A stretch of DNA of 64,000 bases from Microbacterium testaceum StLB037 (GTDB lineage Bacteria; Actinomycetota; Actinomycetes; Actinomycetales; Microbacteriaceae), in assembly GCF_000202635.1 (NCBI RefSeq), contig NC_015125.1:1302001-1366000 (forward strand). The letters are read 5' to 3'. The translations under genes were made by a program, and so were the position numbers. This document shows, one piece after another, positions 1 through 64,000 of this stretch (position 1 is its first letter; every line of letters starts with the position of its first letter). The notes beneath the pieces are model-generated. The model saw only the letters and a list, made by a program, of their open reading frames with translations, did not search any database and had not been told where the DNA came from.

Positions 1-484
1 ACTGGTCACCGAACATGTTGCTGAAGATCAGGGCGACCGCGACGGGGGCCATGACGTAGGGCACGAGAACGCCCATGCGCCAGAGCGTCTTCGCCCGGAT
101 GTTCTGGTCGAGCATCGCCGCGATGAAGACCGCGAAGAGCAACTGCGGCACGGTCGACAGCACGAAGATGCTGAAGGTGTTGCGCAGGGCGTCCCAGAAC
201 GCGGGCTGCGAGAGCACGTAGGCGTACTGGTCGAAGCCGACGAAGGTGCCCGAGCCGCGGATCTGGTCCCAGTCCATGAACGAGATGACACCCGTGTACA
301 GGATCGGGAAGAGGCCCGTGACGAGGAAGAGGATGAAGAACGGGGAGATGTAGAGGTACGGGGAGAGCTTCAGATCCCAGGCGCTGAGCTTCGAGCCGAA
401 CCCGACGCGTCGGGGGGTGCGGGCGGGGGGACCGTCGGGGGCGGATGCCGCGGGGGCCGCGGGCGGCTGCAGTGTCGTGGTCAT
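1..484 (-). CDS. Sugar ABC transporter permease, MalF/LacF type (3' end cut by window)
   Basis: Inner-membrane subunit of a carbohydrate ABC importer; the visible N-terminal 161 residues start at ATG 484. A proline-rich cytoplasmic lead is followed by a first membrane segment (SPFFILFLVTGLFPILYTGV), then the GFDQYAYVLSQPAFWDALRN stretch typical of MalF-like permeases and two further hydrophobic segments. The rest lies beyond base 1. It follows the solute-binding protein gene by 60 bases on the same strand, the usual order in cebEFG-type operons. With the CebR-like operators upstream of the binder, a beta-glucoside or cello-oligosaccharide substrate is the best guess (inference). Confidence 0.9.
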   Translation of the reverse strand, partial: MTTTLQPPAAPAASAPDGPPARTPRRVGFGSKLSAWDLKLSPYLYISPFFILFLVTGLFPILYTGVISFMDWDQIRGSGTFVGFDQYAYVLSQPAFWDALRNTFSIFVLSTVPQLLFAVFIAAMLDQNIRAKTLWRMGVLVPYVMAPVAVALIFSNMFGDQ

Positions 485-544
485 GAGGTTCCTTCCGGGG
501 GTACGGGCCGGGCGCACGAGGCGCCCGGCCCGCGACGTCCGAGG

Positions 545-1822
545 TCAGCCGATGGCTTCCACCTGCGAGACCCACTGGTCCCACGAGGTCTGGGCGTCCT
601 GCGTGTTCTGGTCGACGCGCAGGAGCGCCTTCGACATCGCGTCGTTCACCTGGAAGTAGTACTGGCCCTTGAACGGCGTCACCGTCACGGCGTTCGCGCG
701 GTTCGTGAAGATCTCACCGATCGGGGCGTCGTTGAAGTAGGCGTTCTTCGCGTCGAGGAGGTCGGTCGACTTCAGCGCGTCGACCTGGCTCGGGAAGGTG
801 CCCGCCTGCTGGAAGAACTTGACCTGCTGCTCGGGCGAGGTCAGCCAGTCCGCGAGGGCCTGCGCCTCAGCCACGTGCGGGCCGTTGGCGGGGACGGTCA
901 GGTACGAGCCGCCCCAGTTGCCGCCGCCGTTGGGGAACACGTCCGCGATCTTCCAGCCGGAGACCTCGGGGGCGTTGCCCTCGATCTGCGTCAGCATCCA
1001 GCCGGGGCAGGAGAGCGTCGCGAACGCGCCGTTCGCCATGCCCGCGTACCAGTCGGTGGACCACTGCTCGAAGTGCGCCGACTGCGTCTTGCTGGCGTCG
1101 AGCGTCTCGGTGTAGATCTTCTTGACCTCGGGGTTGGTCGTGGCGGTGATCTCGCCCGAGTCGGGGTTCTCGTAGGCCGCCTCGACCTGGTTGATCATGC
1201 CCTGGTACACGCTGCTGGCGGAGTCGAAGAACGGCTTGCCGGTGGCGGCGACGTACTTGTCACCCATCTCGAAGTACTTCGACCAGTCACCCTGGAGCGC
1301 GGCCGCGACATCGGCGGGCTCGCTCGGCAGACCGGCGGCCTCGAAGAGGTCGGAGCGGTAGCAGATCGCCTCGGGGCCGATGTCGGTGCCGTAGCCGACG
1401 AGGTTGCCCGAGGGGTCGGTCGCTGCCTTGACCTTCCAGTCCAGCCAGCGGCTCTTGAGGTCGTCAGGGACGGGGGCGAGGAGGTCGGAGTACTTCATGA
1501 CCTCGGGAAGCCAGTCGACCTCGATGGCCTCGATGTCGGCCAGGCCGCTCTTGCCCAGCTTCTGGAAGTAGTTGGCACGGGCGTCGTTCGACTTGGCCGC
1601 GCGGTTGTGCACGATCTTCACGTTCGGGTGCTCGGCGGTGTACGCGTTGAGCAGCTCGTCGGTGTAGCCGAAGTCGTTGAACGTCGCGACGGTGAGGGTG
1701 ACCTCCTCGTCGCTGCTGCCGGCGGCAGCACCCCCGCCGCCGGAGCAACCGGCCAGCACGAGGGCAGAGGTGGAGGCGACGGCTGCCGCGAGGGCGACGC
1801 GGCGCAGGGCGCGTGATTTCAC
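545..1822 (-). CDS. Extracellular sugar-binding lipoprotein of an ABC importer
   Basis: Captures the sugar outside the cell and delivers it to the downstream permease. 425 residues. The GTG start at 1822 is chosen because AAAGGAG lies 7-8 bases upstream and it gives a clean signal peptide ending in the lipobox LVLAGC, so the mature protein is lipid-anchored. The body has the features of the family 1 solute-binding fold ([20 protein letters not shown] near the N-lobe, [11 protein letters not shown] later). Regulation is visible: a sigma70-like promoter at 1909-1937 with three LacI-family palindromes. Length and operator match CebE-like proteins, but the ligand cannot be read from the sequence. 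Confidence 0.9.
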
Positions 1823-1882
1823 AGGACACTCCTTTGTGGTGGATGCGAACCGACGAGGGTGATCTGCCCCCGGCCTCAGGTG

Positions 1883-1950
1883 TGGGAGCGCTCTCATCGA
1901 TTTCGTCGAGAGTATGGGATCGCTCCCACGACGTCAAGGGAGCGCTCCCA
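1883..1950. promoter_or_regulatory. Three LacI-family (CebR-like) operator palindromes
   Basis: Sites at 1883-1896 (TGGGAGCGCTCTCA), 1915-1928 (TGGGATCGCTCCCA) and 1937-1950 (AGGGAGCGCTCCCA) each differ by one base from the 14-bp palindrome TGGGAGCGCTCCCA bound by CebR of Streptomyces and CelR of Thermobifida. The first sits just after the -10 box, the second fills the -35/-10 spacer and the third abuts the -35, so a bound repressor would block the promoter. No LacI-type regulator gene is in the window. Confidence 0.85.
1909..1937 (-). promoter_or_regulatory. Sigma70-like promoter of the sugar ABC operon
   Basis: On the minus strand TTGACG (1937-1932) is followed by a 17-base spacer and TACTCT (1914-1909). 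The spacer contains a complete LacI-type palindrome. Transcription would begin near 1902 and leave an 80-base leader before the GTG at 1822. Confidence 0.7.
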
Positions 1951-2093
1951 AATCGACGACACGTCGCGAGATCGCACGTCCGTGTCGAGGTCGCACCGCG
2001 TTGCGCACAGCCCTCTGTCATCTCGCGCGGAACGTGTGATCTCGGCAGCGGACCCGCGCCCGACGCGCACCACGCGGCACGCGGCGCCCTGCG

Positions 2094-2099
2094 TAGAAT
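2094..2099 (+). promoter_or_regulatory. Candidate -10 box for purS
   Basis: TAGAAT lies 34 bases before the purS GTG. No convincing -35 is seen 16-18 bases upstream, so this is a weak call. Confidence 0.35.
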
Positions 2100-2132
2100 G
2101 GGAGGACACGCCCACCGACTCCTGGAGCTGCT

Positions 2133-2377
2133 GTGCCCACCATCGTCGTCGACGTCATGCCCAAGGCCGAGCTTCTCGACCCGCAGGGAAAGGCCGTCGC
2201 CGGCGCCCTGTCGCGTCTCGGCGAGAACCGCTTCTCCGACGTGCGCATCGGCAAGCGCTTCGAGCTCACCGTCGAGGGCGAGGTCGACGAGGCCATCCTC
2301 GCCCGTGCCCGCGAGCTCGCCGACGAGATGCTCTCGAACGCCGTCATCGAGGACGTCGTCAACATCGAGGTCGTGGA

Positions 2378-2381
<4 letters not shown>
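2133..2381 (+). CDS. purS: Phosphoribosylformylglycinamidine synthase subunit PurS
   Basis: Small bridging subunit of the PurLQS complex, which converts FGAR to FGAM with glutamine and ATP in de novo purine synthesis. 82 residues, the family's normal size; the [20 protein letters not shown] start, the [12 protein letters not shown] centre and the [17 protein letters not shown] end are characteristic. The GTG at 2133 is preceded by TGGAG. The stop overlaps the purQ GTG by four bases (GTGA), so the two are translationally coupled. purL is not in the window. Confidence 0.96.
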
Positions 2382-3085
<704 letters not shown>

Positions 3086-3095
3086 CGCCTCGCTC

Positions 3096-3809
3096 GTGAC
3101 CGAGAAGCGCTCTCCCGACCAGGACGCGCTGATCGATCGCATCCTGCACCTCTGGCGGGCGGATGCCGAGACCCTGCCCTCCGAGCCGCGCCTGGCCGAG
3201 CTGACCGGCGCGAGCCGCAACTCGGTCCGCGAGGCCCTGATCCGCCTCGAGGAGCGCGGGTACGTGCACCGCACGCAGGGCGCGCGCACCTCGCCGAATC
3301 GACGTCTCCCCGGTATCGGTCGCCGCATCGACGAGCAGTTCGACCACTCGCTGTCGATCCGCTCCGCCGGCTACGAGCCGACGCTCGAGGTCGTCTCGGC
3401 GGACCGGCTCGCGCTGACCCCGGGCGCTCACCGCTACGACGATCTGCCCGACGGCACCGAGGTGCTGCGCACCCGCAAGATGTGGCGCGTCGACGGGGCG
3501 CCGTACGCCCTCGCCGAGGACCTCGTGCCGCTCACCCGCCCGGCCGACCTCGACCCGCATCGTCCGGTGTTCGATCTCGCGGAGGAGGCCAATGGCATCC
3601 GGGTCGCGTGGGAGACCCTGTGGATCGACGCGATCGCCCTCGACGCCGAGCGCGCCGGGATCCTGGATGCCGAGCCCGGCACGCCGGTGATCGAGATGAC
3701 GTACTGCGGGTACGGGGCGGACGACGCGATCGGCTACTGGTCGCGAGAGGTGCAGCTGCCGGCGCCCGCGGGCCTGCGGAATGCGCTGATCCGGCGCGTG
3801 CGGTCCTGA
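3096..3809 (+). CDS. GntR family (HutC/UTRA) transcriptional regulator
   Basis: Ligand-responsive repressor of 237 residues. Residues 8-70 form the GntR winged helix (IDRILHLWRADAETLPSEPR, then the recognition helix SRNSVREALIRLEERGYV and the wing HRTQGART). Residues 90-235 look like the UTRA effector domain found in HutC-type regulators. It starts with GTG 10 bases after purQ and lies 52 bases before a carboxylesterase, which is the most likely target. No operator could be assigned with confidence. Confidence 0.88.
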   Translation: MTEKRSPDQDALIDRILHLWRADAETLPSEPRLAELTGASRNSVREALIRLEERGYVHRTQGARTSPNRRLPGIGRRIDEQFDHSLSIRSAGYEPTLEVVSADRLALTPGAHRYDDLPDGTEVLRTRKMWRVDGAPYALAEDLVPLTRPADLDPHRPVFDLAEEANGIRVAWETLWIDAIALDAERAGILDAEPGTPVIEMTYCGYGADDAIGYWSREVQLPAPAGLRNALIRRVRS

Positions 3810-3861
3810 GCCCGGTCCGCGAGGACTCCCTGGGACAAGGCATCCGGGAGAAGATGAGAGC

Positions 3862-5277
3862 ATGTCTCGTCCCGTGATCCAGACCGACGTCGGCTCCGTG
3901 GCGGGAGCCCGGCACGAGGGAGTCGAACGCTACCTCGGCATCCCGTACGCCGAAGCTCCGGTGGGGCCTCGGCGCTTCGCCGCCCCCGCGCCGGCCGCCG
4001 GCTGGGACGGTGTGCGGGAGGCGACCGCGTTCGGGCCGACCTCACCGCAGTCCCCGTACCCCGGCGCCATCGGAGAGCTCCTGGCCTCGGCGATCATCCC
4101 GGGCGACGACATCCTCACGGTCAACGTCTGGCGACCGGAGGATGCCGACGGCGCCGCCGTCCTGCTCTGGTTCCACGGCGGGGCCCTCGAGCGGGGCACC
4201 GCGGCGCTCAGCACGTACGACGGCACCCCGTTCGCGCGCGACGGCGTCGTCTTCGTCTCGGCGAACTACCGACTGGGGGCGGAGGGGTTCTCCGTCCTGC
4301 CCGACGCCCCGCGGAACCTCGGGCTCGCCGACGCGGCGGAAGCGCTGCGGTGGACGCATCGAAACATCTCCCGGTTCGGCGGAGACCCGTCGCGCATCAC
4401 GATCTTCGGGGAGTCCGCCGGCGGAGCCGTCGTGGCCGCCCTCCTCGCCCGCGAAGACCTCCGCCCGATGATCGCCGGCGCCATCATCGAGTCCGGCCCG
4501 CTCGACGCCGAGACCCCGCAACGCGCGGGGCGGGCCACCCGCGCCATCGCGCGCTCGCTCGGCGTCGAGGCCTCGGCCGAGGCCCTTCGCCAGGTCGAGC
4601 CGGAACGGCTCGTGGCCGCGCGCGACGCGATCGCCGCTCGATCGACCCTCCTGCGGGCAGCACCGGGGTTCACGGCGGCGGTCGATCCCGAGACCCTTCC
4701 CGACTCTCCGCGGCGCGCGATCGTCACGGCGGACGTGCCCGTGATGATCGGCACGAACACGGACGAGTACCGCCTCTGGTATCCGCCCGAAGCCCTCGCC
4801 GCGCTGAACCGGCGCACGTACGCCCTGCTCGCCCTGGCGAAGCGCCTTCCCCGGGGCGTCTGGGCGGCATACCGACGCGCCCTCCCCGAGGCGTCGACCG
4901 GCGAGATCATCGGGCAGGTGATCACGGACTCGATCCTGCGCGCGCCCACCGTCGAGGTCGCTCGAGCCCGCACCGCCCCCACCTTCGTGTACGAGTTCGC
5001 GTGGCAGAGCCCGGTGCGTGATCTGCGCGCCGCGCACGCCCTCGAGATCGGCTTCGTCTTCGACGCGCTCGATGATCCGGCGTCGGAGCGTCTGGCGGGG
5101 ACCGCAGCGCCCGCCGCGCTCGCGGAACGCATGCACGGCGACTGGATCCGCTTCGCCGAGACGGGCGATCCGGGCTGGTCGACGTTCGCGGACGGCGAGC
5201 GCGTCCGCCGCTACGACACCGTCACGCGGGATGTGCCTCTCCCCCGCGCCGAGGCTCTGGCCGCGCTCATGCGCTGA
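3862..5277 (+). CDS. Carboxylesterase type B
   Basis: Alpha/beta hydrolase that cleaves carboxylic esters; probably cytoplasmic because no signal peptide is visible. 471 residues, a normal length. Type B hallmarks in order: YLGIPYAEAPVGPRRF, the oxyanion region LLWFHGGALERG, the nucleophile elbow IFGESAGG with Ser185, and a C-terminal AAHALEIGFVFD holding the likely catalytic His. The canonical HGG-GF is HGGALERG here, a small variation. A GntR regulator precedes it. The physiological ester is unknown. Confidence 0.9.
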   Translation: MSRPVIQTDVGSVAGARHEGVERYLGIPYAEAPVGPRRFAAPAPAAGWDGVREATAFGPTSPQSPYPGAIGELLASAIIPGDDILTVNVWRPEDADGAAVLLWFHGGALERGTAALSTYDGTPFARDGVVFVSANYRLGAEGFSVLPDAPRNLGLADAAEALRWTHRNISRFGGDPSRITIFGESAGGAVVAALLAREDLRPMIAGAIIESGPLDAETPQRAGRATRAIARSLGVEASAEALRQVEPERLVAARDAIAARSTLLRAAPGFTAAVDPETLPDSPRRAIVTADVPVMIGTNTDEYRLWYPPEALAALNRRTYALLALAKRLPRGVWAAYRRALPEASTGEIIGQVITDSILRAPTVEVARARTAPTFVYEFAWQSPVRDLRAAHALEIGFVFDALDDPASERLAGTAAPAALAERMHGDWIRFAETGDPGWSTFADGERVRRYDTVTRDVPLPRAEALAALMR

Positions 5278-5341
5278 ACGCGGCAGACAGGGCGCGGGAT
5301 GCCAGCGCGTCGCGTTTCGCCCACGTAAAGACGCCGTGACG

Positions 5342-5376
5342 TTGTTGGACAAGTCGCTCCGCGACTTGTTGGACAA
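5342..5376. promoter_or_regulatory. Paired TTGT-N3-ACAA operators
   Basis: Two exact copies of TTGTTGGACAA (5342-5352 and 5366-5376, 24 bases centre to centre) lie upstream of the next operon. Each is a small palindrome (TTGT-TGG-ACAA) of the GT-N3-AC form known for FadR-subfamily GntR repressors. Between them AAGTCGC-TCC-GCGACTT forms an additional inverted repeat. Cooperative repressor binding is inferred. Confidence 0.6.
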
Positions 5377-5412
5377 GCGTACGCTCGCCTCACCCGACGA
5401 AAGCGAGCCGTC

Positions 5413-5907
5413 ATGCCCGAGACCCTCACGACCCACCCCCTCCCCTCCGAGATCGTCACCCCCGCCGGATTCGAGCCGTTCGGCGTCGTGCTGACCCCCA
5501 TGGAGGACGGCACCCCGTTCACGGCGGAAGAAGCCGTACTCGATGTGTCGAACGGCATCCCGCGCTTCTACCTCATGCACCTCGAGGACAAGGCGCCCGA
5601 GTTCGTGCGCGTCACGCGACACCTCGAGACCACGCAGACGCTCATGGCGGTCGGCGACGTCGAGTGGACCATCGCCGTCGCCGCGCCCGGGATCGAGGAG
5701 CCGACGCTCGACGACCTGCGGGCCTTCCGCATCCCTCCGCGCACGGCGATCACGATGCGCAAGGGCACGTGGCACGCGGGCCCCTTCTTCGCCGAGCCGA
5801 GCATGGACTTCGTCAATCTCGAGCTCGACGACACCAACGTCACCGACCACCACAACCACCGCTTGGACGACGCCTTCGGGGTGCGCGTCGTCATCGACGC
5901 GGAGTGA
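5413..5907 (+). CDS. Ureidoglycolate lyase-like (AllA superfamily) protein
   Basis: Cupin-fold protein of 164 residues resembling ureidoglycolate hydrolase/lyase (allantoin catabolism, ureidoglycolate to glyoxylate and urea). Family-like segments are TPAGFEPFGVVL near the start, RHLETTQTLMAVG in the middle and KGTWHAGPFFA with FVNLELDDTNVTDHHNH at the end, where His/Asp side chains could bind metal. It opens an operon with an FAD enzyme and a hydroxyacid dehydrogenase behind paired operators. No other allantoin gene is nearby, so a different alpha-hydroxy substrate is quite possible. Confidence 0.75.
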   Translation: MPETLTTHPLPSEIVTPAGFEPFGVVLTPMEDGTPFTAEEAVLDVSNGIPRFYLMHLEDKAPEFVRVTRHLETTQTLMAVGDVEWTIAVAAPGIEEPTLDDLRAFRIPPRTAITMRKGTWHAGPFFAEPSMDFVNLELDDTNVTDHHNHRLDDAFGVRVVIDAE

Positions 5908-5909
5908 CG

Positions 5910-7367
5910 ATGCTCACCCCGCTGGTCGACGCCGGAGCGCGCCTCGCCGCCCTCGAACGCGAGGCAGCGCACCAGGCCGCGCTCAGCGCGGGCGACGGTC
6001 GCGCGTGGGTCGGCGAGCGCGACGGGATCCACCCCGTCGTGATCGTCGGTGCGGGACAAGCCGGCCTCGTCCTCGCGCGGGGCCTCCGCCGCCGCGGCAT
6101 CGACGATGTCATCGTGCTCGACGCCGCCCCGGCCGGATCGGCCGGACCCTGGACGACCTACGCCCGCATGCACACGCTGCGGACGCCGAAGGACATCGCC
6201 TGGCCGACCTGGGGCACCCCCGCCGTCAGCCCGCGGGCGTGGTTCGAGGCCGTGTACGGCCTCGACGCCTGGGACGGGATCGAGTTCTTCCCGACGGTCG
6301 CGTGGCACGGGTTCCTGCAGTGGTACCGAGAGGTCTCGGCGATCACGGTCGTCCCTTCGACGCGGGTGACGGCGATCGTGCCGGGTGACGGACCCCTGCG
6401 ACTCGCGCTCGAGGGTCCCGACGGCACGTGGACGCTGGAGGCGCACCACGTCGTGCTCGCGACCGGAATCGAGGGGGCCGGCGGCCGCCACATCCCCGCT
6501 CTCCTCGACGGACTCCCCGCCGACCGGGTCCACCACACGCACGATGACATCGACTTCGCCGCCCTCGCGGGCCTGCGGATCGGCATCCTCGGCGCGGGCA
6601 CCGGCGCGTTCGACAACGCCGCGACCGCCCTCGAACACGGCGCCGCGAGCGTCGATGTGCACATGCGCCGCGCCGCGATGCCGCAGGTCAGCCCATACCG
6701 CTGGATGGAGTTCGCCGGTCTCATCGAGAACTACGGCACGTTCACCGACGCGCAGAAGTGGGCGTTCAACGTCCATCTCTCCGCCGTCGATCAGCCCGCC
6801 ACGCAGAACGCGCTCTGGCGCGCGCACGCCTTCGACGACTTCCGTTTCCTCACGTCGTCGCCGTGGGAGAGCGTCGCGTGGACGGGCAGCGACATCGCCG
6901 TCACGACGCCGCGTGGCATCCATCACTATGACGTCGTCCTCGCCGCGACCGGCATCGTGTCCGACCTGGTACGGCGCGCTGAGCTGGCGAACGTGGCTCC
7001 GGATGCCACCCTGTGGAGCGATCGCCTCAGCCCCGAGGCCGCGGCCCAGAACCCGGGGCTGGCCGCGTTCCCGTATCTCGACGACGATTTCGGCCTCGTG
7101 GACCGGAACGGGGGCGAGGCCCTCTCGCGCATCCACCTGTTCAATCACGGCGCGCGGATCAGCCAGGGGATGCTGAGCCACCAGATCCCGGGGCTCGTGG
7201 GCGGAGCGACCAAGCTCGCGGCGGCCCTCTCCCGCCGCCTGTTCGCGCGGCAGTCCGACGAGTTGCTCGCGGAGTACCTCGCGTACGACGTGCCCGTCGG
7301 CGTGCACATCGGTCGACGCGCGCAACCCGCCTCCGCCGAGAAGCCCGCGGCGGTAGCGTCTTCCTGA
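5910..7367 (+). CDS. FAD/NAD(P)-binding monooxygenase-like protein
   Basis: Flavoprotein of 485 residues related to flavin-containing and Baeyer-Villiger type monooxygenases. The FAD Rossmann motif VVIVGAGQAGLVLARGLRRR is at about residues 36-55 and a second nucleotide site LRIGILGAGTGAFDNAATAL near 220. An N-terminal extension of some 35 residues precedes the first Rossmann fold. Its ATG lies two bases after the upstream stop and its own stop overlaps the next start by one base, so coupling is tight. It probably hydroxylates or oxidises the organic acid handled by the operon; the substrate is not known. Confidence 0.8.
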   Translation: MLTPLVDAGARLAALEREAAHQAALSAGDGRAWVGERDGIHPVVIVGAGQAGLVLARGLRRRGIDDVIVLDAAPAGSAGPWTTYARMHTLRTPKDIAWPTWGTPAVSPRAWFEAVYGLDAWDGIEFFPTVAWHGFLQWYREVSAITVVPSTRVTAIVPGDGPLRLALEGPDGTWTLEAHHVVLATGIEGAGGRHIPALLDGLPADRVHHTHDDIDFAALAGLRIGILGAGTGAFDNAATALEHGAASVDVHMRRAAMPQVSPYRWMEFAGLIENYGTFTDAQKWAFNVHLSAVDQPATQNALWRAHAFDDFRFLTSSPWESVAWTGSDIAVTTPRGIHHYDVVLAATGIVSDLVRRAELANVAPDATLWSDRLSPEAAAQNPGLAAFPYLDDDFGLVDRNGGEALSRIHLFNHGARISQGMLSHQIPGLVGGATKLAAALSRRLFARQSDELLAEYLAYDVPVGVHIGRRAQPASAEKPAAVASS

Positions 7368-8296
7368 TGACGACCGCGATCCCCCTCACCGTGTCCGTTC
7401 CGACCGCCCGCCTCCGCGATGACCTCGGGACACTCCCCGACGGCGTCGAGGTGGTGATCTGGGACATGAAGGATGCCGCTCCGCGCGAGCGCTTCGACAT
7501 GGTCGTGCCGCCGTACATGTCGATGGACGGGGTGATCGAAGCCCTCTCGGGCGTCGAGGTCGGGCTCGTCCAGAGCCAGTCGATCGGCTACGACAACGTC
7601 GAGGGACGCCTGCCCGAGGGGCTCGTGTTCGCGAACGCCTCCAGCGTGCACGAGACGGCGACCGCGGAGCTCGCCGTCGCTCTCACGCTCGCCGCGCAGC
7701 GTCGGCTCCCCGACTTCGTCCGGGCCCAGGACCGCGGCGAGTGGACGGGCGGGGGCGCCGCGGGGCTCGCCGACCGACGCGTCACGCTCCTGGGCTTCGG
7801 TGGCGTCGGCCGCGCGATCGCCGCACGGCTGAAGCCCTTCGAGGTCGACCTCCGCGCCGTCGCTTCGCACGGACGCCTCCAGGACGAGGTCGAGGTGTTC
7901 CCGCTCGGCAAGCTCTCCGAGGTGCTCGCCGACACGGACATCCTCATCGCCTCGCTCCCCGGCGGCGACGCCACCCGGCACATCATCGACCACGCGGCGC
8001 TGTCGGCGCTTCCCGACGGCGCGCTCGTGGTCAACGTCGGCCGTGGCCCCCTCGTCGACACCGACGCCCTCGTCGACCACGTGCGACGCGGCCGCATCCG
8101 CACGGCGCTGGACGTGACCGACCCCGAACCCCTGCCCGCCGGCCACCCGCTGTGGAGCCTCGAGGGAGCCCTCGTCGTCCCGCACGTCGGAGGAGCGACG
8201 GATGCCATGCACCCCCGCATCGCGCGCCTCGTCCGCCGGCAGATCGACCGCCTCCGCGCCGGCGAGGAGCCGCTGAACGTGGTGATCGGCGGCTGA
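7367..8296 (+). CDS. D-isomer specific 2-hydroxyacid dehydrogenase
   Basis: NAD(P)-dependent reductase of 2-oxoacids, 309 residues. The NAD motif LLGFGGVGRAIAARL and the catalytic set are visible: Arg in NVGRGPLVDT, Glu in DVTDPEPLP and His in VVPHVGGATD. The ATG overlaps the preceding stop (TGATG), making it the last gene of a three-gene operon. Together these genes suggest breakdown of a hydroxy- or ureido-acid to a 2-oxoacid and then reversible reduction (inference). Confidence 0.9.
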   Translation: MTTAIPLTVSVPTARLRDDLGTLPDGVEVVIWDMKDAAPRERFDMVVPPYMSMDGVIEALSGVEVGLVQSQSIGYDNVEGRLPEGLVFANASSVHETATAELAVALTLAAQRRLPDFVRAQDRGEWTGGGAAGLADRRVTLLGFGGVGRAIAARLKPFEVDLRAVASHGRLQDEVEVFPLGKLSEVLADTDILIASLPGGDATRHIIDHAALSALPDGALVVNVGRGPLVDTDALVDHVRRGRIRTALDVTDPEPLPAGHPLWSLEGALVVPHVGGATDAMHPRIARLVRRQIDRLRAGEEPLNVVIGG

Positions 8297-8333
8297 CGCC
8301 CCGACCGCCGTCGCGCAGCCGCTCCGGTGCGCG

Positions 8334-8393
8334 TCGAGTGTCCAAGAAACCCGGACGCCGCGCGATTCCGTTCCGTGTGTTTCGGACACTCGA
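8334..8393. terminator. Long imperfect hairpin between convergent genes
   Basis: TCGAGTGTCC (8334-8343) is perfectly complementary to GGACACTCGA (8384-8393), with further partial pairing inward (AAGAAAC against GTGTTT). The two flanking genes converge here, so a bidirectional terminator is likely; no T-tract is present. It could also be a dispersed palindromic repeat. Confidence 0.55.
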
Positions 8394-8411
8394 ACGGTGA
8401 GGTGACGCCGG

Positions 8412-9332
8412 TCAGCCGCCCGCGCGAGCCGCGTAGGCGTTCGCGGCGGCGGCGACATCGTCGACGTAGGTGTCGAGGTGGTTGTACGAGAACACCGCTC
8501 GGCGCCACCCGGCCGGACTCGTCATCTCGCCCGCGGCGCACAGATACCGCCCCGCCGCCAGTGCCGCGTCGTCGATCTGGTTCGGGTCGGCGATGCCGTC
8601 GCCGTTCGCGTCGGCACCCCAGCGCTGCCACGTCGAGGGGATGAACTGCAGGGGTCCGACGGCGCGATCCCAGACGGTGTCGCCGTCGAAGCGGCCGCCG
8701 TCGGTGTCGGAGATGGCCGCGCTCGCGGTGCCGTCCAGGGCGATCCCCCGGATGGGCGGATCGGGATACCCATCCGCGCGGAGCGAACCGCCGTCGTGCG
8801 TGCCGTGAGCGGACTCGATCGCACCGAGGCCCGCGAGCGTGTTCCACCCGAGACCGCAGCCGGGCTGCTCCGCCCGCAGGGTCAACGAGGCCGCGGCGTA
8901 GGCGCGCAGAGCGCGTTCCGGGATGCCGGTCCGCACCGCCACCGTTCCGGTCCAGGCCGGATCCGGTGAGACGGTGGCGACACCGGCCGTTCGCTGCGCC
9001 GAGTGAGACACCGCCGCGTCTGCGGCAGGGGTCGAGAGGGCGGATCCCGCGGAGACCGCCGGCACCGTGGCATCCCCCTCCCCCGCTGCCTCGGGCCAGT
9101 GGTCGACGCGCGCCGCGGATCGCTCGACGTCGAGGGCCACCGCCTGCGCCTGCGCGACGAAAGCACCTCCGCCGCCCACCAGCAGCACGAGCGCGAGCAG
9201 CCACGGCCAGAGCGGCCGGTGCGGAGCCTCGTCGAGGTCCACGGACACCTCCCGGGCGCCCGTCAGGTCGGACGCACGCGGCGACGCTAGACCGCGCCCT
9301 CGACGCCGACGTGAACGGTCGGGATACGGCAT
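8412..9332 (-). CDS. Membrane-anchored lytic transglycosylase-like protein
   Basis: Probable peptidoglycan-cleaving enzyme of 306 residues. One membrane segment (about 42-62, LWPWLLALVLLVGGGGAFVA) would place the catalytic part outside. Residues 160-300 resemble the actinobacterial SLT/MltB-like domain: TLAGLGAIESAHG with the likely catalytic Glu, VGPLQFIPSTWQRWGADANG, DDAALAAGRYLCAAG and AVFSYNHLDTYVDDV. It lies 29 bases after the ROK regulator gene; that link is probably incidental. Confidence 0.85.
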   Translation of the reverse strand: MPYPDRSRRRRGRGLASPRASDLTGAREVSVDLDEAPHRPLWPWLLALVLLVGGGGAFVAQAQAVALDVERSAARVDHWPEAAGEGDATVPAVSAGSALSTPAADAAVSHSAQRTAGVATVSPDPAWTGTVAVRTGIPERALRAYAAASLTLRAEQPGCGLGWNTLAGLGAIESAHGTHDGGSLRADGYPDPPIRGIALDGTASAAISDTDGGRFDGDTVWDRAVGPLQFIPSTWQRWGADANGDGIADPNQIDDAALAAGRYLCAAGEMTSPAGWRRAVFSYNHLDTYVDDVAAAANAYAARAGG

Positions 9333-9361
9333 CCGTCCCGGCCCACGGGCGCGTCGCGAGG

Positions 9362-10573
9362 TCAGCCGCGAAAGCCCGCCGGGTTCGACAGCAGGTCGGC
9401 GAACGCCAGCTCGGCGGGGCCGACGAGCATGAGGCGCGAGCGCAGGTGGGCGCGTTCGAGACGGATCGTGCGACCCTCCGCACCGAGGGGATGGACGCGC
9501 ACCGCGTCGGCGAGACGCTCACGGCTCACCGAAAGCAGCGCGCCGAGGTAGCCGGAGAGCACGACCGTCTCGGGGCTGAACGCGTTGACGAAGTTCGTCA
9601 GGGCGATCGACAGCACCTCGACCTGCCGGGTGACCTCGGTCATCACGCGAGGGTTGCGCGCGACGCCGAGCTCGACGTCGAGCTCGTCCTCGTCGAGCTT
9701 GCGACGACCCAGGAGCGGTTCGAGGATGTCGAGGCTGACCTCGGCCTCGAGGCATCCGCGACGTCCGCACACGCAGCGCCGACCCCGGGGGTCGACGACC
9801 GTGTGACCCAGCTCGCCCGCGTAGCCGGACGTGCCGCGGAGGAGCGTGCCGTCGATGATGAGCCCGCCGCCGATGCTGTGCATCGCTCCGCCGAGGTAGA
9901 GCAGGTTGCCCACGCCCACGCCGACGCCGAAGCGTGACTCGGCGAGGGCTCCGATGCTCGCGTCGTTGCCGGCGGTGACCGGCATGCCCAGCTGATCGCT
10001 GAGGCGGGCGGCGACCGGGTCGCGCTTCCACCCGAGGGTCGGCGACACGAGGACGGAGCCGTTGGCGTTCACCAGGCCCGGCACCGCGAGCCCGGCACCC
10101 ACCACCCGGTAGTGACGGTCGATGTCGGCGCGCATGGCCTCGACCGAGGACTCCACGATCTGCACGAACCGGCGCGGTGAGGGCGGGCTCGCGGTGTCAT
10201 GGCGGAGCCGCGCGTGCACGACGCCGCCGAGCCCGACGAGGGCCACCGTCACCGCGTGCGGTTCGGCGCGGACGCTCAGGGCGGCGACGTGGTCTTCGGG
10301 CTCGATGTCGAGCGTGGGGCGGCCGACCTTGCCGGTGCGCTCCCCGCCGGGGGCTTCGCGCACGAGACCCAGCTCGGTGAGCTCCATGACCAGTCCGGTC
10401 ACGGTCGAGCGGTTCAAGCCCGTGGTGGCGCCGAGCTGCGCGCGTGAGAGCGCTCCCCGCGAGTGGAGGAGCGACAGCACGGACGCGAGGTTCTGCTGGC
10501 GGATCAGGTCGTTGGTCGTACGACCGGCCGGGGGTGCGAGCGGCGTCGCGGGCTCGAACACGGCAGGGGTCAT
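9362..10573 (-). CDS. ROK family transcriptional regulator
   Basis: Sugar-responsive regulator of 403 residues. An N-terminal winged helix (LSRAQLGATTGLNRSTVTGL, about 40-60) is followed by a sugar-kinase-like ROK domain with the zinc motif CVCGRRGCLE. It lies directly after a sugar ABC operon on the same strand but is separated from it by a strong terminator hairpin, so it probably has its own promoter. XylR/NagC-like regulation of the neighbouring importer is the natural inference. Confidence 0.92.
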   Translation of the reverse strand: MTPAVFEPATPLAPPAGRTTNDLIRQQNLASVLSLLHSRGALSRAQLGATTGLNRSTVTGLVMELTELGLVREAPGGERTGKVGRPTLDIEPEDHVAALSVRAEPHAVTVALVGLGGVVHARLRHDTASPPSPRRFVQIVESSVEAMRADIDRHYRVVGAGLAVPGLVNANGSVLVSPTLGWKRDPVAARLSDQLGMPVTAGNDASIGALAESRFGVGVGVGNLLYLGGAMHSIGGGLIIDGTLLRGTSGYAGELGHTVVDPRGRRCVCGRRGCLEAEVSLDILEPLLGRRKLDEDELDVELGVARNPRVMTEVTRQVEVLSIALTNFVNAFSPETVVLSGYLGALLSVSRERLADAVRVHPLGAEGRTIRLERAHLRSRLMLVGPAELAFADLLSNPAGFRG

Positions 10574-10632
10574 GAGGGGCGCACCTCCCCCATCATCCCA
10601 TCGGAGTCATCCGGACGAGAAACGCAGTGACG

Positions 10633-10671
10633 CGGATGGGGAGCGGGCCCCGGGGCCACGCTCCCCATCCG
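10633..10671 (-). terminator. Terminator of the ChvE-type sugar operon
   Basis: CGGATGGGGAGCG (10633-10645) pairs perfectly with CGCTCCCCATCCG (10659-10671); the loop itself is the palindrome GGCCCCGGGGCC. It starts two bases after the permease stop, separating it from the ROK gene. No U-tract is seen. Confidence 0.75.
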
Positions 10672-10672
10672 A

Positions 10673-11893
10673 TCACGCACCGCCGTTGCGCCGCTTGTTG
10701 AAGATGTCGAACGCGACGGCCAGCAGCAGGACGATGCCCTTGATGGCCATCTGCCAGGCGGCATCCACGCTCAGGATCGACAGACCCATGTTCAGCACGC
10801 CCATGACGAGACCACCGACCACGGCGCCGATGACGGTGCCGATACCGCCCTGGACGGCGGCACCACCGATGAACACGGCGGCGATGGCATCCAGTTCGTA
10901 GTTCTGACCGGCGGATGCCACGGCCCCGCCGGCGCGAGCCGTGCTGACCACGGCGGCCAGGCCCGCGAGCACACCCATGTTCACGAAGATGAAGAAGTTG
11001 ACCCACTTCGTCTTCACACCGCTCATCACGGCCGCGAACAGGTTGCCGCCCATCGCGTAGACGTGGCGACCGAAGGTCGTGCGGTTCAGCACGAACGTGT
11101 ACGCGAGCACGAGCACGGCGAGGATGATCAGCACGATCGGGGTGCCGTTGTACGCGGCGAGGGTGAAGGCGACCGCCATGATCGCCACCGCGGCGATGGC
11201 GTTCTTCGCCCAGAACGACCACGCGACCTCGCGGGGCAGCTCGAGGCGACGCAGTGTCGCCCGTGTCCGCAGCTGCTGCGCGATGAGCGCGACCACGGCG
11301 ACGAAGCCGAGCACGACCGTCAGGGAGTCCCAGACGCCGACGTACCCGAGGACCGGCGGCAACCACCCGGCGCCGATGGCCGTGAAGCCGTCGGGCAGGC
11401 CCGCGATGGTGCCACCGGTGAGCAGCACGAGCGTGAGACCGCGGAACAGCAGCATGCCCGCGAGCGTGACGATGAACGCGGGGATGCCGACGAAGGCGAC
11501 CCAGAAGCCCTGCCAGGCACCGACGACGGCGCCGACGGCGAGCGAGAGGATGACGGCCAGCCACCAGGGCAGCCCCCACTGGTTCATCGCGATGGCCGCG
11601 ATCGCGCCGACCATGGCGACCACCGAGCCGACCGACAGGTCGATGTGCCCGGCGATGATGACCATGACCATGCCGATCGCGAGGATCAGCACGTAGGCGT
11701 TCTGCTGGATGAGGTTGTTGACGTTGCCCGGCATCAGCAGGCGGCCGCCGGTGAGCACCTGGAACAGCACGATGATGATGACCAGGGCGGCGAGGATGCC
11801 GAACTGCCGGAAATTGATGCGGGACAGGATGCCGCGGCGGCGAGGACCCGGCTGGGTCGGCGCCTCGACCGTCTGAGTGGATGCGGTGGCCAT
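10673..11893 (-). CDS. Multiple sugar ABC permease, GguB/XylH/MmsB type
   Basis: Inner-membrane channel subunit, 406 residues with about ten or more hydrophobic segments. The family signature is clear: NVNNLIQQNAYVLILAIGMV followed by the EAA-like GHIDLSVGS loop, and later KGIVLLLAVAFDIFNKRR at the C-terminus. It is the last of three genes (binder, ATPase, permease). In this family one permease forms a homodimer that takes up xylose, galactose or arabinose with a ChvE-type binder. The substrate is inferred from family only. Confidence 0.93.
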   Translation of the reverse strand: MATASTQTVEAPTQPGPRRRGILSRINFRQFGILAALVIIIVLFQVLTGGRLLMPGNVNNLIQQNAYVLILAIGMVMVIIAGHIDLSVGSVVAMVGAIAAIAMNQWGLPWWLAVILSLAVGAVVGAWQGFWVAFVGIPAFIVTLAGMLLFRGLTLVLLTGGTIAGLPDGFTAIGAGWLPPVLGYVGVWDSLTVVLGFVAVVALIAQQLRTRATLRRLELPREVAWSFWAKNAIAAVAIMAVAFTLAAYNGTPIVLIILAVLVLAYTFVLNRTTFGRHVYAMGGNLFAAVMSGVKTKWVNFFIFVNMGVLAGLAAVVSTARAGGAVASAGQNYELDAIAAVFIGGAAVQGGIGTVIGAVVGGLVMGVLNMGLSILSVDAAWQMAIKGIVLLLAVAFDIFNKRRNGGA

Positions 11894-11898
11894 TGCTG

Positions 11899-13428
11899 TC
11901 AGTTCCTTCCGGCGGTCATGTGCCGCATGAGCGTCTCCTGGGTGGCATCCGCGCGGCTGACCTCGCCCGTGATGCGTCCCTCGGAGATGGTGTAGATGCG
12001 GTCGGAGAGGCCGATGACCTCGGGCAGCTCCGACGAGATGACGATGACGGCCTTCCCCTGAGCCGCGAGTTCGTTGATGATTCCGTAGATCTCGTACTTC
12101 GCGCCGACGTCGATGCCGCGGGTCGGCTCATCGAGGATGAGGACGTCGGGTCCGGTGAACATCCACTTCGACAGCACGACCTTCTGCTGGTTGCCGCCGG
12201 ACAGGCGTCCGGTGATCGCCGCGACGCTGGGTGCCTTGATGTTCATCTTGTAGCGGTACGAGTCGGCGACCTTGTACTCCCGGTACCGGTCGACCACGCC
12301 CAGACGGGCGAGGCGGGCGAGGGCGGATGCCGAGACGTTGACCTGGATGTCGCCGATGAGGTTGAGGCCGTACTTCTTGCGGTCCTCGGTGGCGTAGGCG
12401 ATGCCGTGCTTGATCGCCGCGTCGACCGTGCGGACGTCGATCTGCTGGCCGCTCTTGTAGACCTCGCCCGAGATGCCCGTGCCGTACATGCGGCCGAAGA
12501 TGCTCATCGCGAGCTCGGTGCGCCCGGCGCCCATGAGGCCCGCGAAACCGACGATCTCTCCCGCGCGCACCATGAACGAGGCGTTGTCGATGACGACGCG
12601 CTCGGTGTCGACGGGGTGGTGGACGGTCCAGTTCTCGACGCGGAACAGCTCGTCGCCGATGTCGGGCTCGCGCGGCGGGAACAGGCTGTTCAGGTCGCGG
12701 CCGACCATGGCGCGGATGATGCGACCCTCGTCGGTCTCGGGATCGTCGCGACGCATGGTCTCGATCGTGCGACCGTCGCGGATGATCGTGATGCGGTCGG
12801 CGATACGGAGCACCTCCTTCAGCTTGTGGCTGATGATGATGCAGGTGATGCCCTGGTCGCGCAGCTGGTCGATGAGGTCGAGCAGGTGGGCGGAGTCGTC
12901 GTCGTTCAGGGCCGCGGTGGGCTCGTCGAGGATGAGGAGCTTTACCTCCTTGGCCAGGGCCTTGGCGATCTCGACGAGCTGCTGCTTGCCGACGCCGATC
13001 TCGTAGATCTTCGTCGCGGGGCTCTCGCGCAAGCCGACGCGCTTGAGCAGTTCGGCGGCGGCGGTGTTCGTCGCGTTCCAGTCGATGACGCCGCGGCGGG
13101 CCTTCTCATTGCCGAGGAAGATGTTCTCCGCGATCGACAGGTACGGGCTGAGGGCCAGTTCCTGGTGGATGATCACGATGCCGGCGGCCTCGCTGTCGTT
13201 GATCGAGCGGAAGGCCACCTCCTTGCCCTCGAGCGTGATGGTGCCCTCGAAGCTCCCCGCCGGGTAGACCCCGCTGAGCACCTTCATGAGGGTGGACTTG
13301 CCGGCGCCGTTCTCGCCGCAGATCGCGTGGACTTCGCCGCGATGCACGTCGACCGAGACGTCGGCGAGAGCCGGGACGCCGTTGAACGACTTCGAGATCC
13401 CCGACATGCGCAGGATCGGTTCGGTCAT
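11899..13428 (-). CDS. Multiple sugar ABC ATP-binding protein, GguA/XylG/MmsA type
   Basis: Double-domain ATPase of 509 residues that powers the importer. The first Walker A is [16 protein letters not shown] and the second half carries [15 protein letters not shown] with [15 protein letters not shown]; as in other RbsA/XylG proteins the second site is degenerate ([12 protein letters not shown]). The start at 13428 lies 66 bases after the binder stop, with a strong hairpin between them. It ends five bases before the permease ATG. Confidence 0.95.
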
Positions 13429-13452
13429 GGTTGTCCCTCCGTCAGGGATCGA

Positions 13453-13484
13453 GCGGCGGGGCGGGCCGAAGCCCGCCCCGCCGC
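13453..13484 (-). terminator. Intercistronic hairpin after the sugar binder
   Basis: A perfect 14-bp GC stem (GCGGCGGGGCGGGC, 13453-13466, with 13471-13484) closes on a CGAA loop. It lies between the binder stop and the ATPase start. In importer operons such hairpins protect or partly terminate the transcript so that the binding protein is made in excess; that role is inferred. Confidence 0.65.
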
Positions 13485-13494
13485 GAGGGGTGGA

Positions 13495-14613
13495 TCAGAG
13501 TCCGACGTCGGACGCCTTCAGGAAGCCCGAGTCGATGAGCTTCGACTGCACGTCGTCCTTGGTGACCACCTCGGGGGTCAGCAGGTACGACGGGACGACC
13601 TTCTTGCCGTTGTCGTAGGTCTTCTCGTCGTTGACCTCGACGGTCTTGCCGTCCTTGATCTCCTGGATCATCGTGAACACGCGGTCACCGAGGGCGCGGG
13701 TGTCCTTCCACACGGTCATCGCCTGAGCGCCGTCGAGGATCGCCTTGACGTTGGCCTTGTCGGCATCCTGGCCCGTGATGATCGGGTAGTCGGCGCCCGG
13801 GGTGTATCCGGCCGACTTCAGCGACGCCTCGATACCGATGGCGAGGCTGTCGTTGGGCGAGAGCACCACGTTGACCTTCTTGCCGTCGCCGTAGAACGAC
13901 GAGAGGCGGTTGTCCATCTCGGCCTGAGCCTTGTCGGACGCCCAGCCCTGGATGCCGATCGACGCCCACGCGTCGTCGTTCGCGGGCGACTTGCCGCTGG
14001 GGACGACCAGCTGGCCCTTGTCGACGTAGGGCTTCAGGACGTCCCACGCGCCGGCGAAGAAGAACTTCGCGTTGTTGTCGTCGGGGCTGCCGGCGAAGGG
14101 CTCGAGGTTGAAGGGGCCCTTGCCGTCCTTGAGGCCGAGCTGCGTCTCGATGTACTGGCCCTGGAGGGTGCCGACCTTGTAGTTGTCGAACGTGGCGTAG
14201 TAGTCGACGTTCTCGCTGCCGTTGATCAGGCGGTCGTAGGCGATGACCGTGGCGTTCTGCGCCTTGGCCTCCTGGAGCACCGGGCCCAGGGTCGAGCCGT
14301 CGATCGCGGCGATCACGAGGATCTTCGCGCCGCCCGAGATCTGGTTCTGGATCTGGCTGATCTGCTGGTCGGTCTTGTTGTCGGCGTACTGCAGGTCGAC
14401 GGTGCAGCCGGCGTCCTGGAGCTTCTTCTGGAGCTGCTCACCGTCGTTGATCCAGCGCTCGAGGCTGCGGGTCGGCATCGCGATGCCGACGTTGCACTCG
14501 GTGCCGCCGCTGGCGGCGTCGCCGCCTCCGGCGGGTGCGCGCTCGGCGCTGCACGCTCCGAGACCGACGGCGAGAGCGGCGATGGCCGCACCGGTCAGGA
14601 TTTTCTTCAGCAT
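13495..14613 (-). CDS. chvE: Multiple sugar-binding lipoprotein, ChvE type
   Basis: Extracellular binder of 372 residues with a signal peptide and lipobox (LAVGLGAC). After a glycine/alanine linker the periplasmic-binding-protein fold begins with CNVGIAMPTRSLERWINDG, followed by YADNKTDQQISQIQN and the AYDRLI segment, all very close to ChvE/XylF-type proteins. First gene of the operon binder-ATPase-permease. It stands divergent to nothing close; an AT-rich promoter region precedes it. ChvE proteins bind several aldoses, so the exact sugar is open. Confidence 0.92.
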   Translation of the reverse strand: MLKKILTGAAIAALAVGLGACSAERAPAGGGDAASGGTECNVGIAMPTRSLERWINDGEQLQKKLQDAGCTVDLQYADNKTDQQISQIQNQISGGAKILVIAAIDGSTLGPVLQEAKAQNATVIAYDRLINGSENVDYYATFDNYKVGTLQGQYIETQLGLKDGKGPFNLEPFAGSPDDNNAKFFFAGAWDVLKPYVDKGQLVVPSGKSPANDDAWASIGIQGWASDKAQAEMDNRLSSFYGDGKKVNVVLSPNDSLAIGIEASLKSAGYTPGADYPIITGQDADKANVKAILDGAQAMTVWKDTRALGDRVFTMIQEIKDGKTVEVNDEKTYDNGKKVVPSYLLTPEVVTKDDVQSKLIDSGFLKASDVGL

Positions 14614-14736
14614 GTGATCTGCGTTCCTCTCTGAACTGCAGGGACCCCCGTGGCCGTACCCGTGCCCTCCCCGGCACAGATCGGGTACGTCTTCGTCCCG
14701 GCTTCCTGGTGCCGTCGCAATTATGACGGCTCCGAA

Positions 14737-14765
14737 AAATTATCTAGCGGCGGGGGTTTTGTCTA
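14737..14765 (-). promoter_or_regulatory. Candidate promoter of the ChvE-type operon
   Basis: Minus-strand TAGACA (14765-14760), 17-base spacer and TAATTT (14742-14737) lie in a conspicuous AT-rich patch upstream of the binder gene. Another possible -10, GATAAT, overlaps it. The surrounding AT-rich bases are a likely place for a ROK-type operator. Confidence 0.35.
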
Positions 14766-14806
14766 TAGCCACGTCAAAATTCTTCCCCGCCGTGATCAGA
14801 CCGTGA

Positions 14807-15376
14807 TCAGCGCTCGTCGCGGTCTGCCCCGGACCACAGATCTCCGCACTCCACGAGGTCGGCGTTCTGCGTGATCAGGTAGGGACGTGCCCCGATGTCG
14901 CCCCGGACGGCGGCGCTGACGGCGTCCCAGTGCGCGCGGCCGATCAGCACGGGATGCCCCGGCACCCCGTCGTACACCGCCTGGGCGAGCGCGTCGGCCC
15001 GCGCCCGACGGACCAGGCGCGCGATCGCCGCAGGGTCGGCATCCGGTGTGTCGACCGGCATGATCACCGCGGCGGAAGCGGATCCGGATGCCGCGACCGC
15101 GAGGCTCGCGCGGACCGCGGCGGCGACTCCCGACGCCCAGTCCGGCACACGGACGATCGTGGCCTCGGGCGGAACGAGCGGGGCCGCCTCGTCGGCTGCC
15201 GCCCCGAGGGCGACGAGGATCTCGCCGCACCCGGCCGCGCGCAGAGCCCGGACCGCGAGGGCGACCCAGGGCGCGCCGGCCGGGGTGCGGGCGAGGGCCT
15301 TGGGGCCGCCGAATCGGCGGCCGGCCCCCGCGGCGAGGACCACTCCGCACGGCGGCTCGAGGGGTTCGGCGGGCAT
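14807..15376 (-). CDS. MobA-like nucleotidyltransferase (MocA family)
   Basis: 189 residues. The N-terminal CGVVLAAGAGRRFGGPKALA is the nucleotide-binding signature of molybdenum-cofactor cytidylyl/guanylyltransferases, and MPVDTPDADPAAIARL gives the metal-binding Asp. Such enzymes convert molybdopterin to the dinucleotide form used by xanthine dehydrogenase-like hydroxylases. It is divergent to xdhC with only 51 bases between, which fits a role in molybdo-hydroxylase maturation. ATG 15376 is preferred; GTG 15382 is possible. No molybdo-hydroxylase gene lies in the window. Confidence 0.82.
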   Translation of the reverse strand: MPAEPLEPPCGVVLAAGAGRRFGGPKALARTPAGAPWVALAVRALRAAGCGEILVALGAAADEAAPLVPPEATIVRVPDWASGVAAAVRASLAVAASGSASAAVIMPVDTPDADPAAIARLVRRARADALAQAVYDGVPGHPVLIGRAHWDAVSAAVRGDIGARPYLITQNADLVECGDLWSGADRDER

Positions 15377-15427
15377 GGTCACGACAGCGTAGCGTGCGCG
15401 AAACACGCCCCGACTACCGTCGCGTCC

Positions 15428-16384
15428 ATGCTCGATCTGGCCGCCGACCTGGTGCCGCTGCTCGACGCGGGAGTGCCCGTCGCCGCGGTCACGGTCACCG
15501 CCGTCGTCCGCAGCGCACCGCGCGGCGTGGGGGCCACGCTGGCCGTCACGCGCGATGCCCGCGTGATCGGCTCGATCTCGGGCGGCTGCGTCGAGAGCGA
15601 CGCCGTGATGCTCGGACTCGACGCCCTGCGCACGGGCGCCGTGCGGCGCGCGCGCTTCGGATTCTCGGACGACGGCGTCGTCACCCCGATCGCCGCGGGA
15701 CTCGCGTGCGGCGGGGCGGTGGACGTGGTGGCGTACCCGATCGACGGCGCCGCGGTGCGGGCGGCCTTGGGGGACGCCCGCGCCGGCCGGGAGGCGACGC
15801 TCCGCCTCGACCTCGACGGCGAGCCGCTCGAACTGCACCGACCGGCCCTGCCGCGGCTGATCGTGCTCGGAGCGGGCGAGCACGCCGCCGCCCTCTGCCG
15901 CCTCGGCGCCGCCGCGGGCTTCGCCGTGACCGTCTGCGACGACTGGGCGCTTCTGGTCACGCGCGAACGGTTCCCGGATGCCACCGAGCTCGTCGTCGCG
16001 GCCCCCCACGACTACCTCGCCACCCTCGACTCGCCCGACGCCCGCACCGCGGTGTGCGTGCTCACGCACGACGAGCGCCTCGATGTCCCCGCGCTGCGCA
16101 CCGCCCTGCGGATGCCCGTCGGCTTCGTCGGGGCGATGGGAGCACGCGCGACGGTCGCGCGGCGCGCGATGCTCCTGCGCTCCGCCGGAGTCACGGATGC
16201 CGAGCTCTCGCGCCTGCACTCCCCTCTCGGCCTCGACCTCGGCGGCGCCACCCCGGAGGAGACGGCGCTGTCGGTGATCGCCGAGATCGTGGCATCCCGG
16301 AACTCCGCCGACGCGAGACCGCTCCGCGATGGACGCGGTCCCCTGCGGCAGAGGGACGACGCGTGCGCGGTGAGGAGCGCGTGA
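15428..16384 (+). CDS. XdhC/CoxI family protein
   Basis: Maturation factor that binds sulfurated molybdenum cofactor and helps insert it into xanthine dehydrogenase-like enzymes. 318 residues. The N-terminal XdhC domain has VTVTAVVRSAPRGVGATLAV and SISGGCVESD; the C-terminal Rossmann domain has LIVLGAGEHAAALCRLG and VGFVGAMGARATVARR. Its stop overlaps the next GTG. Partner hydroxylase subunits are absent nearby, so the target enzyme must be elsewhere in the genome. Confidence 0.88.
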   Translation: MLDLAADLVPLLDAGVPVAAVTVTAVVRSAPRGVGATLAVTRDARVIGSISGGCVESDAVMLGLDALRTGAVRRARFGFSDDGVVTPIAAGLACGGAVDVVAYPIDGAAVRAALGDARAGREATLRLDLDGEPLELHRPALPRLIVLGAGEHAAALCRLGAAAGFAVTVCDDWALLVTRERFPDATELVVAAPHDYLATLDSPDARTAVCVLTHDERLDVPALRTALRMPVGFVGAMGARATVARRAMLLRSAGVTDAELSRLHSPLGLDLGGATPEETALSVIAEIVASRNSADARPLRDGRGPLRQRDDACAVRSA

Positions 16385-17679
16385 ACGCTCTCGTGGTGCG
16401 CGGCGCGGTCGCGGTGGTCGACGGCACCGGACGCGTGCACACGGACGACGTCGTGTGCGTCGACGGCGTGATCGTCGAGGGTGCCGCTCCCGCGGGGGCG
16501 ACGGTCGTGGAGGCCACGGGCTGCGTCGTCACCGCGGGTCTCGTGAACGCCCACCACCACCTGCTGCAGACGGCGTTCCGGACGCTGCCCGGCACCCGCG
16601 GCATCCCGATGCGGGAGTGGCTGCCGGCGATGGCGGCGGCCTACACGGCCGCGGGGGTCGACCCCGAGCTGACCGGTCTCGCCGCGCGCGCGGGACTGGC
16701 CGAAGCCCTGCTGAGCGGCGTCACCACCGTCGCCGATCACCACCTCACCTGGCCGAGCGGCGCCGACACCGTGGGTATGGCGCGGGCCGCGGCGGAGGCA
16801 GCCGCCGGGCTCGGCGCGCGCCTCGTGTTCGTCCGGGGAGCCGCGCGCGACGACCCCCAGGAGGCGGCGGCCTCGGCCGACGCGATCGTGCGGGCGCTGG
16901 TCCCGGGTGCGCCGGGCGGGGTCTCGGAGGACGGGATGCTGCAGGTCGCCGTCGGACCCGCCGGGGTGCACAGCGACCCCCGCGAGACGTTCGAGCTGCT
17001 GGGTGAGGTCGCGCGGGAACACGGCCTGCGCCGGCGGACCCAGGCCAACGAGGTCGTCGACGTCGAGATCGCGGTCGAGCGCTACGGCGCGCGTCCGCTC
17101 GACCTCCTCGAGGAGTGGGGCTGGCTCTCCCCCGACGTGACGCTCGCGCACCTGTGCGACGTGACCGACGACGAGATCGCCCGGGTCGCGGCATCCGGGG
17201 CCTCCGCCACCCATGCACCGGGCTGCGACGTGCCGATGGGCTGGGGCGTCGCTCCGGTCCGCCGACTGCTCGACGCGGACATCGCCGTGGGCCTCGGAAC
17301 GAGCGGCGGGGGCAGCAACGACGCGGGACACCTGCTCGCGGACGCGCGCCTGGCGATGCAGGTCTCGGCTCTCGTGGGGCCGCAGCTGCCGGCATCCGAG
17401 GTCCTGTCCCTGGCGACCGCGGGCTCTGCGGACGGTCTGGGGCGGTCGGAACTGGGACGTCTGACCCCGGGAGCCGCCGCCGACATCTGTCTGTGGGACG
17501 TATCGGGAGTGGCGGATGCCGGTGTCGCCGACCCCGTGGCGGGACTCCTGTGGGCGTCGCCCGGGCGTCGCCCACGCACGGTCGTCGTGCGGGGACGGGT
17601 CGTCGTCGACGAGGGGCGCCTGGTCTCCGCCGACGAGGACGAGATCGTCGCGCGGCTGTTCGAGAGGGTGGGACGATGA
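16381..17679 (+). CDS. Amidohydrolase, 8-oxoguanine/guanine deaminase-like, with altered metal site
   Basis: 432 residues of the cytosolic aminohydrolase family (guanine, 8-oxoguanine, triazine enzymes). The N-terminal metal pair is intact (GLVNAHHHLLQTAF). Later motifs depart from the family: the usual HTHLAE is RTQANE, the AHCVHL region is AHLCDV, and the Asp of the usual GVDGSASND loop is Ser in GLGTSGGGSND, although the rest of that loop and GHLLADARLAMQ fit well. Either the metal site is different or the protein is not a standard deaminase. GTG start overlaps the xdhC stop (GTGA). Confidence 0.78.
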   Translation: MNALVVRGAVAVVDGTGRVHTDDVVCVDGVIVEGAAPAGATVVEATGCVVTAGLVNAHHHLLQTAFRTLPGTRGIPMREWLPAMAAAYTAAGVDPELTGLAARAGLAEALLSGVTTVADHHLTWPSGADTVGMARAAAEAAAGLGARLVFVRGAARDDPQEAAASADAIVRALVPGAPGGVSEDGMLQVAVGPAGVHSDPRETFELLGEVAREHGLRRRTQANEVVDVEIAVERYGARPLDLLEEWGWLSPDVTLAHLCDVTDDEIARVAASGASATHAPGCDVPMGWGVAPVRRLLDADIAVGLGTSGGGSNDAGHLLADARLAMQVSALVGPQLPASEVLSLATAGSADGLGRSELGRLTPGAAADICLWDVSGVADAGVADPVAGLLWASPGRRPRTVVVRGRVVVDEGRLVSADEDEIVARLFERVGR

Positions 17680-18305
17680 CGACCATGGCTCCTGCGACGT
17701 CGGTCGATGACTCCCCCACCGGTGACGAAAGGCTCGGGGCGCGCGTGCGGGGACTCCGCAAGGCCCGCGGGCTCACCCTCACGCAGCTCGCGGAGGCCGC
17801 CGCGCTGTCGCACCCCTTCCTCAGCCAGCTCGAGCGCGGCCTCGCGCGGCCGAGCATGGCGAGCCTCGAACGTCTCGCGCGAGCCCTCGGCACGAGCCGG
17901 GTCGAGCTGATCGCGGCCTCGGAACCGCGCCGCGCCGACGCGGACGCGGAGCCGTCGTTCGTGCTCGCCGACGAGGGCGCGATCGGGCCGTACGCCGAGG
18001 GCACCGCGCGCCTGCTCGCGGACGGACCGCGACGGTTCGAGCCCCTCGAGTTCTCGGGGTCGAACGCCGAGGCGGGCGACCATTACGTGCACGAGGAGGA
18101 CGAGTTCCTCACCGTGCTCGAGGGGACGATCGTGATCTCGTTCGGACTCTTCGGCGAACGGCGGCTCTCGGTGGGCGACTCGGTCTACTGCCGCTCCGGC
18201 ACTCCGCACCGCTGGCACTCGCCGGACGGATCGCCGTACCGGCTGCTGATCGTCAAGGAACTCGTGCACGGCTCGGTGGACGACACACCCCAGGGAGACA
18301 CATGA
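17676..18305 (+). CDS. XRE-cupin transcriptional regulator
   Basis: 209 residues. An N-terminal helix-turn-helix (LGARVRGLRKARGLTLTQLA, then LSHPFLSQLERGLARPSMAS) is joined to a C-terminal cupin (HYVHEEDEFLTVLEGTIVIS and HRWHSPDGSPYRLLIVKEL). Regulators of this layout sense small catabolites or amines. It overlaps both neighbours by four bases, so it is translated with the operon it probably controls. Confidence 0.92.
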   Translation: MTTMAPATSVDDSPTGDERLGARVRGLRKARGLTLTQLAEAAALSHPFLSQLERGLARPSMASLERLARALGTSRVELIAASEPRRADADAEPSFVLADEGAIGPYAEGTARLLADGPRRFEPLEFSGSNAEAGDHYVHEEDEFLTVLEGTIVISFGLFGERRLSVGDSVYCRSGTPHRWHSPDGSPYRLLIVKELVHGSVDDTPQGDT

Positions 18306-19249
18306 GCGGGGGAATGACCTTCGACGCCATCGTGCGGGAGCGGCGGGAAGCCGCCGACGGCGTGGTGGTGCTCGACCTCGAGCGCGCGGGCGGCACGCTG
18401 CCGCACTGGTCGCCCGGCGCGCACATCGACGTCGTGCTGCCCGGAGGCATCGAGCGGCAGTACTCGCTGTGCGGGTCGCCGAGCGAGCGCGGCACGTGGC
18501 GCATCGGCGTGCTCCGCGAGCGCGAGGGCTCGGTCTGGCTGCACGACAACGCCCACGTCGGTGCGACGCTGCGGGTGCGCGGACCCGCCAACCACTTCCT
18601 CTTCGCCCCCACCGCGGGACGCTCGTACGTGTTCGTCGCGGGCGGCATCGGCATCACGCCGATCGTGCCGATGATCGAGGCGGCCGAGGCCGCGGGAGCG
18701 ACCTGGGCGCTGCTGTACGCGGGGCGCTCGCGGCGCACGATGGCCTTCGTCGATGAGCTGATCGAGCGCTACGGCGAGCGCGTCGAGGTCTTCGCGGCCG
18801 ACGAGGGCGACCGCCTCGATCTGTCTGCTCGCTTCGGCACACCGGTTTCCCGCACGGTCGTGTACTCGTGCGGCCCCGCGCGCCTGCTCGAAGCCCTGGA
18901 GGAGGCGATGTCGGGCTGGCCCCGAGGAAGCCTGCACCTCGAGCGCTTCGAGGCGAAGGTGCTGGGCCCGCCGGTGTGGTCCGAGCCGTTCGAGGTCGAC
19001 CTCATGATGTCGGGCCTGACCGTGACGGTCCCGCCCGAGCGCTCGATCCTCGATGTCGTCGAGGAGGCCGGCGCGGTCGTCCCCTCGAGCTGCCGCGTCG
19101 GCACCTGCGGCACGTGCGAGGTCGCGGTCATCGACGGCGAGGTCGAGCACCGCGACTCCGTGCTCTCGCCGGAGGAGCAGGATGCCAACCGCTCGATGAT
19201 GGTGTGCGTCTCGCGCGCGGCGTGCGGGCGGATCACGCTCGAGCTCTGA
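18302..19249 (+). CDS. Phthalate-dioxygenase-reductase-type oxidoreductase (FNR plus [2Fe-2S])
   Basis: Electron-transfer partner for a Rieske-type oxygenase or demethylase, 315 residues. Flavin-binding RQYSLCGSP (about 57), NAD-binding FVAGGIGITPIVPMIEAAE (about 110) and a C-terminal ferredoxin domain with CRVGTCGTC plus the fourth Cys in MMVCVSRA. The gene is full length even though the last 269 bp recur at 20769-21037. Its usual oxygenase partner is not beside it. ATG overlaps the regulator stop by four bases. Confidence 0.92.
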   Translation: MSGGMTFDAIVRERREAADGVVVLDLERAGGTLPHWSPGAHIDVVLPGGIERQYSLCGSPSERGTWRIGVLREREGSVWLHDNAHVGATLRVRGPANHFLFAPTAGRSYVFVAGGIGITPIVPMIEAAEAAGATWALLYAGRSRRTMAFVDELIERYGERVEVFAADEGDRLDLSARFGTPVSRTVVYSCGPARLLEALEEAMSGWPRGSLHLERFEAKVLGPPVWSEPFEVDLMMSGLTVTVPPERSILDVVEEAGAVVPSSCRVGTCGTCEVAVIDGEVEHRDSVLSPEEQDANRSMMVCVSRAACGRITLEL

Positions 19250-19251
19250 CG
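18983..19251 (+). repeat. Direct repeat, left copy (269 bp)
   Basis: Identical to 20769-21037. It covers the ferredoxin-domain end of the reductase gene, including its stop. Upstream of 18983 a further ~80 bp is similar but not identical to the other copy, with mostly synonymous differences. Confidence 0.95.
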
Positions 19252-20686
19252 GCAACGAACGACTTTCAACGTAACCGTAGTTCGCTAGGGGATAGTCGAG
19301 CGGGGTCCTTCGTCTGCGGCGAAGAGATTTACTCTGCGGGAGAAGGTTAGCCACCCGACGTAACGAGGCCACCTATTGCGGCACCAATTCCAGACCCGAT
19401 TACCGCAGCTGCAACTGTCGCGCCTACAACTCCGCGATGCTCCATTCGGGCAGACTTGTTCTCAATGGCGGAACGCGCGAAGCCAGTGTCAATGCTCGCT
19501 ACTCCCGCCTCATCGTCCTTGAGGTCACCGTCGAAGAGCTCCGGGGTAGCGAACTCCGAGGAGGCATCCTGATAATCGCGTCTGGCGTCGGCGACCATTC
19601 GCTGCAGTGACTCAATTGCCGCCATCTGCAGCCAAATCTCGGAGATGATCCTCCGCACAGGACGCCCGCGCCCCTTTCCCCGCATGAAGCTCCACACGTC
19701 CTGCAATGCGTGCCCAACTGTTCTCCAAGCACCGACATCAGCGCGCTCCACCGTAGCGTAGTCCATGAGAAGTAGCGTTGCTGTTTTGGAGCGGAGGGAC
19801 TGCTCGATGTTCAGGACGCGGCGCGATCCATTTTTGATGCGCGCGAAAGCGGCACCCGGACTGAAGACTTCACTACCGACAAGGACGGAAACCATTTCTG
19901 GCGCAATGTTTCCGCGGATTCGGACGTCCACCGGTTCCATGCCTACGGGCTTATCAAAGTCAATATCGAAATCGAGAGACGGGCCGGACCACACCGAAAC
20001 ACGCATGTCACGGTGGCCGAAGAGATGCTCGCACACCGGACTACACGCCTGAACGAGCAGCGTATGCCCCAGAGGTTCGAGCGCGTCTCGCAATATGTCA
20101 ACTACGACTTGCCCCGCAGCAGACGGCGCGTACCGGTCGCTTTCGGAGCGGCGCCAAGCCACGACGGCCGTCCAACCACCCCAGGTCGCTTCGTATTCAT
20201 CCGCGCGAGCGCCTTCACCGTGGATTCGCGGTTGATTTTTTGCAGGAACATGTACCGTGAACGCGATTGCTCCACCGAAGCGCCTCGCGTGTATGTGATC
20301 AGCGCCGCTGAGCAGGTGATCGTCTTCGCTTACTGAGATGGGGTAAAAGATCTGGTCTTCGTCCCAATAGTCATTTGGCGGCCCAGTTCGAACACTAGTC
20401 ACCCGACTGTCCTTTTTGAGGGCCGTCATTATGTCCTCGCGAGGCGTAGTGCTGTCCGACGAACCAAGACCCAGGACAAACGTGCCAAAGCGGGCCCACC
20501 ACATTTCCGAGGGAGGAGAGGACGACGCAGAGCGGAGAACATCGGACATTTTCTTTCCCCTGTACGTAGTTGATGCGTGGGTCGAAGATAGCGCGTCCGC
20601 GACCTGTCTGGCCCGACGAATACTGAGCCTTCGCGTGCGCACCTCAACGGGCGGATTCTGGCGGAGCCACTCCGACCGCGGCGCCG
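19252..20686. mobile_element. Lower-GC insert between duplicated reductase ends
   Basis: About 1.43 kb with clearly lower GC than its surroundings (31 of 60 bases in 19921-19980) and different codon use. It lies exactly between the two copies of the reductase 3' end and carries one minus-strand gene. No integrase, transposase or short terminal repeats are visible. The layout fits Campbell-type integration of a circular molecule carrying a reductase fragment, or capture by homologous recombination (inference). Confidence 0.7.
19347..20549 (-). CDS. Orphan 400-residue protein with C-terminal glycine-rich membrane segment
   Basis: I do not recognise the family. The ATG at 20549 is preceded by AGGGGAAAG. 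No signal peptide is seen. The first half is tryptophan- and acid-rich (DYWDEDQIFYPISVSEDD, TWGGWTAVVAWRRSESDRY) and looks globular; the middle is helical and basic (FMRGKGRGRPVRRII, LQMAAIESLQRMVADARRDY). The last ~25 residues form one hydrophobic, GxxxG-like segment (GVVGATVAAAVIGSGIGAAI). No nuclease, ATPase or kinase motif is present. As sole cargo of a recent insert with foreign composition it could be a defence or toxin-like effector acting on membranes, but that is speculation. Confidence 0.75.
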   Translation of the reverse strand: MSDVLRSASSSPPSEMWWARFGTFVLGLGSSDSTTPREDIMTALKKDSRVTSVRTGPPNDYWDEDQIFYPISVSEDDHLLSGADHIHARRFGGAIAFTVHVPAKNQPRIHGEGARADEYEATWGGWTAVVAWRRSESDRYAPSAAGQVVVDILRDALEPLGHTLLVQACSPVCEHLFGHRDMRVSVWSGPSLDFDIDFDKPVGMEPVDVRIRGNIAPEMVSVLVGSEVFSPGAAFARIKNGSRRVLNIEQSLRSKTATLLLMDYATVERADVGAWRTVGHALQDVWSFMRGKGRGRPVRRIISEIWLQMAAIESLQRMVADARRDYQDASSEFATPELFDGDLKDDEAGVASIDTGFARSAIENKSARMEHRGVVGATVAAAVIGSGIGAAIGGLVTSGG

Positions 20687-20693
20687 CCCGGCG

Positions 20694-21035
20694 ATGGCCG
20701 GATGGCCGCGCGGAAGCCTGCACCTCGAGCGCTTCGAGGCGAAGGTGCTCGGCCCTCCGGTCTGGACGGAGCCGTTCGAGGTCGACCTCATGATGTCGGG
20801 CCTGACCGTGACGGTCCCGCCCGAGCGCTCGATCCTCGATGTCGTCGAGGAGGCCGGCGCGGTCGTCCCCTCGAGCTGCCGCGTCGGCACCTGCGGCACG
20901 TGCGAGGTCGCGGTCATCGACGGCGAGGTCGAGCACCGCGACTCCGTGCTCTCGCCGGAGGAGCAGGATGCCAACCGCTCGATGATGGTGTGCGTCTCGC
21001 GCGCGGCGTGCGGGCGGATCACGCTCGAGCTCTGA
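20694..21035 (+). pseudogene. Duplicated C-terminal (ferredoxin) fragment of the reductase
   Basis: Encodes 113 residues matching the last third of the reductase, from AGWPRGSLHLERFEAK to the same stop. The [2Fe-2S] motif CRVGTCGTC is intact, so if translated from ATG 20694 it would be a stand-alone plant-type ferredoxin. The first ~75 bases differ from the full gene mainly at silent positions, as expected for an allele from a related strain; from 20769 it is identical. Most likely a remnant made by the insertion. Confidence 0.85.
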
Positions 21036-21037
21036 CG
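20769..21037 (+). repeat. Direct repeat, right copy (269 bp)
   Basis: Perfect match to 18983-19251. The following sequence contains a strong hairpin (21053-21139) that is likely the native terminator of the reductase operon, suggesting that this side keeps the original downstream flank. Confidence 0.95.
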
Positions 21038-21052
21038 CGAGCGGCGGCCCTG

Positions 21053-21139
21053 CCGTCACCGGAACAGGGGATGCCACCGAAACAGGCCGGCCCTTCGCAC
21101 GACGGCCTGTTTCGGTCGCATCCCCTGTTCTCGTGACGG
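21053..21139. terminator. Very long inverted repeat after the reductase fragment
   Basis: 28 bases at 21062-21089 pair with 21103-21130 with a single mismatch (arms begin GAACAGGGGATG and end CATCCCCTGTTC); CCGTCAC and GTGACGG extend the stem at both ends. The loop is 13 bases. No T-tract. It is either a strong terminator or a palindromic repeat element. The rest of the 304-base gap up to 21341 shows only the GGAGG ribosome site of the next gene. Confidence 0.75.
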
Positions 21140-21340
21140 TGCGCGGCGGTGCCCGCGGAGCGCCGCGAAAGGTTTGTCACGAGGGTCACGCCGAGGAAAT
21201 ACAGCGGAAACGCGCGGTTCCTAGCATCGGAACATCGCCGGATGTTGGTCACACCAACACTGGCCGGCCGCCCCCGGCGACCCGCCCCGATGCCGTGGCT
21301 CCCGTCTCGACGACCGTCTACCCGACTCCTCGGAGGCTCC

Positions 21341-22606
21341 GTGTCTGCCGCTCCACCCGTCTCCCTCGCCGCGCTCCGCGGTGCGCGCCTGCCCTCGGGC
21401 GCGCTCGTCGACATCGCGCTCGACGGCGACGAGGTGCTCGCGGTGGTTCCGGCCGGAAGCCCCCTCCCCGACACCGACGGCGAGACGCTCGACCTCTCCG
21501 GCTACCTCGTGACCGCGGCCGGGGCCGAGCCGCACGCGCACCTCGACAAGGCCCTCTCGTGGGATGCCATCCAACCCCCGTTCGGCGACCTCGAGCGCGC
21601 GATCGAGAGCTGGCACGCCTTCGCCGTCACGCTCGACGAGGACGAGACGCTCGGGCGCGCACGGGCCACGGCGCTGCGGATGCTGGCATCCGGGATCACG
21701 TCCGTGCGCACGCACGTCGACCTCCTGCGCGGCGACGACCCGCTCACGGGCGTGCGGGCGATGCTCCGCCTGCGCGACGAGCTTGAGGGCCTCATGGACA
21801 TCGAGCTCGTCGCGCTCGGCGGGCCCACCATCACCGACGACGTCTTCGAGGCCGCGCTCGACGCAGGCGTCGACCTCGTCGGCGGGGCACCGCACCTCGC
21901 CGACGACCCGATCGCCGACCTCGAGCGCCTCCTCGCGATCGCCCGCCGCCGCGACGTCGGTCTCGACCTGCACACCGACGAGAGCCTCGCCGGGGCCGAC
22001 ACCCTCGCGACCTACGCTCGCGCGGTCACCGGCTGGCACCGCCCCCGCAGCGCGGGCCACTGCGTGCGTCTCAGCATGATGCCCGCCGCCGACCTCGCCG
22101 AGCTGGCCGATGAGATCCGCGCCGCCGACATCGGCGTGATCGCCCTGCCCATCACCAACCTGTACCTGCAGGGATGGGATGCCGAGCACGCCGTGCCCCG
22201 CGGCATCGCGCCGATCGGCCGCCTCAAGGCCGCCGGTGTCCGCGTCGCCGCGGGAGCCGACAACGTCCGCGACCCCTTCAATCCCGTCGGGCGCTGCGAC
22301 CACCTCGAGACGGCGTCGCTCCTCGTCTCGGCGGGGCACCTCGCCCCGACGGAGGCGATGGATGCCGTGACCGTCGGCGCGCGCGACGTGATGGGGCTGC
22401 CCGTCGCCGGTCCCGTGCCGGGTGCCCGCGCCGATCTCGTCGCGATCCGCGCCGACTCGCTCGGCGAGGCCGTGGCTTTCGCGTCCGCTGATCGCGTCGT
22501 CATCCACCGCGGTCGCCTGGTCAGCCGCACCACCGTCTCGACCGAGACGGCGACTCCCCGCCCCACCGAATCCGCCCGCGCCGCCGCACCCGCGACGACT
22601 CCCTGA
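21341..22606 (+). CDS. CodA-like amidohydrolase (cytosine/creatinine deaminase family)
   Basis: 421 residues, metal-dependent deaminase or amide hydrolase. The full CodA-type site is visible: HAHLDK (first two His), DLHTDE (His and catalytic Glu), GHCVRLS (His) and GADNVRDPFNP (Asp). Similar proteins act on cytosine, creatinine, isoguanine or N-alkylammelides. GTG 21341 is chosen for the CGGAGG eight bases upstream. First gene of a run with an ABC importer, an FAD oxidase and a creatininase-family enzyme, so it likely handles an imported nitrogen heterocycle. Confidence 0.82.
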   Translation: MSAAPPVSLAALRGARLPSGALVDIALDGDEVLAVVPAGSPLPDTDGETLDLSGYLVTAAGAEPHAHLDKALSWDAIQPPFGDLERAIESWHAFAVTLDEDETLGRARATALRMLASGITSVRTHVDLLRGDDPLTGVRAMLRLRDELEGLMDIELVALGGPTITDDVFEAALDAGVDLVGGAPHLADDPIADLERLLAIARRRDVGLDLHTDESLAGADTLATYARAVTGWHRPRSAGHCVRLSMMPAADLAELADEIRAADIGVIALPITNLYLQGWDAEHAVPRGIAPIGRLKAAGVRVAAGADNVRDPFNPVGRCDHLETASLLVSAGHLAPTEAMDAVTVGARDVMGLPVAGPVPGARADLVAIRADSLGEAVAFASADRVVIHRGRLVSRTTVSTETATPRPTESARAAAPATTP

Positions 22607-22631
22607 ACCCGACCGGAAAGTGAGCGCTCCC

Positions 22632-23404
<773 letters not shown>

Positions 23405-23408
<4 letters not shown>

Positions 23409-24295
23409 GCACCACGTCTGCAGAGCCGGTCGTCTCCCTGTCGCCCGAGCCCACGGCATCCACTCCTCCGCCCACTCCGCCGAAGCCGCGCACGCCCGCG
23501 CGTCGCCGCGGCTTCGGGGCACGCGCCGCATCGATCCTTCCGCCGCTCGGCGTCCTGATCGTGCTGCTCGGCGCCTGGTACGGGGTGTCGATCGCGCTGA
23601 GCGCCTCGGGCAAGGGCTTCCTCATGCCCATGCCCCACGAGATGTTCACGCAGGGCTTCTTCAACCCGCAGGTCGGCTCCGACATCTGGATCGCCCTGTT
23701 CCGCACCACGGGCGTCGCCCTCACCGGCCTCGCCATCGCGATGGTGATCGGCATCGGCTGGGCCATCGCGATGTCGCTGGCCCGCTGGGTCGAGCGATCG
23801 ACGTACGCGTACGCCGTGATGCTCCAGTGCATCCCGATCCTCGCCCTGGTCCCGCTCGTCGGGTTCTGGTTCGGCTACGAGTTCCTCGCCCGCGTGATCG
23901 TCTGCGTCCTGATCGCGCTGTTCCCGATGGTCTCGAACACCCTGTTCGGCCTGCAGTCGGTCGACAAGTCGCAGCGCGAGCTCTTCCGTCTGCAGAAGGC
24001 CGACAAGTGGACGGTGCTCACCAAGCTCACCCTCCCCGCGGCCCTCCCGTCGATCTTCGTCGGCATGCGGACCTCGGCCGGGCTCTCGGTCATCGGCGCG
24101 ATCGTCGGCGACTACTTCTTCCGCCGCGGCGAGCCGGGCATCGGCTCGCTCATCTCCAACTACCAGTCGCGCCTGCAGAGCGCCGAGCTGTTCGCCGCCA
24201 TCCTCGCGGCCTGCCTCCTCGGCGTGGCGATCTTCGCCTTCTTCGGCTGGCTGTCGAAGGTGGCCGTCGGCCGCTGGTACGACAGCACGCGCTGA
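23405..24295 (+). CDS. ABC transporter permease, SsuC/ThiX type
   Basis: 296 residues. A proline-rich cytoplasmic tail (1-40) precedes about six membrane segments. The EAA loop is recognisable around LFGLQSVDKSQRELFRLQKA, followed by WTVLTKLTLPAALPSIFVGM, typical of the nitrate/sulfonate/taurine permeases. Coupled to the ATPase by a four-base overlap; the binder gene follows after 134 bases. Confidence 0.92.
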
Positions 24296-24429
24296 CCCAG
24301 ACCCCCGGATGCCACGGCCTCCCCGCCGCATCGCGCGCGAGGAGGCGGCATCCGGCGTACCCGAAACACCCCTGCACCTGCTCCACCTTCCGCACCCGAG
24401 CTCCATCACGTCACAGAAAGCGACCCAGC

Positions 24430-25608
24430 ATGCAGCGCTCCACTCTCCTTCGCGCCACCGCCGCCACCGGTGCCTTCGCGATCGCCCTCACGCTCACCTC
24501 GTGCGCGGGAAGCGCCGCGGACCAGGCGGCGCCGGCGACCGACATGCCGATCGGCTCGGTCGACCTCTCGGCCGACTGCCCCTCGACGATCGTCGTCCAG
24601 ACCGACTGGAACCCCGAGGCCGAACACGGTCACCTCTACGAGATGATCAAGGACGACTACACGATCGACGCCAACACCAAGGCGGTCACCGGTCCCCTCA
24701 TGGCGGACGGTGAATACACCGGCGTGAACCTCGAGATCCGCGCCGGTGGCCCCGCCATCGGCTTCCAGACCGTGTCGGCGCAGATGTACCAGGACGACAA
24801 GATCACCCTCGGCTACGTCAGCACGGATGAGGCGATCCAGCTCTCGGCCACCACGCCCACCAAGGCCGTGTTCGCTCCGCTCGACATCAGCCCGACCATG
24901 GTCATGTGGGACCCCGCGACCTACCCCGACGTGAAGACCATCCAGGACGTCGCCCCCGCGCTGGAGAAGAACGGCGGCGTGTGGCGCTACTTCGACGGCT
25001 CGGCGTACATCGAGTACCTGAAGAGCGCGGGCCTCGCGAACAGCTCGATCCTCGACGGCTCCTACGACGGCACCCCGTCGAACTTCGTCGCCGCAGGCGG
25101 CAAGGACATGCAGCAGGGCTTCGCCTCCGCTGAGCCGTACGTCTACCAGAACGAGGTCTCGGCTTGGGGCAAGCCGGTCAAGTTCGCCCTCATCCACGAC
25201 GCGGGATGGCAGACCTACCAGTCGTCGATGTCCGTGAAGAAGGACAAATTCGACGAGCTGTCGCCCTGCCTGTCGAAGCTCGTCCCCGTGCTGCAGAAGG
25301 CGGGCGTGGCGTACTACAAGGACCCGAAGGCGGCGAACGACCTGATCCTCAAGCTGGTCGACGAGTACGCCACCGGCTGGACCTACACCCAGGGCGTCGC
25401 GGACTATTCGGTCAAGACGCAGGTCGACCTCGGCCTCGTCGGCGACGGCCCCGACTCCACCTACGGCAACTTCGACGACACCCGCTTCTCGGACTTCTAC
25501 ACGAAGGCGGCCAAGGTCTACACCGACCTGGGCACCCCGCCGGCGTCGGGGGAGACCGCGAAGGACCTGTACACGAACGAGTTCATCGACACCTCGATCT
25601 CGTTCTGA
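24430..25608 (+). CDS. Substrate-binding lipoprotein, NMT1/THI5-like
   Basis: 392 residues with signal peptide and lipobox (LTLTSCAG). The segment IVVQTDWNPEAEHGHLYEMI and later VQAGGP-like NLEIRAGGPAIGFQTVSAQM resemble binders for pyrimidine precursors, riboflavin-like or sulfonate ligands; FASAEPYVYQNEVSAWGKPV is the usual hinge region. It completes the importer begun at 22632. Ligand unknown; the neighbours suggest a nitrogen heterocycle. Confidence 0.88.
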   Translation: MQRSTLLRATAATGAFAIALTLTSCAGSAADQAAPATDMPIGSVDLSADCPSTIVVQTDWNPEAEHGHLYEMIKDDYTIDANTKAVTGPLMADGEYTGVNLEIRAGGPAIGFQTVSAQMYQDDKITLGYVSTDEAIQLSATTPTKAVFAPLDISPTMVMWDPATYPDVKTIQDVAPALEKNGGVWRYFDGSAYIEYLKSAGLANSSILDGSYDGTPSNFVAAGGKDMQQGFASAEPYVYQNEVSAWGKPVKFALIHDAGWQTYQSSMSVKKDKFDELSPCLSKLVPVLQKAGVAYYKDPKAANDLILKLVDEYATGWTYTQGVADYSVKTQVDLGLVGDGPDSTYGNFDDTRFSDFYTKAAKVYTDLGTPPASGETAKDLYTNEFIDTSISF

Positions 25609-25649
25609 CCGCCTCGGCCCGGTCCGCCTCGCGCGGGCCGGGCCGCGCC

Positions 25650-25910
25650 GGTGGCTTCGACAGGCTCAGCCACCTCCTCGCGGCCCAGGTCCCTGAGCCC
25701 GAACCGAGATCCCCGAGCCCGAACCCAGGTCCCTGAGCCTGTCGAAGGGGCCGGAACCCGCCGCACGGCCGCAGCTCGGGTCCCTGACCGAACCGAGATC
25801 CCTGACCGAACCGAGGTCCCTGAGCCTGTCGAAGGGACCGGAACCCGCCGCACGGCCGCAGCCGAGATCCCTGAGCCCGAACCCAGGTCCCTGAGCCTGT
25901 CGAAGGGACC
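25650..25910. repeat. Palindromic repeat array A
   Basis: Fills most of the 343-base gap between binder and oxidase genes. Clear hairpins: 25650-25674 (GGTGGC...GCCACC), 25728-25752, 25815-25839 and 25886-25910 (GGTCCC...GGGACC), all with loop TCGACAGGCTC or its complement. Truncated copies (GGTCCCTGAGCCCGAACC) lie between. Two of the hairpins are followed by the same CGGAACCCGCCGCACGGCCG spacer, so local tandem duplication occurred. Confidence 0.9.
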
Positions 25911-25951
25911 GGAACCCCCTCCCCGCAACCCGTTCCACCCGGAGAACCACC

Positions 25952-27283
25952 ATGAGCGACACCGCCACCCGCGTCCTCTCCCTCGAGGACGAACTTCTCG
26001 ACCTCCTCGGCCCCGCCGCCGTCAGCACCGAACCGCGCGTGCGCGAACGCGCCAGCGTCGACGGTTCCCCGATGTCGCCGATCATCGCGGCGCAGCTGCC
26101 GCTCGGGCTGGCCGACCTCGTCGTCTTCGCCGCGAGCGCCGAGCAGATCGCCACGGCCGTGGCCGCGGCATCCCGTCACGGGGTCCCAATCACCGTGCGG
26201 GGCAAGGGAACCGGCAACTACGGCCAAGCCATCCCGATGCAGGGCGGCCTCGTGATCGACACCACGCGCGCGAAGGCCATCGTCGAGGTCGGCGACGGCT
26301 TCATCACCGCCGAAGCGGGCACCCCGATGGTGCTGCTCGAGCAGGCGGCGTGGGCCGCGGGCCAGGCGCTGTGGATGTACCCCTCGACCGCGCAGTCCAC
26401 GATCGGCGGCTTCCTCTCGGGCGGCTCCGGCGGAACGGGCTCGATCGCGTACGGCTCCAACGACCGCGGCTTCGTCGCCGCGCTCGACGTCGTCCACGCC
26501 GACGGCAGCGACGAGATCCACCACGTCGAGGGCGACGAGGCCCAGAGATACGTGCACAACTACGGCACCGCGGGCGTCATCGTCCGCGCGACCGTCCGCC
26601 TCGAGCCGCTGCGCGAATGGCGGGGGCTCTGGGCGAGCTTCCCCGACTTCGCGGGCACCCTGTCGGTGGTGCAGACCATCGGCAACCTCGACCCGTCGCC
26701 GCGCCTGGTCTCGGGAGACGGGCCTGAGATCTCGGCATCCCTCCCCGCCGACGAGGCCATCCCCGAGGGACGTTCCAGTCTTCGCGTGATCCTGGATGCC
26801 ACCCAGGTCGATACCGTGACGGCGATCATCGAGGGCGCGGGCGGCCGCGTCGAGGCGGTGCGCGAGGGGCCGCAGGCCAGCATCCGCCTGTCGATGCTGA
26901 GCTACAACCACCCGATCGAGTGGTACCAGAAGAGCCAGCCGCACGAGGTGTTCCACCTCGAGGTCGCCGGCGCGCCGCTGGCCGAGGACATCGAGGCCGT
27001 CGAGGCGGTTTTCCCCGGCGGCAAGCTCCACGTCGAGTCGACGAAAGCGTTCCCGATCGGGATGCTCGCCGCTCCCTACGTCAGCGAAGAAGACGTGTAC
27101 CGCGGCATCGCGGAACTCAACGCGATCGGCGTCGGCGTGCACAACCCGCACCAGTGGAACGTCGACTTCAACGTCGAGCAGACCATCGAGACGGCCCGCG
27201 CGACCGACCCGAACGGCCTCCTGAACCCCGGCAAGCTCAACCCCGACTACACCGGCGCGCGCAAGGGAGCGATCATCTCATGA
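25952..27283 (+). CDS. FAD-linked oxidase (GlcD/vanillyl-alcohol-oxidase fold)
   Basis: 443 residues. FAD-binding PCMH domain at about 50-230: LVVFAASAEQIATAVAAASR, PITVRGKGTGNYGQAIPMQG, IITAEAGTP-like FITAEAGTPMVLLEQ and TIGGFLSGGSGGTGSIAYGS. The C-terminal half is the substrate domain, ending NPNGLLNPGKLNPD-like. Oxidises a hydroxyl, amine or ring carbon, passing electrons to oxygen or a carrier. ATG follows CGGAGAACC. The stop overlaps the creatininase-family start, linking the two. Confidence 0.88.
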   Translation: MSDTATRVLSLEDELLDLLGPAAVSTEPRVRERASVDGSPMSPIIAAQLPLGLADLVVFAASAEQIATAVAAASRHGVPITVRGKGTGNYGQAIPMQGGLVIDTTRAKAIVEVGDGFITAEAGTPMVLLEQAAWAAGQALWMYPSTAQSTIGGFLSGGSGGTGSIAYGSNDRGFVAALDVVHADGSDEIHHVEGDEAQRYVHNYGTAGVIVRATVRLEPLREWRGLWASFPDFAGTLSVVQTIGNLDPSPRLVSGDGPEISASLPADEAIPEGRSSLRVILDATQVDTVTAIIEGAGGRVEAVREGPQASIRLSMLSYNHPIEWYQKSQPHEVFHLEVAGAPLAEDIEAVEAVFPGGKLHVESTKAFPIGMLAAPYVSEEDVYRGIAELNAIGVGVHNPHQWNVDFNVEQTIETARATDPNGLLNPGKLNPDYTGARKGAIIS

Positions 27284-28059
27284 CCCGTCTTCTCGCCGAG
27301 CTGAGCGGTCCCGCCGCCGCGGAAGCCCTCACCGAGGACTCGATCCTCGTGCTCCCCACGGGCGCGATCGAGCACCACGGTCCGCACCTTCCTTTGGCGA
27401 CGGATGCCATCGTGGCCGAGGCCTCGGCGACGGCCGCCGTCGCGCGGGCCGCGGCGATGGGGCTGGACGTCTGGCAGTTGCCGACCCTGTCGATCACGAA
27501 GTCGGACGAGCACTCGTGGGCACCGGGGACGCTGTGGCTGACGCCCGAGACGATGCTGCAGACCGTCGTCGACATCGGGCGCTCGATCCTCACCACGCGC
27601 GCTCGGACGCTCGTGTTCCTCAACGGCCACGGCGGCAACGTCGCGCTGCTGAACGTCGCGAACCGCGAGCTGCGTCGCCGCTTCGGCCTGCGCACGTTCT
27701 TCATGCCCGCCGCGCGCGTGCCCTCGTTCGACGGCACCGACGGCACGCCCGACGAGCACGGCACCGGCATCCACGCCGGCTACGGCGAGACGAGCATGAT
27801 CATGCACCTGCGCCCCGAGCTCGTCGATCCGTCGACCTTCCACGCCACGGTGCCCGCGCACATCGGCGACTTCCGGCACATCGGCTTCAACGGCAAGCCG
27901 GTGACCTTCGGATGGCTGTCGAACGACTTCGGCCCCACCGGCGTACTGGGCGACCCGACCGGCGCCAACGCCGAGGCAGGGGCGCGCATGTTCGAGGACA
28001 GCGTGTCGTTCGTGGTCGAGGCGCTCGAGGAGATCAGCCGATTCGACTACACCGCGTGA
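27280..28059 (+). CDS. Creatininase family amidohydrolase
   Basis: 259 residues. Metal-binding signature LPTGAIEHHGPHLPLATDAI and the second motif VFLNGHGGNVALLNVANREL are diagnostic. Members open cyclic amides (creatinine), remove formyl groups (ArfB) or act in cofactor maturation. Start ATG overlaps the oxidase stop. With the CodA-like deaminase in the same operon, ring opening of a creatinine- or hydantoin-like compound is plausible (inference). Confidence 0.9.
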   Translation: MTRLLAELSGPAAAEALTEDSILVLPTGAIEHHGPHLPLATDAIVAEASATAAVARAAAMGLDVWQLPTLSITKSDEHSWAPGTLWLTPETMLQTVVDIGRSILTTRARTLVFLNGHGGNVALLNVANRELRRRFGLRTFFMPAARVPSFDGTDGTPDEHGTGIHAGYGETSMIMHLRPELVDPSTFHATVPAHIGDFRHIGFNGKPVTFGWLSNDFGPTGVLGDPTGANAEAGARMFEDSVSFVVEALEEISRFDYTA

Positions 28060-28076
28060 TGGTGGCGCGGCGCGCA

Positions 28077-28435
28077 GCACGACTCCTGCAGATTCGGCCG
28101 TGCGGCACCGGACCGGCTGTCGTGGGTGCGTCGTGCAGGAGTTGTGCGCCGCGGACGAGCGGGTTGGCGCCCCACCCCGCGTTCACGTGCGCGCCGCTCC
28201 CCGACGCGGCGGTTCTCGGTGGCAGGCAGCACAACTCCTGCAGAATGCGCACCAGGATGCGTCCCGGGGGCGCGACCCCGGGTCTTTGCAGGAGTTCTGC
28301 ACCCGGAAGGCAGAAGCCCGCCGAGATCGGTGCCGCCGCCGGTACGCGGCCGGTGCGGCACAACTCCTGCGAATTCTCGCCCGAAGTGCGGCAGCGGCAG
28401 ACCCCCCGAGACCGGGAATCGTGCAGGGGTTGTGC
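28077..28435. repeat. Three palindromic units with GCACAACTCCTGCA ends
   Basis: Units at 28077-28147, 28229-28300 and 28358-28435 (71, 72 and 78 bp) each begin with a version of GCACAACTCCTGCA and end with its reverse complement TGCAGGAGTTGTGC. The centres differ, apart from CG-rich pairing. They occupy the 427-base gap before the MFS gene; I see no gene there. They look like non-autonomous palindromic elements. Confidence 0.85.
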
Positions 28436-28486
28436 TTCGCCCGGGCCGGATTCGACTCCGGATGCCACGGACTCGGCGGTGCGCGC

Positions 28487-29698
28487 GTGAGCGTGGCCGC
28501 CGAACCCGCGCAGGGGGTCCGGGCCTACGGGCAGGTGCTGCGCCTGCCCGGCGCGCGGACCTTCGTCGCCGCGGGTATCCTCGCCCGATTCCCGCGCGCG
28601 ACCCTCTCGCTCGGCATCATCCTGCTGGTGTCCGCCACGACCGGCAGCTTCGCCTCGGCGGGCCTCGTCGTCGCCCCGCTCGTCGGCGGCATGGCGGTCG
28701 CGGCGCCCCTGTGGTCGTCGCGGATGGATCGGCACGGCCAGGCCCGCGTCATCCTGATCTCTCTCGGATGCCTCGTGCTCGCGGCATCCGGTCTGCTCGC
28801 CCTGGTGCTGACCGGGGCGCCGTTCTGGACGTGGCTCGTCGCCGCCTTCGTCACCGGCGCCGCGACCCCCGACCTCACCTCGGCCGTGCGTGCGCGGTGG
28901 ACGGTGCTCGCGCCGGAATCGCAGCGCACCGCCGCCCTCGCGCTCGAGACGATCGCCGATCAGATGGTGTTCATCGCGGGTCCGCCCGCCATCACGGCGG
29001 TCGCCGCGGCCGTCGACCCCGCGGTGGCGATGCTCGGCTCGCTCGGGCTCGGGGTGATCGGCGGCGTGTGGCTCGCGGCACAGCGCGGGACGCAGCCCGT
29101 GGCCTCGCCGCGCGGACCGCGGACCGGGCTCGTCCTGCCGCCCGCCGGGGTCGTACCGGTCGCTCTGGCATGCATCGCGCTGGGTGGTGTCTTCGGTGCC
29201 TTCGACGTGAGCCTCGTCGGCTGGGCGGAGGTCGGCGGGCGGCCCTGGCTCGCGGGGCCGGCGTTCAGCGCTCTGGCCGTGGCGATCGCGATCGGCTCCG
29301 TCGTCACGGGGGCGCGCGCGTGGAAGCTGTCTCCCGCCGCGCGCTACATCGGCTTCGCAGCGCTGGCCGCGGTGGTCGCGGTGGGACTCCCGTTCGCGCA
29401 GAGCTCGGTGCCCGTGCTGTTCGGCGTGATCCTGCTGCTGGGCTTGGCCGTGTCGCCGGTGATGGTCTCCGGCATCCTGGTCGCCTCGGCGCGCGCCCCG
29501 AAGGGACGCGTCACGGAGACGCTCGCCTACCCGACGGCCGCGATGTCGCTCGGGGTACCGATCGGCGGCGTGATCGCGGGAGCGGCCCTGGATGCCACGG
29601 GCCCGGCGACCGCCCTGGTCACGATCGCGGTGTCGCTGGCTCTGGCGGCGGTGATCGCCGCGGTGGGCGAGGCGCTGGTGCGGGTGGGTCGGCGGTAG
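28487..29698 (+). CDS. MFS transporter
   Basis: 403 residues with about twelve hydrophobic segments (for example SLGIILLVSATTGSFASAGL near residue 35 and VLFGVILLLGLAVSPVMVSG near 310). Cytoplasmic loops carry Arg-rich pieces (SSRMDRHGQARV). GTG 28487 is chosen because upstream sequence is the repeat array. Drug/sugar efflux or uptake cannot be distinguished. It ends just before another palindromic array. Confidence 0.85.
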   Translation: MSVAAEPAQGVRAYGQVLRLPGARTFVAAGILARFPRATLSLGIILLVSATTGSFASAGLVVAPLVGGMAVAAPLWSSRMDRHGQARVILISLGCLVLAASGLLALVLTGAPFWTWLVAAFVTGAATPDLTSAVRARWTVLAPESQRTAALALETIADQMVFIAGPPAITAVAAAVDPAVAMLGSLGLGVIGGVWLAAQRGTQPVASPRGPRTGLVLPPAGVVPVALACIALGGVFGAFDVSLVGWAEVGGRPWLAGPAFSALAVAIAIGSVVTGARAWKLSPAARYIGFAALAAVVAVGLPFAQSSVPVLFGVILLLGLAVSPVMVSGILVASARAPKGRVTETLAYPTAAMSLGVPIGGVIAGAALDATGPATALVTIAVSLALAAVIAAVGEALVRVGRR

Positions 29699-29707
29699 CG
29701 GCGGGGC

Positions 29708-29884
29708 GGAGGCTTCGACACGCTCAGCCACCGCGCACGGCCCGGGCCCCCTGCCGCCGCCGAGGTCCCTGAGCCCGTCGAAGGGACCGCACCCCAGCCA
29801 CCGCGCACAGCCCAGGTCCCTGAGCCCGTCGAAGCGACCGCACCCCGCAGCCGCGCGAGGAGGCTTCGACACGCTCAGCCACCT
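29708..29884. repeat. Palindromic repeat array B
   Basis: Four units: 29708-29731 and 29859-29883 (CTTCGACACGCTCAGCCAC type) and 29764-29788 and 29815-29839 (GGTCCCTGAGCCCGTCGAAG type). Same loop family as the other arrays with a C/G change in the loop. Lies between convergent genes and may act as a terminator for both. Confidence 0.85.
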
Positions 29885-29908
29885 CTGCCGTTCGGCCGGG
29901 CGTGCGCG

Positions 29909-30124
29909 TCAGCCCGCCGAGACATCCAGACTGTGGACCCGGCCGGTCGCCGGGTCGACCCAGTTTCCGGAGCCGGTCAGGCGGTGCCACCGCTTGTGGA
30001 ACGCGAGATCCGTGTCGGCGGCGTCGAGGACGCCCGCCCCGCACAGGTCGCAGATCCGGAGGAGGACCGTCTCCCCCTCCGCCGTCGTCAGCGACACCGA
30101 ACCGTTTGGAAATGTGAGCCCCAC
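29909..30124 (-). CDS. Small protein with C2H2 zinc-finger-like motif
   Basis: 71 residues from GTG 30124, preceded by AGGGGGAG. Residues CDLCG and then, 14 residues on, HKRWH give the spacing C-X2-C-X14-H-X3-H of a single zinc finger, followed by DPATGRVHSLDVSAG. A small beta-rich N-terminus precedes it (GLTFPNGSVSLTT). Possibly a DNA- or RNA-binding accessory protein; no function can be assigned. A longer start at 30157 is possible but lacks a ribosome site. Confidence 0.72.
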   Translation of the reverse strand: MGLTFPNGSVSLTTAEGETVLLRICDLCGAGVLDAADTDLAFHKRWHRLTGSGNWVDPATGRVHSLDVSAG

Positions 30125-30178
30125 CGCGCTCCCCCTTCGTTCGCGAGATGCCCACACCTTACGAGACGCGGGGGCGGC

Positions 30179-30766
30179 TCAGTGCGGTGCGACCTCGCGG
30201 AGCGCGCGGCGGACCACGCTCTGCGGGGCTTCCGTCCCTCCGTGCAGCGCCCACCAGGCGAGGGACGCATTGACCGCCGCCATCAGCGCGTGCACGCGCA
30301 CCAGGATCGAGAGGTCGTCCGGTGAGGAGCCCGACCGTTCCACGGCAAATCGTGCCGCGGCATCCGTCATCATCCCGATCGTCGGGGCACCGACCTGCTG
30401 GATCGACGGGTTCGCGCGGATCACGCGGAGCCGGTGGCGCGTGACCTCGATGGACTCCGCGGGGATGGTCGCACCGGCCTCGAAGGCGCGGCGGATCACC
30501 TCCCAGACCGGCTCGTCCTCGGCGCTGGCGGCCAGGGAGGTGCGGAAGCGATCGGACGACTCCTCGAGCCCGTCCCAGACGAGGGCGGCCTTGGTCGGGA
30601 AGAGCCGGAACAGCGAGCGCCGACTCACGCCCGCCGCGGTGGCGACCTCGTCCATCGACACGGCGTCGAACCCGCGCTCGTCGAAGAGGCGGAGCGCGAC
30701 GAGAGAGACGCGACCGGGATCGATCGTGCGCGGCCTCCCCGCGGGACGTTCGTTCGGACGTTCCAT
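30179..30766 (-). CDS. TetR family transcriptional regulator
   Basis: 195 residues. The N-terminal helix-turn-helix VSLVALRLFDERGFDAVSMD / EVATAAGVSRRSLFRLFPTK is typical TetR; the C-terminal ligand domain resembles mycofactocin/TetR_C forms with RHRLRVIRANPSIQ. Divergent to a short-chain dehydrogenase with 67 bases between and a palindrome in the gap, so it very likely represses both. Confidence 0.93.
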   Translation of the reverse strand: MERPNERPAGRPRTIDPGRVSLVALRLFDERGFDAVSMDEVATAAGVSRRSLFRLFPTKAALVWDGLEESSDRFRTSLAASAEDEPVWEVIRRAFEAGATIPAESIEVTRHRLRVIRANPSIQQVGAPTIGMMTDAAARFAVERSGSSPDDLSILVRVHALMAAVNASLAWWALHGGTEAPQSVVRRALREVAPH

Positions 30767-30795
30767 AGACACCTTTCGGCACTGAGTGCTAAAAC
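30766..30795 (+). promoter_or_regulatory. SDR promoter with TetR-type palindrome
   Basis: TAGACA (30766-30771), 18-base spacer, TAAAAC (30790-30795). The palindrome GCACT-G-AGTGC (30779-30789) lies in the spacer directly before the -10, an ideal repressor position. Confidence 0.5.
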
Positions 30796-30833
30796 GTGAG
30801 TGGCGCACCCGCGCCCTCACGAAGGAGAAAAAC

Positions 30834-31592
30834 ATGACCGCGTCGACCGTCGCACGATTCGCAGGCAAGACCATCATCGTCACAGGTGCCGGGTCCGGTA
30901 TCGGACGCGCCACGGCGACGCGCATCGCGCACGAAGGAGGGCGCGTGATCGCAACAGACGTCGTCGCCCCGCGACTCGATGCCCTGCGCGAGGAGTTGAG
31001 CGGCCTCGCGGTCGAGACGGTCGTGGGCGACGTCTCCGCGCCCGAGACCATCGCGGCGATCCTCGACGCCGCGGGAGAGCGCGTCGACGGCCTCGCGAAC
31101 GTCGCCGGGATCATGGATGCCTTCCTCCCGCCGAGCGAGGTGGACGACGCCACGTGGGACCGGGTCATGAGCGTCAACCTCACCGGGCCGATGCGCCTGA
31201 CGCGGGCGGTGCTGCCCCTGATGATCGCCGTGGGCGAGGGAGCCATCGTCAACGTCGCCTCGGAAGCGGCGCTGCGCGGCTCGACGGCCGGCGCGGCCTA
31301 CACGTCGTCGAAGCACGCGATCGCGGGATTCACGAAGAGCGTCGCGTTCTTCCACGGACCCCAGGGCATCCGCGCGAACGCCGTCGCCCCGGGAGCGGTC
31401 GCGACGAACATCGAGGCCCCGATGGGCAGCGAGTACGCCGCCGGACGCGTCGGCCCGCTTCTGCAGGTCGTCGTGCCGCCCGTGGCGCAGCCCGAGCATC
31501 TCGCCGCCGCCATCACCTGGCTGCTGAGCGACGACTCGGCCAACGTCAACGGTGTGCTGCTGCCGAGCGACGGGGGATGGTCGGCGATCTGA
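30834..31592 (+). CDS. Short-chain dehydrogenase/reductase
   Basis: NAD(P)-dependent oxidoreductase of 252 residues. TGAGSGIGRATA (cofactor), NVAGIMD, and the catalytic YTSSK with Ser in NVASEAALRG are present; the C-terminal VNGVLLPSDGGWSAI is standard. ATG 30834 follows GAAGGAG. Probably induced by its substrate through the divergent TetR regulator. Confidence 0.93.
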   Translation: MTASTVARFAGKTIIVTGAGSGIGRATATRIAHEGGRVIATDVVAPRLDALREELSGLAVETVVGDVSAPETIAAILDAAGERVDGLANVAGIMDAFLPPSEVDDATWDRVMSVNLTGPMRLTRAVLPLMIAVGEGAIVNVASEAALRGSTAGAAYTSSKHAIAGFTKSVAFFHGPQGIRANAVAPGAVATNIEAPMGSEYAAGRVGPLLQVVVPPVAQPEHLAAAITWLLSDDSANVNGVLLPSDGGWSAI

Positions 31593-31618
31593 CGCACTCC
31601 GCCGCCGCGCGCTCGCCC

Positions 31619-31774
31619 GGTGGCTTCGACAGGCTCAGCCACCTGCGCCGCGCGCTCGCCCGGACGCTTCGACAGGCTCAGCGACCTCCGCGGGGCGCTC
31701 GCCCGGTGGCTTCGACAGGCTCAGCCACCTCCGCCACGCGCGCGAGCGAGGTCCCTGAGCCTGTCGAAGGGACC
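31619..31774. repeat. Palindromic repeat array C
   Basis: Three units in exact 43-base steps (31619, 31662, 31705), each preceded by GCTCGCCCGG, then one GGTCCC...GGGACC unit at 31750-31774. The middle unit has mutated stems (GACGCTTC...CAGCGAC). The even step shows tandem duplication of unit plus spacer. Confidence 0.9.
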
Positions 31775-31817
31775 GGACCCGCGCGGCGACGAACGTGCGA
31801 CCCGTAGCGTGGTCTTC

Positions 31818-32183
31818 GTGGACCCCGAGACCGAGGAGCAACGATCGCGCTTGGCTCACTGGAGCTGGCAGGACCGATCCCTCAGGTCCACCACGCCCCC
31901 ACGGGTCGAGGACGGTCGGCGCCTCATCCGCGTCTTCCCGGAGTGGATCAGCGGCCTCCCCCTCTGGGAGAACTTCACCGAAAACTACCCGTTCGAGCGC
32001 GATGCCCTGCCCCTCTCGTCCGAGCTGCAAGACGCTCTCGAGGCATGGAACGAGCACTGGCAGAATCGGAACCCCACCGAGGAGCTCCCCGACCTGGACC
32101 GATGGCTCACCGAGGGCGGAGAGCTCGTCGCCCGACTCCGCGACGAACTGGGTGACGTCGCCGAGGTGCGGGCCGAGTTCTGA
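31818..32183 (+). CDS. Hypothetical protein, 121 residues
   Basis: I do not recognise it. Acidic, soluble, rich in Trp and Glu (LAHWSWQDRSLRS, VFPEWISGLPLWENFTENYP), with a helical C-terminus (LDRWLTEGGELVARLRDELG). Codon use is like the host. GTG 31818 is preferred; GTG 31809 is nine bases upstream and neither has a good ribosome site. No clear link to neighbours. Confidence 0.6.
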   Translation: MDPETEEQRSRLAHWSWQDRSLRSTTPPRVEDGRRLIRVFPEWISGLPLWENFTENYPFERDALPLSSELQDALEAWNEHWQNRNPTEELPDLDRWLTEGGELVARLRDELGDVAEVRAEF

Positions 32184-32257
32184 GTTCCTCTTCCAGCGGG
32201 CGGATCAGCTAGGGGCGAACGGTCCCTGTGGGTGGGTAGCGGCAACGACCGGCGAGC

Positions 32258-32494
32258 TCAGCGGTGGGGCGCGGCGCTGACGATCTTCACTCGTTTCGGG
32301 CGAATGATTCTGATGGCAACTGAGGCGTGTCCAGCCGCGACAAGAGTAGCCAACACCGCGGCCACGTAGGGCGTGACATCGGGGGCATCAGTGCCGAGCG
32401 CAGAGAGCACGATGAAGGGTAGCGTCAGGCTGAGCAGTGTCCCGACCGCGAACGACAGCGCCAGCAAAAGGAAGAGCAGAAGTTTGTCTTTCAC
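32258..32494 (-). CDS. Small two-helix membrane protein
   Basis: 78 residues with two hydrophobic segments (LLLFLLLALSFAVGTLLSLT and YVAAVLATLVAAGHASVAI) and a basic C-terminus (RIIRPKRVK). Starts seven bases after the stop of the secreted-protein gene, so the two form an operon. GC is lower than the genome norm here. Function unknown. Confidence 0.65.
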   Translation of the reverse strand: MKDKLLLFLLLALSFAVGTLLSLTLPFIVLSALGTDAPDVTPYVAAVLATLVAAGHASVAIRIIRPKRVKIVSAAPHR

Positions 32495-32500
32495 GATGCC

Positions 32501-32917
32501 TCAGCACTTATAGGTGTTCAGAGTGAAGGCGAAGTCGTCGCCGATCTTGTGCCAGCCGCCGTCTCCCTTGAGATAGTTCCTGGCTTGCGTGGTGCCGCCC
32601 GCACCATAGAACCACGCACAGACGCCTCTGGCGAGAAGATACCCATCGGCGTCCTTCATGGAGTCTCGGGACGACTGGCCAGGCCGAAGTGTCGATGTCA
32701 CGCCCGTAGGGCGGCCAGCTGAAGTGCTCCAGTTCGCTCCGACCAGGATGGAGAACTGCGAGGTGCTGGCGTTCTTGACCGTGCCGCAGAAAATCCATCG
32801 ACAGTCGCTTGCCTGCGCCGCGCCCGGCACCTGCAGACCAGCCAGCGCTGCCACGACCAGGGCGCCGCTGATCATCACTCTCCGCAACCTCGGCCGGAAG
32901 AAACGAACTCGACTCAT
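32501..32917 (-). CDS. Secreted cysteine-containing protein
   Basis: 138 residues. ATG 32917 follows GGAGCC. Signal peptide with basic start and AVVAALAGLQVPGAAQA-like cleavage region (ALVVAALAGLQVPGAAQAS), then a mature domain of about 100 residues with four cysteines (CRWIFCG, GVCAWFYG, terminal KC) that could make two disulfides. Family not recognised. Lies in a lower-GC patch beside an IS, so it may be acquired. Confidence 0.65.
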   Translation of the reverse strand: MSRVRFFRPRLRRVMISGALVVAALAGLQVPGAAQASDCRWIFCGTVKNASTSQFSILVGANWSTSAGRPTGVTSTLRPGQSSRDSMKDADGYLLARGVCAWFYGAGGTTQARNYLKGDGGWHKIGDDFAFTLNTYKC

Positions 32918-33155
32918 ACATGGCTCCTGCCTGGGAAATGGAGCGCATACCCGCTCCCGTCGCGGAGCTTCTCGCCGCGCGTTCGCCCATCGTCGTGAAG
33001 AAGCGCCGTGCTGGTGCCGAGAGGCGCGAAATCTCACCATGGAGGTCGCCCAATCGCGCACTCCAAGTGAACGACAGTCACCTGTGCGCTCTTGTGTCAC
33101 CACTGATGCAGCGCGGGCCGACAGGGTGGCTAGACATCACCGACGTGCGGACCTA

Positions 33156-34094
33156 GGGCGTGTCTTGTAATTGGTCGGTGTGTTGGCTGAGATGCTGGCA
33201 GGGTGTCGCGTTTCGTGTTGCTCTCGGATGATCAGTTCGTGTTGATCGCTGATCTTCTCCCTGGGCCTACGGGTAGGAAGGGGCGTCCGTTCGCGGACGC
33301 GCGGACGATGGTCGAGGGCATCGTTTACCGGTACCGGACCGGGATAGCCTGGCGGGATCTGCCGCGGACGTTCGGGCCGTGGCAGACGGTGTGGGCTTGG
33401 CATCGCCGTCTCGCGGCCGATGGCACCTGGGACGTCGTGCTCGACCGACTGGTCAGCGCTGCGGACACCGCTGGCGCGGTGGACTGGTCGGTGTCAGTGG
33501 ACTCCACGATTGCGCGCGCCCACCAGCACGCGACGAACATCTCCCGGGTTACGGGGGGCTTCGTCGAATTACACGAATCCGCGACTCGAGCCGCCTGACC
33601 ACGGCTTCGGTCGCTCCCGCGGAGGCCTGTCCACGAAGATTCACCAGCTCGTCGACGGTCATGGACTGCCCTTGGTGACATTGGTCACCCCCGGACAAGC
33701 GGGCGACTCGCCGATGCTGCTGCCCCTGCTGGCCGAACTCCGCGTCACCCGGCCGGTCGGACGCCCGCGCACCCGACCCGATCGAGTGCGCGGCGACAAG
33801 GCGTACTCATCCCGAGCGATCCGCGCCCACCTTCGCAGCCGTGGCATCGAAGCAGTGATCCCGGAGCCCCGCGACCAGCAAGGCCACCGGAAACGGCGCG
33901 GATCCCGAGGCGGACGCCCCGTCTCCTACAACCCGGTCGACTACCGCAACCGCAACGTCATCGAACGCGGCTTCTGCCGAGTCAAACAATGGCGAGGCCT
34001 CGCTACCCGCTACGACAAGCTGGCAATCGTCTACCGCGCCGCGGTCGTCCTCAACGCCGTCATCGCCTGGCTACGCCATTTACAAGACACGCCC
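33156..34094 (+). mobile_element. IS5-family insertion sequence (IS427-like)
   Basis: About 940 bp. The 18-base ends CTAGGGCGTGTCTTGTAA (33153-33170) and its exact complement (34080-34097) are terminal inverted repeats plus the flanking TA or CTAG target. Two overlapping frames encode the transposase. The right end lies 14 bases from palindromic array D. Confidence 0.9.
33203..33598 (+). CDS. IS5-family transposase, N-terminal frame
   Basis: 131 residues: DUF4096-type N-terminal domain (LSDDQFVLIADLLPGPTGRK, GIVYRYRTGIAWRDLPRTFG) and the first catalytic Asp in WSVSVDSTIARAHQHA. The frame stops soon after TGGFVELHES; the rest of the enzyme is in a second frame. Confidence 0.88.
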   Translation: MSRFVLLSDDQFVLIADLLPGPTGRKGRPFADARTMVEGIVYRYRTGIAWRDLPRTFGPWQTVWAWHRRLAADGTWDVVLDRLVSAADTAGAVDWSVSVDSTIARAHQHATNISRVTGGFVELHESATRAA

Positions 34095-34097
34095 TAG
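33552..34097 (+). CDS. IS5-family transposase, C-terminal frame
   Basis: Continues the DDE domain: PPDHGFGRSRGGLSTKIH, VTLVTPGQAGDSPMLLPLL, second Asp in VRGDKAYSSRAIRAHLRSRG and the catalytic Glu in RNVIERGFCRVKQWRGLATR. It is one base forward of the first frame (equally two bases back). Many IS5 relatives join their frames by -1 slippage; here a run of six G at 33553-33558 lies in the overlap, but the needed shift is +1, so either +1 frameshifting or a disabling indel applies. Start given is where the frame could be entered. Confidence 0.8.
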   Translation, partial: RGASSNYTNPRLEPPDHGFGRSRGGLSTKIHQLVDGHGLPLVTLVTPGQAGDSPMLLPLLAELRVTRPVGRPRTRPDRVRGDKAYSSRAIRAHLRSRGIEAVIPEPRDQQGHRKRRGSRGGRPVSYNPVDYRNRNVIERGFCRVKQWRGLATRYDKLAIVYRAAVVLNAVIAWLRHLQDTP

Positions 34098-34110
34098 TTC
34101 GGGCCGGACC

Positions 34111-34180
34111 CGAGGCTCCTGAGCCTGTCGAAGGGACCAGCAGCCGCGCCCGGAGGCTTCGACAAGCTCAGCCACCTCCG
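34111..34180. repeat. Palindromic repeat array D
   Basis: An imperfect unit at 34112-34138 (CCTGAGCCTGTCGAAGGGAC) and a good one at 34151-34180 (CGGAGGCTTCGACAAGCTCA followed by GCCACCTCCG). Sits between the IS and the amidohydrolase stop. Confidence 0.8.
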
Positions 34181-34198
34181 TTGCACGACGCCTCGGGG

Positions 34199-35575
34199 TC
34201 AGAGGATGACGCCGAACTCCTCCGCGAGCGCGGGCAGCTCCTCGTGCAGCACCCGCGATGCCTCCTCGGCCAGCGGGTTCGTCGAAACACCGCGGTCGTT
34301 CACGAGCTTGCCGCCGACGTAGACCTGCTGCAGATTGCGCAGGCCGCACGCGAGGACGTAGCTGCGCACGGGGTTCCACAGCGGTCCGACGTCGGGCAGC
34401 CGCGGGTCGACCACCACGAAGTCGGCGAACTTGCCCACCTCGAGGCTGCCGACGCGGTCGTCGACGCCCATGATCTCCGCGCCCCCGAGGGTGTGCAGGC
34501 GCAGGACCCGCTCGGGCATCATCGACAGCGGGTCGTGGGTGCGGGCGCGCTGCATGAACATGCCCATGCGCATGTTCTGCCACGGGTCGGCGACGTCGGT
34601 GCAGGCCTGGTCGTCGAGACCCATGCCGACCTTCATGCCCTGCTCGAGCATCTCGGGCACATGCGCGATGCCGGATGCCAGACGCCCGTTGGATGCCGGC
34701 TGCCACGACATACTGGCGCCGCCGGCGGCGGCATCCGCGATGATCTCGGGCGTCGTCTGGATGAAGTGCCCGAACATCATGCCGGGGCGCAGGGCTCCGG
34801 CGTTCTTGTAGAGCTGGAACTTCGTCTGCTGGTGCTCGATGGCCTCGTACGTCTCGAGGAAGTGCGCCTGGTTCGTGACACCGAAGCGGTCCATGACGGC
34901 GACCTCGATCTCGGCGGCGTCCGGCCTCGTCGACCACTGCACCTGCCCCATGATCGAGGCGCCGAGGGCGATGTCGGGGTCCATGGCCAGGACGTGATCG
35001 AGGGATGCCTCGAACCGGGCGAAGATCTCGTCGTCGGTGCCGACGGTGGCATCGAGGGCGATGGAGTCGACGAAGCGGAGCCCCGCGTCGTGGCATCCGT
35101 CCGCCTGTCGGGTGTGCCAGGCGTGATCCCGCAGGATGCCGCCACCGTCGGCTCGCTTGCCGTCGACCATCGGCTCCCAGGGCAGGAGCGGGTCGGTGAA
35201 GTTGTAGGCCGTGGTCACGCCGTTGGCGAGGAAGTCGAGCGAGCCGTGCAGCGTCGCCCAGTAGATCTGGTCGGGTGAGGCGTTGTTGAGCACGCTGAAC
35301 ATCGAGGTACACCAGCCGTAGAGCGTCTGGTCGACGCCGAGTCCGCGCGAGCCGCTCGTGAAGAGGTGGCTGTGGGACGAGACGAAGCCGGGGGCGACGA
35401 ACTTGCCGTCGACGTCGAGGATCTCGTCGGCGGTGACACCCGGGGCGGGGTCGCCGGCGCCGATCGCGGCGATGCGGCCGTCCTGCACGAGGAGGTATCC
35501 GCGCTCGATGTAGCCGGGGTCGTCGGTGCCCGCGGGGACCGTGATGAGCCGTGCGTTCGTGACCAGGAGCGACAT
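34199..35575 (-). CDS. Amidohydrolase of the cytosine/guanine deaminase superfamily
   Basis: 458 residues from ATG 35575 (GTG 35584 is possible). Metal motifs: SSHSHLFTSG near residue 70, NQAHFLETYEAIEH, GHFIQTTPEI and the Asp in GMGLDDQACTD. The segment NASPDQIYWATLHGSLDFLA and the long spacing are like TrzA/ATZ-type hydrolases and SAH deaminase relatives. Removes an amino or other leaving group from a heterocycle; substrate not determined. Stands alone. Confidence 0.85.
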   Translation of the reverse strand: MSLLVTNARLITVPAGTDDPGYIERGYLLVQDGRIAAIGAGDPAPGVTADEILDVDGKFVAPGFVSSHSHLFTSGSRGLGVDQTLYGWCTSMFSVLNNASPDQIYWATLHGSLDFLANGVTTAYNFTDPLLPWEPMVDGKRADGGGILRDHAWHTRQADGCHDAGLRFVDSIALDATVGTDDEIFARFEASLDHVLAMDPDIALGASIMGQVQWSTRPDAAEIEVAVMDRFGVTNQAHFLETYEAIEHQQTKFQLYKNAGALRPGMMFGHFIQTTPEIIADAAAGGASMSWQPASNGRLASGIAHVPEMLEQGMKVGMGLDDQACTDVADPWQNMRMGMFMQRARTHDPLSMMPERVLRLHTLGGAEIMGVDDRVGSLEVGKFADFVVVDPRLPDVGPLWNPVRSYVLACGLRNLQQVYVGGKLVNDRGVSTNPLAEEASRVLHEELPALAEEFGVIL

Positions 35576-35645
35576 GTTGATCACGGTAACAATGGCGTGT
35601 TTCCGCGGTGTTCCGGGCGTGGGGCGGGCTGTTTGCGGGGAGCCT

Positions 35646-35825
35646 CTCGTCCCACTTATGGCGGTGCATGTCCCTGAAACAGCCAGTTAGACACCGCCCC
35701 ACCCACCACAAGCGGGACAAGGGTCGAGCACGCCGGCGCAGCGACCCCCTCGTCCCACTTATGGCGGTGCGTGTCCCAGAATCGCGAGTCAGCCACCGCC
35801 CCACCCACCACAAGTGGGACAAGGG
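35646..35825. repeat. Two-copy palindromic repeat, second family
   Basis: Copies at 35646-35723 and 35749-35825 (about 78 bp) share CTCGTCCCACTTATGGCGGT at the left and CCCCACCCACCACAAG-GGGACAAGGG at the right; GTCCCACTT at the left pairs with AAGTGGGAC at the right. Structure is like the GCACAACTCC units but the sequence is unrelated. Confidence 0.85.
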
Positions 35826-35835
35826 TGCGCGCCGA

Positions 35836-36963
35836 TCAGGCGAAAGCCGCGCGCACCGCCGGCGCGACCGCGGCGAGCACCTCGTCGCGCGCGGGCGTCG
35901 ACGGAAACACCAGGAACAGGTGCGGCACGCCCTCGCGACGCACGAATTCAACGGGGACTCCGGATGCCGCCAACCGCCCGGCGTACTCCTCCGCTTCGTC
36001 CGAGAGCGGGTCGACGCTCGCCGCGACGATCACCGCCGGGGCGGACCCTCCCAGGTCCGGTGCGCGCAGCGGCGCGGCCTCGACCGGCACGACCGGCACA
36101 ACGCGCGCGGGCACCGCCACGGCCTCAACCGGCACGACTCGCGCAACGCCCGCGTCAGCCGCGGGCACCGCCGCAGCCTCAACACGCGCAACGCCCGCAA
36201 CGCGCGCAGGCACCGCCGCCGCGGGCACCGCCACCGAGCGCACCCCCGCCCGCGCGGGTCGCGACCCCGCCTCCCCGGCATCCTGCACATACAATCGCCA
36301 GTACCACTGCATCCCCTTCGCGGTCAGCGGCAGATTCTCGGTGTGCGCGCGGTAGCTCCGCCGGGTCGGGTCGGGGGCGTCGAGTACCGGACACAGCAGA
36401 ACCTGACACCGGATGCCGGGAGCCCGCCCCTCACGCGACCGCAGAGCCAGCGCGGCCGCGAGGTTGCCGCCCGCGCTGTGGCCCGCGACGCCCAGGAGGG
36501 CGGGGTCGACCAGTCCTCCCGCGCCGGAAGCGGCGAAAAGCAGCGCGCGATCGAGGTCGTCGAGGCCGGCCGGGAAGGGATGCTCCGGTGCCAGCCGGTA
36601 GTCGACGCTGAGCACCTGCGCGCCGGTCGCGGCGGCGAGCGCCCGACAAAGCGCGTCGTTGTTGTCGAGGTCGCCGGCCACCCAGCCGCCGCCGTGGGCG
36701 AAGACGAGGGTTCCGCGGTGGCACGCGCGGGGCCGATACAGCCGCAGCGCGAGACCGTCGGCATCCAGGTCGATCGACTCGATCACCTCGTCGTCGGGTA
36801 CGCGCACCCACGACGGGTTGGCCCGCAGCTCGGCGATCCGCGCGGCGTCGTCGCCGTCGGCATCCGTGGCTCCCGAGGGGATGGTCCCCGCCTGCGCCGC
36901 GAGGCGCGCGAGGTGCGCCCGCACGTGGGGGTCGGTGATGGCCGGGTGCACGGCGTCGGTCAC
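35836..36963 (-). CDS. Alpha/beta hydrolase (hormone-sensitive-lipase family) with repeat insertion
   Basis: Esterase of 375 residues. Oxyanion motif LVFAHGGGWVAGDLDN, nucleophile VAGHSAGGNLAAAL, acid in ASVDPLSDEAEEYA and catalytic His in EGVPHLFLVF are all intact. Between WYWRLYVQD and LRAPDLGGSAPAVIV, where relatives have a short loop, about 55 extra residues rich in Val/Ala/Pro/Arg repeats (ARVEAAAVPA-like) are inserted in frame. GTG 36963 follows GGAAGGA. Divergent to a PNPOx-like gene. Confidence 0.9.
   Translation of the reverse strand: MTDAVHPAITDPHVRAHLARLAAQAGTIPSGATDADGDDAARIAELRANPSWVRVPDDEVIESIDLDADGLALRLYRPRACHRGTLVFAHGGGWVAGDLDNNDALCRALAAATGAQVLSVDYRLAPEHPFPAGLDDLDRALLFAASGAGGLVDPALLGVAGHSAGGNLAAALALRSREGRAPGIRCQVLLCPVLDAPDPTRRSYRAHTENLPLTAKGMQWYWRLYVQDAGEAGSRPARAGVRSVAVPAAAVPARVAGVARVEAAAVPAADAGVARVVPVEAVAVPARVVPVVPVEAAPLRAPDLGGSAPAVIVAASVDPLSDEAEEYAGRLAASGVPVEFVRREGVPHLFLVFPSTPARDEVLAAVAPAVRAAFA
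36071..36240. repeat. In-frame degenerate tandem repeat inside the esterase
   Basis: The core GGCACCGCC recurs at 36110, 36164, 36209 and 36224, with CGCGCAACGCCCGC and GGCCTCAACCGGCACGAC blocks between. Steps of 54, 45 and 15 bases are multiples of three, so the frame is kept. Confidence 0.8.
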
Positions 36964-37122
36964 GGGGGTCCTTCCGGTGGGCGTTCGGGATGCCGCGCGT
37001 TGGGGCGGCTCTGGGCGGTGATGCCCCGAGCGTAGGCCTGCGGATGCCGACGACCCGGCGCCGACGACCAAGCGTTACGCCGGAGAAACATCGGCGTCTC
37101 AGGCGCCCCGCACGATGGCGCC

Positions 37123-37623
37123 ATGAGCTCTCCGGAACAGCGGGCGGCGGCGATCCTGGCCGCGCAGCGCTTCGTCGTGATCGGAACCTCCGACGCCCAC
37201 GGGCCGTGGACCGCGGCCGCGCAGTACCGGCTCCTCCCCCGCGGTCTGTACGTGGAGTCCGACCTCGGTTCGCGGCACGCCCGGGCGATCGCGGGGTCGG
37301 GGGTGGCATCCGGGGTCGTCTACGACTCGTCGGCGGCCATCGTCGACGCCGACGGGGTTCAGCTGGCGTTCTCGGCGCGGGAGGTGGATGCCACCGAGCC
37401 GGCCGTGCGGGCTGTGCTGGCCGCGCGGCTCCCCCGTGACGCGTGCCCCGCCGCGGCGCTCGAAGCGGAAGTGGCGGCGGTGCTCGCGGTGCCGACGAAG
37501 CGCCTGTACGTCTTCGACGTCGAGCGGGCTTACGTCTTCGATCGCGACGCCTGGCGGTCGCGCGGCACCGACGCGCGGGTCGAGGTCGACCTGGCCGCCG
37601 TGTGGCGGGCCCTCACCGGATGA
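37123..37623 (+). CDS. Pyridoxamine 5'-phosphate oxidase-like split-barrel protein
   Basis: 166 residues. The N-terminus (AAAILAAQRFVVIGTSDAHG then PWTAAAQYRLLPRGLYVESD) and ARAIAGSGVASGVVYDSSAA look like the flavin- or heme-binding split barrel of the PNPOx superfamily; KRLYVFDVERAYVFD is the late strand. Such proteins often reduce flavins or F420-dependent substrates. Exact role unknown. Divergent from the esterase. Confidence 0.7.
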   Translation: MSSPEQRAAAILAAQRFVVIGTSDAHGPWTAAAQYRLLPRGLYVESDLGSRHARAIAGSGVASGVVYDSSAAIVDADGVQLAFSAREVDATEPAVRAVLAARLPRDACPAAALEAEVAAVLAVPTKRLYVFDVERAYVFDRDAWRSRGTDARVEVDLAAVWRALTG

Positions 37624-37738
37624 CGCGGCGCGGAACGTTTTCCGGGCTCGCGGGGCGGCGGCCGGCGGCGTCCGCTCTCGTGCGCGAGGCCACCCGTCCT
37701 CGACCGCACCGCGCGGCCGGGGTGACGAGACCCCCCGA

Positions 37739-38077
37739 TCAGCCGAAAGACCGCGCGAACATGATCTGGGCGATCACCGGCAGGCCGAACGAGGCCAACG
37801 CACAGACGATCGCCGCACCCGCGACGATGCGGGGTGCCAGACGACGCGAGCGGACGGCGAAGAACGCCGCCAGGATCGCCAGCGTGGTGAGCCCGACGGG
37901 GACCAGGAACCACAAGACGAGTCCCCCCGGCACCCAGGCAAGGAGGAACAGCACCCCGATCAGCGCCGACCACCCGAGAGCCAGTACGGCGATGACGAGC
38001 AGCGAGAGAGCGATGCTCCCCACGGCCGCACCCGTGCCCGACCGCGCCGTGGCGTCGGGTCGGACCGCCTGATTCAT
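37739..38077 (-). CDS. Small integral membrane protein
   Basis: 112 residues, three hydrophobic segments (SIALSLLVIAVLALGWSALI, then VLWFLVPVGLTTLAILAAFF, then IVAGAAIVCALASFGLPVI). Short polar N-terminus. Looks like the DUF4190-like or hypothetical small membrane proteins common in actinobacteria; function unknown. Confidence 0.7.
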   Translation of the reverse strand: MNQAVRPDATARSGTGAAVGSIALSLLVIAVLALGWSALIGVLFLLAWVPGGLVLWFLVPVGLTTLAILAAFFAVRSRRLAPRIVAGAAIVCALASFGLPVIAQIMFARSFG

Positions 38078-38196
38078 GGCCTCACCCTAGCCACATCGCG
38101 GCGTTACGCGACCGAAACAGCGCCGTCGCGACGCCGTAGGACGCCGGGCGTACCGTGACGCCGCAGGGCGACCCGACGCCCGGAGAGAGGTAAACC

Positions 38197-38904
38197 ATGT
38201 CCCACCGCGTCATCGTCACGGGAGGCGCCGGCGGCATCGGCGCCGCGATCGTCGAACGCTTCCTCGCCGACGACGCCCGCGTCGCGGTGCTGGATCGTCG
38301 CGCACCGGCCGCAGAGTCGGGATCCCTCTTCGTCGGCGTGGACCTGCGCGATCCGCTCGACACCCGCCGCGCCGTCGGCGAGGCGATCGCGGCGCTCGGC
38401 GGCGTGGACGTCCTCGTGAACTGCGCGGGGATCTTCCAGCACGCGTCGCTGCTCGACATCACCGTCGACGACTGGGATCGCGTCCTCGACATCAACGCGC
38501 GCGCCACGTTCGTGACCATGCAAGCCGTCGCTCCGGCGATGCTCGATGCCCGCCGCGGCGCGATCGTCAACATCGCGAGCATGGCCGCGAAGCAGGGCGG
38601 CGGCGGCGAGGGGCACTACGCGGCCTCGAAGGCCGCGGTCGTCGCCCTGACCCGCGCGGGCGCGCAGGAGTGGGGATGCCACGGCGTCACCGTCAACGCG
38701 GTCTGCCCGGGGTACGTGCTCACCGAGATGGGCGCCGACACCCGCTCCGAGGCCGACGTGGCCGCCTGGAGCGCGAAGTCGCCGCTGGGGCGGCTCGGCA
38801 TCCCCGAGGACGTGGCCGGTGTCACCCACTTCCTCGCCTCCCCTGCGGGCAGTTACCTCACCGGCCAGGCGATCAACGTCACGGGCGGGATGGTCATGCA
38901 CTGA
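38197..38904 (+). CDS. Short-chain dehydrogenase/reductase
   Basis: 235 residues, NAD(P)-dependent. TGGAGGIGAAIVERF binds the cofactor, NCAGIFQ and the Ser in NIASMAAKQGG with YAASKAAVV form the active site, VNAVCPGYVLTEMG is the usual substrate loop. ATG follows GAGAGG. It heads a run toward AhpD-like and M20 genes but with a 239-base gap, which shows no further gene. Confidence 0.93.
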   Translation: MSHRVIVTGGAGGIGAAIVERFLADDARVAVLDRRAPAAESGSLFVGVDLRDPLDTRRAVGEAIAALGGVDVLVNCAGIFQHASLLDITVDDWDRVLDINARATFVTMQAVAPAMLDARRGAIVNIASMAAKQGGGGEGHYAASKAAVVALTRAGAQEWGCHGVTVNAVCPGYVLTEMGADTRSEADVAAWSAKSPLGRLGIPEDVAGVTHFLASPAGSYLTGQAINVTGGMVMH

Positions 38905-39143
38905 GCGCGCGTCGTGCCGCGCTCCGGAGAATCCACCGCCCGGGCAGCAATCATCGGTTCCCCGCAGCCGGGAGTGACTTCGGACTCCGGAGCGCGGGAC
39001 GCGCGCGCGACACCAGCGGCGCGGGGGCTCCGGCGCGAGCGGGCCGCGTGTGACCGCGCGTGACGCCCGCCGACGCGCGCCAGAGGGCGGTGGTTACGGT
39101 GGGGCTTTGGCATCCGTCCCGCCGAAACCGACCTGGAGAGCAC

Positions 39144-39494
39144 ATGTCCGAGTACTTCGACCGCACCGCCGACAAGACCTACACGAAGGTCTACAAGGCC
39201 GAGACGCCCGACATCCTGGCCGCGTTCGCCGCGTTCGATCAGGCCGTCTTCGCCGCCGAGGGTCGCGCGATCCCGCTGAAGTACCGCGAGCTCATCGCCT
39301 TGGCGGTGGGCATCACCACGCAGTGCGTGTACTGCATCGACGGGCACTCGCAGAACGCCGTGAAGGCCGGCGCGACCGAGGCCGAGCTGGCCGAGGCTGC
39401 CTGGGTCGCCACCGCGATCCGCGCGGGCGGCGGGTACGCGCACGGCCGCCTCGCGTTCAAGCTCGGCGAGGACGCCCGTCCCCACGAGCACTGA
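39144..39494 (+). CDS. AhpD/carboxymuconolactone-decarboxylase-like protein
   Basis: 116 residues. The redox motif CVYCIDGHSQNAVKAGATEA matches the Cys-X2-Cys-X3-His of alkylhydroperoxidase AhpD. Likely reduces peroxides or acts as a small thiol oxidoreductase. ATG preceded by GGAGAG. Ends three bases before the M20 hydrolase GTG, so they share an operon. Confidence 0.9.
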   Translation: MSEYFDRTADKTYTKVYKAETPDILAAFAAFDQAVFAAEGRAIPLKYRELIALAVGITTQCVYCIDGHSQNAVKAGATEAELAEAAWVATAIRAGGGYAHGRLAFKLGEDARPHEH

Positions 39495-39497
39495 CCC

Positions 39498-40775
39498 GTG
39501 TCGGCCCTGGAGGCGGAAGCGCTGGAGTTCATCCGCGCCCTGATCCGCATCGACAGCGTCAACACGGGTGAGGCCTCGACGATCGGCGACGGCGAGACGC
39601 GCGCCGCGCGCTTCGTCCAGGCCCGGCTCGAAGACGCGGGCTACGAGACGACCCTCGTCGAACCCGTTCCGGGGCGGGCGAGCGTGATCGCGCGCTTGGC
39701 CGGGTCGGATCCGGATGCCGGTGCCCTCGTCGCCCACGCCCACCTCGACGTCGTGCCGGTCGAGGTGGAGAACTGGACGTACCCGCCCTTCGGGGCCGAG
39801 ATCCATGACGGCGTCCTGTACGGCCGCGGGGCCGTGGACATGAAGGACTTCGCGGGGATGCTCCTCGCGATCGCCCGGGCGTTCCGGCGCGAGGGCATCG
39901 TCCCGCGCCGCGACCTCATCTTCGCGTTCTTCGCCGACGAGGAGGCCGGGGGTGTCTGGGGCGCGCGCTGGATCGTCCGCAACCGTCCCGAGCTCTTCGC
40001 CGGGGCGACCGAGGCCATCAGCGAGGTGGGTGGGTTCTCGATCCCGCTGCCCGGGGACCGTCGGGCCTACCTCGTCGCCACGGCGGAGAAGGGCGTCACC
40101 GTCGCCACCCTCACGGCCCGAGGACGCGCGGCCCACGGCTCCCGGCCCACCGCCGACAACGCCGTCGTCCGCGTGGCGCGAGCCGTCGCCGCGGTCGGTG
40201 CGCACACGTTCCCCATGGTCCGCACGGCGACGCTCGGACGGTTCGTCGAGACCTGGGAACGCGCGGGCGGGCGGATCGACGACCTCGGCTTCGCGGCATC
40301 CCTCATCGACGCGGGCATGCGCAACACCGCCTCCCCGACCGTGCTGACGGCCGGTGGTAAGCCGAACGTCATCCCGGCGACGGCGAGCGCGGCCCTGGAT
40401 GTGCGCGTGGTGCCCGGACAGGCCGAGGCCGTGCGCGAGCAGCTCGCGGCCCTCGTCGACGATGACATCGAGATCACCTGGGCGCGCGATATCCCGGCCA
40501 TTGAGGCGCCTACCGACGGACGGCTGATCGACGTGCTGCAGGATGCCATCACCGCCGAGGATCCCGATGGCACCGTGGTTCCGTACCTGCTGCCGGCCAG
40601 TACCGACAACAAGCACCTCGCCGAGCTCGGCATCCGCGGATACGGCTTCGTCCCGCTGCGCGTGCCCGCCGACTTCGACGTGTTCGGACAGTTCCACGCC
40701 GCGGACGAGCGAGTACCGGTCGAGGCGCTGCACTTCGGCACGCGGGTGACGGCGCGGCTGCTGCGGGAGGCGTGA
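39498..40775 (+). CDS. M20/M25/M40 family metallo-hydrolase (ArgE/DapE-like)
   Basis: 425 residues, two-zinc amidase or peptidase. VAHAHLDVVPV and RGAVDMKD bind zinc, FADEEAGGVWGA holds the catalytic Glu, GRAAHGSRP is the dimer-domain His, and GQFHAADERVPVEAL the last ligand. Probably removes an acyl group from an imported amino acid or conjugate; an amino-acid ABC importer follows after one repeat-rich gap. Confidence 0.92.
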   Translation: MSALEAEALEFIRALIRIDSVNTGEASTIGDGETRAARFVQARLEDAGYETTLVEPVPGRASVIARLAGSDPDAGALVAHAHLDVVPVEVENWTYPPFGAEIHDGVLYGRGAVDMKDFAGMLLAIARAFRREGIVPRRDLIFAFFADEEAGGVWGARWIVRNRPELFAGATEAISEVGGFSIPLPGDRRAYLVATAEKGVTVATLTARGRAAHGSRPTADNAVVRVARAVAAVGAHTFPMVRTATLGRFVETWERAGGRIDDLGFAASLIDAGMRNTASPTVLTAGGKPNVIPATASAALDVRVVPGQAEAVREQLAALVDDDIEITWARDIPAIEAPTDGRLIDVLQDAITAEDPDGTVVPYLLPASTDNKHLAELGIRGYGFVPLRVPADFDVFGQFHAADERVPVEALHFGTRVTARLLREA

Positions 40776-40794
40776 GGGCGCTTCCGGCGCGTGA

Positions 40795-40854
40795 GGGGGC
40801 TGAGCTTGTCGAAGCCCCCGGGGGGATCCGGTCCCTTCGACAGGCTCAGGGACC
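40795..40854. repeat. Palindromic repeat array E
   Basis: 40795-40819 (GGGGGCTGAGCTTGTCGAAG then CCCCC) and 40830-40854 (GGTCCCTTCGACAGGCTCAG then GGACC). The remainder of the 260-base gap to 41036 is GC-rich (CGAGCGAGCGCGCAGCGCGA) without a gene. Confidence 0.85.
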
Positions 40855-41035
40855 CGGCGCCTTCTAGCGCGAGCGAGCGCGCAGCGCGAGCGTGTTACCC
40901 CGCGAGGCGGAGTTTTGCGGAGCGTGGCGGACGGTTGCGACGTGTGAAACGTCGCGTCGCGAGCGGAGAAGCCCCGGCTTAGCGTTTCGGGCACCCACCG
41001 GCTTCACCGCCGATCCGCCGCTCGAGGAGCACGCC

Positions 41036-42070
41036 ATGACCACCACCGCGCCGGCCCACGCCGCCCGCCCGATCGACACGTCCGCCACGAATCCCGCCGC
41101 CAAGGTCGACCTCGGCACCATCGCCGTCGTCCCCACCCGCCACTGGTGGCGCTGGACCCTCAGCGCCCTGCTGCTCTTCGTCGTCGCGCAGTTCGTGTGG
41201 AGCCTCTTCACCAACGACCGGTACATGTGGGGCACCTTCGCGCAGTACTTCTTCGCGGAGCCCGTGCTCATCGGCATCGGGTACACCCTGAGCCTCACGG
41301 CGATCTCGGCCGTCGTCGGGTTCGCGCTCGGCACCCTCCTCGCGCTCGGCCGCCTGTCGCCCTCGCCCCTGGTCAGTTCGGTCGCGTGGGGCTACATCTG
41401 GTTCTTCCGCTCGGTGCCGCTCGTCGTGCAGATCATCGTCTGGTACAACCTCGGCTACCTCTACCCGACGCTCGGCCTCGGCACCCCGTTCACGACGGAC
41501 TTCTGGATCGTGGAGTTCCCCACGGTGCAACTGGTCAGCGCCTTCGCCGCGGCGATCCTCGGCCTGGGGCTCCACCAGGCCGCGTACTCCGCCGAGATCA
41601 TCCGCGGCGGGCTCGTCTCGGTCGACCCCGGTCAGCACGAAGCCGCGGCGGCCCTCGGCATCCCGGCATCCCGTCGTCTGTTCCGCATCATCCTGCCGCA
41701 GGCGATGCGCTCGATCGTCCCCAACGCCACGAACGAGGTGATCGGACTGGTGAAGGGCGCGTCGGTCGTCTTCGTCATCGCGATCCCCGAGCTGTTCTAC
41801 GCCGTGCAGGTGGTCTACAACCGCAACAGCCGCGTCATCCCGCTCCTGCTCGTCGCCGTGGTCTGGTACACGATCATCACCACGATCCTCAGCGTCGCGC
41901 AGTACTACATCGAGCGGCACTACGCCCGCGGGTCCGCGCGCGCCCTGCCCCTGACACCGTTGCAGCGCGCCCGCCGCTGGGTGAGCACGCAATGGGCACG
42001 CCTCGGCGATGCGCCCCCGGGAGCGACGGATGCCACGCACCCGGTCGCCGCGAAGGGAGCGGGCGCATGA
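41036..42070 (+). CDS. Amino acid ABC transporter permease, HisMQ type
   Basis: 344 residues; five or more membrane segments. The TIGR01726-like start IGIGYTLSLTAISAVVGFAL, WFFRSVPLVVQIIVWYNLGY and the EAA loop QHEAAAALGIPASRRLFRII mark the polar amino-acid family. N-terminal and C-terminal cytoplasmic tails are long. Permease precedes ATPase and binder. GAGGAG six bases before ATG. Confidence 0.93.
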   Translation: MTTTAPAHAARPIDTSATNPAAKVDLGTIAVVPTRHWWRWTLSALLLFVVAQFVWSLFTNDRYMWGTFAQYFFAEPVLIGIGYTLSLTAISAVVGFALGTLLALGRLSPSPLVSSVAWGYIWFFRSVPLVVQIIVWYNLGYLYPTLGLGTPFTTDFWIVEFPTVQLVSAFAAAILGLGLHQAAYSAEIIRGGLVSVDPGQHEAAAALGIPASRRLFRIILPQAMRSIVPNATNEVIGLVKGASVVFVIAIPELFYAVQVVYNRNSRVIPLLLVAVVWYTIITTILSVAQYYIERHYARGSARALPLTPLQRARRWVSTQWARLGDAPPGATDATHPVAAKGAGA

Positions 42071-42849
42071 GCGTCGCCACCGCCACCCGTGGGCTCGTCG
42101 AGATCCACAACGTGCACAAGAGCTTCCACGGCGTCGAGGTGCTGAAGGGCATCGACCTCACCGTGCAGCCGGGCGAGGTCGTCGCGCTGCTCGGACCGAG
42201 CGGCTCGGGGAAGTCCACGCTGCTGCGCACGATCAACCACCTGGAGACCGTGGATGCCGGCTCGGTCACGGTCGACGGGGAGTTCATCGGCTACGAACTG
42301 CGTCACGGCAAGCTGCACGAGTTGCACGAGAGGGAGATCCTGCGCCGGCGGACGCGCGTGGGGATCGTCTTCCAGAACTTTCACCTCTTCCCGCACCTCA
42401 CCGCGCTCGAGAACGTGACCGAAGCGCCGCTCGCCCTGAAGCGGCTGAACAAGGACGACGCGCGCGAGCTGGCCCTCGGCCTGCTCGACCGGGTGGGCCT
42501 GAGCGACAAGGCCGACGCCTACCCGCGTCAGCTCTCGGGTGGTCAGCAGCAGCGCGTCGCGATCGCCCGGGCCTTGGCCCTCACGCCCCAGGTGCTGCTG
42601 TTCGACGAACCGACGAGTGCGCTCGACCCCGAGCTCGTGGGCGAGGTGCTCGATGTCATCCGCGACCTCGCGAAGCTCGGCACGACCCTCGTGATCGTGA
42701 CGCACGAGATCGGTTTCGCGCGCGAGGTCGCCGACCGCGTCGTGTTCCTCGACCAGGGCCGCGTCGTCGAGCAGGGCACGCCGGACGAGGTGCTCGGCCG
42801 CCCGCGGCACCCGCGGACGCGGGAGTTCCTCGCGAAAGTGCTCGGCTGA
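42067..42849 (+). CDS. Amino acid ABC transporter ATP-binding protein, GlnQ type
   Basis: 260 residues: Walker A GPSGSGKSTLLRTINHLE, Q-loop VFQNFHLFPHLTALENV, signature LSGGQQQRVAIARAL, Walker B LLFDEPTSALDPELVGEVLD. Overlaps the permease stop by four bases. Together with the permease and the binder at 43143 it makes a complete importer. Confidence 0.95.
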   Translation: MSVATATRGLVEIHNVHKSFHGVEVLKGIDLTVQPGEVVALLGPSGSGKSTLLRTINHLETVDAGSVTVDGEFIGYELRHGKLHELHEREILRRRTRVGIVFQNFHLFPHLTALENVTEAPLALKRLNKDDARELALGLLDRVGLSDKADAYPRQLSGGQQQRVAIARALALTPQVLLFDEPTSALDPELVGEVLDVIRDLAKLGTTLVIVTHEIGFAREVADRVVFLDQGRVVEQGTPDEVLGRPRHPRTREFLAKVLG

Positions 42850-42864
42850 CGGCCGCGACCTCCC

Positions 42865-43079
42865 GGTGGCTTCGACAGGCTCAGCCACCTCCCCCGCAAC
42901 GCGAGGTCCCTGAGGCCGTCGAAGGGACCAGAACCCGCACCACCTCCCCCGCAACGCGAGGTCCCTGAGCCCGTCGAAGGGACCGGACCCGCACCACCTC
43001 CCCCGCAGCGCGAGGTCCCTGAGCCCGTCGAAGGGACCGGACCCGCACCACCCCGGTGGCATCGACTGGCTCAGCCACC
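42865..43079. repeat. Palindromic repeat array F
   Basis: Five units: 42865-42889 and 43055-43079 (GGTGGC...GCCACC, the last with loop changes) and 42905-42929, 42960-42984, 43014-43038 (GGTCCC...GGGACC). The middle three recur every 54-55 bases with the same CCGCACCACCTCCCCCGC spacer. It separates the ATPase from the binder gene of one importer and could affect their relative expression. Confidence 0.9.
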
Positions 43080-43142
43080 TCCCCCGACCCCGTGACGCGA
43101 CCCGGCGTTGCGGCATCCCCACCCCTCACAAGGAGACACAGC

Positions 43143-44144
43143 ATGGCACTCAGCAAGAAGCAGGGCATCGCGCTCGGCGTGATCGCCGCAGCCCTCGTCG
43201 CCGTCGTCGGCGTCGGCGTCACGATCGGCCTGAACCGCCCCGTCGAGGCGCAGGCCGCGGCCGCACCCACGGCCAGCACCGGGTCCAACCCCGACACGGG
43301 TGAGATCCCCCGCATCACCGGTCACGCCGTGCCGGAGGCGGTCGCCGCCCTCAAGGCCAGCGGCTTCACCCCGATCGAGCCCGGGAAGCTCACCGTGGCG
43401 ATCGGCGCGTTCGTCCCACCCCTCAGCTACCAGCCCGAGGGCACCACCGCCGCGACCGACGTCGCCGGAACCGAGCCGAACTTCGGCGAGCTCATCGCCG
43501 AGGGCCTCGGCCTGGAGTACAACCCCGTCGTGGTCGCGTGGGCCGACTGGCCCCTCGGCATCCAGTCCGGGAAGTACGACCTGATCACCTCGAACGTCAC
43601 CGTCACCGAAGAGCGCAAGGAGCTCTACGACTTCGCCAGCTACCGCCAGGACCTGCTCGGCTTCTACGTGCGCTCCGACAGCTCGATCTCGAAGATCGAG
43701 AGCTCCGACGACATCTCGGGCCTGAAGATCGTCGTGGGCTCCGGCACCAACCAGGAGAAGGTGCTGCTGAAGTGGAACGAAGAGCTGGCGGCCAAGGGCA
43801 AGGCACCCGCCGAGCTGAACTACTACGACGACAACGCCGCAGCCACTCTCGCCCTGCAGTCCGGTCGCGTCGACGCCACCTTCGGCCCCAACGCGACGGC
43901 GGCCTGGGCCGCCCGTGAGACCGGACAGACCAAGCTCGTCGGCATCATCCCCGGCGGCTGGCCGCTCGCGGCCGACATCGCCGCCGCGACGAAGAAGGGC
44001 AACGGCCTCATCGAGCCCGTCAACATCGCCCTCAACGCCTACATCGCCGACGGAACGTACGCGAAGGTCCTCGATGCCTGGGGCCTCGAGTCGGAGGGCG
44101 TGAAGACCTCCGAGATCAACCCTCCGGGACTCCCCAAGTCCTGA
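43143..44144 (+). CDS. Amino acid-binding protein of ABC importer, family 3
   Basis: 333 residues. N-terminal signal or anchor (GIALGVIAAALVAVVGVGVT) without a lipobox Cys. Family 3 features: PGKLTVAIGAFVPPLSYQPE, WPLGIQSGKYDLITSNVTVT and ISGLKIVVGSGTNQEKVLLK. ATG follows AAGGAGA. Ligand could be an acylated or S-substituted amino acid given the M20 and GNAT neighbours (inference). Confidence 0.92.
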   Translation: MALSKKQGIALGVIAAALVAVVGVGVTIGLNRPVEAQAAAAPTASTGSNPDTGEIPRITGHAVPEAVAALKASGFTPIEPGKLTVAIGAFVPPLSYQPEGTTAATDVAGTEPNFGELIAEGLGLEYNPVVVAWADWPLGIQSGKYDLITSNVTVTEERKELYDFASYRQDLLGFYVRSDSSISKIESSDDISGLKIVVGSGTNQEKVLLKWNEELAAKGKAPAELNYYDDNAAATLALQSGRVDATFGPNATAAWAARETGQTKLVGIIPGGWPLAADIAAATKKGNGLIEPVNIALNAYIADGTYAKVLDAWGLESEGVKTSEINPPGLPKS

Positions 44145-44152
44145 CCCCCGCG

Positions 44153-44182
44153 CGTGGCCCGGTCGTGCGCGACCGGGCCACG
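44153..44182 (+). terminator. Rho-independent-like hairpin after the importer operon
   Basis: Perfect 13-bp stem CGTGGCCCGGTCG (44153-44165) with 44170-44182, loop TGCG. Nine bases after the binder stop. No U-tract. Confidence 0.75.
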
Positions 44183-44211
44183 CCGCACGCCCTCCGAGAA
44201 GAATGGATGCC

Positions 44212-44727
44212 ATGACCCCCGCGACCCCATCGACTCTGACCATCCGCCTCGTCGAACCGCACGAGTACGCCGAGGCCGGTCGGGTCACCGTGGAGGCCTA
44301 CCGCCACAGCTACGACGGGCTCACCGACGGCTATCTCGCCTCGCTCGCCGACGTCGCCGGCCGCCTGGCTCACGGCGAGGTGTGGGTGGCGCTTTCGGCC
44401 GACGAGATCGTCGGGACCGTGTGGGTCCCTCGGCCCGGGGAGCGCCTCTCCGAGCTGGCGCGCGAGGGCGAACTCGACTTCCGGCAGCTCGCGGTGGCGC
44501 CGGCCGCACGCGGTCGCGGGGTGGGCGAGGCCCTCACCCGTCACATCATCGACCTCGCTCGCGCGCGGGGAGCGCGGCGGGTCGTCATGAACAGCGGTCC
44601 CGAGATGCTCGGCGCGCACGCGCTGTACCTCAAGCTCGGCTTCCGCCGTCTCACCGAGCGCGAGCACCCCGTCGAGGTGGAGCCCGGGCGGGTCATCGAC
44701 CTCCGGGCTTTCGGGTTCGACCTCTGA
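44212..44727 (+). CDS. GNAT family N-acetyltransferase
   Basis: 171 residues. The acetyl-CoA site is QLAVAPAARGRGVGEALTRH; the last strand MLGAHALYLKLGFRRLTERE is typical. ATG 44212 is favoured over 44203 by the spacing to GAGAAG. Together with the M20 hydrolase and amino-acid importer it resembles the acetylate-oxidise-deacetylate logic of S-substituted cysteine pathways, though separated from them by a terminator. Confidence 0.85.
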   Translation: MTPATPSTLTIRLVEPHEYAEAGRVTVEAYRHSYDGLTDGYLASLADVAGRLAHGEVWVALSADEIVGTVWVPRPGERLSELAREGELDFRQLAVAPAARGRGVGEALTRHIIDLARARGARRVVMNSGPEMLGAHALYLKLGFRRLTEREHPVEVEPGRVIDLRAFGFDL

Positions 44728-44735
44728 GCCGCGCC

Positions 44736-46211
44736 GTGGTCGCCCTCGATCCCGCGCCTCCCCGGCTCGAGTCGGTGTGGGCCGAGAGCCTGCCCGAACT
44801 CTCGAGGCCGGTCGAGCCGCTTCTCGCGCCGCACCCGCGACTGTTGGCGCTGAACGACGGTCTCGCTCGCGACCTGCGAATCGACCCCGACGCGTTCCGC
44901 CGCGCCGAAGGTCTGCTCTTCCTCACCGGCGGTCTTCGCTCAGCGGGATCGTCACCCGTCGCCCAGGTCTACGCGGGGCACCAGTGGGGCCGGTTCCGCC
45001 CGATCCTCGGCGACGGCCGTGCCGCCCTGCTCGGCGAGCGGCGCGACGCGGAGGGCGTACTCCGCGACATCCACGCAAAGGGCATCGGGCCCACCTCGAT
45101 GTCGCGGGTCGACGGGTTCGCCACCGTCGGCCCGATGCTGCGCGAGTTCCTCCTCGGCGAAGCGATGCACGCCCTCGGATTGCCGACCACGCGGGCGCTC
45201 GCCGTCGCGGCGACCGGCGCGCCGCGATCTCTCGGCGGGGTGACGCTCCCCGGTGCCGTACTGGTCCGCACCGCCCGGAGTCACGTCCGCTACGGATCGT
45301 TCGAGTACGCCGCGAGCCTCGAGGATCGCTCGGTCCTTCGACGCCTCGCTGATCTCGTCATCGCGCGTCACTATCCCGACGCGGCCGACGATCCCCACCC
45401 CTCCCATCGACTGCTGACCCTCATCGTCGACACCGTCGCGATGCAGACGGCCGGCTGGATGGGCGCGGGCTTCGTCCACGGCGTGCTGAGCACCGACAAC
45501 GTTCTCGTGAGCGGCGAGACGATCGACTACGGACCGTGCGCGTTTCTGGATGCCTACGACCCCGACGCCGTCTTCAGCTCGATCGATCACCACGGGCGCT
45601 ACGCCTACGGACGTCAACCCGAGATCATGCGGTGGAACCTCGAGCGTCTGGGCGAGGCGTTCGCGCCCCTGCTCGCCGAGGACGGCAGCGAAGGAAGAGC
45701 GATCGCCGCAAGGATCGTGGACGGGTTCGACGAGATCTTCCGCGTCCGATGGATCGGTGTCTTCCGCGCGAAACTCGGCCTCGCCTCCACCGTCGACGCC
45801 GCGACCGTGGAGCAGACCGCACGGAGCGTTCTGGCGCTGCTCGCGGAGCACCGGACCGACTTCCCCCGGTTCTGGCGGGCCCTCTCGGCCGCGGCGCAGG
45901 GTGACCGGTCCGGAGTTCGGCATCTGTTTCCTCCGCACGCCCGGCCCGGGGTCGACGCGTGGACCGACCGGTGGGACGCGCTCCGGCCCGATGCCGCTCG
46001 CCTCGACGCCGCGAACCCGGCGATCGTTCCGCGCAATCACGTCGTCGAGGAGGTCTTGGCCGCAGCGGTCGAGGGAGACCTCGGCCCCTTCGATGAACTG
46101 GTCGAGCTCGTGCGCGACCCCTTCACCGCGCACGACACTCCGCTGGCGCACCGGCTCGCAGCGATCCCACCCGAGACCGCGGCACCGTTCGTCTCGTACT
46201 GCGGAACCTGA
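44736..46211 (+). CDS. selO: SelO family protein adenylyltransferase (YdiU)
   Basis: Pseudokinase-fold enzyme that transfers AMP from ATP to protein hydroxyls. 491 residues, normal length. VAQVYAGHQWGRFRPILGDG, GIGPTSMSRVDGFATVGPML, EAMHALGLPTTRALAV and DYGPCAFLDAYDPDAVFSSI are characteristic, as is the RYAYGRQPEIMRWNLERLGE block. The C-terminus ends SYCGT, where eukaryotic SelO has selenocysteine. GTG 44736 follows the GNAT stop by eight bases. Confidence 0.93.
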   Translation: MVALDPAPPRLESVWAESLPELSRPVEPLLAPHPRLLALNDGLARDLRIDPDAFRRAEGLLFLTGGLRSAGSSPVAQVYAGHQWGRFRPILGDGRAALLGERRDAEGVLRDIHAKGIGPTSMSRVDGFATVGPMLREFLLGEAMHALGLPTTRALAVAATGAPRSLGGVTLPGAVLVRTARSHVRYGSFEYAASLEDRSVLRRLADLVIARHYPDAADDPHPSHRLLTLIVDTVAMQTAGWMGAGFVHGVLSTDNVLVSGETIDYGPCAFLDAYDPDAVFSSIDHHGRYAYGRQPEIMRWNLERLGEAFAPLLAEDGSEGRAIAARIVDGFDEIFRVRWIGVFRAKLGLASTVDAATVEQTARSVLALLAEHRTDFPRFWRALSAAAQGDRSGVRHLFPPHARPGVDAWTDRWDALRPDAARLDAANPAIVPRNHVVEEVLAAAVEGDLGPFDELVELVRDPFTAHDTPLAHRLAAIPPETAAPFVSYCGT

Positions 46212-46315
46212 CTCACCGGTCGATCGCCTCCTCGGAAGCGCCGACACGCAGAGGGCGATGCCCCCTCCCATCTATGGCGCGGCGCCGCTCCCGGCCCGGC
46301 GGGAGCCCTCTTCCG

Positions 46316-47419
46316 TCAGTCCCGACCGACCGCGTCGGCCAGAATCCGGCCGATCACCGGGGTGAACTTGAAGCCGTGGCCGGAGAACCCCGCGCCGATG
46401 ACGACGGGTCCCACGCGGTCGAGCACGAAGCGCGAGTCGGGCGTCGACGTGTAGGTGCAGGTGATCTCGCGGAAATCATCGGCATCGACGCCGGGCAGCC
46501 ACTCGCGGGCGTACCGCACGAGGGCCGCGGTCAGGTCGGGGTCCGGCGTGAAACGGCGTCGGTCGGGGTCGATCTCGGGCCCCGCCGCATGCCATCCGGC
46601 CTTCACCCCTTCGCCGGGGGTGAGCATGCCGTAGATCCCCGCGGGGAACCACGCCGTCTCCGCCCCGCCGGGCGCCGGCAGGTGGTTGAGCCCCGGCCAC
46701 GGCGCCGTCACGTCGCGCGGTGCGAAATGCGCCGGCTGCTCCTGCGTGACTCGGAGCCGGGGCAGCGCGCTCGCGGCATCCGTCGTCCCCAGCACACGCG
46801 TGGTCCACGCGCCCGCGGTCACCACCACCCGCCGCGCCCGCACCGCCCGCTCGCCGGTGTCGGAGACCGCGCGGAACTCCACGCGATCGTCGTCACGCAC
46901 CGCGAGATCCTCGACCCGCGTCCGCGCGTGCACGCGACCACCCGCGGCCACGGTGCGCGAAAGCAGCGCGGCGACCGACGCGTCGGCGTTCAGGCGTCCC
47001 GCGTCGGGGGTGAACAGCGCAGGACCGTCGAAGCGGATGCCGGGCCACCGCCGCCCCGCTTCGCCGGCGTCGAGCATCTCGGCACCGAAACCGCCCGCGC
47101 GGATCGCCGCGGCAGCGCCGGCAAGATCACGGCCACCACCGTGGTTCACGATGCCCGTGACCTCGAGGAGCGCCGTCGCACTCTCGTCTTCGAGCTCCCG
47201 CCAGAGCACCCGCGCCTCGCGCAACCAGGCGAGATAGTCGGGCTCGTCGTAGGTGACGTTGAAGTTGCGCGAGGCACCGTGCGACGCGCCGCGCACGTGA
47301 CCGGGCTCGAACTGCTCGAACACCTCCACCGACACCCCGCGCCGCGAGAGGTGCCACGCGGTCGCGGCGCCCATCGCGCCCGCGCCGATGACGGCGACGT
47401 CGACCTGCTCGGCGCTCAC
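46316..47419 (-). CDS. Monomeric sarcosine oxidase-like FAD enzyme
   Basis: 367 residues. FAD motif VAVIGAGAMGAATAWHLSRR at the N-terminus, HGASRNFN substrate/flavin loop, and TCTYTSTPDSRFVLD containing the Cys that covalently holds FAD in MSOX/MTOX, then VIGAGFSGHGFKFTPVIG. Oxidatively demethylates or deaminates secondary amines (sarcosine, N-methyltryptophan) giving H2O2. Last gene of the ten-gene minus operon; its GTG overlaps the preceding stop. Confidence 0.9.
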   Translation of the reverse strand: MSAEQVDVAVIGAGAMGAATAWHLSRRGVSVEVFEQFEPGHVRGASHGASRNFNVTYDEPDYLAWLREARVLWRELEDESATALLEVTGIVNHGGGRDLAGAAAAIRAGGFGAEMLDAGEAGRRWPGIRFDGPALFTPDAGRLNADASVAALLSRTVAAGGRVHARTRVEDLAVRDDDRVEFRAVSDTGERAVRARRVVVTAGAWTTRVLGTTDAASALPRLRVTQEQPAHFAPRDVTAPWPGLNHLPAPGGAETAWFPAGIYGMLTPGEGVKAGWHAAGPEIDPDRRRFTPDPDLTAALVRYAREWLPGVDADDFREITCTYTSTPDSRFVLDRVGPVVIGAGFSGHGFKFTPVIGRILADAVGRD

Positions 47420-49443
47420 GCGCGAACCGGGGTCAACGTCTTGGCGAAGCAGCGCGAAGCGGCGAACCGCACGTACGGCGCGAAGGTGGCGATCGGGTGG
47501 TAGCCGATGCGCTCGTACAGCGCGATCGCCTCCGGCTGGCGGTCACCGGTCTGCAGGATCAACCGCGCTGCCCCGCGCTCGATCGCGAGGTCTTCCAACG
47601 CGGCCATCAGGGCACGGCTGGCGCCGCCGCCGCGCGCGTGCCGGTGCACGAAGACGCGTTTGACCTCGAGCTCGTCGCCCAGGGCGCGCAGCGCCGCATG
47701 CCCGACCGCCTCACCCCTCGCGTCGAGGACGAGCACGACCTCGACGATCGTGGCGGGGTCGACGGCGAAGTCCTGTGCGAGCAGGGCCGCGGTCTCGTCG
47801 TCGAACGAGGCGAAGACCTCGGCGTAGCGCGGCGAGATCTCGTCATCCATCGCGGCACGCAGAGCCACCGCGCGCTCGTCGGACCACGCGACCCGTTCGA
47901 TGGTCCAGGGGCCCCGCGTCGCCGTCATCCCGTCAGTATCGTCCGGCCCGTGCGGCACCGCCGAAGAGGGGGAAACGCCCGGTAACACGAGCGCCGTGCC
48001 CGCCGTCGGGCCACCAGAGGGGATGCCATCGGCCGCGCGTCGGCGCGAAGACCAGCACGCCACGGCGAGAGCCGCCAGCACCGCCGCTGCGCACACGAGG
48101 ATGGCGACCCGCAACGATCCCGTGGTCGGTCCGGCGCCCGCGCCCAGCAGCACTCCGGTCGCGAGGGCGACGAAGAACGTCGCCGAGAGGCGCTGGGTCA
48201 GCTGGAGGAACGAGGCCGCGACCCCGTGCAGGGTCGGCGGGGCGAACCCGAGGGTGACGGCCCGCAGGGTCGGCTCGACGAGGCCGCCGGCGACGCCCAT
48301 CGCGATCTGGATCGCCACGACCGCGGCGAACAACGCGCCGGACTCCGCCACGAGAGTCACCACGAGCAGGGCCAGGAGGCAGGCGAACTCGATGGCCAGG
48401 CCCGCCGGGATCGCCGTCGACCCGAATCGCGCGAAGATCGCCCCGCTCGCCCGCGACGTGATCAGCCGGGCGAGGGATGCGGGCACGAGACACGCGGCGA
48501 GGAGAAGGGCCGGCAGCTGCTGGGCCTGCAGGAAGAAGACGGTGACGACGGTCGACAGGGCGAGCAGGCTCCCGAACCAGAGCAGGGCCACGACGTTGCC
48601 CGCCACGAACCCTCCGGAGCGCAACAGGGCCGGGGCGAAAAGGGGCAGTCGTCCGCGACGCGCGTACGCGCGCTCCCACACCACCAGTGCCACCGCGAGG
48701 ACGGCGACCGCCCCGAACGTGCCGGCAGCGAGGGCGGGCGGCATCCCGGGATCGATCACCGGGAGGGTCACCGCGACCACGATGGCACCGAGCAGAGCGA
48801 TCCCCGGGAGATCGAGACCGGCGGTCAGCTGCGCGGGCCGCGAGCGGGGCAGGAAGCGCAGGCCGCGCCAGATCGCCACGGCCGCGAACGGCACCGGCGT
48901 GAGCAGCACGGCGCGCCACCCCACCCCGGGCGGGAGCACGGCCAAGAGGATGCCGCCCGCGAGCGGACCGACGATCGCGGCGAGAGCGCCGACCGCGCTG
49001 TAGGCGCCGAGGGCGCGCACGCGAGCCGTTCCGTGGGATGTGTCCTGGATGATGCCGAGCACCTGGGCACTGATGAAGCCCGCCCCGAGGCCTTGCGCGA
49101 AGCGCCCGGCGACGAGAAGCCACACCGTCGGGGCGAGGGCGGAGGCGATCGCCCCGACGAGGAAGACGAGCATTCCCCCCACGAACAGCCCGCGACGCCC
49201 GAACGCGTCGCCGAGACGCCCCGCGGGCACCAGCCCCAGTCCGAACGTCAGCGAGTACGCGGCGAGGAACCACTGCACGCCGGAGGTCGTGGCATCCAGA
49301 GTCGAGACGACCGTCGGCGCGGTGTAGGCGACCATGGTCGCGTCGAGCAGCGTGGCGAAGCCCGCGGCGAGGCAGCACGACAGCGCCGCCCTCGCGGCCA
49401 CCGGGTCCGAGGCGGGCGGCGGGCTCTCCGCCGCTCGGGTCAC
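47416..49443 (-). CDS. MFS efflux transporter fused in frame to a GNAT acetyltransferase
   Basis: One uninterrupted frame of 675 residues. Residues 1-465 are a DHA2/EmrB-type MFS transporter: FATLLDATMVAYTAPTVVST, QWFLAAYSLTFGLGLVPAGR, FAQGLGAGFISAQVLGIIQD and about 14 hydrophobic segments. After a linker of about 40 residues (SGGPTAGTALVLPGVSPSSA) the GNAT domain runs from about 506, with VKRVFVHRHARGGGASRALM and EAIALYERIGYHPIATFAPY. GTG 49443 overlaps the upstream stop. If the GNAT is separate it would start at ATG 47928 (170 residues), but no stop separates them and no ribosome site is convincing. Confidence 0.75.
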   Translation of the reverse strand: MTRAAESPPPASDPVAARAALSCCLAAGFATLLDATMVAYTAPTVVSTLDATTSGVQWFLAAYSLTFGLGLVPAGRLGDAFGRRGLFVGGMLVFLVGAIASALAPTVWLLVAGRFAQGLGAGFISAQVLGIIQDTSHGTARVRALGAYSAVGALAAIVGPLAGGILLAVLPPGVGWRAVLLTPVPFAAVAIWRGLRFLPRSRPAQLTAGLDLPGIALLGAIVVAVTLPVIDPGMPPALAAGTFGAVAVLAVALVVWERAYARRGRLPLFAPALLRSGGFVAGNVVALLWFGSLLALSTVVTVFFLQAQQLPALLLAACLVPASLARLITSRASGAIFARFGSTAIPAGLAIEFACLLALLVVTLVAESGALFAAVVAIQIAMGVAGGLVEPTLRAVTLGFAPPTLHGVAASFLQLTQRLSATFFVALATGVLLGAGAGPTTGSLRVAILVCAAAVLAALAVACWSSRRRAADGIPSGGPTAGTALVLPGVSPSSAVPHGPDDTDGMTATRGPWTIERVAWSDERAVALRAAMDDEISPRYAEVFASFDDETAALLAQDFAVDPATIVEVVLVLDARGEAVGHAALRALGDELEVKRVFVHRHARGGGASRALMAALEDLAIERGAARLILQTGDRQPEAIALYERIGYHPIATFAPYVRFAASRCFAKTLTPVRA

Positions 49444-50561
49444 GGCGCCGCGCCTGCGAGCGCCGGCGCAGCGCGCTCCTCCGCGGCGCCGCCGGACGGG
49501 CGCGCGCCCGCCGGGTCGGCATCCGTCCACAGCGTCGTCGGCAGCTCGCGGCGCAGGACCGGGATCACCTCGGTCGCGAAGCGTTCGAGGATCTCGAGCT
49601 GCTGCGCGAACGGCACGGTCGTCGGCAGACTGACGGACTGCAGGTCGTGGCCGAGCCGGTTATGGAAGGTGCCGATCTTGTCGATGATCTGCTGCGCGGT
49701 GCCGACCAGCGCGGGACCCTCGGCGACGGCGTGGTGGATGTCGCGGAACGGGGTGTTGTTTCCCGGCACGTTGGTCGCCGCGACGATGGCCTCGTAGACG
49801 GGGCCGTACTGCTCGATCGCCTCCTGACTCGTGTCGGCGAGGAACAGCGCACCCGCTCCCGCCCCGACGTAGGCCGTGCGCGGGTCGTGCCCGTGGCGGG
49901 CGTACTCGTCGCGATAGTGGTCGACGAGCACGCCGTAGTTCTGCAGGGGCTGGATCGCGTTGGCGCTGAAGAGCGGGTCGCCGTGTCGCGCGGCCAGTGC
50001 CGCCGAGAACAGCGTCGTCGCGGAACCGTGCCACACGCGCGGCGGGCCGTCGAAGGGACGCGGCAGGGTGGTCGTCGCCCGCAGCGGGCGGGTGAATTCG
50101 CCGCCGGGCCAGTCGAGTTCTTCGGTCCGCCAGAGCGCCCGCAGCAGCTCGTACTTCTCGGCGAGCAGCTCCCACTGATCGTCGATCTCGAGACCGAACA
50201 GCGGGAACTGCGCGACCTCGTTGCCCTTGCCGATCGTGAGTTCCACGCGACCGCGCGAGAGCTGGTCGATCGTGGCGTAGTCCTCCGCGACCCGCACCGG
50301 GTCGAGCACCGAGAGCACCGTGACCCCGGAGTTCAGCCGCACGCGCGAGGTGCGCGCGGCGATCGCACCGAGGACCACGGTCGGCGACGACGAGAGGAAG
50401 CGCCCCGCGTGGCGCTCGCCGACGCTTACCGCGTCGAACCCGAGCTCCTCGGCCCGCACGGCCGCCTCGACCGTCTGCGCGAAGCGGTCGGCCGGGCTCA
50501 CCTGCTCGCCGGTCAGCGGGTTCGCGTAGAACGGGATGATGTCGAGCAGCTGGAACTTCAT
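49440..50561 (-). CDS. LLM class flavin-dependent monooxygenase
   Basis: Luciferase-like FMNH2-dependent enzyme, 373 residues. DAVSVGERHAGRFLSSSPTV, VTVLSVLDPVRVAEDYATID and LSRGRVELTIGKGNEVAQFP are diagnostic. The C-terminal 30 residues are Ala/Pro rich. ATG 50561 overlaps the DUF1684 stop. One of three LLM enzymes in the operon; no flavin reductase accompanies them. Confidence 0.92.
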   Translation of the reverse strand: MKFQLLDIIPFYANPLTGEQVSPADRFAQTVEAAVRAEELGFDAVSVGERHAGRFLSSSPTVVLGAIAARTSRVRLNSGVTVLSVLDPVRVAEDYATIDQLSRGRVELTIGKGNEVAQFPLFGLEIDDQWELLAEKYELLRALWRTEELDWPGGEFTRPLRATTTLPRPFDGPPRVWHGSATTLFSAALAARHGDPLFSANAIQPLQNYGVLVDHYRDEYARHGHDPRTAYVGAGAGALFLADTSQEAIEQYGPVYEAIVAATNVPGNNTPFRDIHHAVAEGPALVGTAQQIIDKIGTFHNRLGHDLQSVSLPTTVPFAQQLEILERFATEVIPVLRRELPTTLWTDADPAGARPSGGAAEERAAPALAGAAP

Positions 50562-51445
50562 GCGGTGTCTCCTTCGGGCTCGATGCCGTTCGCGGTGACG
50601 CCGCCGTGGGCTCGCGAGAGCGGGGTCTTCTCCCCCGCCTCGATGCCGATCGGCAGGCGGTTCTCGGCCGGCGGCAGCGGGCAGGTCGCGAAGTCGGTGT
50701 AGGCGCACGGCAGGTTGACGGCGCGGTTGAAGTCGAGGACCGTCCGGCCCTCGGCATCCGGTTCCGAGACCGACAGGGAGCGGTTCGCCGCGTAGGTGGT
50801 GAGGCCGCTCGTGGCATCCGTGAAGAGCACGTTCAGCGTGCCGGGGACGTGCCCCGGGAAGGCGACGAGGCGGAAGGTCTCGCCGCGCAGCTCGAACTCG
50901 AGATACCCCGGCGACTCGTACACGTGCGACAGTCCGCCGACCGCCGCGCCCACCTCGTGCGGTCGCGGAGCGGCGTAGCGGACGAAGCGCGCCTCGACCC
51001 GCCATCGCGGGTTCGGGACGTACGTGGGCGTGCCCGCGTAGGCCCGGAGGAACGGGAAGTCGGGTCGACGGGGACGCAGGATGTCGCGGCCGCCGCGGCG
51101 CGCCACCTCGATGACGCCTCCGTCGAAGCCGACCGTCACTCCGCCCCGCTCGGGGATCGGCCCGAACTCATGTCTGCCGGTGATCGTCGCGCCGTCGACC
51201 CGAAGGGACTCCCCCTCGGCCAGCTCGACGACCGGACCGTCCGCGGAGGTATGCCAGCTGCCCGGGATGCCGGGGAACGAGCGCGTGCTCTCGGCGAGCC
51301 AGAACAGCGCCGTCACCGCGAGGAAGCCGTGCGGGTCGGCCCGGCGCTCCTCGTGGGCGCGGTGCCAGTCCTCCCAGTCGCGGGCGAACTGCGCGCGGTC
51401 GAGGGGTGCCTGCGTCGTGATGCTCATCGTCGTGCCGCCGCTCAC
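50558..51445 (-). CDS. DUF1684 family protein
   Basis: 295 residues. The C-terminal signature RTVLDFNRAVNLPCAYTDFA and CPLPPAENRLPIGIEAGEKT is the DUF1684 hallmark; the N-terminal part has DPHGFLAVTALFWLAE. The biochemical role is unknown. GTG 51445 overlaps the upstream stop; ATG 51427 would shorten it by six residues. Embedded among LLM monooxygenases, so it probably handles a product of the oxidative cleavage. Confidence 0.88.
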   Translation of the reverse strand: MSGGTTMSITTQAPLDRAQFARDWEDWHRAHEERRADPHGFLAVTALFWLAESTRSFPGIPGSWHTSADGPVVELAEGESLRVDGATITGRHEFGPIPERGGVTVGFDGGVIEVARRGGRDILRPRRPDFPFLRAYAGTPTYVPNPRWRVEARFVRYAAPRPHEVGAAVGGLSHVYESPGYLEFELRGETFRLVAFPGHVPGTLNVLFTDATSGLTTYAANRSLSVSEPDAEGRTVLDFNRAVNLPCAYTDFATCPLPPAENRLPIGIEAGEKTPLSRAHGGVTANGIEPEGDTA

Positions 51446-52800
51446 AGGGCCGCCGCGAGAGCGGCTTCGGGCAGCGGGAGGCCGAGGTTGTCACGCAGCG
51501 TGGTGCCCTCGTAGTCGGTGCGCAGCGACCCGCGCTCCTGCAGCAGCGGCACGACCCGGTCGACGAACTCGTCGAGCCCCGACGGCACGACGTGCGAGCC
51601 GAGGACCACACCGTCACCTCCGCCCTCCTGCACGAACGTGTCGAGCTGGTCGGCGACCTGTTCGGGAGTGCCGACGTACTGGGGTCCGCGGGCGACCGCG
51701 CGCGCGAGCCCGCGGAGCGTGAGCCCGCGCTCCTCGGCCAGATCCCGCCACTGACGCACGGTCTGGAATCGGTCCTGGAAGATGAACGCGCGCCCCTGGA
51801 TGAAGGCCGGAGCTTCGGGGTCGGGATCGATGTTGGGCACGGGACCGTCGAGGTCGTACGCCGACAGATCGCGGTTCCACACCTGCTCGAACGTCACCCG
51901 GATGGTGCGGTCGCTGAGCTGCTGCTCGAGGATGTGTCGCGCCTTCTCCTCGGCATCCGCTCGACTGTCGCCGAGGACGAACCCGGCGGAGGGCAGGATC
52001 TTCACGTGCTCGGGGTCGCGGCCGAACCGGGCCGCGCGCTCGCGGATGTCGTCGCGGAACGCCTTGCCGTCCGTGAGGCTCGAGTACGGCGAGAAGATCG
52101 CGTCGGCCGTGGATGCCGCGAAGTCGCGGCCCTGCGGAGACACCCCGGCCTGCACGATGACCGGGCGGCCCTGCGGGCTGCGCGGAACGGTGAAGCGCCC
52201 CTCGATGTCGAACTGCGAGCCGTGGTGCGAGAACTCCCCCGCGCGCGGGTCGCGGAGGAAGACCCCGGCGTCCTTGTCGGCCGCGATGGCGTCGGCGGCC
52301 CACGAGTCCCACAGCTCGCGGACGGTGGCGACGGTCTCCTCGGCGCGGACGTACCGGTCGGCGTGCGGGAGGAACCCGCCCCGGCGGAAGTTCGCGCCCG
52401 TGTAGGCGTCGAACGAGGTGACCACGTTCCACCCCGCGCGGCCGCCGGAGAGATGGTCGAGGCTCGCGATCTGGCGGGCCAGCTCGTAGGGCTCGTTGAA
52501 GGTGGCGTTGAGCGTGCCCACGAGACCCAGATGTTCGGTGACCGCGGCGATCGCGGCGAGCACCGGCAGGGTGTCGGGGCGTCCGGCGATGTCGTGGTCG
52601 AAGATCCGGCCGTCGCGGGCACGCAGCGCGAGCCCCTCGGCGAGGAAGAAGTAGTCGAAGCGGCCGCGTTCGGCGGTCTGCGCCACGTGGCGGAAGGTCG
52701 AGAACGCGATCTGGCTCCCGGCATCCGGGTGCTCCCAGGCGGTGTGCTCGTTCACGCCGCCCACGTAGGCGGCGAGGATGATTCGCTTGCGCTCGGTCAT
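51442..52800 (-). CDS. NtaA/DszA/DmoA-type flavin-dependent monooxygenase
   Basis: 452 residues. AWEHPDAGSQIAFSTFRHVA, RGRFDYFFLAEGLALR and the strongly diagnostic SGGRAGWNVVTSFDAYTGAN and RPVIVQAGVSPQGRDFAAST place it with nitrilotriacetate, dibenzothiophene-sulfone and dimethylsulfide monooxygenases. Uses FMNH2 and O2 to cleave C-S or C-N bonds. ATG 52800 lies 15 bases after the preceding gene. Confidence 0.93.
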   Translation of the reverse strand: MTERKRIILAAYVGGVNEHTAWEHPDAGSQIAFSTFRHVAQTAERGRFDYFFLAEGLALRARDGRIFDHDIAGRPDTLPVLAAIAAVTEHLGLVGTLNATFNEPYELARQIASLDHLSGGRAGWNVVTSFDAYTGANFRRGGFLPHADRYVRAEETVATVRELWDSWAADAIAADKDAGVFLRDPRAGEFSHHGSQFDIEGRFTVPRSPQGRPVIVQAGVSPQGRDFAASTADAIFSPYSSLTDGKAFRDDIRERAARFGRDPEHVKILPSAGFVLGDSRADAEEKARHILEQQLSDRTIRVTFEQVWNRDLSAYDLDGPVPNIDPDPEAPAFIQGRAFIFQDRFQTVRQWRDLAEERGLTLRGLARAVARGPQYVGTPEQVADQLDTFVQEGGGDGVVLGSHVVPSGLDEFVDRVVPLLQERGSLRTDYEGTTLRDNLGLPLPEAALAAAL

Positions 52801-52815
52801 GGTGGTCTCGTCCTT

Positions 52816-54015
52816 TCAGGCGACGGGGGTGGCGTAACGACTGGGGAGGCCCACGGGGAGGCCGAGGCGCCCGCGGAGGGTCGTGTGCGTCGACGGTGCG
52901 GCGAGCCCGCGGCGACGCAGCTCGGGCACGAGATCGTCGGCGATGCGGGGCAGGTCGTCGGTCACCACGCCCGGGCGGAGCCGCACCCCGGCGTAGCCGG
53001 CCGCGACGAGGTCGTCGATCACGTCGGCGACGGTGGATGCCGAACCGGCGACGATCCGGGCATCGGAGACGAGCGGTCGGCCGAGGCCGTCGAGACGGGC
53101 GAGACGCGCCTCGGCTGCCTCCCCCGGTGCGTCGAGCAGGACGACGAGATCGGCGACGACCCGCAGGGCCTCGCCCTCGCGACCGACCTCCCGCTCGGCC
53201 GCGCGCACCTCGTCGAGGATGCCGCGGGCGTGACCCGTGTCGGCGGGGGTGACGAAGACCAGGTCGGCGGCCCGGGCGGCCAGGCGGTAGGGCACCGCGG
53301 CGTGGGCGAGGGCGGCCACGACCGGTTGCCCCTGCGGCGGGCGCGGGGTGATGGAGGGTCCGCGCACCGAGAAGAAGCGACCCTCGAAGTCGATGCGGTG
53401 CACCTTGTCGGCATCCAGGAACCGGTCGGTCGCGGCGTCGCGGATCTCGGCGTCGTCCTCCCAACTGTCCCAGAGCCGACGCACGACCTCGACCGCGTCG
53501 GCGGCCTCGTCGAACGCGTCGTCGACGAAGGCGCGGAACGCCGGGTCATCGACGGCGACATCGCCCGGGTGAGCACGACGGCCCACGTGTGCGGCCTCAT
53601 CGGCGCGCGCCGACACCTTCACCTGGAACCCCGCGCGGCCCTCGCTGACGTAGTCGAGCGTCGCGACGGCCTTGGAGACGTGGAACGGCTCGGTGTGCGT
53701 CACCGTCGCGACGGGGATCAGGCCGATCCGCTCCGTGAGCGGGGCGACACGCGACGCGATGAGCACCGCGTCGAGCCGACCGCGCACCTCGTCGGTGCGC
53801 TCGTCGCCGGTGAGGAACCGCTCGGACTGCAGGGCGAGCGAATCCTCGATGGTGACGAAGTCGAGGTCACCCCGTTCGGCGGTGCGGACGAGGTCGACCC
53901 AGTAGTCGGCGGTGAAGAGGGCGCCGGGCCGCGCGGAGGGCTCGCGCCACGCGGCGGGATGCCAGCCGGCGCCCTCGAGGGCGACGCCGAGGGAGAACGG
54001 ATGCGATGAGATCAT
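52816..54015 (-). CDS. LLM class flavin-dependent oxidoreductase
   Basis: 399 residues, shorter relative of the neighbouring NtaA-type enzyme. LVRTAERGDLDFVTIEDSLA, VSEGRAGFQVKVSARADEAA and HRIDFEGRFFSVRGPSITPR are recognisable, but the C-terminal LLM core is shorter. Likely a second monooxygenase for the same or a related substrate. ATG at 54015, 26 bases after the binder stop. Confidence 0.9.
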   Translation of the reverse strand: MISSHPFSLGVALEGAGWHPAAWREPSARPGALFTADYWVDLVRTAERGDLDFVTIEDSLALQSERFLTGDERTDEVRGRLDAVLIASRVAPLTERIGLIPVATVTHTEPFHVSKAVATLDYVSEGRAGFQVKVSARADEAAHVGRRAHPGDVAVDDPAFRAFVDDAFDEAADAVEVVRRLWDSWEDDAEIRDAATDRFLDADKVHRIDFEGRFFSVRGPSITPRPPQGQPVVAALAHAAVPYRLAARAADLVFVTPADTGHARGILDEVRAAEREVGREGEALRVVADLVVLLDAPGEAAEARLARLDGLGRPLVSDARIVAGSASTVADVIDDLVAAGYAGVRLRPGVVTDDLPRIADDLVPELRRRGLAAPSTHTTLRGRLGLPVGLPSRYATPVA

Positions 54016-54041
54016 GATGCGCTCCTAGCGGGTGGGCGGGG

Positions 54042-55655
54042 TCAGTCGTTCTTCCAGGCGGCCACGAGCGAGTCCAGGCGCGAGTCCGCGCCGAGGCTCA
54101 CCGCGTGCACCGACTCCTGGGTGCCGAGGATGGAGGTGAGTTCGTGCACCGGGATCTGGTACACCTGGCTCGCGATGCGCGCCTGCGCCTGAGCGAGCAC
54201 CGCGTCGCGCGCGGTCGGGTCGCTGGTGGCGAGCTGCTGCTGCAGGAGCGTCTCGAGGGCGGGGTCGTCGATGCGGTATCGCGTGGTCGCCTTCGAGAAG
54301 GTGGTGCGCAGCACGTCGCCGTCGGCGCGGGAGAGGTTCCCCCACACGAGGTCGAAGTCGCCGTTCTTCTGCGCTTCGAGGAAGTCGGGCACGGGACCGC
54401 TCTGCAGCTGCAGGTCGACGCCGACGGCCTTGAGCTCCTGCTGGATGAGCTCGAGGGAGGTCTGGTTGGGCCCGAAGTTGGTGATCCACCAGAGCTTCAG
54501 CTGCAGCTTCGCGCCGTCCTTCTCGCGGATGCCGTCGGCTCCGGCCTTCCATCCCGCGGCATCCAGCAGCTTCCCCGCGCGAGCAGGGTCGTACGCGAGA
54601 GCGGCGCTCTGGTCGGCGTAGCCGGGCGTGTTCTTCGCCAGGACACTCGTGGCGATCGCGAACGAGTCATTGAGGGCGGTGTCGCGCACGGTCTTCGCGT
54701 CGATCGCGGCCGCGATCGCCTGACGGACGGAGAGGTCGGCGACGATCGGATGCGAGAGGTTGAACGAGATCCCGAACGTGACGCCGGGGTTGCCCCGCGA
54801 CACCAGCGGATACCCCGCCTGCTCGATCGAGGCCACATCGCCCGGCTGGATGCCGCCGGCCACGTCGACCTGGTCGGAGGTGAGGCTGCCGGTGCGCACG
54901 CCCGCCTCGGGCACGATCTGGAAGGTGACGGTGTCCAAGCGCGCGCGACCGGCGTTGCCGAGCGCCGCAGGGCCCCAGGCGTAGTCCGCACGCGCGGTGA
55001 GCGCCGTCGCGGTGTCCTTCGTGTAGCTCTTCAGCGTGAAGGGACCGCTGCCGACGACCGCCGCCCCGTCGGCTCGCTGGTCGTACGGGACCGTGAGGGT
55101 CGCGTCCCCCACGATGCCCAGTGCCACGGATGCCGTGGAGTTCGGGAACGCGGCGTTCGGCGCCGAGAACCGGACGCGGGCGGTGTGCGCGTCGACGACG
55201 TCGGTCCCGGCGTAGCCGACGAAGCTGCTCACCGCCTGGCTCAAAGCCCCGGCCGCGACGATGTCGTCGAACGTCGCCTTGACGTTGGCGGCGGTGAACG
55301 GCGTGCCATCCGAGAAGGTCACGTCGTCGCGCAGCGCGAAGGTGAACTCCGTCGCGTCGGCATTGGAGGTGTACGACGTCGCCAGCCACGGGTCGAGGGC
55401 ACCCGTCTCCGGGTTCTGGTACAGCAGAGAGTCCACGAGCTGACGGGTGACGTACAGGGTGTCGTTGCCGGAGCCGGTCCCGGAGGGGTTCAGCGAGATC
55501 GGGTCGTTCGCGATCGCGAACGTCAGGTCGCCGCCCTGGACGGGTTCGGTGGATGCCGCGGTGCCGGGGCCGGCGGCGGTGCTCCCGCAGGCGGTCAGGA
55601 CGAGGGCCGCGGTCACGGCGAGGGCCGCCGCGAAAGTGGTGCGTCGGATGGTCAT
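54042..55655 (-). CDS. Dpp/Opp-type substrate-binding lipoprotein (family 5)
   Basis: 537 residues with signal peptide and lipobox (AALVLTACGST). Family 5 features: DLTFAIANDPISLNPSGTGS, EFTFALRDDVTFSDGTPFTA and RQAIAAAIDAKTV. Delivers peptides, opines or small organic molecules to the permeases DppB/DppC-like upstream. Position inside a monooxygenase operon implies an organosulfur or N-alkyl ligand. Confidence 0.93.
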   Translation of the reverse strand: MTIRRTTFAAALAVTAALVLTACGSTAAGPGTAASTEPVQGGDLTFAIANDPISLNPSGTGSGNDTLYVTRQLVDSLLYQNPETGALDPWLATSYTSNADATEFTFALRDDVTFSDGTPFTAANVKATFDDIVAAGALSQAVSSFVGYAGTDVVDAHTARVRFSAPNAAFPNSTASVALGIVGDATLTVPYDQRADGAAVVGSGPFTLKSYTKDTATALTARADYAWGPAALGNAGRARLDTVTFQIVPEAGVRTGSLTSDQVDVAGGIQPGDVASIEQAGYPLVSRGNPGVTFGISFNLSHPIVADLSVRQAIAAAIDAKTVRDTALNDSFAIATSVLAKNTPGYADQSAALAYDPARAGKLLDAAGWKAGADGIREKDGAKLQLKLWWITNFGPNQTSLELIQQELKAVGVDLQLQSGPVPDFLEAQKNGDFDLVWGNLSRADGDVLRTTFSKATTRYRIDDPALETLLQQQLATSDPTARDAVLAQAQARIASQVYQIPVHELTSILGTQESVHAVSLGADSRLDSLVAAWKND

Positions 55656-55663
55656 GGTGCTCC

Positions 55664-57352
55664 TCAGGCGGAAGGGGTGAGTGACGGGAGAGAGCGTCCG
55701 GGAATGGCATCCAGGAGCGAGCGGGTGTAGTCGTGGGCGGGCGAGGTGAAGACGTGGTCGACGTCGCCGATCTCGACGAGACGCCCGCGGCGCATCACTC
55801 CCACGGTGTGGGCGATCTGGCGCACCACCGCGAGGTCGTGCGAGATGAACAGGTAGCCGAGCCCTTTCTCGCGCTGGATCTCGGCGAGAAGGGTGAGGAT
55901 CTGGTGCTGGATCGACACGTCGAGGGCCGACACCGGCTCATCCAGCACGAGCAGCTCCGGCTCGATGGCCAGCGCCCGGGCGATCGCGACGCGCTGACGC
56001 TGCCCACCCGACAGGTCGGCCGGCCGACGCCGCAGCGCGGAGGCGGGCAGCGCGACGAGGTCGAGCAGTTCTGCGGCGCGAAGGCGCCGCTCGGCCCGCG
56101 AGCCGACGCCGAACGCGCGGAGCGGGTCGGTGACGATCGTCTCGACGCTCCACCGCGGGTTCAGCGCCGCGTAGGGGTTCTGCTGCACGAGCTGCACCCG
56201 GCGCCGGAGCTCGCGCAGCGGCCGACCGCTGAGCGCGGTCACGTCGATGCCGTCCACGCGGACGCTCCCCGCGGTCGGGTCGGTCAGGCGCAGGGCCAGA
56301 CGCGCCGTCGTGGTCTTGCCCGAACCCGACTCGCCGACGAGGGCGAGGGTGCGGCCCCGCTCGAGGCGGAAGCCGACCCCGTCGACGGCGCGCTGCACCG
56401 CTTCGCCGCCGGGGAGGACGAACTCCTTCACGAGGCCGTCCACCTCGAGCACGGGAACGACGGATGCCGGAGAGTCGCCGCCGCGGACGGGCCCGCCGCG
56501 GACGACCCCGACGCGGACCGGCCCGCCGGCGGCGTCGCGGCGCAGGCCGGCGGCATCCGGTGTCGACGTGTTGAGGCTCGGGGCCGCGGCGATGAGTCGC
56601 CGCGTGTACGGATGCCGCGGGGAACCCAGCACCTCGGCGGGCGTCCCCTGCTCGACGATGCGTCCCTCCGTCATCACGACGATGCGGTCGGCGCGGTCCG
56701 CCGCGACGCCGAGATCATGCGTGATGAGCAGCAGACTCGCCCCGCGCTCGCGCTTCAGGACGTCGAGGTGGTCGAGGATCTGCCGCTGCACGGTGACGTC
56801 GAGGGCGCTCGTCGGCTCGTCGGCGATGATCAGGGCGGGGTCGCCGATGATGGCGATCGCGATGAGCACGCGCTGACGCATGCCACCCGACAGCTCGTGC
56901 GGGTACTGCCGCGCGCGGACGGCCGCGTTGGGCAGCCCCGCGCGCTCCAGCGCCTCGACCGCACGGACGGCCGCGGTGCGGCGGTCGGCGAGACCGTGCG
57001 CGCGCAGCACTTCAGCGACCTGGTCGCCGATGCGCACGACCGGGTTCAGGCTGACCGTCGGATCCTGCGGCACGAAGCCGATGCGGCGCCCGCGCACGGA
57101 TCGCAGTCGCCGGTCGGATGCCGCGACGAGGTCCTGTCCGTCGAAACGAACCGCCCCCGCGCGGATGCGCGCGGCCGCGGGCAGCAGGCGGATGATCGCG
57201 TGCACCGTCGTGGACTTGCCCGATCCGGACTCCCCCACGATGGCGACGGTCTCCCCCGGCTCCACCGCGAGGCTCACCTCGCGCACCGCGTCGATGTCTC
57301 CGCGCGCGGTGCGGTAGGCGACCGCGAGGCCGTCGATCTCGAGGAGGCTCAT
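55664..57352 (-). CDS. Fused ABC ATPase, DppD-DppF type
   Basis: 562 residues, two complete ATPase domains in one chain: GESGSGKSTTVHAIIRLLPA with LSGGMRQRVLIAIAI, then GESGSGKTTTARLALRL with LSGGQRQRVAIARALAIEPE. Each has its own Walker B (ADEPTSALDVT, LDEPVSALDVS) and the C-terminal peptide-transporter tail. Start ATG 57352 overlaps the DppC-like stop by four bases. Confidence 0.95.
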   Translation of the reverse strand: MSLLEIDGLAVAYRTARGDIDAVREVSLAVEPGETVAIVGESGSGKSTTVHAIIRLLPAAARIRAGAVRFDGQDLVAASDRRLRSVRGRRIGFVPQDPTVSLNPVVRIGDQVAEVLRAHGLADRRTAAVRAVEALERAGLPNAAVRARQYPHELSGGMRQRVLIAIAIIGDPALIIADEPTSALDVTVQRQILDHLDVLKRERGASLLLITHDLGVAADRADRIVVMTEGRIVEQGTPAEVLGSPRHPYTRRLIAAAPSLNTSTPDAAGLRRDAAGGPVRVGVVRGGPVRGGDSPASVVPVLEVDGLVKEFVLPGGEAVQRAVDGVGFRLERGRTLALVGESGSGKTTTARLALRLTDPTAGSVRVDGIDVTALSGRPLRELRRRVQLVQQNPYAALNPRWSVETIVTDPLRAFGVGSRAERRLRAAELLDLVALPASALRRRPADLSGGQRQRVAIARALAIEPELLVLDEPVSALDVSIQHQILTLLAEIQREKGLGYLFISHDLAVVRQIAHTVGVMRRGRLVEIGDVDHVFTSPAHDYTRSLLDAIPGRSLPSLTPSA

Positions 57353-58296
57353 CGGCGTGCCCGTCCGTCCGCGTCGAGGCCCCGCGAGAGGCGATTGGCG
57401 GCCAGCACGGTCACGGCGATCGTGAGACCGGGGAGAGCGGTGAGCCACCACGCGGTGCGCAGATAGTCACGGCCGCCCGAGACGAGGGCGCCCCACTCGG
57501 GGGCGGGCGGCGGTGCGCCGTAACCGAGGAAGCTCAGGGCCGAGACGGCGAGGATCGCCGTGCCGAACTCGAGCACCGCGAGCACGAGGACCGGCGCGAT
57601 CGCGTTCGGCAGCACGTGGCGGAGCAGGACCGCCGTCCACCCGTTGCCCGAGGCGCGCGCGGCCTCGATGTACGGGGCGCTGCGCACCCGCAGCACCTCC
57701 GAGCGGAGGACCCGCGCGACCGATGCCACGCTGGCGATCCCCACGGCGACCGCGACGTTGACGGTGCCGAATCCCAAGGCCGTGATCACGGCGAGCGACA
57801 GCAGCAGCCCCGGGATCGCCAGCAGCACGTCGGCGACCCGCATGAGGACGGCATCCGTCCGCCCGCCGACGAACCCGCTCACCAGCCCCACCGCCGACCC
57901 CACGGCCACGCCCACACCCACCGCGATCGCGGCGGCCGACACGGTCAGGGCCGTGCCGTGAACGACGCGGGTGTAGAGATCGCGACCCAGCTGGTCGGTG
58001 CCGAACCAGTGCCCCCACGACGGCGGCTGCAGGTTCTCGGCGGGCGTGCCACCGAGGGGGTCGCCCGGGGCGAGCACCGCGGGCCAGAGGGCCGCCACGA
58101 CGACGATGAGCAGCCACAGGATCGAGGCCGCCACGAGAGGCCGTCGAACGACCGACGGAAGACGCGGGCGACCGGATGCCGGCTCCCCGGCGCCGCGCGC
58201 GACGACGGCGTCCTCGAAGCGGTCGGCGGCGGTCGCGGCGAAGACGTCGTCGGACGTCTGCGCCCGTTCGGAGACGAGGGCCACGGTCTCGGACAT
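57349..58296 (-). CDS. Peptide/nickel-type ABC permease, DppC-like
   Basis: 315 residues. A long cytoplasmic N-terminus (1-50), then LWLLIVVVAALWPAVLAPGD, HWFGTDQLGRDLYTRVVHG and the EAA-like YIEAARASGNGWTAVLLRHV; about six membrane segments. Pairs with the DppB-like permease, whose stop it overlaps by one base. Confidence 0.94.
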   Translation of the reverse strand: MSETVALVSERAQTSDDVFAATAADRFEDAVVARGAGEPASGRPRLPSVVRRPLVAASILWLLIVVVAALWPAVLAPGDPLGGTPAENLQPPSWGHWFGTDQLGRDLYTRVVHGTALTVSAAAIAVGVGVAVGSAVGLVSGFVGGRTDAVLMRVADVLLAIPGLLLSLAVITALGFGTVNVAVAVGIASVASVARVLRSEVLRVRSAPYIEAARASGNGWTAVLLRHVLPNAIAPVLVLAVLEFGTAILAVSALSFLGYGAPPPAPEWGALVSGGRDYLRTAWWLTALPGLTIAVTVLAANRLSRGLDADGRARR

Positions 58297-59348
58297 CAGA
58301 TCACCACCTTCTCGAGGGGCGCGGAGGCGTCGGCATCCGCGGTCCGGGGAACAGCCGCCGCCCGACGACGGGCGCGGCGCGGGGAGCCGGAGCTCAGCAC
58401 GATGCGCGGGTCGAGGAGCGGGTAGACGAGGTCGACGGCGAGGGTCGTGAGCACGAAGACGGCTGCGGCGAAGAGCACGATGCCCTGTACGACCGGGACG
58501 TCCTGCTGCTGCACCGCTTGCGCGGTCACCCGGCCGATGCCCGGCCGCGAGAACACCGTCTCGGTCACGACGGTCCCCGACAGCAGCTGCCCGACCACGA
58601 GACCGGTGACCGTGAGGGCGGGGAGAGCGGCATTGCGCAATGCGTGCGCCAGGTGCACGCGCACCCTGGTCGCGCCCTTCGCCCACGCGGTGTCGATGTA
58701 GGGCTCGCCGAGCGTCGTCGCCAAGCTCTTCGACAGCAGCTGCGCGATCGCGGCGCTCGTCGGGATCGCCAGCGTGATCGCCGGCAGGACGAGCGAGACG
58801 AAGCCCTTGTCACCCATCGCGGGGAACAGCGGGATCTGGAAGGACAGCCCCTGGATCAGCACCAGTCCGAGCCAGAACGAGGGCACAGCGACACCGAGCG
58901 GCGGCAACCCGAGCAGGAAGGCCGACAGGCGCCGCGAGCGGGTGAAGGTCGCGGCGATCGCGATGCCCGCGCCGAGCAGCACCGCCACGACGAGCGCGAG
59001 ACCGGCGAGCTGCGCCGTCGGCGGGATCGCCTCGCCGATGACCGCGGCGACCGGACGGCCGGTCGAGATCGAGGTGCCGAGGTCACCCGACAGGATGCCG
59101 CGCAGGTGCAGCAGGTACTGCACCCAGAGCGGTTGGTCGAGCCCGTAGCGCTGACGCAGGTCGTCGAGCTGCGCGGGCGAGATGTCGGTGGCATCCCCTC
59201 CCGCCAAGAGCGCCACGGGATCGCTCGGCAGCGCGTACAGCACGAGGAACGACAGGGTGTAGGCCGCCCACAGCACGAGGACGGCCTGGGCGAGCCGGGA
59301 GACGATGTAACGGGCGAGGAGAACGCGGGACGCGGTGGGCGTGCTCAT
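58296..59348 (-). CDS. Peptide/nickel-type ABC permease, DppB-like
   Basis: 350 residues. IVSRLAQAVLVLWAAYTLSF, RYGLDQPLWVQYLLHLRGIL, GDLGTSISTGRPV and TVVTETVFSRPGIGRVTAQA are standard DppB features. ATG 59348 is supported by AGAGGAC seven bases upstream. First gene of the operon running to 46316. Confidence 0.94.
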   Translation of the reverse strand: MSTPTASRVLLARYIVSRLAQAVLVLWAAYTLSFLVLYALPSDPVALLAGGDATDISPAQLDDLRQRYGLDQPLWVQYLLHLRGILSGDLGTSISTGRPVAAVIGEAIPPTAQLAGLALVVAVLLGAGIAIAATFTRSRRLSAFLLGLPPLGVAVPSFWLGLVLIQGLSFQIPLFPAMGDKGFVSLVLPAITLAIPTSAAIAQLLSKSLATTLGEPYIDTAWAKGATRVRVHLAHALRNAALPALTVTGLVVGQLLSGTVVTETVFSRPGIGRVTAQAVQQQDVPVVQGIVLFAAAVFVLTTLAVDLVYPLLDPRIVLSSGSPRRARRRAAAVPRTADADASAPLEKVVI

Positions 59349-59678
59349 GCGGATGTCCTCTCTGCGGGGCGGAGGTGCCGCGGCGGTATCCGTCGGCACC
59401 CACAGAGAGATTGCGTCGCACGCCCCGAGCACGTCGAACGGGGCGAAACGTGATGTCGTGCACCGTCATCGACCGTCGTCCGTCTTCACGCGAGGTCACA
59501 TACGGCGCGTTTCGTTGCACACGAGCCGGCTGGGCCTACACGTCCGCGAGCTCGGGACATCTCGCTCAGCAGACCGCGGCGGCGGCCGGAGACGGAGGGA
59601 TCCCTGCTCTCACCCCTCAGGTGGGCTGAAAGCCCCTCGCCCGGCGAAGACGCGCCGACACGCGGCGCTCGATCGGCG
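59349..59678. other. Intergenic region upstream of the ten-gene operon
   Basis: 330 bases without a gene. It must contain the promoter of the minus-strand operon, but I could not fix -35/-10 boxes, and no known riboswitch core was recognised. The left-hand neighbour's likely terminator is at 59611-59635, and AGGGATCCCT (59596-59605) is a small palindrome. Confidence 0.5.
59611..59635 (-). terminator. Candidate terminator of the desaturase operon
   Basis: Stem GGGCT-GAA-AGCCC (59623-59635) and a nested CACC...GGTG pair lie about 45 bases after the small-protein stop. Short and without a U-tract, hence weak. Confidence 0.35.
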
Positions 59679-59846
59679 TCAGCCGCGCGATGCCTTCCTC
59701 GTCGCATTGCGGCGGATCAGGCCGAAGATGAGCGTCCCCACGAACAGCACGATGCCGACGATGGCCAACCAGAGGAGGCCCTCGAAGGCGAATCCGACGA
59801 TGGCGAGGATGGCCCAGAGGACGAGGAGTACGAGGAAAGTCTTCAT
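59679..59846 (-). CDS. Small hydrophobic membrane protein
   Basis: 55 residues from ATG 59846 (AAGAAGGGG upstream). Two membrane segments fill most of it (FLVLLVLWAILAIVGFAFEG and LAIVGIVLFVGTLIFGLI), with a basic tail RRNATRKASRG. A widespread actinobacterial type of unknown function. Follows the desaturase by 28 bases, so probably cotranscribed and perhaps linked to membrane adaptation. Confidence 0.8.
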   Translation of the reverse strand: MKTFLVLLVLWAILAIVGFAFEGLLWLAIVGIVLFVGTLIFGLIRRNATRKASRG

Positions 59847-59874
59847 GTGAGGACCCCTTCTTTTCGGCGGTGCG

Positions 59875-60996
59875 TCAGTGGATGCGGAGCTGAGATACGA
59901 GCGGGCACGCGAACGGGTCGCGAGCGGCGAGCCCGACGTCGTTGAGGTAGCGCACGACGAGGGCATAGGAGTGCGAGAGGGAGGTCTCGGTGTACGGGAC
60001 CCCGAGCTTCTGACAGTGCTCGCGCACGAGCAGTCGCGCCTTCTTCAGCGCAGGACGGGGCATGGAAGGGAAGAGATGGTGCTCGACCTGATAATTGAGG
60101 CCACCCATGAGGAACGACACCCACCAGCCACCGCGAATGTTGCGGCTGGTGAGGACCTGCCGGGAGAAGAAGTCGACTTTCGCATCGGGAGCGATGGTCG
60201 GCATTCCTTTGTGGTTGGGGGCGAAAGAGGCGCCCATCATCACACCGAACACGGCGAGCTGCACCCCGAGGAAAGCGAGCGCGAGGCCCAGGGGCAGAAG
60301 AGAGAAGATCGCGGTGAAGTAGAGCCCGAACCGCAGAACGAGGAGCACCCCTTCCAGCGCCCGCCCTCGAGGATCGGGGCGGTCCTGCGCACCGCGCAGG
60401 ACCGACATCACCGCGTGTCGGTGCAGGTTCACGCCCTCCAGCGTCAGCAGCGGGAAGAACAGCCATCCCTGAAAGCGCACGAGCCGGCGCCACACTCCCG
60501 TCGTGCGCGCAGCATCCTCGGGGATGAACACGATGGTATCCGGGTCGATGTCCGGGTCCTTACCGAGAGTGTTCGGGTTGCCGTGGTGGCGGGTGTGCTT
60601 GTTCATCCACCACGAGTAGCTCAAACCCACCAGGAAAGTGCCGAGATAGCGGCCCGCACGGTCATTCCACACGCGCGAGTCGAAGATCTGCCGGTGCGCT
60701 GCCTCGTGCGACAAGAACGCGAACTGGGTGAACAGGACGCCCAACGCCGCAGCGACGAGCAACTGCCACCAGGAATCACCCAGCAGCACGAAAACGACGC
60801 CGCATCCGACCGTCGCCGAGAGCAGGGCTGAGAACAGTGCCCAGTAAAACCCTCGGCGTCGCTGCAGCAGGCCTGCACTTTTCACCTCCGCCAGAACAGC
60901 CGTGTACGTCGAGGTCCCCCCGATCCGCGGTTTGCCTGTCCCCCCGGTGGTCCGAACGTCGGCAGCGACGATTTCCTCCGCTGTCACGGTTGTCAT
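59875..60996 (-). CDS. Membrane fatty acid desaturase
   Basis: Di-iron acyl desaturase, 373 residues. Three histidine boxes: SHEAAH, NKHTRHH and YQVEHH, in the standard order with four hydrophobic segments between (for example WQLLVAAALGVLFTQFAFLS). Introduces a double bond into acyl chains, probably front-end or delta-9 type. ATG 60996 follows GGAGGA. Divergent to a GAF-ANTAR regulator. Confidence 0.94.
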   Translation of the reverse strand: MTTVTAEEIVAADVRTTGGTGKPRIGGTSTYTAVLAEVKSAGLLQRRRGFYWALFSALLSATVGCGVVFVLLGDSWWQLLVAAALGVLFTQFAFLSHEAAHRQIFDSRVWNDRAGRYLGTFLVGLSYSWWMNKHTRHHGNPNTLGKDPDIDPDTIVFIPEDAARTTGVWRRLVRFQGWLFFPLLTLEGVNLHRHAVMSVLRGAQDRPDPRGRALEGVLLVLRFGLYFTAIFSLLPLGLALAFLGVQLAVFGVMMGASFAPNHKGMPTIAPDAKVDFFSRQVLTSRNIRGGWWVSFLMGGLNYQVEHHLFPSMPRPALKKARLLVREHCQKLGVPYTETSLSHSYALVVRYLNDVGLAARDPFACPLVSQLRIH

Positions 60997-61323
60997 TTCC
61001 TCCTTCGTGCGCCGCACGGAGCAGCGTCGGCCGGCGCACTCAGCGCGCGGCGAATCGGTGTGGCGACACGGCCCGCGTTCCGACGGATCCTCGCCGCGCC
61101 GGGCGTGCACGACAGGGCGCGAGCCCGCGTATTCGCGCGGAGCGGGCGAAGAACGGCATGCATCCGGGTACCCCTGGTCGTCATCGGAATCGAGAAGCGA
61201 TCCGGCGGCCGGGGTCTGGGGCTACCAGTGACTACGCTAAACCGGTCGCCCGCTCATCCGCAAACGCCACGGACCCGAGGGACACCTCGCGCAAGACGCC
61301 CCGGCCGACTGAAGGAGACCCCT
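60997..61323. other. Divergent intergenic region, desaturase / ANTAR regulator
   Basis: 327 bases with no gene I can support. It holds both promoters; TACGCTAAAC around 61230-61240 is a possible -10 for the plus-strand gene but without a matching -35. Confidence 0.5.
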
Positions 61324-62079
61324 GTGACCGAGACCCGTGAAGCACGACTCGTCGAGACTTTCGTCACGCTCACCGACAGCCTCATCGCGGACTTCGACGT
61401 CGTCGACGTTCTCCAAACACTGGTGGACCGGGCGGTCGAGCTGTTCGACGCAGCCGCCGGCGCCATCCACCTGCTCAACGCCCACGGGACGCCGGAAGTC
61501 GCCGCGTCCACGAGCGAACGGAGCGGGTTCATCGGGCTCCTCCAACTCGACGCGGGCGAGGGGCCCTGCCTGACCGCCATCACGACCGGTCAGCTCGTGA
61601 CTTCCGAGGACGCCGACGAGCTGCGGCACGGGTGGCCTCTATTCGCGGAGGCCTCGATGGAGCGCGGGTACGCCGGGGTACACGCGATTCCGCTCCGGCT
61701 GCGTGAGGAGGTCATCGGCTCGCTCAACCTGTTCCGCGAGACCGAAGGCGCCCTGAACGGTGCCGATGCACGCGCCGCACAAGCTCTCGCCGATGTCGCC
61801 ACCATCAGCATCCTCCAGCACCGCATGATCGACAGTGCCCACCTCGCTACGGAACAGCTCCAACGTGCGTTGGACAGCCGCGTCGTGATCGAACAAGCGA
61901 AGGGATACGTGGCCCGTGCCTTCGGCGTCGAGATGGAAACCGCCCGCGAGATCCTTCGCCGTCACGCCCGCTCACATCAAGTCCGCCTCAGCGCCGTCGC
62001 CGAGGCGGTCGCTCGAAACGAACTCCCTCTGACAGAGCTCGGAACTCCCCCCAAGGACGCACCCGATCCGGCGTCCTGA
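61324..62079 (+). CDS. GAF and ANTAR domain RNA-binding regulator
   Basis: 251 residues. GAF sensor at about 10-150 (LQTLVDRAVELFDAAAGAIH, LQLDAGEGPCLTAITTGQLV, ERGYAGVHAIPLRLREEVIG) and an ANTAR helical domain at about 180-235 (LDSRVVIEQAKGYVARAFGV, AREILRRHARSHQVRLSAVA). ANTAR proteins bind paired hairpins in leaders and prevent termination. GTG 61324 follows GAAGGAG. No target hairpin pair was located nearby. Confidence 0.93.
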   Translation: MTETREARLVETFVTLTDSLIADFDVVDVLQTLVDRAVELFDAAAGAIHLLNAHGTPEVAASTSERSGFIGLLQLDAGEGPCLTAITTGQLVTSEDADELRHGWPLFAEASMERGYAGVHAIPLRLREEVIGSLNLFRETEGALNGADARAAQALADVATISILQHRMIDSAHLATEQLQRALDSRVVIEQAKGYVARAFGVEMETAREILRRHARSHQVRLSAVAEAVARNELPLTELGTPPKDAPDPAS

Positions 62080-62099
62080 GCGACGCGCCGGCAGGAACG

Positions 62100-63413
62100 T
62101 CAGCGCTCCCCGCGCGCCCGCCCCCACCGCGCGAGGAAGTACAGCACCACGCCCACTGCGAGCAGCACGAGCCCGAAGATCCAGACCGTGAGGCTCTGCT
62201 GGCTGAGCAGCAGCACGCACGAGGCGATGCCGAGGATCGGCACGAACGTCCACACGCGGAAGTGCGCGTGCTCGACGCGGTCGCGACGCAGGACGAGCAC
62301 CGAGATGTTCGCGCTGAGGAACACGAACAGGAGCAGGAGGACGACGGTCTCGGCCAGCAGGGTGAGGTCGCCGACGAGCGTCAGCAGCATCGCGACGAGG
62401 GTCGTGGCGAGGATCGCGACCCACGGCGTGCGCCGCCGCGGCAGCACGCGCGACAGCGCGCGGGGAAGGAGTCCCTGCTCGGCCATCCCGTAGGTCAGGC
62501 GGCTCGCCATGATCATCGTCAGCAGGGCGCCGTTGGCGACCGCGACCAGCGCGATGAGGCTGAAGAGCCAGGACGGGATCGCCACGCCGCTGGCCTCGAC
62601 CACCGACAGGAGCGGACCGCTCGAGGCCGACAGCTCCTCGGGCGGGAGCGCGATGCTGCTGGCCAACCCGACCAGGACGTAGACGAGACCCGCCGTGCCC
62701 AGGGCGGCGAAGAGGGCGCGGGGGTACACCTTCGACGGCTCCTTGACCTCTTCGATCATGTTCGCCGACGTCTCGAACCCGACGAACGAGTAGTAGGCGA
62801 TGATCGCCCCGGCCAGGACCGCGGTCGCGACGCCGGTGCCCTCCGGGGCCTGCGCGACGCGCGAGGCGTCTCCGCCTCCGCCGCCCAGAAGCACCCCGAC
62901 GACCACCACCACGATGACGAGACCGCTGACCTCGATCACGGTCATGACGAGGTTCGCCCCCATCGATTCCCGGATGCCACGGGCGTTGAGCGCCGCGACG
63001 ATGCCGAGGAACACGATGGCCACCGGGATGACGGGGAGATCCACGAAGGTCGACAGGTACTCCCCCGCGAAGGCGATGGACAGCCCCGCCGCGCTGGTGA
63101 CCCCCGCGGCCAGCATGCTGAAGCCGACCAGGAACGACACGAGCTTGTTCTTGAACGCGCGTTCCGCGAACACCGCGGCACCCCCGGCACGCGGGTACTT
63201 CGTCACGAGCTCCGCGTAGGAGCCGGCGGTCAGGAGCGCGAGAAGCAGAGCGGCCAGGAGAGGAGCCCACAGCATCCCACCCACCCGCTCCGAGAGCACT
63301 CCCATGAGCGCGTAGATCCCCGCGCCGAGGACGTCGCCGAGGATGAAGGCGAACAGGAGGGGGCCGCCGATCCCCCGCCGGAGCGTGGAGGGCGCGCTGG
63401 TGTCGGTGCTCAT
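62100..63413 (-). CDS. APC family amino acid permease
   Basis: 437 residues, about twelve membrane segments. GGPLLFAFILGDVLGAGIYA is the unwound TM1 that binds the amine, and YYSFVGFETSANMIEEVKEP the TM6 region typical of cationic/neutral amino acid permeases. ATG 63413. Convergent with the ANTAR gene and 50 bases from nnrD. Confidence 0.92.
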   Translation of the reverse strand: MSTDTSAPSTLRRGIGGPLLFAFILGDVLGAGIYALMGVLSERVGGMLWAPLLAALLLALLTAGSYAELVTKYPRAGGAAVFAERAFKNKLVSFLVGFSMLAAGVTSAAGLSIAFAGEYLSTFVDLPVIPVAIVFLGIVAALNARGIRESMGANLVMTVIEVSGLVIVVVVVGVLLGGGGGDASRVAQAPEGTGVATAVLAGAIIAYYSFVGFETSANMIEEVKEPSKVYPRALFAALGTAGLVYVLVGLASSIALPPEELSASSGPLLSVVEASGVAIPSWLFSLIALVAVANGALLTMIMASRLTYGMAEQGLLPRALSRVLPRRRTPWVAILATTLVAMLLTLVGDLTLLAETVVLLLLFVFLSANISVLVLRRDRVEHAHFRVWTFVPILGIASCVLLLSQQSLTVWIFGLVLLAVGVVLYFLARWGRARGER

Positions 63414-63463
63414 TCGGCCGACGGTAGGTCGCCGAGGAGTGCGTCCCGAAGACCGTTGACAGC

Positions 63464-64000
63464 TCAGCTCTCGTGGATGACGGCCGTCAACTCGGGCAGC
63501 AGATCGCGCGCGAGGAACCCGATGCCGACGCGCTCGGTGAGGCGGTCGCCCGCCCGCGCGTGCGTCCACCCGCCCCAGACCGCCGCGCGCTCCGGTTCCA
63601 TGCCGAGGGCGGCGAAGCCGGCGATCGCTCCCGAGAGCACATCGCCGCTCCCCGCGGTGCCGAGGCCCGATCCTCCGGGCTCCGCACGCCACGCCCGCCC
63701 GTCGGGGGCGGCAACGGTTCCGAAGCAGTGCACCACCGCCGAGAACCGGTCGGCGATCTCTCGGACGTCGGCGACACGGTCCTCGTTCAGGTCACGCCCG
63801 AGGAGCAGAGCCGCCTCCTCCTCGTTCGCGTTGATGAGGAGGTCGTCGGGAAGGATGCCACGGTCGACATCGGGCAGGATGCCGAGCGCGAAGGCATCCA
63901 GGACGAGCCTGTCGACCTCCGCGTCGGCGACGGCGAGAAGCGCCGCGCGCGTGGCATCCGGATCGTCGAAACCCGGCCCGAGGAGGACCGCGTCAGCGGA
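63464..64000 (-). CDS. nnrD: ADP-dependent NAD(P)H-hydrate dehydratase (5' end cut by window)
   Basis: Repairs hydrated NAD(P)H using ADP. The last 178 residues are visible: DAVLLGPGFDDPDA, LLINANEEEAALLLGRDL and the ribokinase-fold active-site loop GTAGSGDVLSGAIAGFAALG with the catalytic Asp. The N-terminal part, possibly an epimerase domain, lies beyond base 64000. Confidence 0.92.
   Translation of the reverse strand, partial: SADAVLLGPGFDDPDATRAALLAVADAEVDRLVLDAFALGILPDVDRGILPDDLLINANEEEAALLLGRDLNEDRVADVREIADRFSAVVHCFGTVAAPDGRAWRAEPGGSGLGTAGSGDVLSGAIAGFAALGMEPERAAVWGGWTHARAGDRLTERVGIGFLARDLLPELTAVIHES

Follow-up and report, generated by a model that had tools for sequence, protein, structure and literature searches.

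In gene-regenerating tRNA islands, one end is recognised by a regenerated target gene and the other by a displaced fragment, as described in PMC4383910, and prophage e14 is reported to insert within icd while the function of this gene remains unchanged (PMC4632033). Duplicated gene ends have also been recovered after E. coli conjugation: 56 of 60 clones gave a PCR product diagnostic of a lacZ-end duplication, and the 14 sequenced clones carried duplications of 109-950 bp, for which the authors invoke single crossovers of circles whose homologous end is shortened (PMC3240628). At many variable chromosomal spots, foreign genes are present without a visible mobile element. Here we describe a lone low-GC gene, gene A, within 64,000 nucleotides of Microbacterium testaceum StLB037 (NC_015125.1, positions 1,302,001 to 1,366,000; hereafter the window, to which coordinates refer unless a locus is named). 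It lies between a complete reductase gene and a second copy of the reductase 3' end, in DNA of foreign composition; a relative carries the corresponding empty site, and the same architecture recurs at another gene in a second genome.

A foreign gene between two reductase ends

The target gene (18302-19249, plus strand) encodes an intact ferredoxin/flavin reductase of 315 aa with Fer2 (PF00111) and NAD_binding_1 domains, and occupies the same place in relatives. Behind it lies an insert of 1,438 bp (19252-20689) with a GC content of 59.3%, compared with 70.8% for the window. None of 299 other window stretches of this length, taken every 200 bp, reaches so low a value (minimum 0.637), and the insert is thus foreign in composition. 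It is followed by a partial reductase 3' end (20690-21037, plus strand), whose homology starts sharply at 20690; upstream of this point, a blastn search of 20550-20720 against the relatives' alleles gave short chance matches only. The two copies, 18904-19251 and 20690-21037, are offset by 1,786 bp. They are identical over exactly 269 bp (18983-19251 and 20769-21037), a run that stops 2 bases past the stop codon, whereas 10 of the 79 bases upstream of it (18904-18982 in the left copy) differ, with third codon positions accounting for 8 of the 10. This diverged part includes an identical block of 38 bp (18926-18963) close to where homology begins. Elsewhere in the genome, a single contig of 3,982,034 bases, the next-best match to the reductase reaches 71% over about 200 bp among the 40 of 506 candidates that were scored. 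The right copy contains an open frame of 113 aa (20694-21035, plus strand) with an in-frame ATG, which spans the ferredoxin domain and could yield a stand-alone ferredoxin if expressed.

Gene A (19347-20549, minus strand) is the sole long gene of the insert and encodes an uncharacterised protein of 400 aa. It matches no family of Pfam, NCBIfam or PADLOC (2023) at E <= 1, and for this reason no integrase is recognised in the window unit. The predicted model (pLDDT 82.6) combines an N-terminal alpha/beta part and long helices with a hydrophobic, glycine-rich helix at the C-terminus that is poorly predicted; a fold search with it gave no reliable match, and a CorA-like membrane protein is at most a candidate reading. 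Protein searches with A and with an alignment query each returned 14 entries, the window's own included. Judged by these searches, A is a family of proteins of about 400 aa without a family match; C169, C173 and H179 are invariant. A was found in 3 of 366 genomes of the genus, of which only the window genome has it behind the reductase, the other two carrying it elsewhere. It was found in 4 of 398 genomes of the family (the window genome, G485, G489 and G750), and in 2 of 396 genomes of the order and, when the family was sampled again, in 2 of 249, neither of which added new loci. Searches of phages and plasmids (tblastn) and of viral contigs found no A; in genome contigs, the single query found none and the alignment query three loci.

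What does the site look like in other strains? A search of 295 genus genomes with the reductase gave some match in 268, and 30 loci were compared with extra flank (the 29 best and one split locus, G170). In G280 (L039), a single reductase end leads straight into a hairpin. Window positions 20690-25701 align to G280 in one piece at 92.9% identity, hairpin included, and no host DNA is missing in the window relative to G280. Five of the 30 loci are empty, with one alignment and 113-145 bp from the reductase to the compared point (L039, L052, L057, L058 and L064). The gap behind the reductase measures 37-286 bp in 4 loci and 0.68-6.0 kb in 17, and the remaining 4 lie on contigs that stop before it is crossed. 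In loci that matched both window copies, the two fell on a single reductase end. The insert sequence had no blastn match in the 30 loci, and no convincing second 3' end was found there. Five loci (L040, L045, L047, L061 and L067) did score more than 1.25 times the best of seven nulls, and 16 more slightly above it, but all scores were at most 74, and we take these long, weak and often distant matches as coding-sequence noise. The initial annotation of this locus had anticipated the empty site with its hairpin, and its description of a lower-GC segment between two reductase 3' ends, an intact gene on the left, 269 bp of identity and about 80 preceding bp that differ mostly at silent sites agrees with what we find.

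The hairpin itself (21053-21139) comprises 87 nt with arms that are 92% complementary, and lies 3' of the reductase at the empty site; the predicted RNA fold of 21040-21150 has -80.5 kcal/mol (z -8.5). It belongs to a family of imperfect palindromes, present in both orientations at about 17 chromosomal places (E <= 0.01), which we read as a REP-like element or a shared terminator. In G235 (L041), a 4.7-kb insert behind the reductase has hairpin sequence on both flanks (approximately 2966-3052 and 7772-7849). Short related repeats also occur in the window at 25648-25928, 29705-29890 and 31614-31784, and are matched in the relatives' loci too.

Gene A at other loci

A second case is found in Microbacterium sp. 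1.5R (G286, locus L071), where a homologue of A with 57% identity stands by itself, likewise low in GC, with a DUF885 gene and a luciferase-like gene as its neighbours. The unit measures 1,542 bp, and A is its only long gene. The DUF885 gene is intact on one side of A and a copy of its 3' end lies on the other, detected as a local match of 141 bp (score 104; the null reached at most 51 over 42 comparisons); the two ends are identical at 99 of 150 positions (66%). A DUF885 query matched in 19 of 20 genomes, namely G286 itself, 12 of the same genus (L093-L104), which were compared, and six of other families, which were left out. All 12 same-genus loci are empty sites, and in each of them the sequences that flank A on either side match one and the same DUF885 end (over 140 bp in L093). 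The last ~130 bp of the intact gene are foreign (GC 0.58 versus 0.67), and the native end has been displaced behind A: the leftover copy is nearer to the relatives' DUF885 in 12 of 12 loci, if narrowly in two (67 versus 68 and 80 versus 83 of 124 bases). One marker base, a host-like T on the left and C on the right (T, A and T in three relatives), suggests that the exchange occurred inside a 12-bp block, CAGCGCATCTGG, at the very start of the 150-bp region. L071 is a regenerated gene with a displaced fragment, and follows in this the principle of tRNA islands.

At L071 the end of the intact gene is foreign and the native end was displaced behind A, and the right copy of the window, 20690-21037, is therefore best read as an end displaced by exchange. 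The 3' end of the intact window reductase (18302-19249) may be the one supplied by the element.

A third lone A-like gene (L118:9264-10752 in G489; 27% identity) sits right behind a gene that we take to be NYN-like, and L122 has the empty site; here, a duplicated 3' end of the preceding gene is not detectable. At L072, L090, L117 and L119, A adjoins a REP_ORF2-G2P Rep gene and a serine recombinase gene (assigned by Pfam for L072, L090 and the Rep of L117, read as L091, and otherwise by tblastn). In L117, neither A nor the recombinase lies in a single frame. One end of these elements is formed by a DUF222 gene in L072 and L090 (Pfam) and, by resemblance only, in L119. Neither duplicated DUF222 ends next to A (L072, L090, L117 and L119) nor a duplicated 3' end beyond the recombinase (L072, L090 and L119) rose above the null, and our literature search found no paper on a serine recombinase with DUF222. 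Duplicated ends thus accompany two of the three lone-A loci and none of the four recombinase-element A loci.

Rep loci were found four times, in 3 of 227 genus genomes, and none in viral contigs. In L135, L136 and L137, Rep and recombinase are associated with other low-GC cargo instead of A, and in L138 the contig ends at Rep. The cargo of L136 is a pair that matches AbiLi (8.3e-46) and PDC-M38B (6.5e-8), that of L137 includes a protein with DUF4062, and that of L135 is three proteins that match nothing. A thus behaves as cargo that takes the place of other cargo in Rep and serine-recombinase elements. By association, because one such element carries an AbiLi-like pair in its stead, A is plausibly a defence gene, perhaps against phage. 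The window unit itself has no Rep or recombinase next to its cargo, its insert holding only A, and Rep has no match in the window genome at E <= 1e-15.

Possible routes of integration

How might gene A have entered without breaking the reductase? We think it probable, if far from certain, that a small circle integrated through one reciprocal exchange in the reductase 3' region and that the reductase was thereby kept complete. We envision a circle of about 1.8 kb, composed of gene A and a reductase fragment from a related bacterium, that would have undergone a single reciprocal exchange with the chromosome inside this region. From left to right, the product would consist of a complete reductase, gene A and a leftover of the other 3' end, and the host would have lost no DNA. 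In favour of this are the host sequence that continues across the site in G280, the recurrence at L071, the E. coli conjugation circles as an experimental precedent, and the role of A as cargo. The 269 bp might have been homogenised later by gene conversion, or the donor might already have been identical there. Gene A would be passenger DNA, which probably provides a one-gene phage defence.

This explanation has its difficulties. Where two alleles differ at 10 of 79 sites, a single crossover between them should not produce a run of 269 identical bp: a pure crossover should place the donor 3' end to the left of the insert and the native end to its right, and the identity hence requires gene conversion or an identical donor. 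Among 435 pairs formed by 29 full-length relatives' alleles and the host's (the partial allele L067 was dropped), 196 have 8-12 differences within the same 79 bases; across the 267 coding bases, each of these pairs has at least 6 (median 38), so that identity across all 267 is unexpected of a foreign allele. The identity may thus stem either from homogenisation after integration, or from a circle of an identical strain, or from a linear molecule captured on two sister chromosomes. Moreover, A and its target gene are read in opposite directions in the window but in one direction in L071, neither L118 nor the recombinase-element A loci have a detected end copy, and the 30 reductase loci of relatives show no convincing one. 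The proposal of the initial annotation that a circle integrated by single crossover therefore survives in its geometry, which recurs at another gene, but such a crossover cannot alone give the 269-bp identity. It took the second copy to be a foreign allele. Every right-copy base at the ten differing sites is also present in at least one of the 30 relatives' alleles. At L071, however, it is the intact gene that bears the foreign end while the leftover is native-like; in the window, the relatives' bases at the remaining sites do not discriminate which copy is native, and the last 269 bp are identical. The absence of a visible integrase, which it had also pointed out, holds for the unit but does not show that none acted, as tyrosine recombinases are encoded elsewhere in the genome.

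Which enzyme could have catalysed the exchange? RecA would suffice for 269 bp of identity. At L071, the 66% identity and the 12-bp block point rather to a short-site recombinase. It is conceivable, though on balance doubtful, that integration was site-specific in both cases, which amounts to a sub-case of the circle explanation with the enzyme named: the attachment site of the A-unit would hold the target 3' end, a tyrosine recombinase encoded elsewhere would act on a short core, as for tRNA-gene islands or prophage e14 at icd, and the window ends would have been homogenised later. The 12-bp block of L071 opens a region of only 99/150 identity, poor ground for RecA, and the 38-bp block could be the core in the window. 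The window genome has five tyrosine-recombinase matches (four over the cut-off) and G286 has four (all over it); three of those in the window genome, located elsewhere, cover most of the domain, and some of both genomes may be XerC/XerD. The same genome also harbours an island at tRNA-Phe whose 126-bp repeats are 94% identical; a scan of six of its genes recognised no site-specific integrase. On the other hand, a core common to the window and L071 was not seen by eye, the orientation of A relative to the target is not fixed, and a recombinase is recognised in neither unit. In a 1.264-Mb sample of the genome (about a third), DNA with less than 0.61 GC lies within 2 of 21 direct-repeat rows, namely those of the window insert and the tRNA-Phe island. 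The latter (L191:993-8555) comprises 7.4 kb of low GC with defence-like genes; its products include an IS481-type transposase, a DNA methylase, a protein resembling DndB/DpdB and one whose N-terminal domain is ApeA (Pfam 5.5e-11), the last without a match in PADLOC.

The identity of the two 269-bp copies and its end 2 bp past the stop codon would be explained directly by homology-facilitated illegitimate recombination, in which a linear donor pairs by homology at the reductase end, is end-joined past the stop codon and, involving two sister chromosomes, leaves 269 bp duplicated. PMC3240628 describes such events for bacteria with natural competence and, as a rare outcome, for E. coli conjugation; they have also been invoked for Vibrio immunity arrays (PMC5361080). 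We nevertheless consider this route improbable, because, according to PMC3240628, a deletion of about 1 kb in the host generally accompanies it, while no loss is seen here relative to G280, and because it misfits L071, where the foreign end sits on the intact gene. Equally improbable in our view is a turnover of the locus as a hotspot, whereby donor DNA already built in this way replaced the region by double homologous recombination in flanking genes. The variable gap behind the reductase across the 30 loci is in line with it, and many hotspots without integrases that recombine at flanking genes are described in PMC5635113; but it shifts the origin of the duplication to the donor and leaves it unexplained, and A occurs in so few genus genomes, elsewhere at other sites. 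An assembly artefact at the repeat is hardly credible, given ten differences between the copies, a chromosome in a single contig and the same architecture in the independent assembly of L071.

Returning to the circle explanation, the two cases are a pattern worth testing rather than a proven class. It would go further to regard A-units as a class of minimal mobile units, each with one defence gene and a spare host 3' end, which lack an enzyme, borrow a recombinase of the cell or of other elements and regenerate the host gene, their cargo also travelling in Rep and serine-recombinase elements and thus swapping vehicles. We consider this generalisation rather unlikely.

Relation to known systems

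Two members of the A family at different host genes, both with duplicated ends, outline a testable route by which a circle brings a replacement end and the target survives. Single genes may in this way enter chromosomes without breaking the gene in which they land, and the route would tie single-gene defence cargo to integration without a resident integrase. It also suggests a search rule for all genomes: one low-GC gene that has a regenerated protein gene on one side and a displaced 3' fragment on the other.

How do the A-units compare with described systems? As far as PMC5361080 describes them, Rhs and T6SS effector loci are similar in that a new module comes in and the old end or old immunity gene is left downstream; here, by contrast, the reductase and DUF885 targets both encode proteins with ends kept in frame, and a toxin-immunity pair is absent. 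The actinobacterial REP_ORF2-G2P Rep and serine recombinase elements (L072, L090, L117, L119 and L135-L137) likewise carry A or other low-GC cargo, but several lie beside DUF222 genes, and a regenerated 3' end was not detected in those tested. The loss of recipient DNA that is general, if not universal, in homology-facilitated illegitimate recombination is absent from the window in the comparison with G280. The circles of E. coli conjugation resemble the window in that a gene end is duplicated (109-950 bp in the 14 clones) without an integrase; those experiments used a laboratory plasmid with a lacZ end (PMC3240628), whereas the DNA here is natural and the L071 copies are only 66% identical.

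The A-units differ from typical gene-regenerating islands in that they span only 1.5-1.8 kb with one gene, that their protein-coding targets differ between the two cases, and that A is found in either orientation. An integrase of their own is recognised neither in the window unit nor in that of L071. A regenerated end that came with the element and is unlike the native end is seen in L071; in the window, the last 269 bp are identical and the remaining sites do not discriminate between the copies. What the window and L071 have in common with these islands is a complete target gene, a displaced fragment at the ends and an empty site in relatives. Both units fall under the gene-regenerating islands, as unusually small ones without a recognised integrase that have left their target genes complete.
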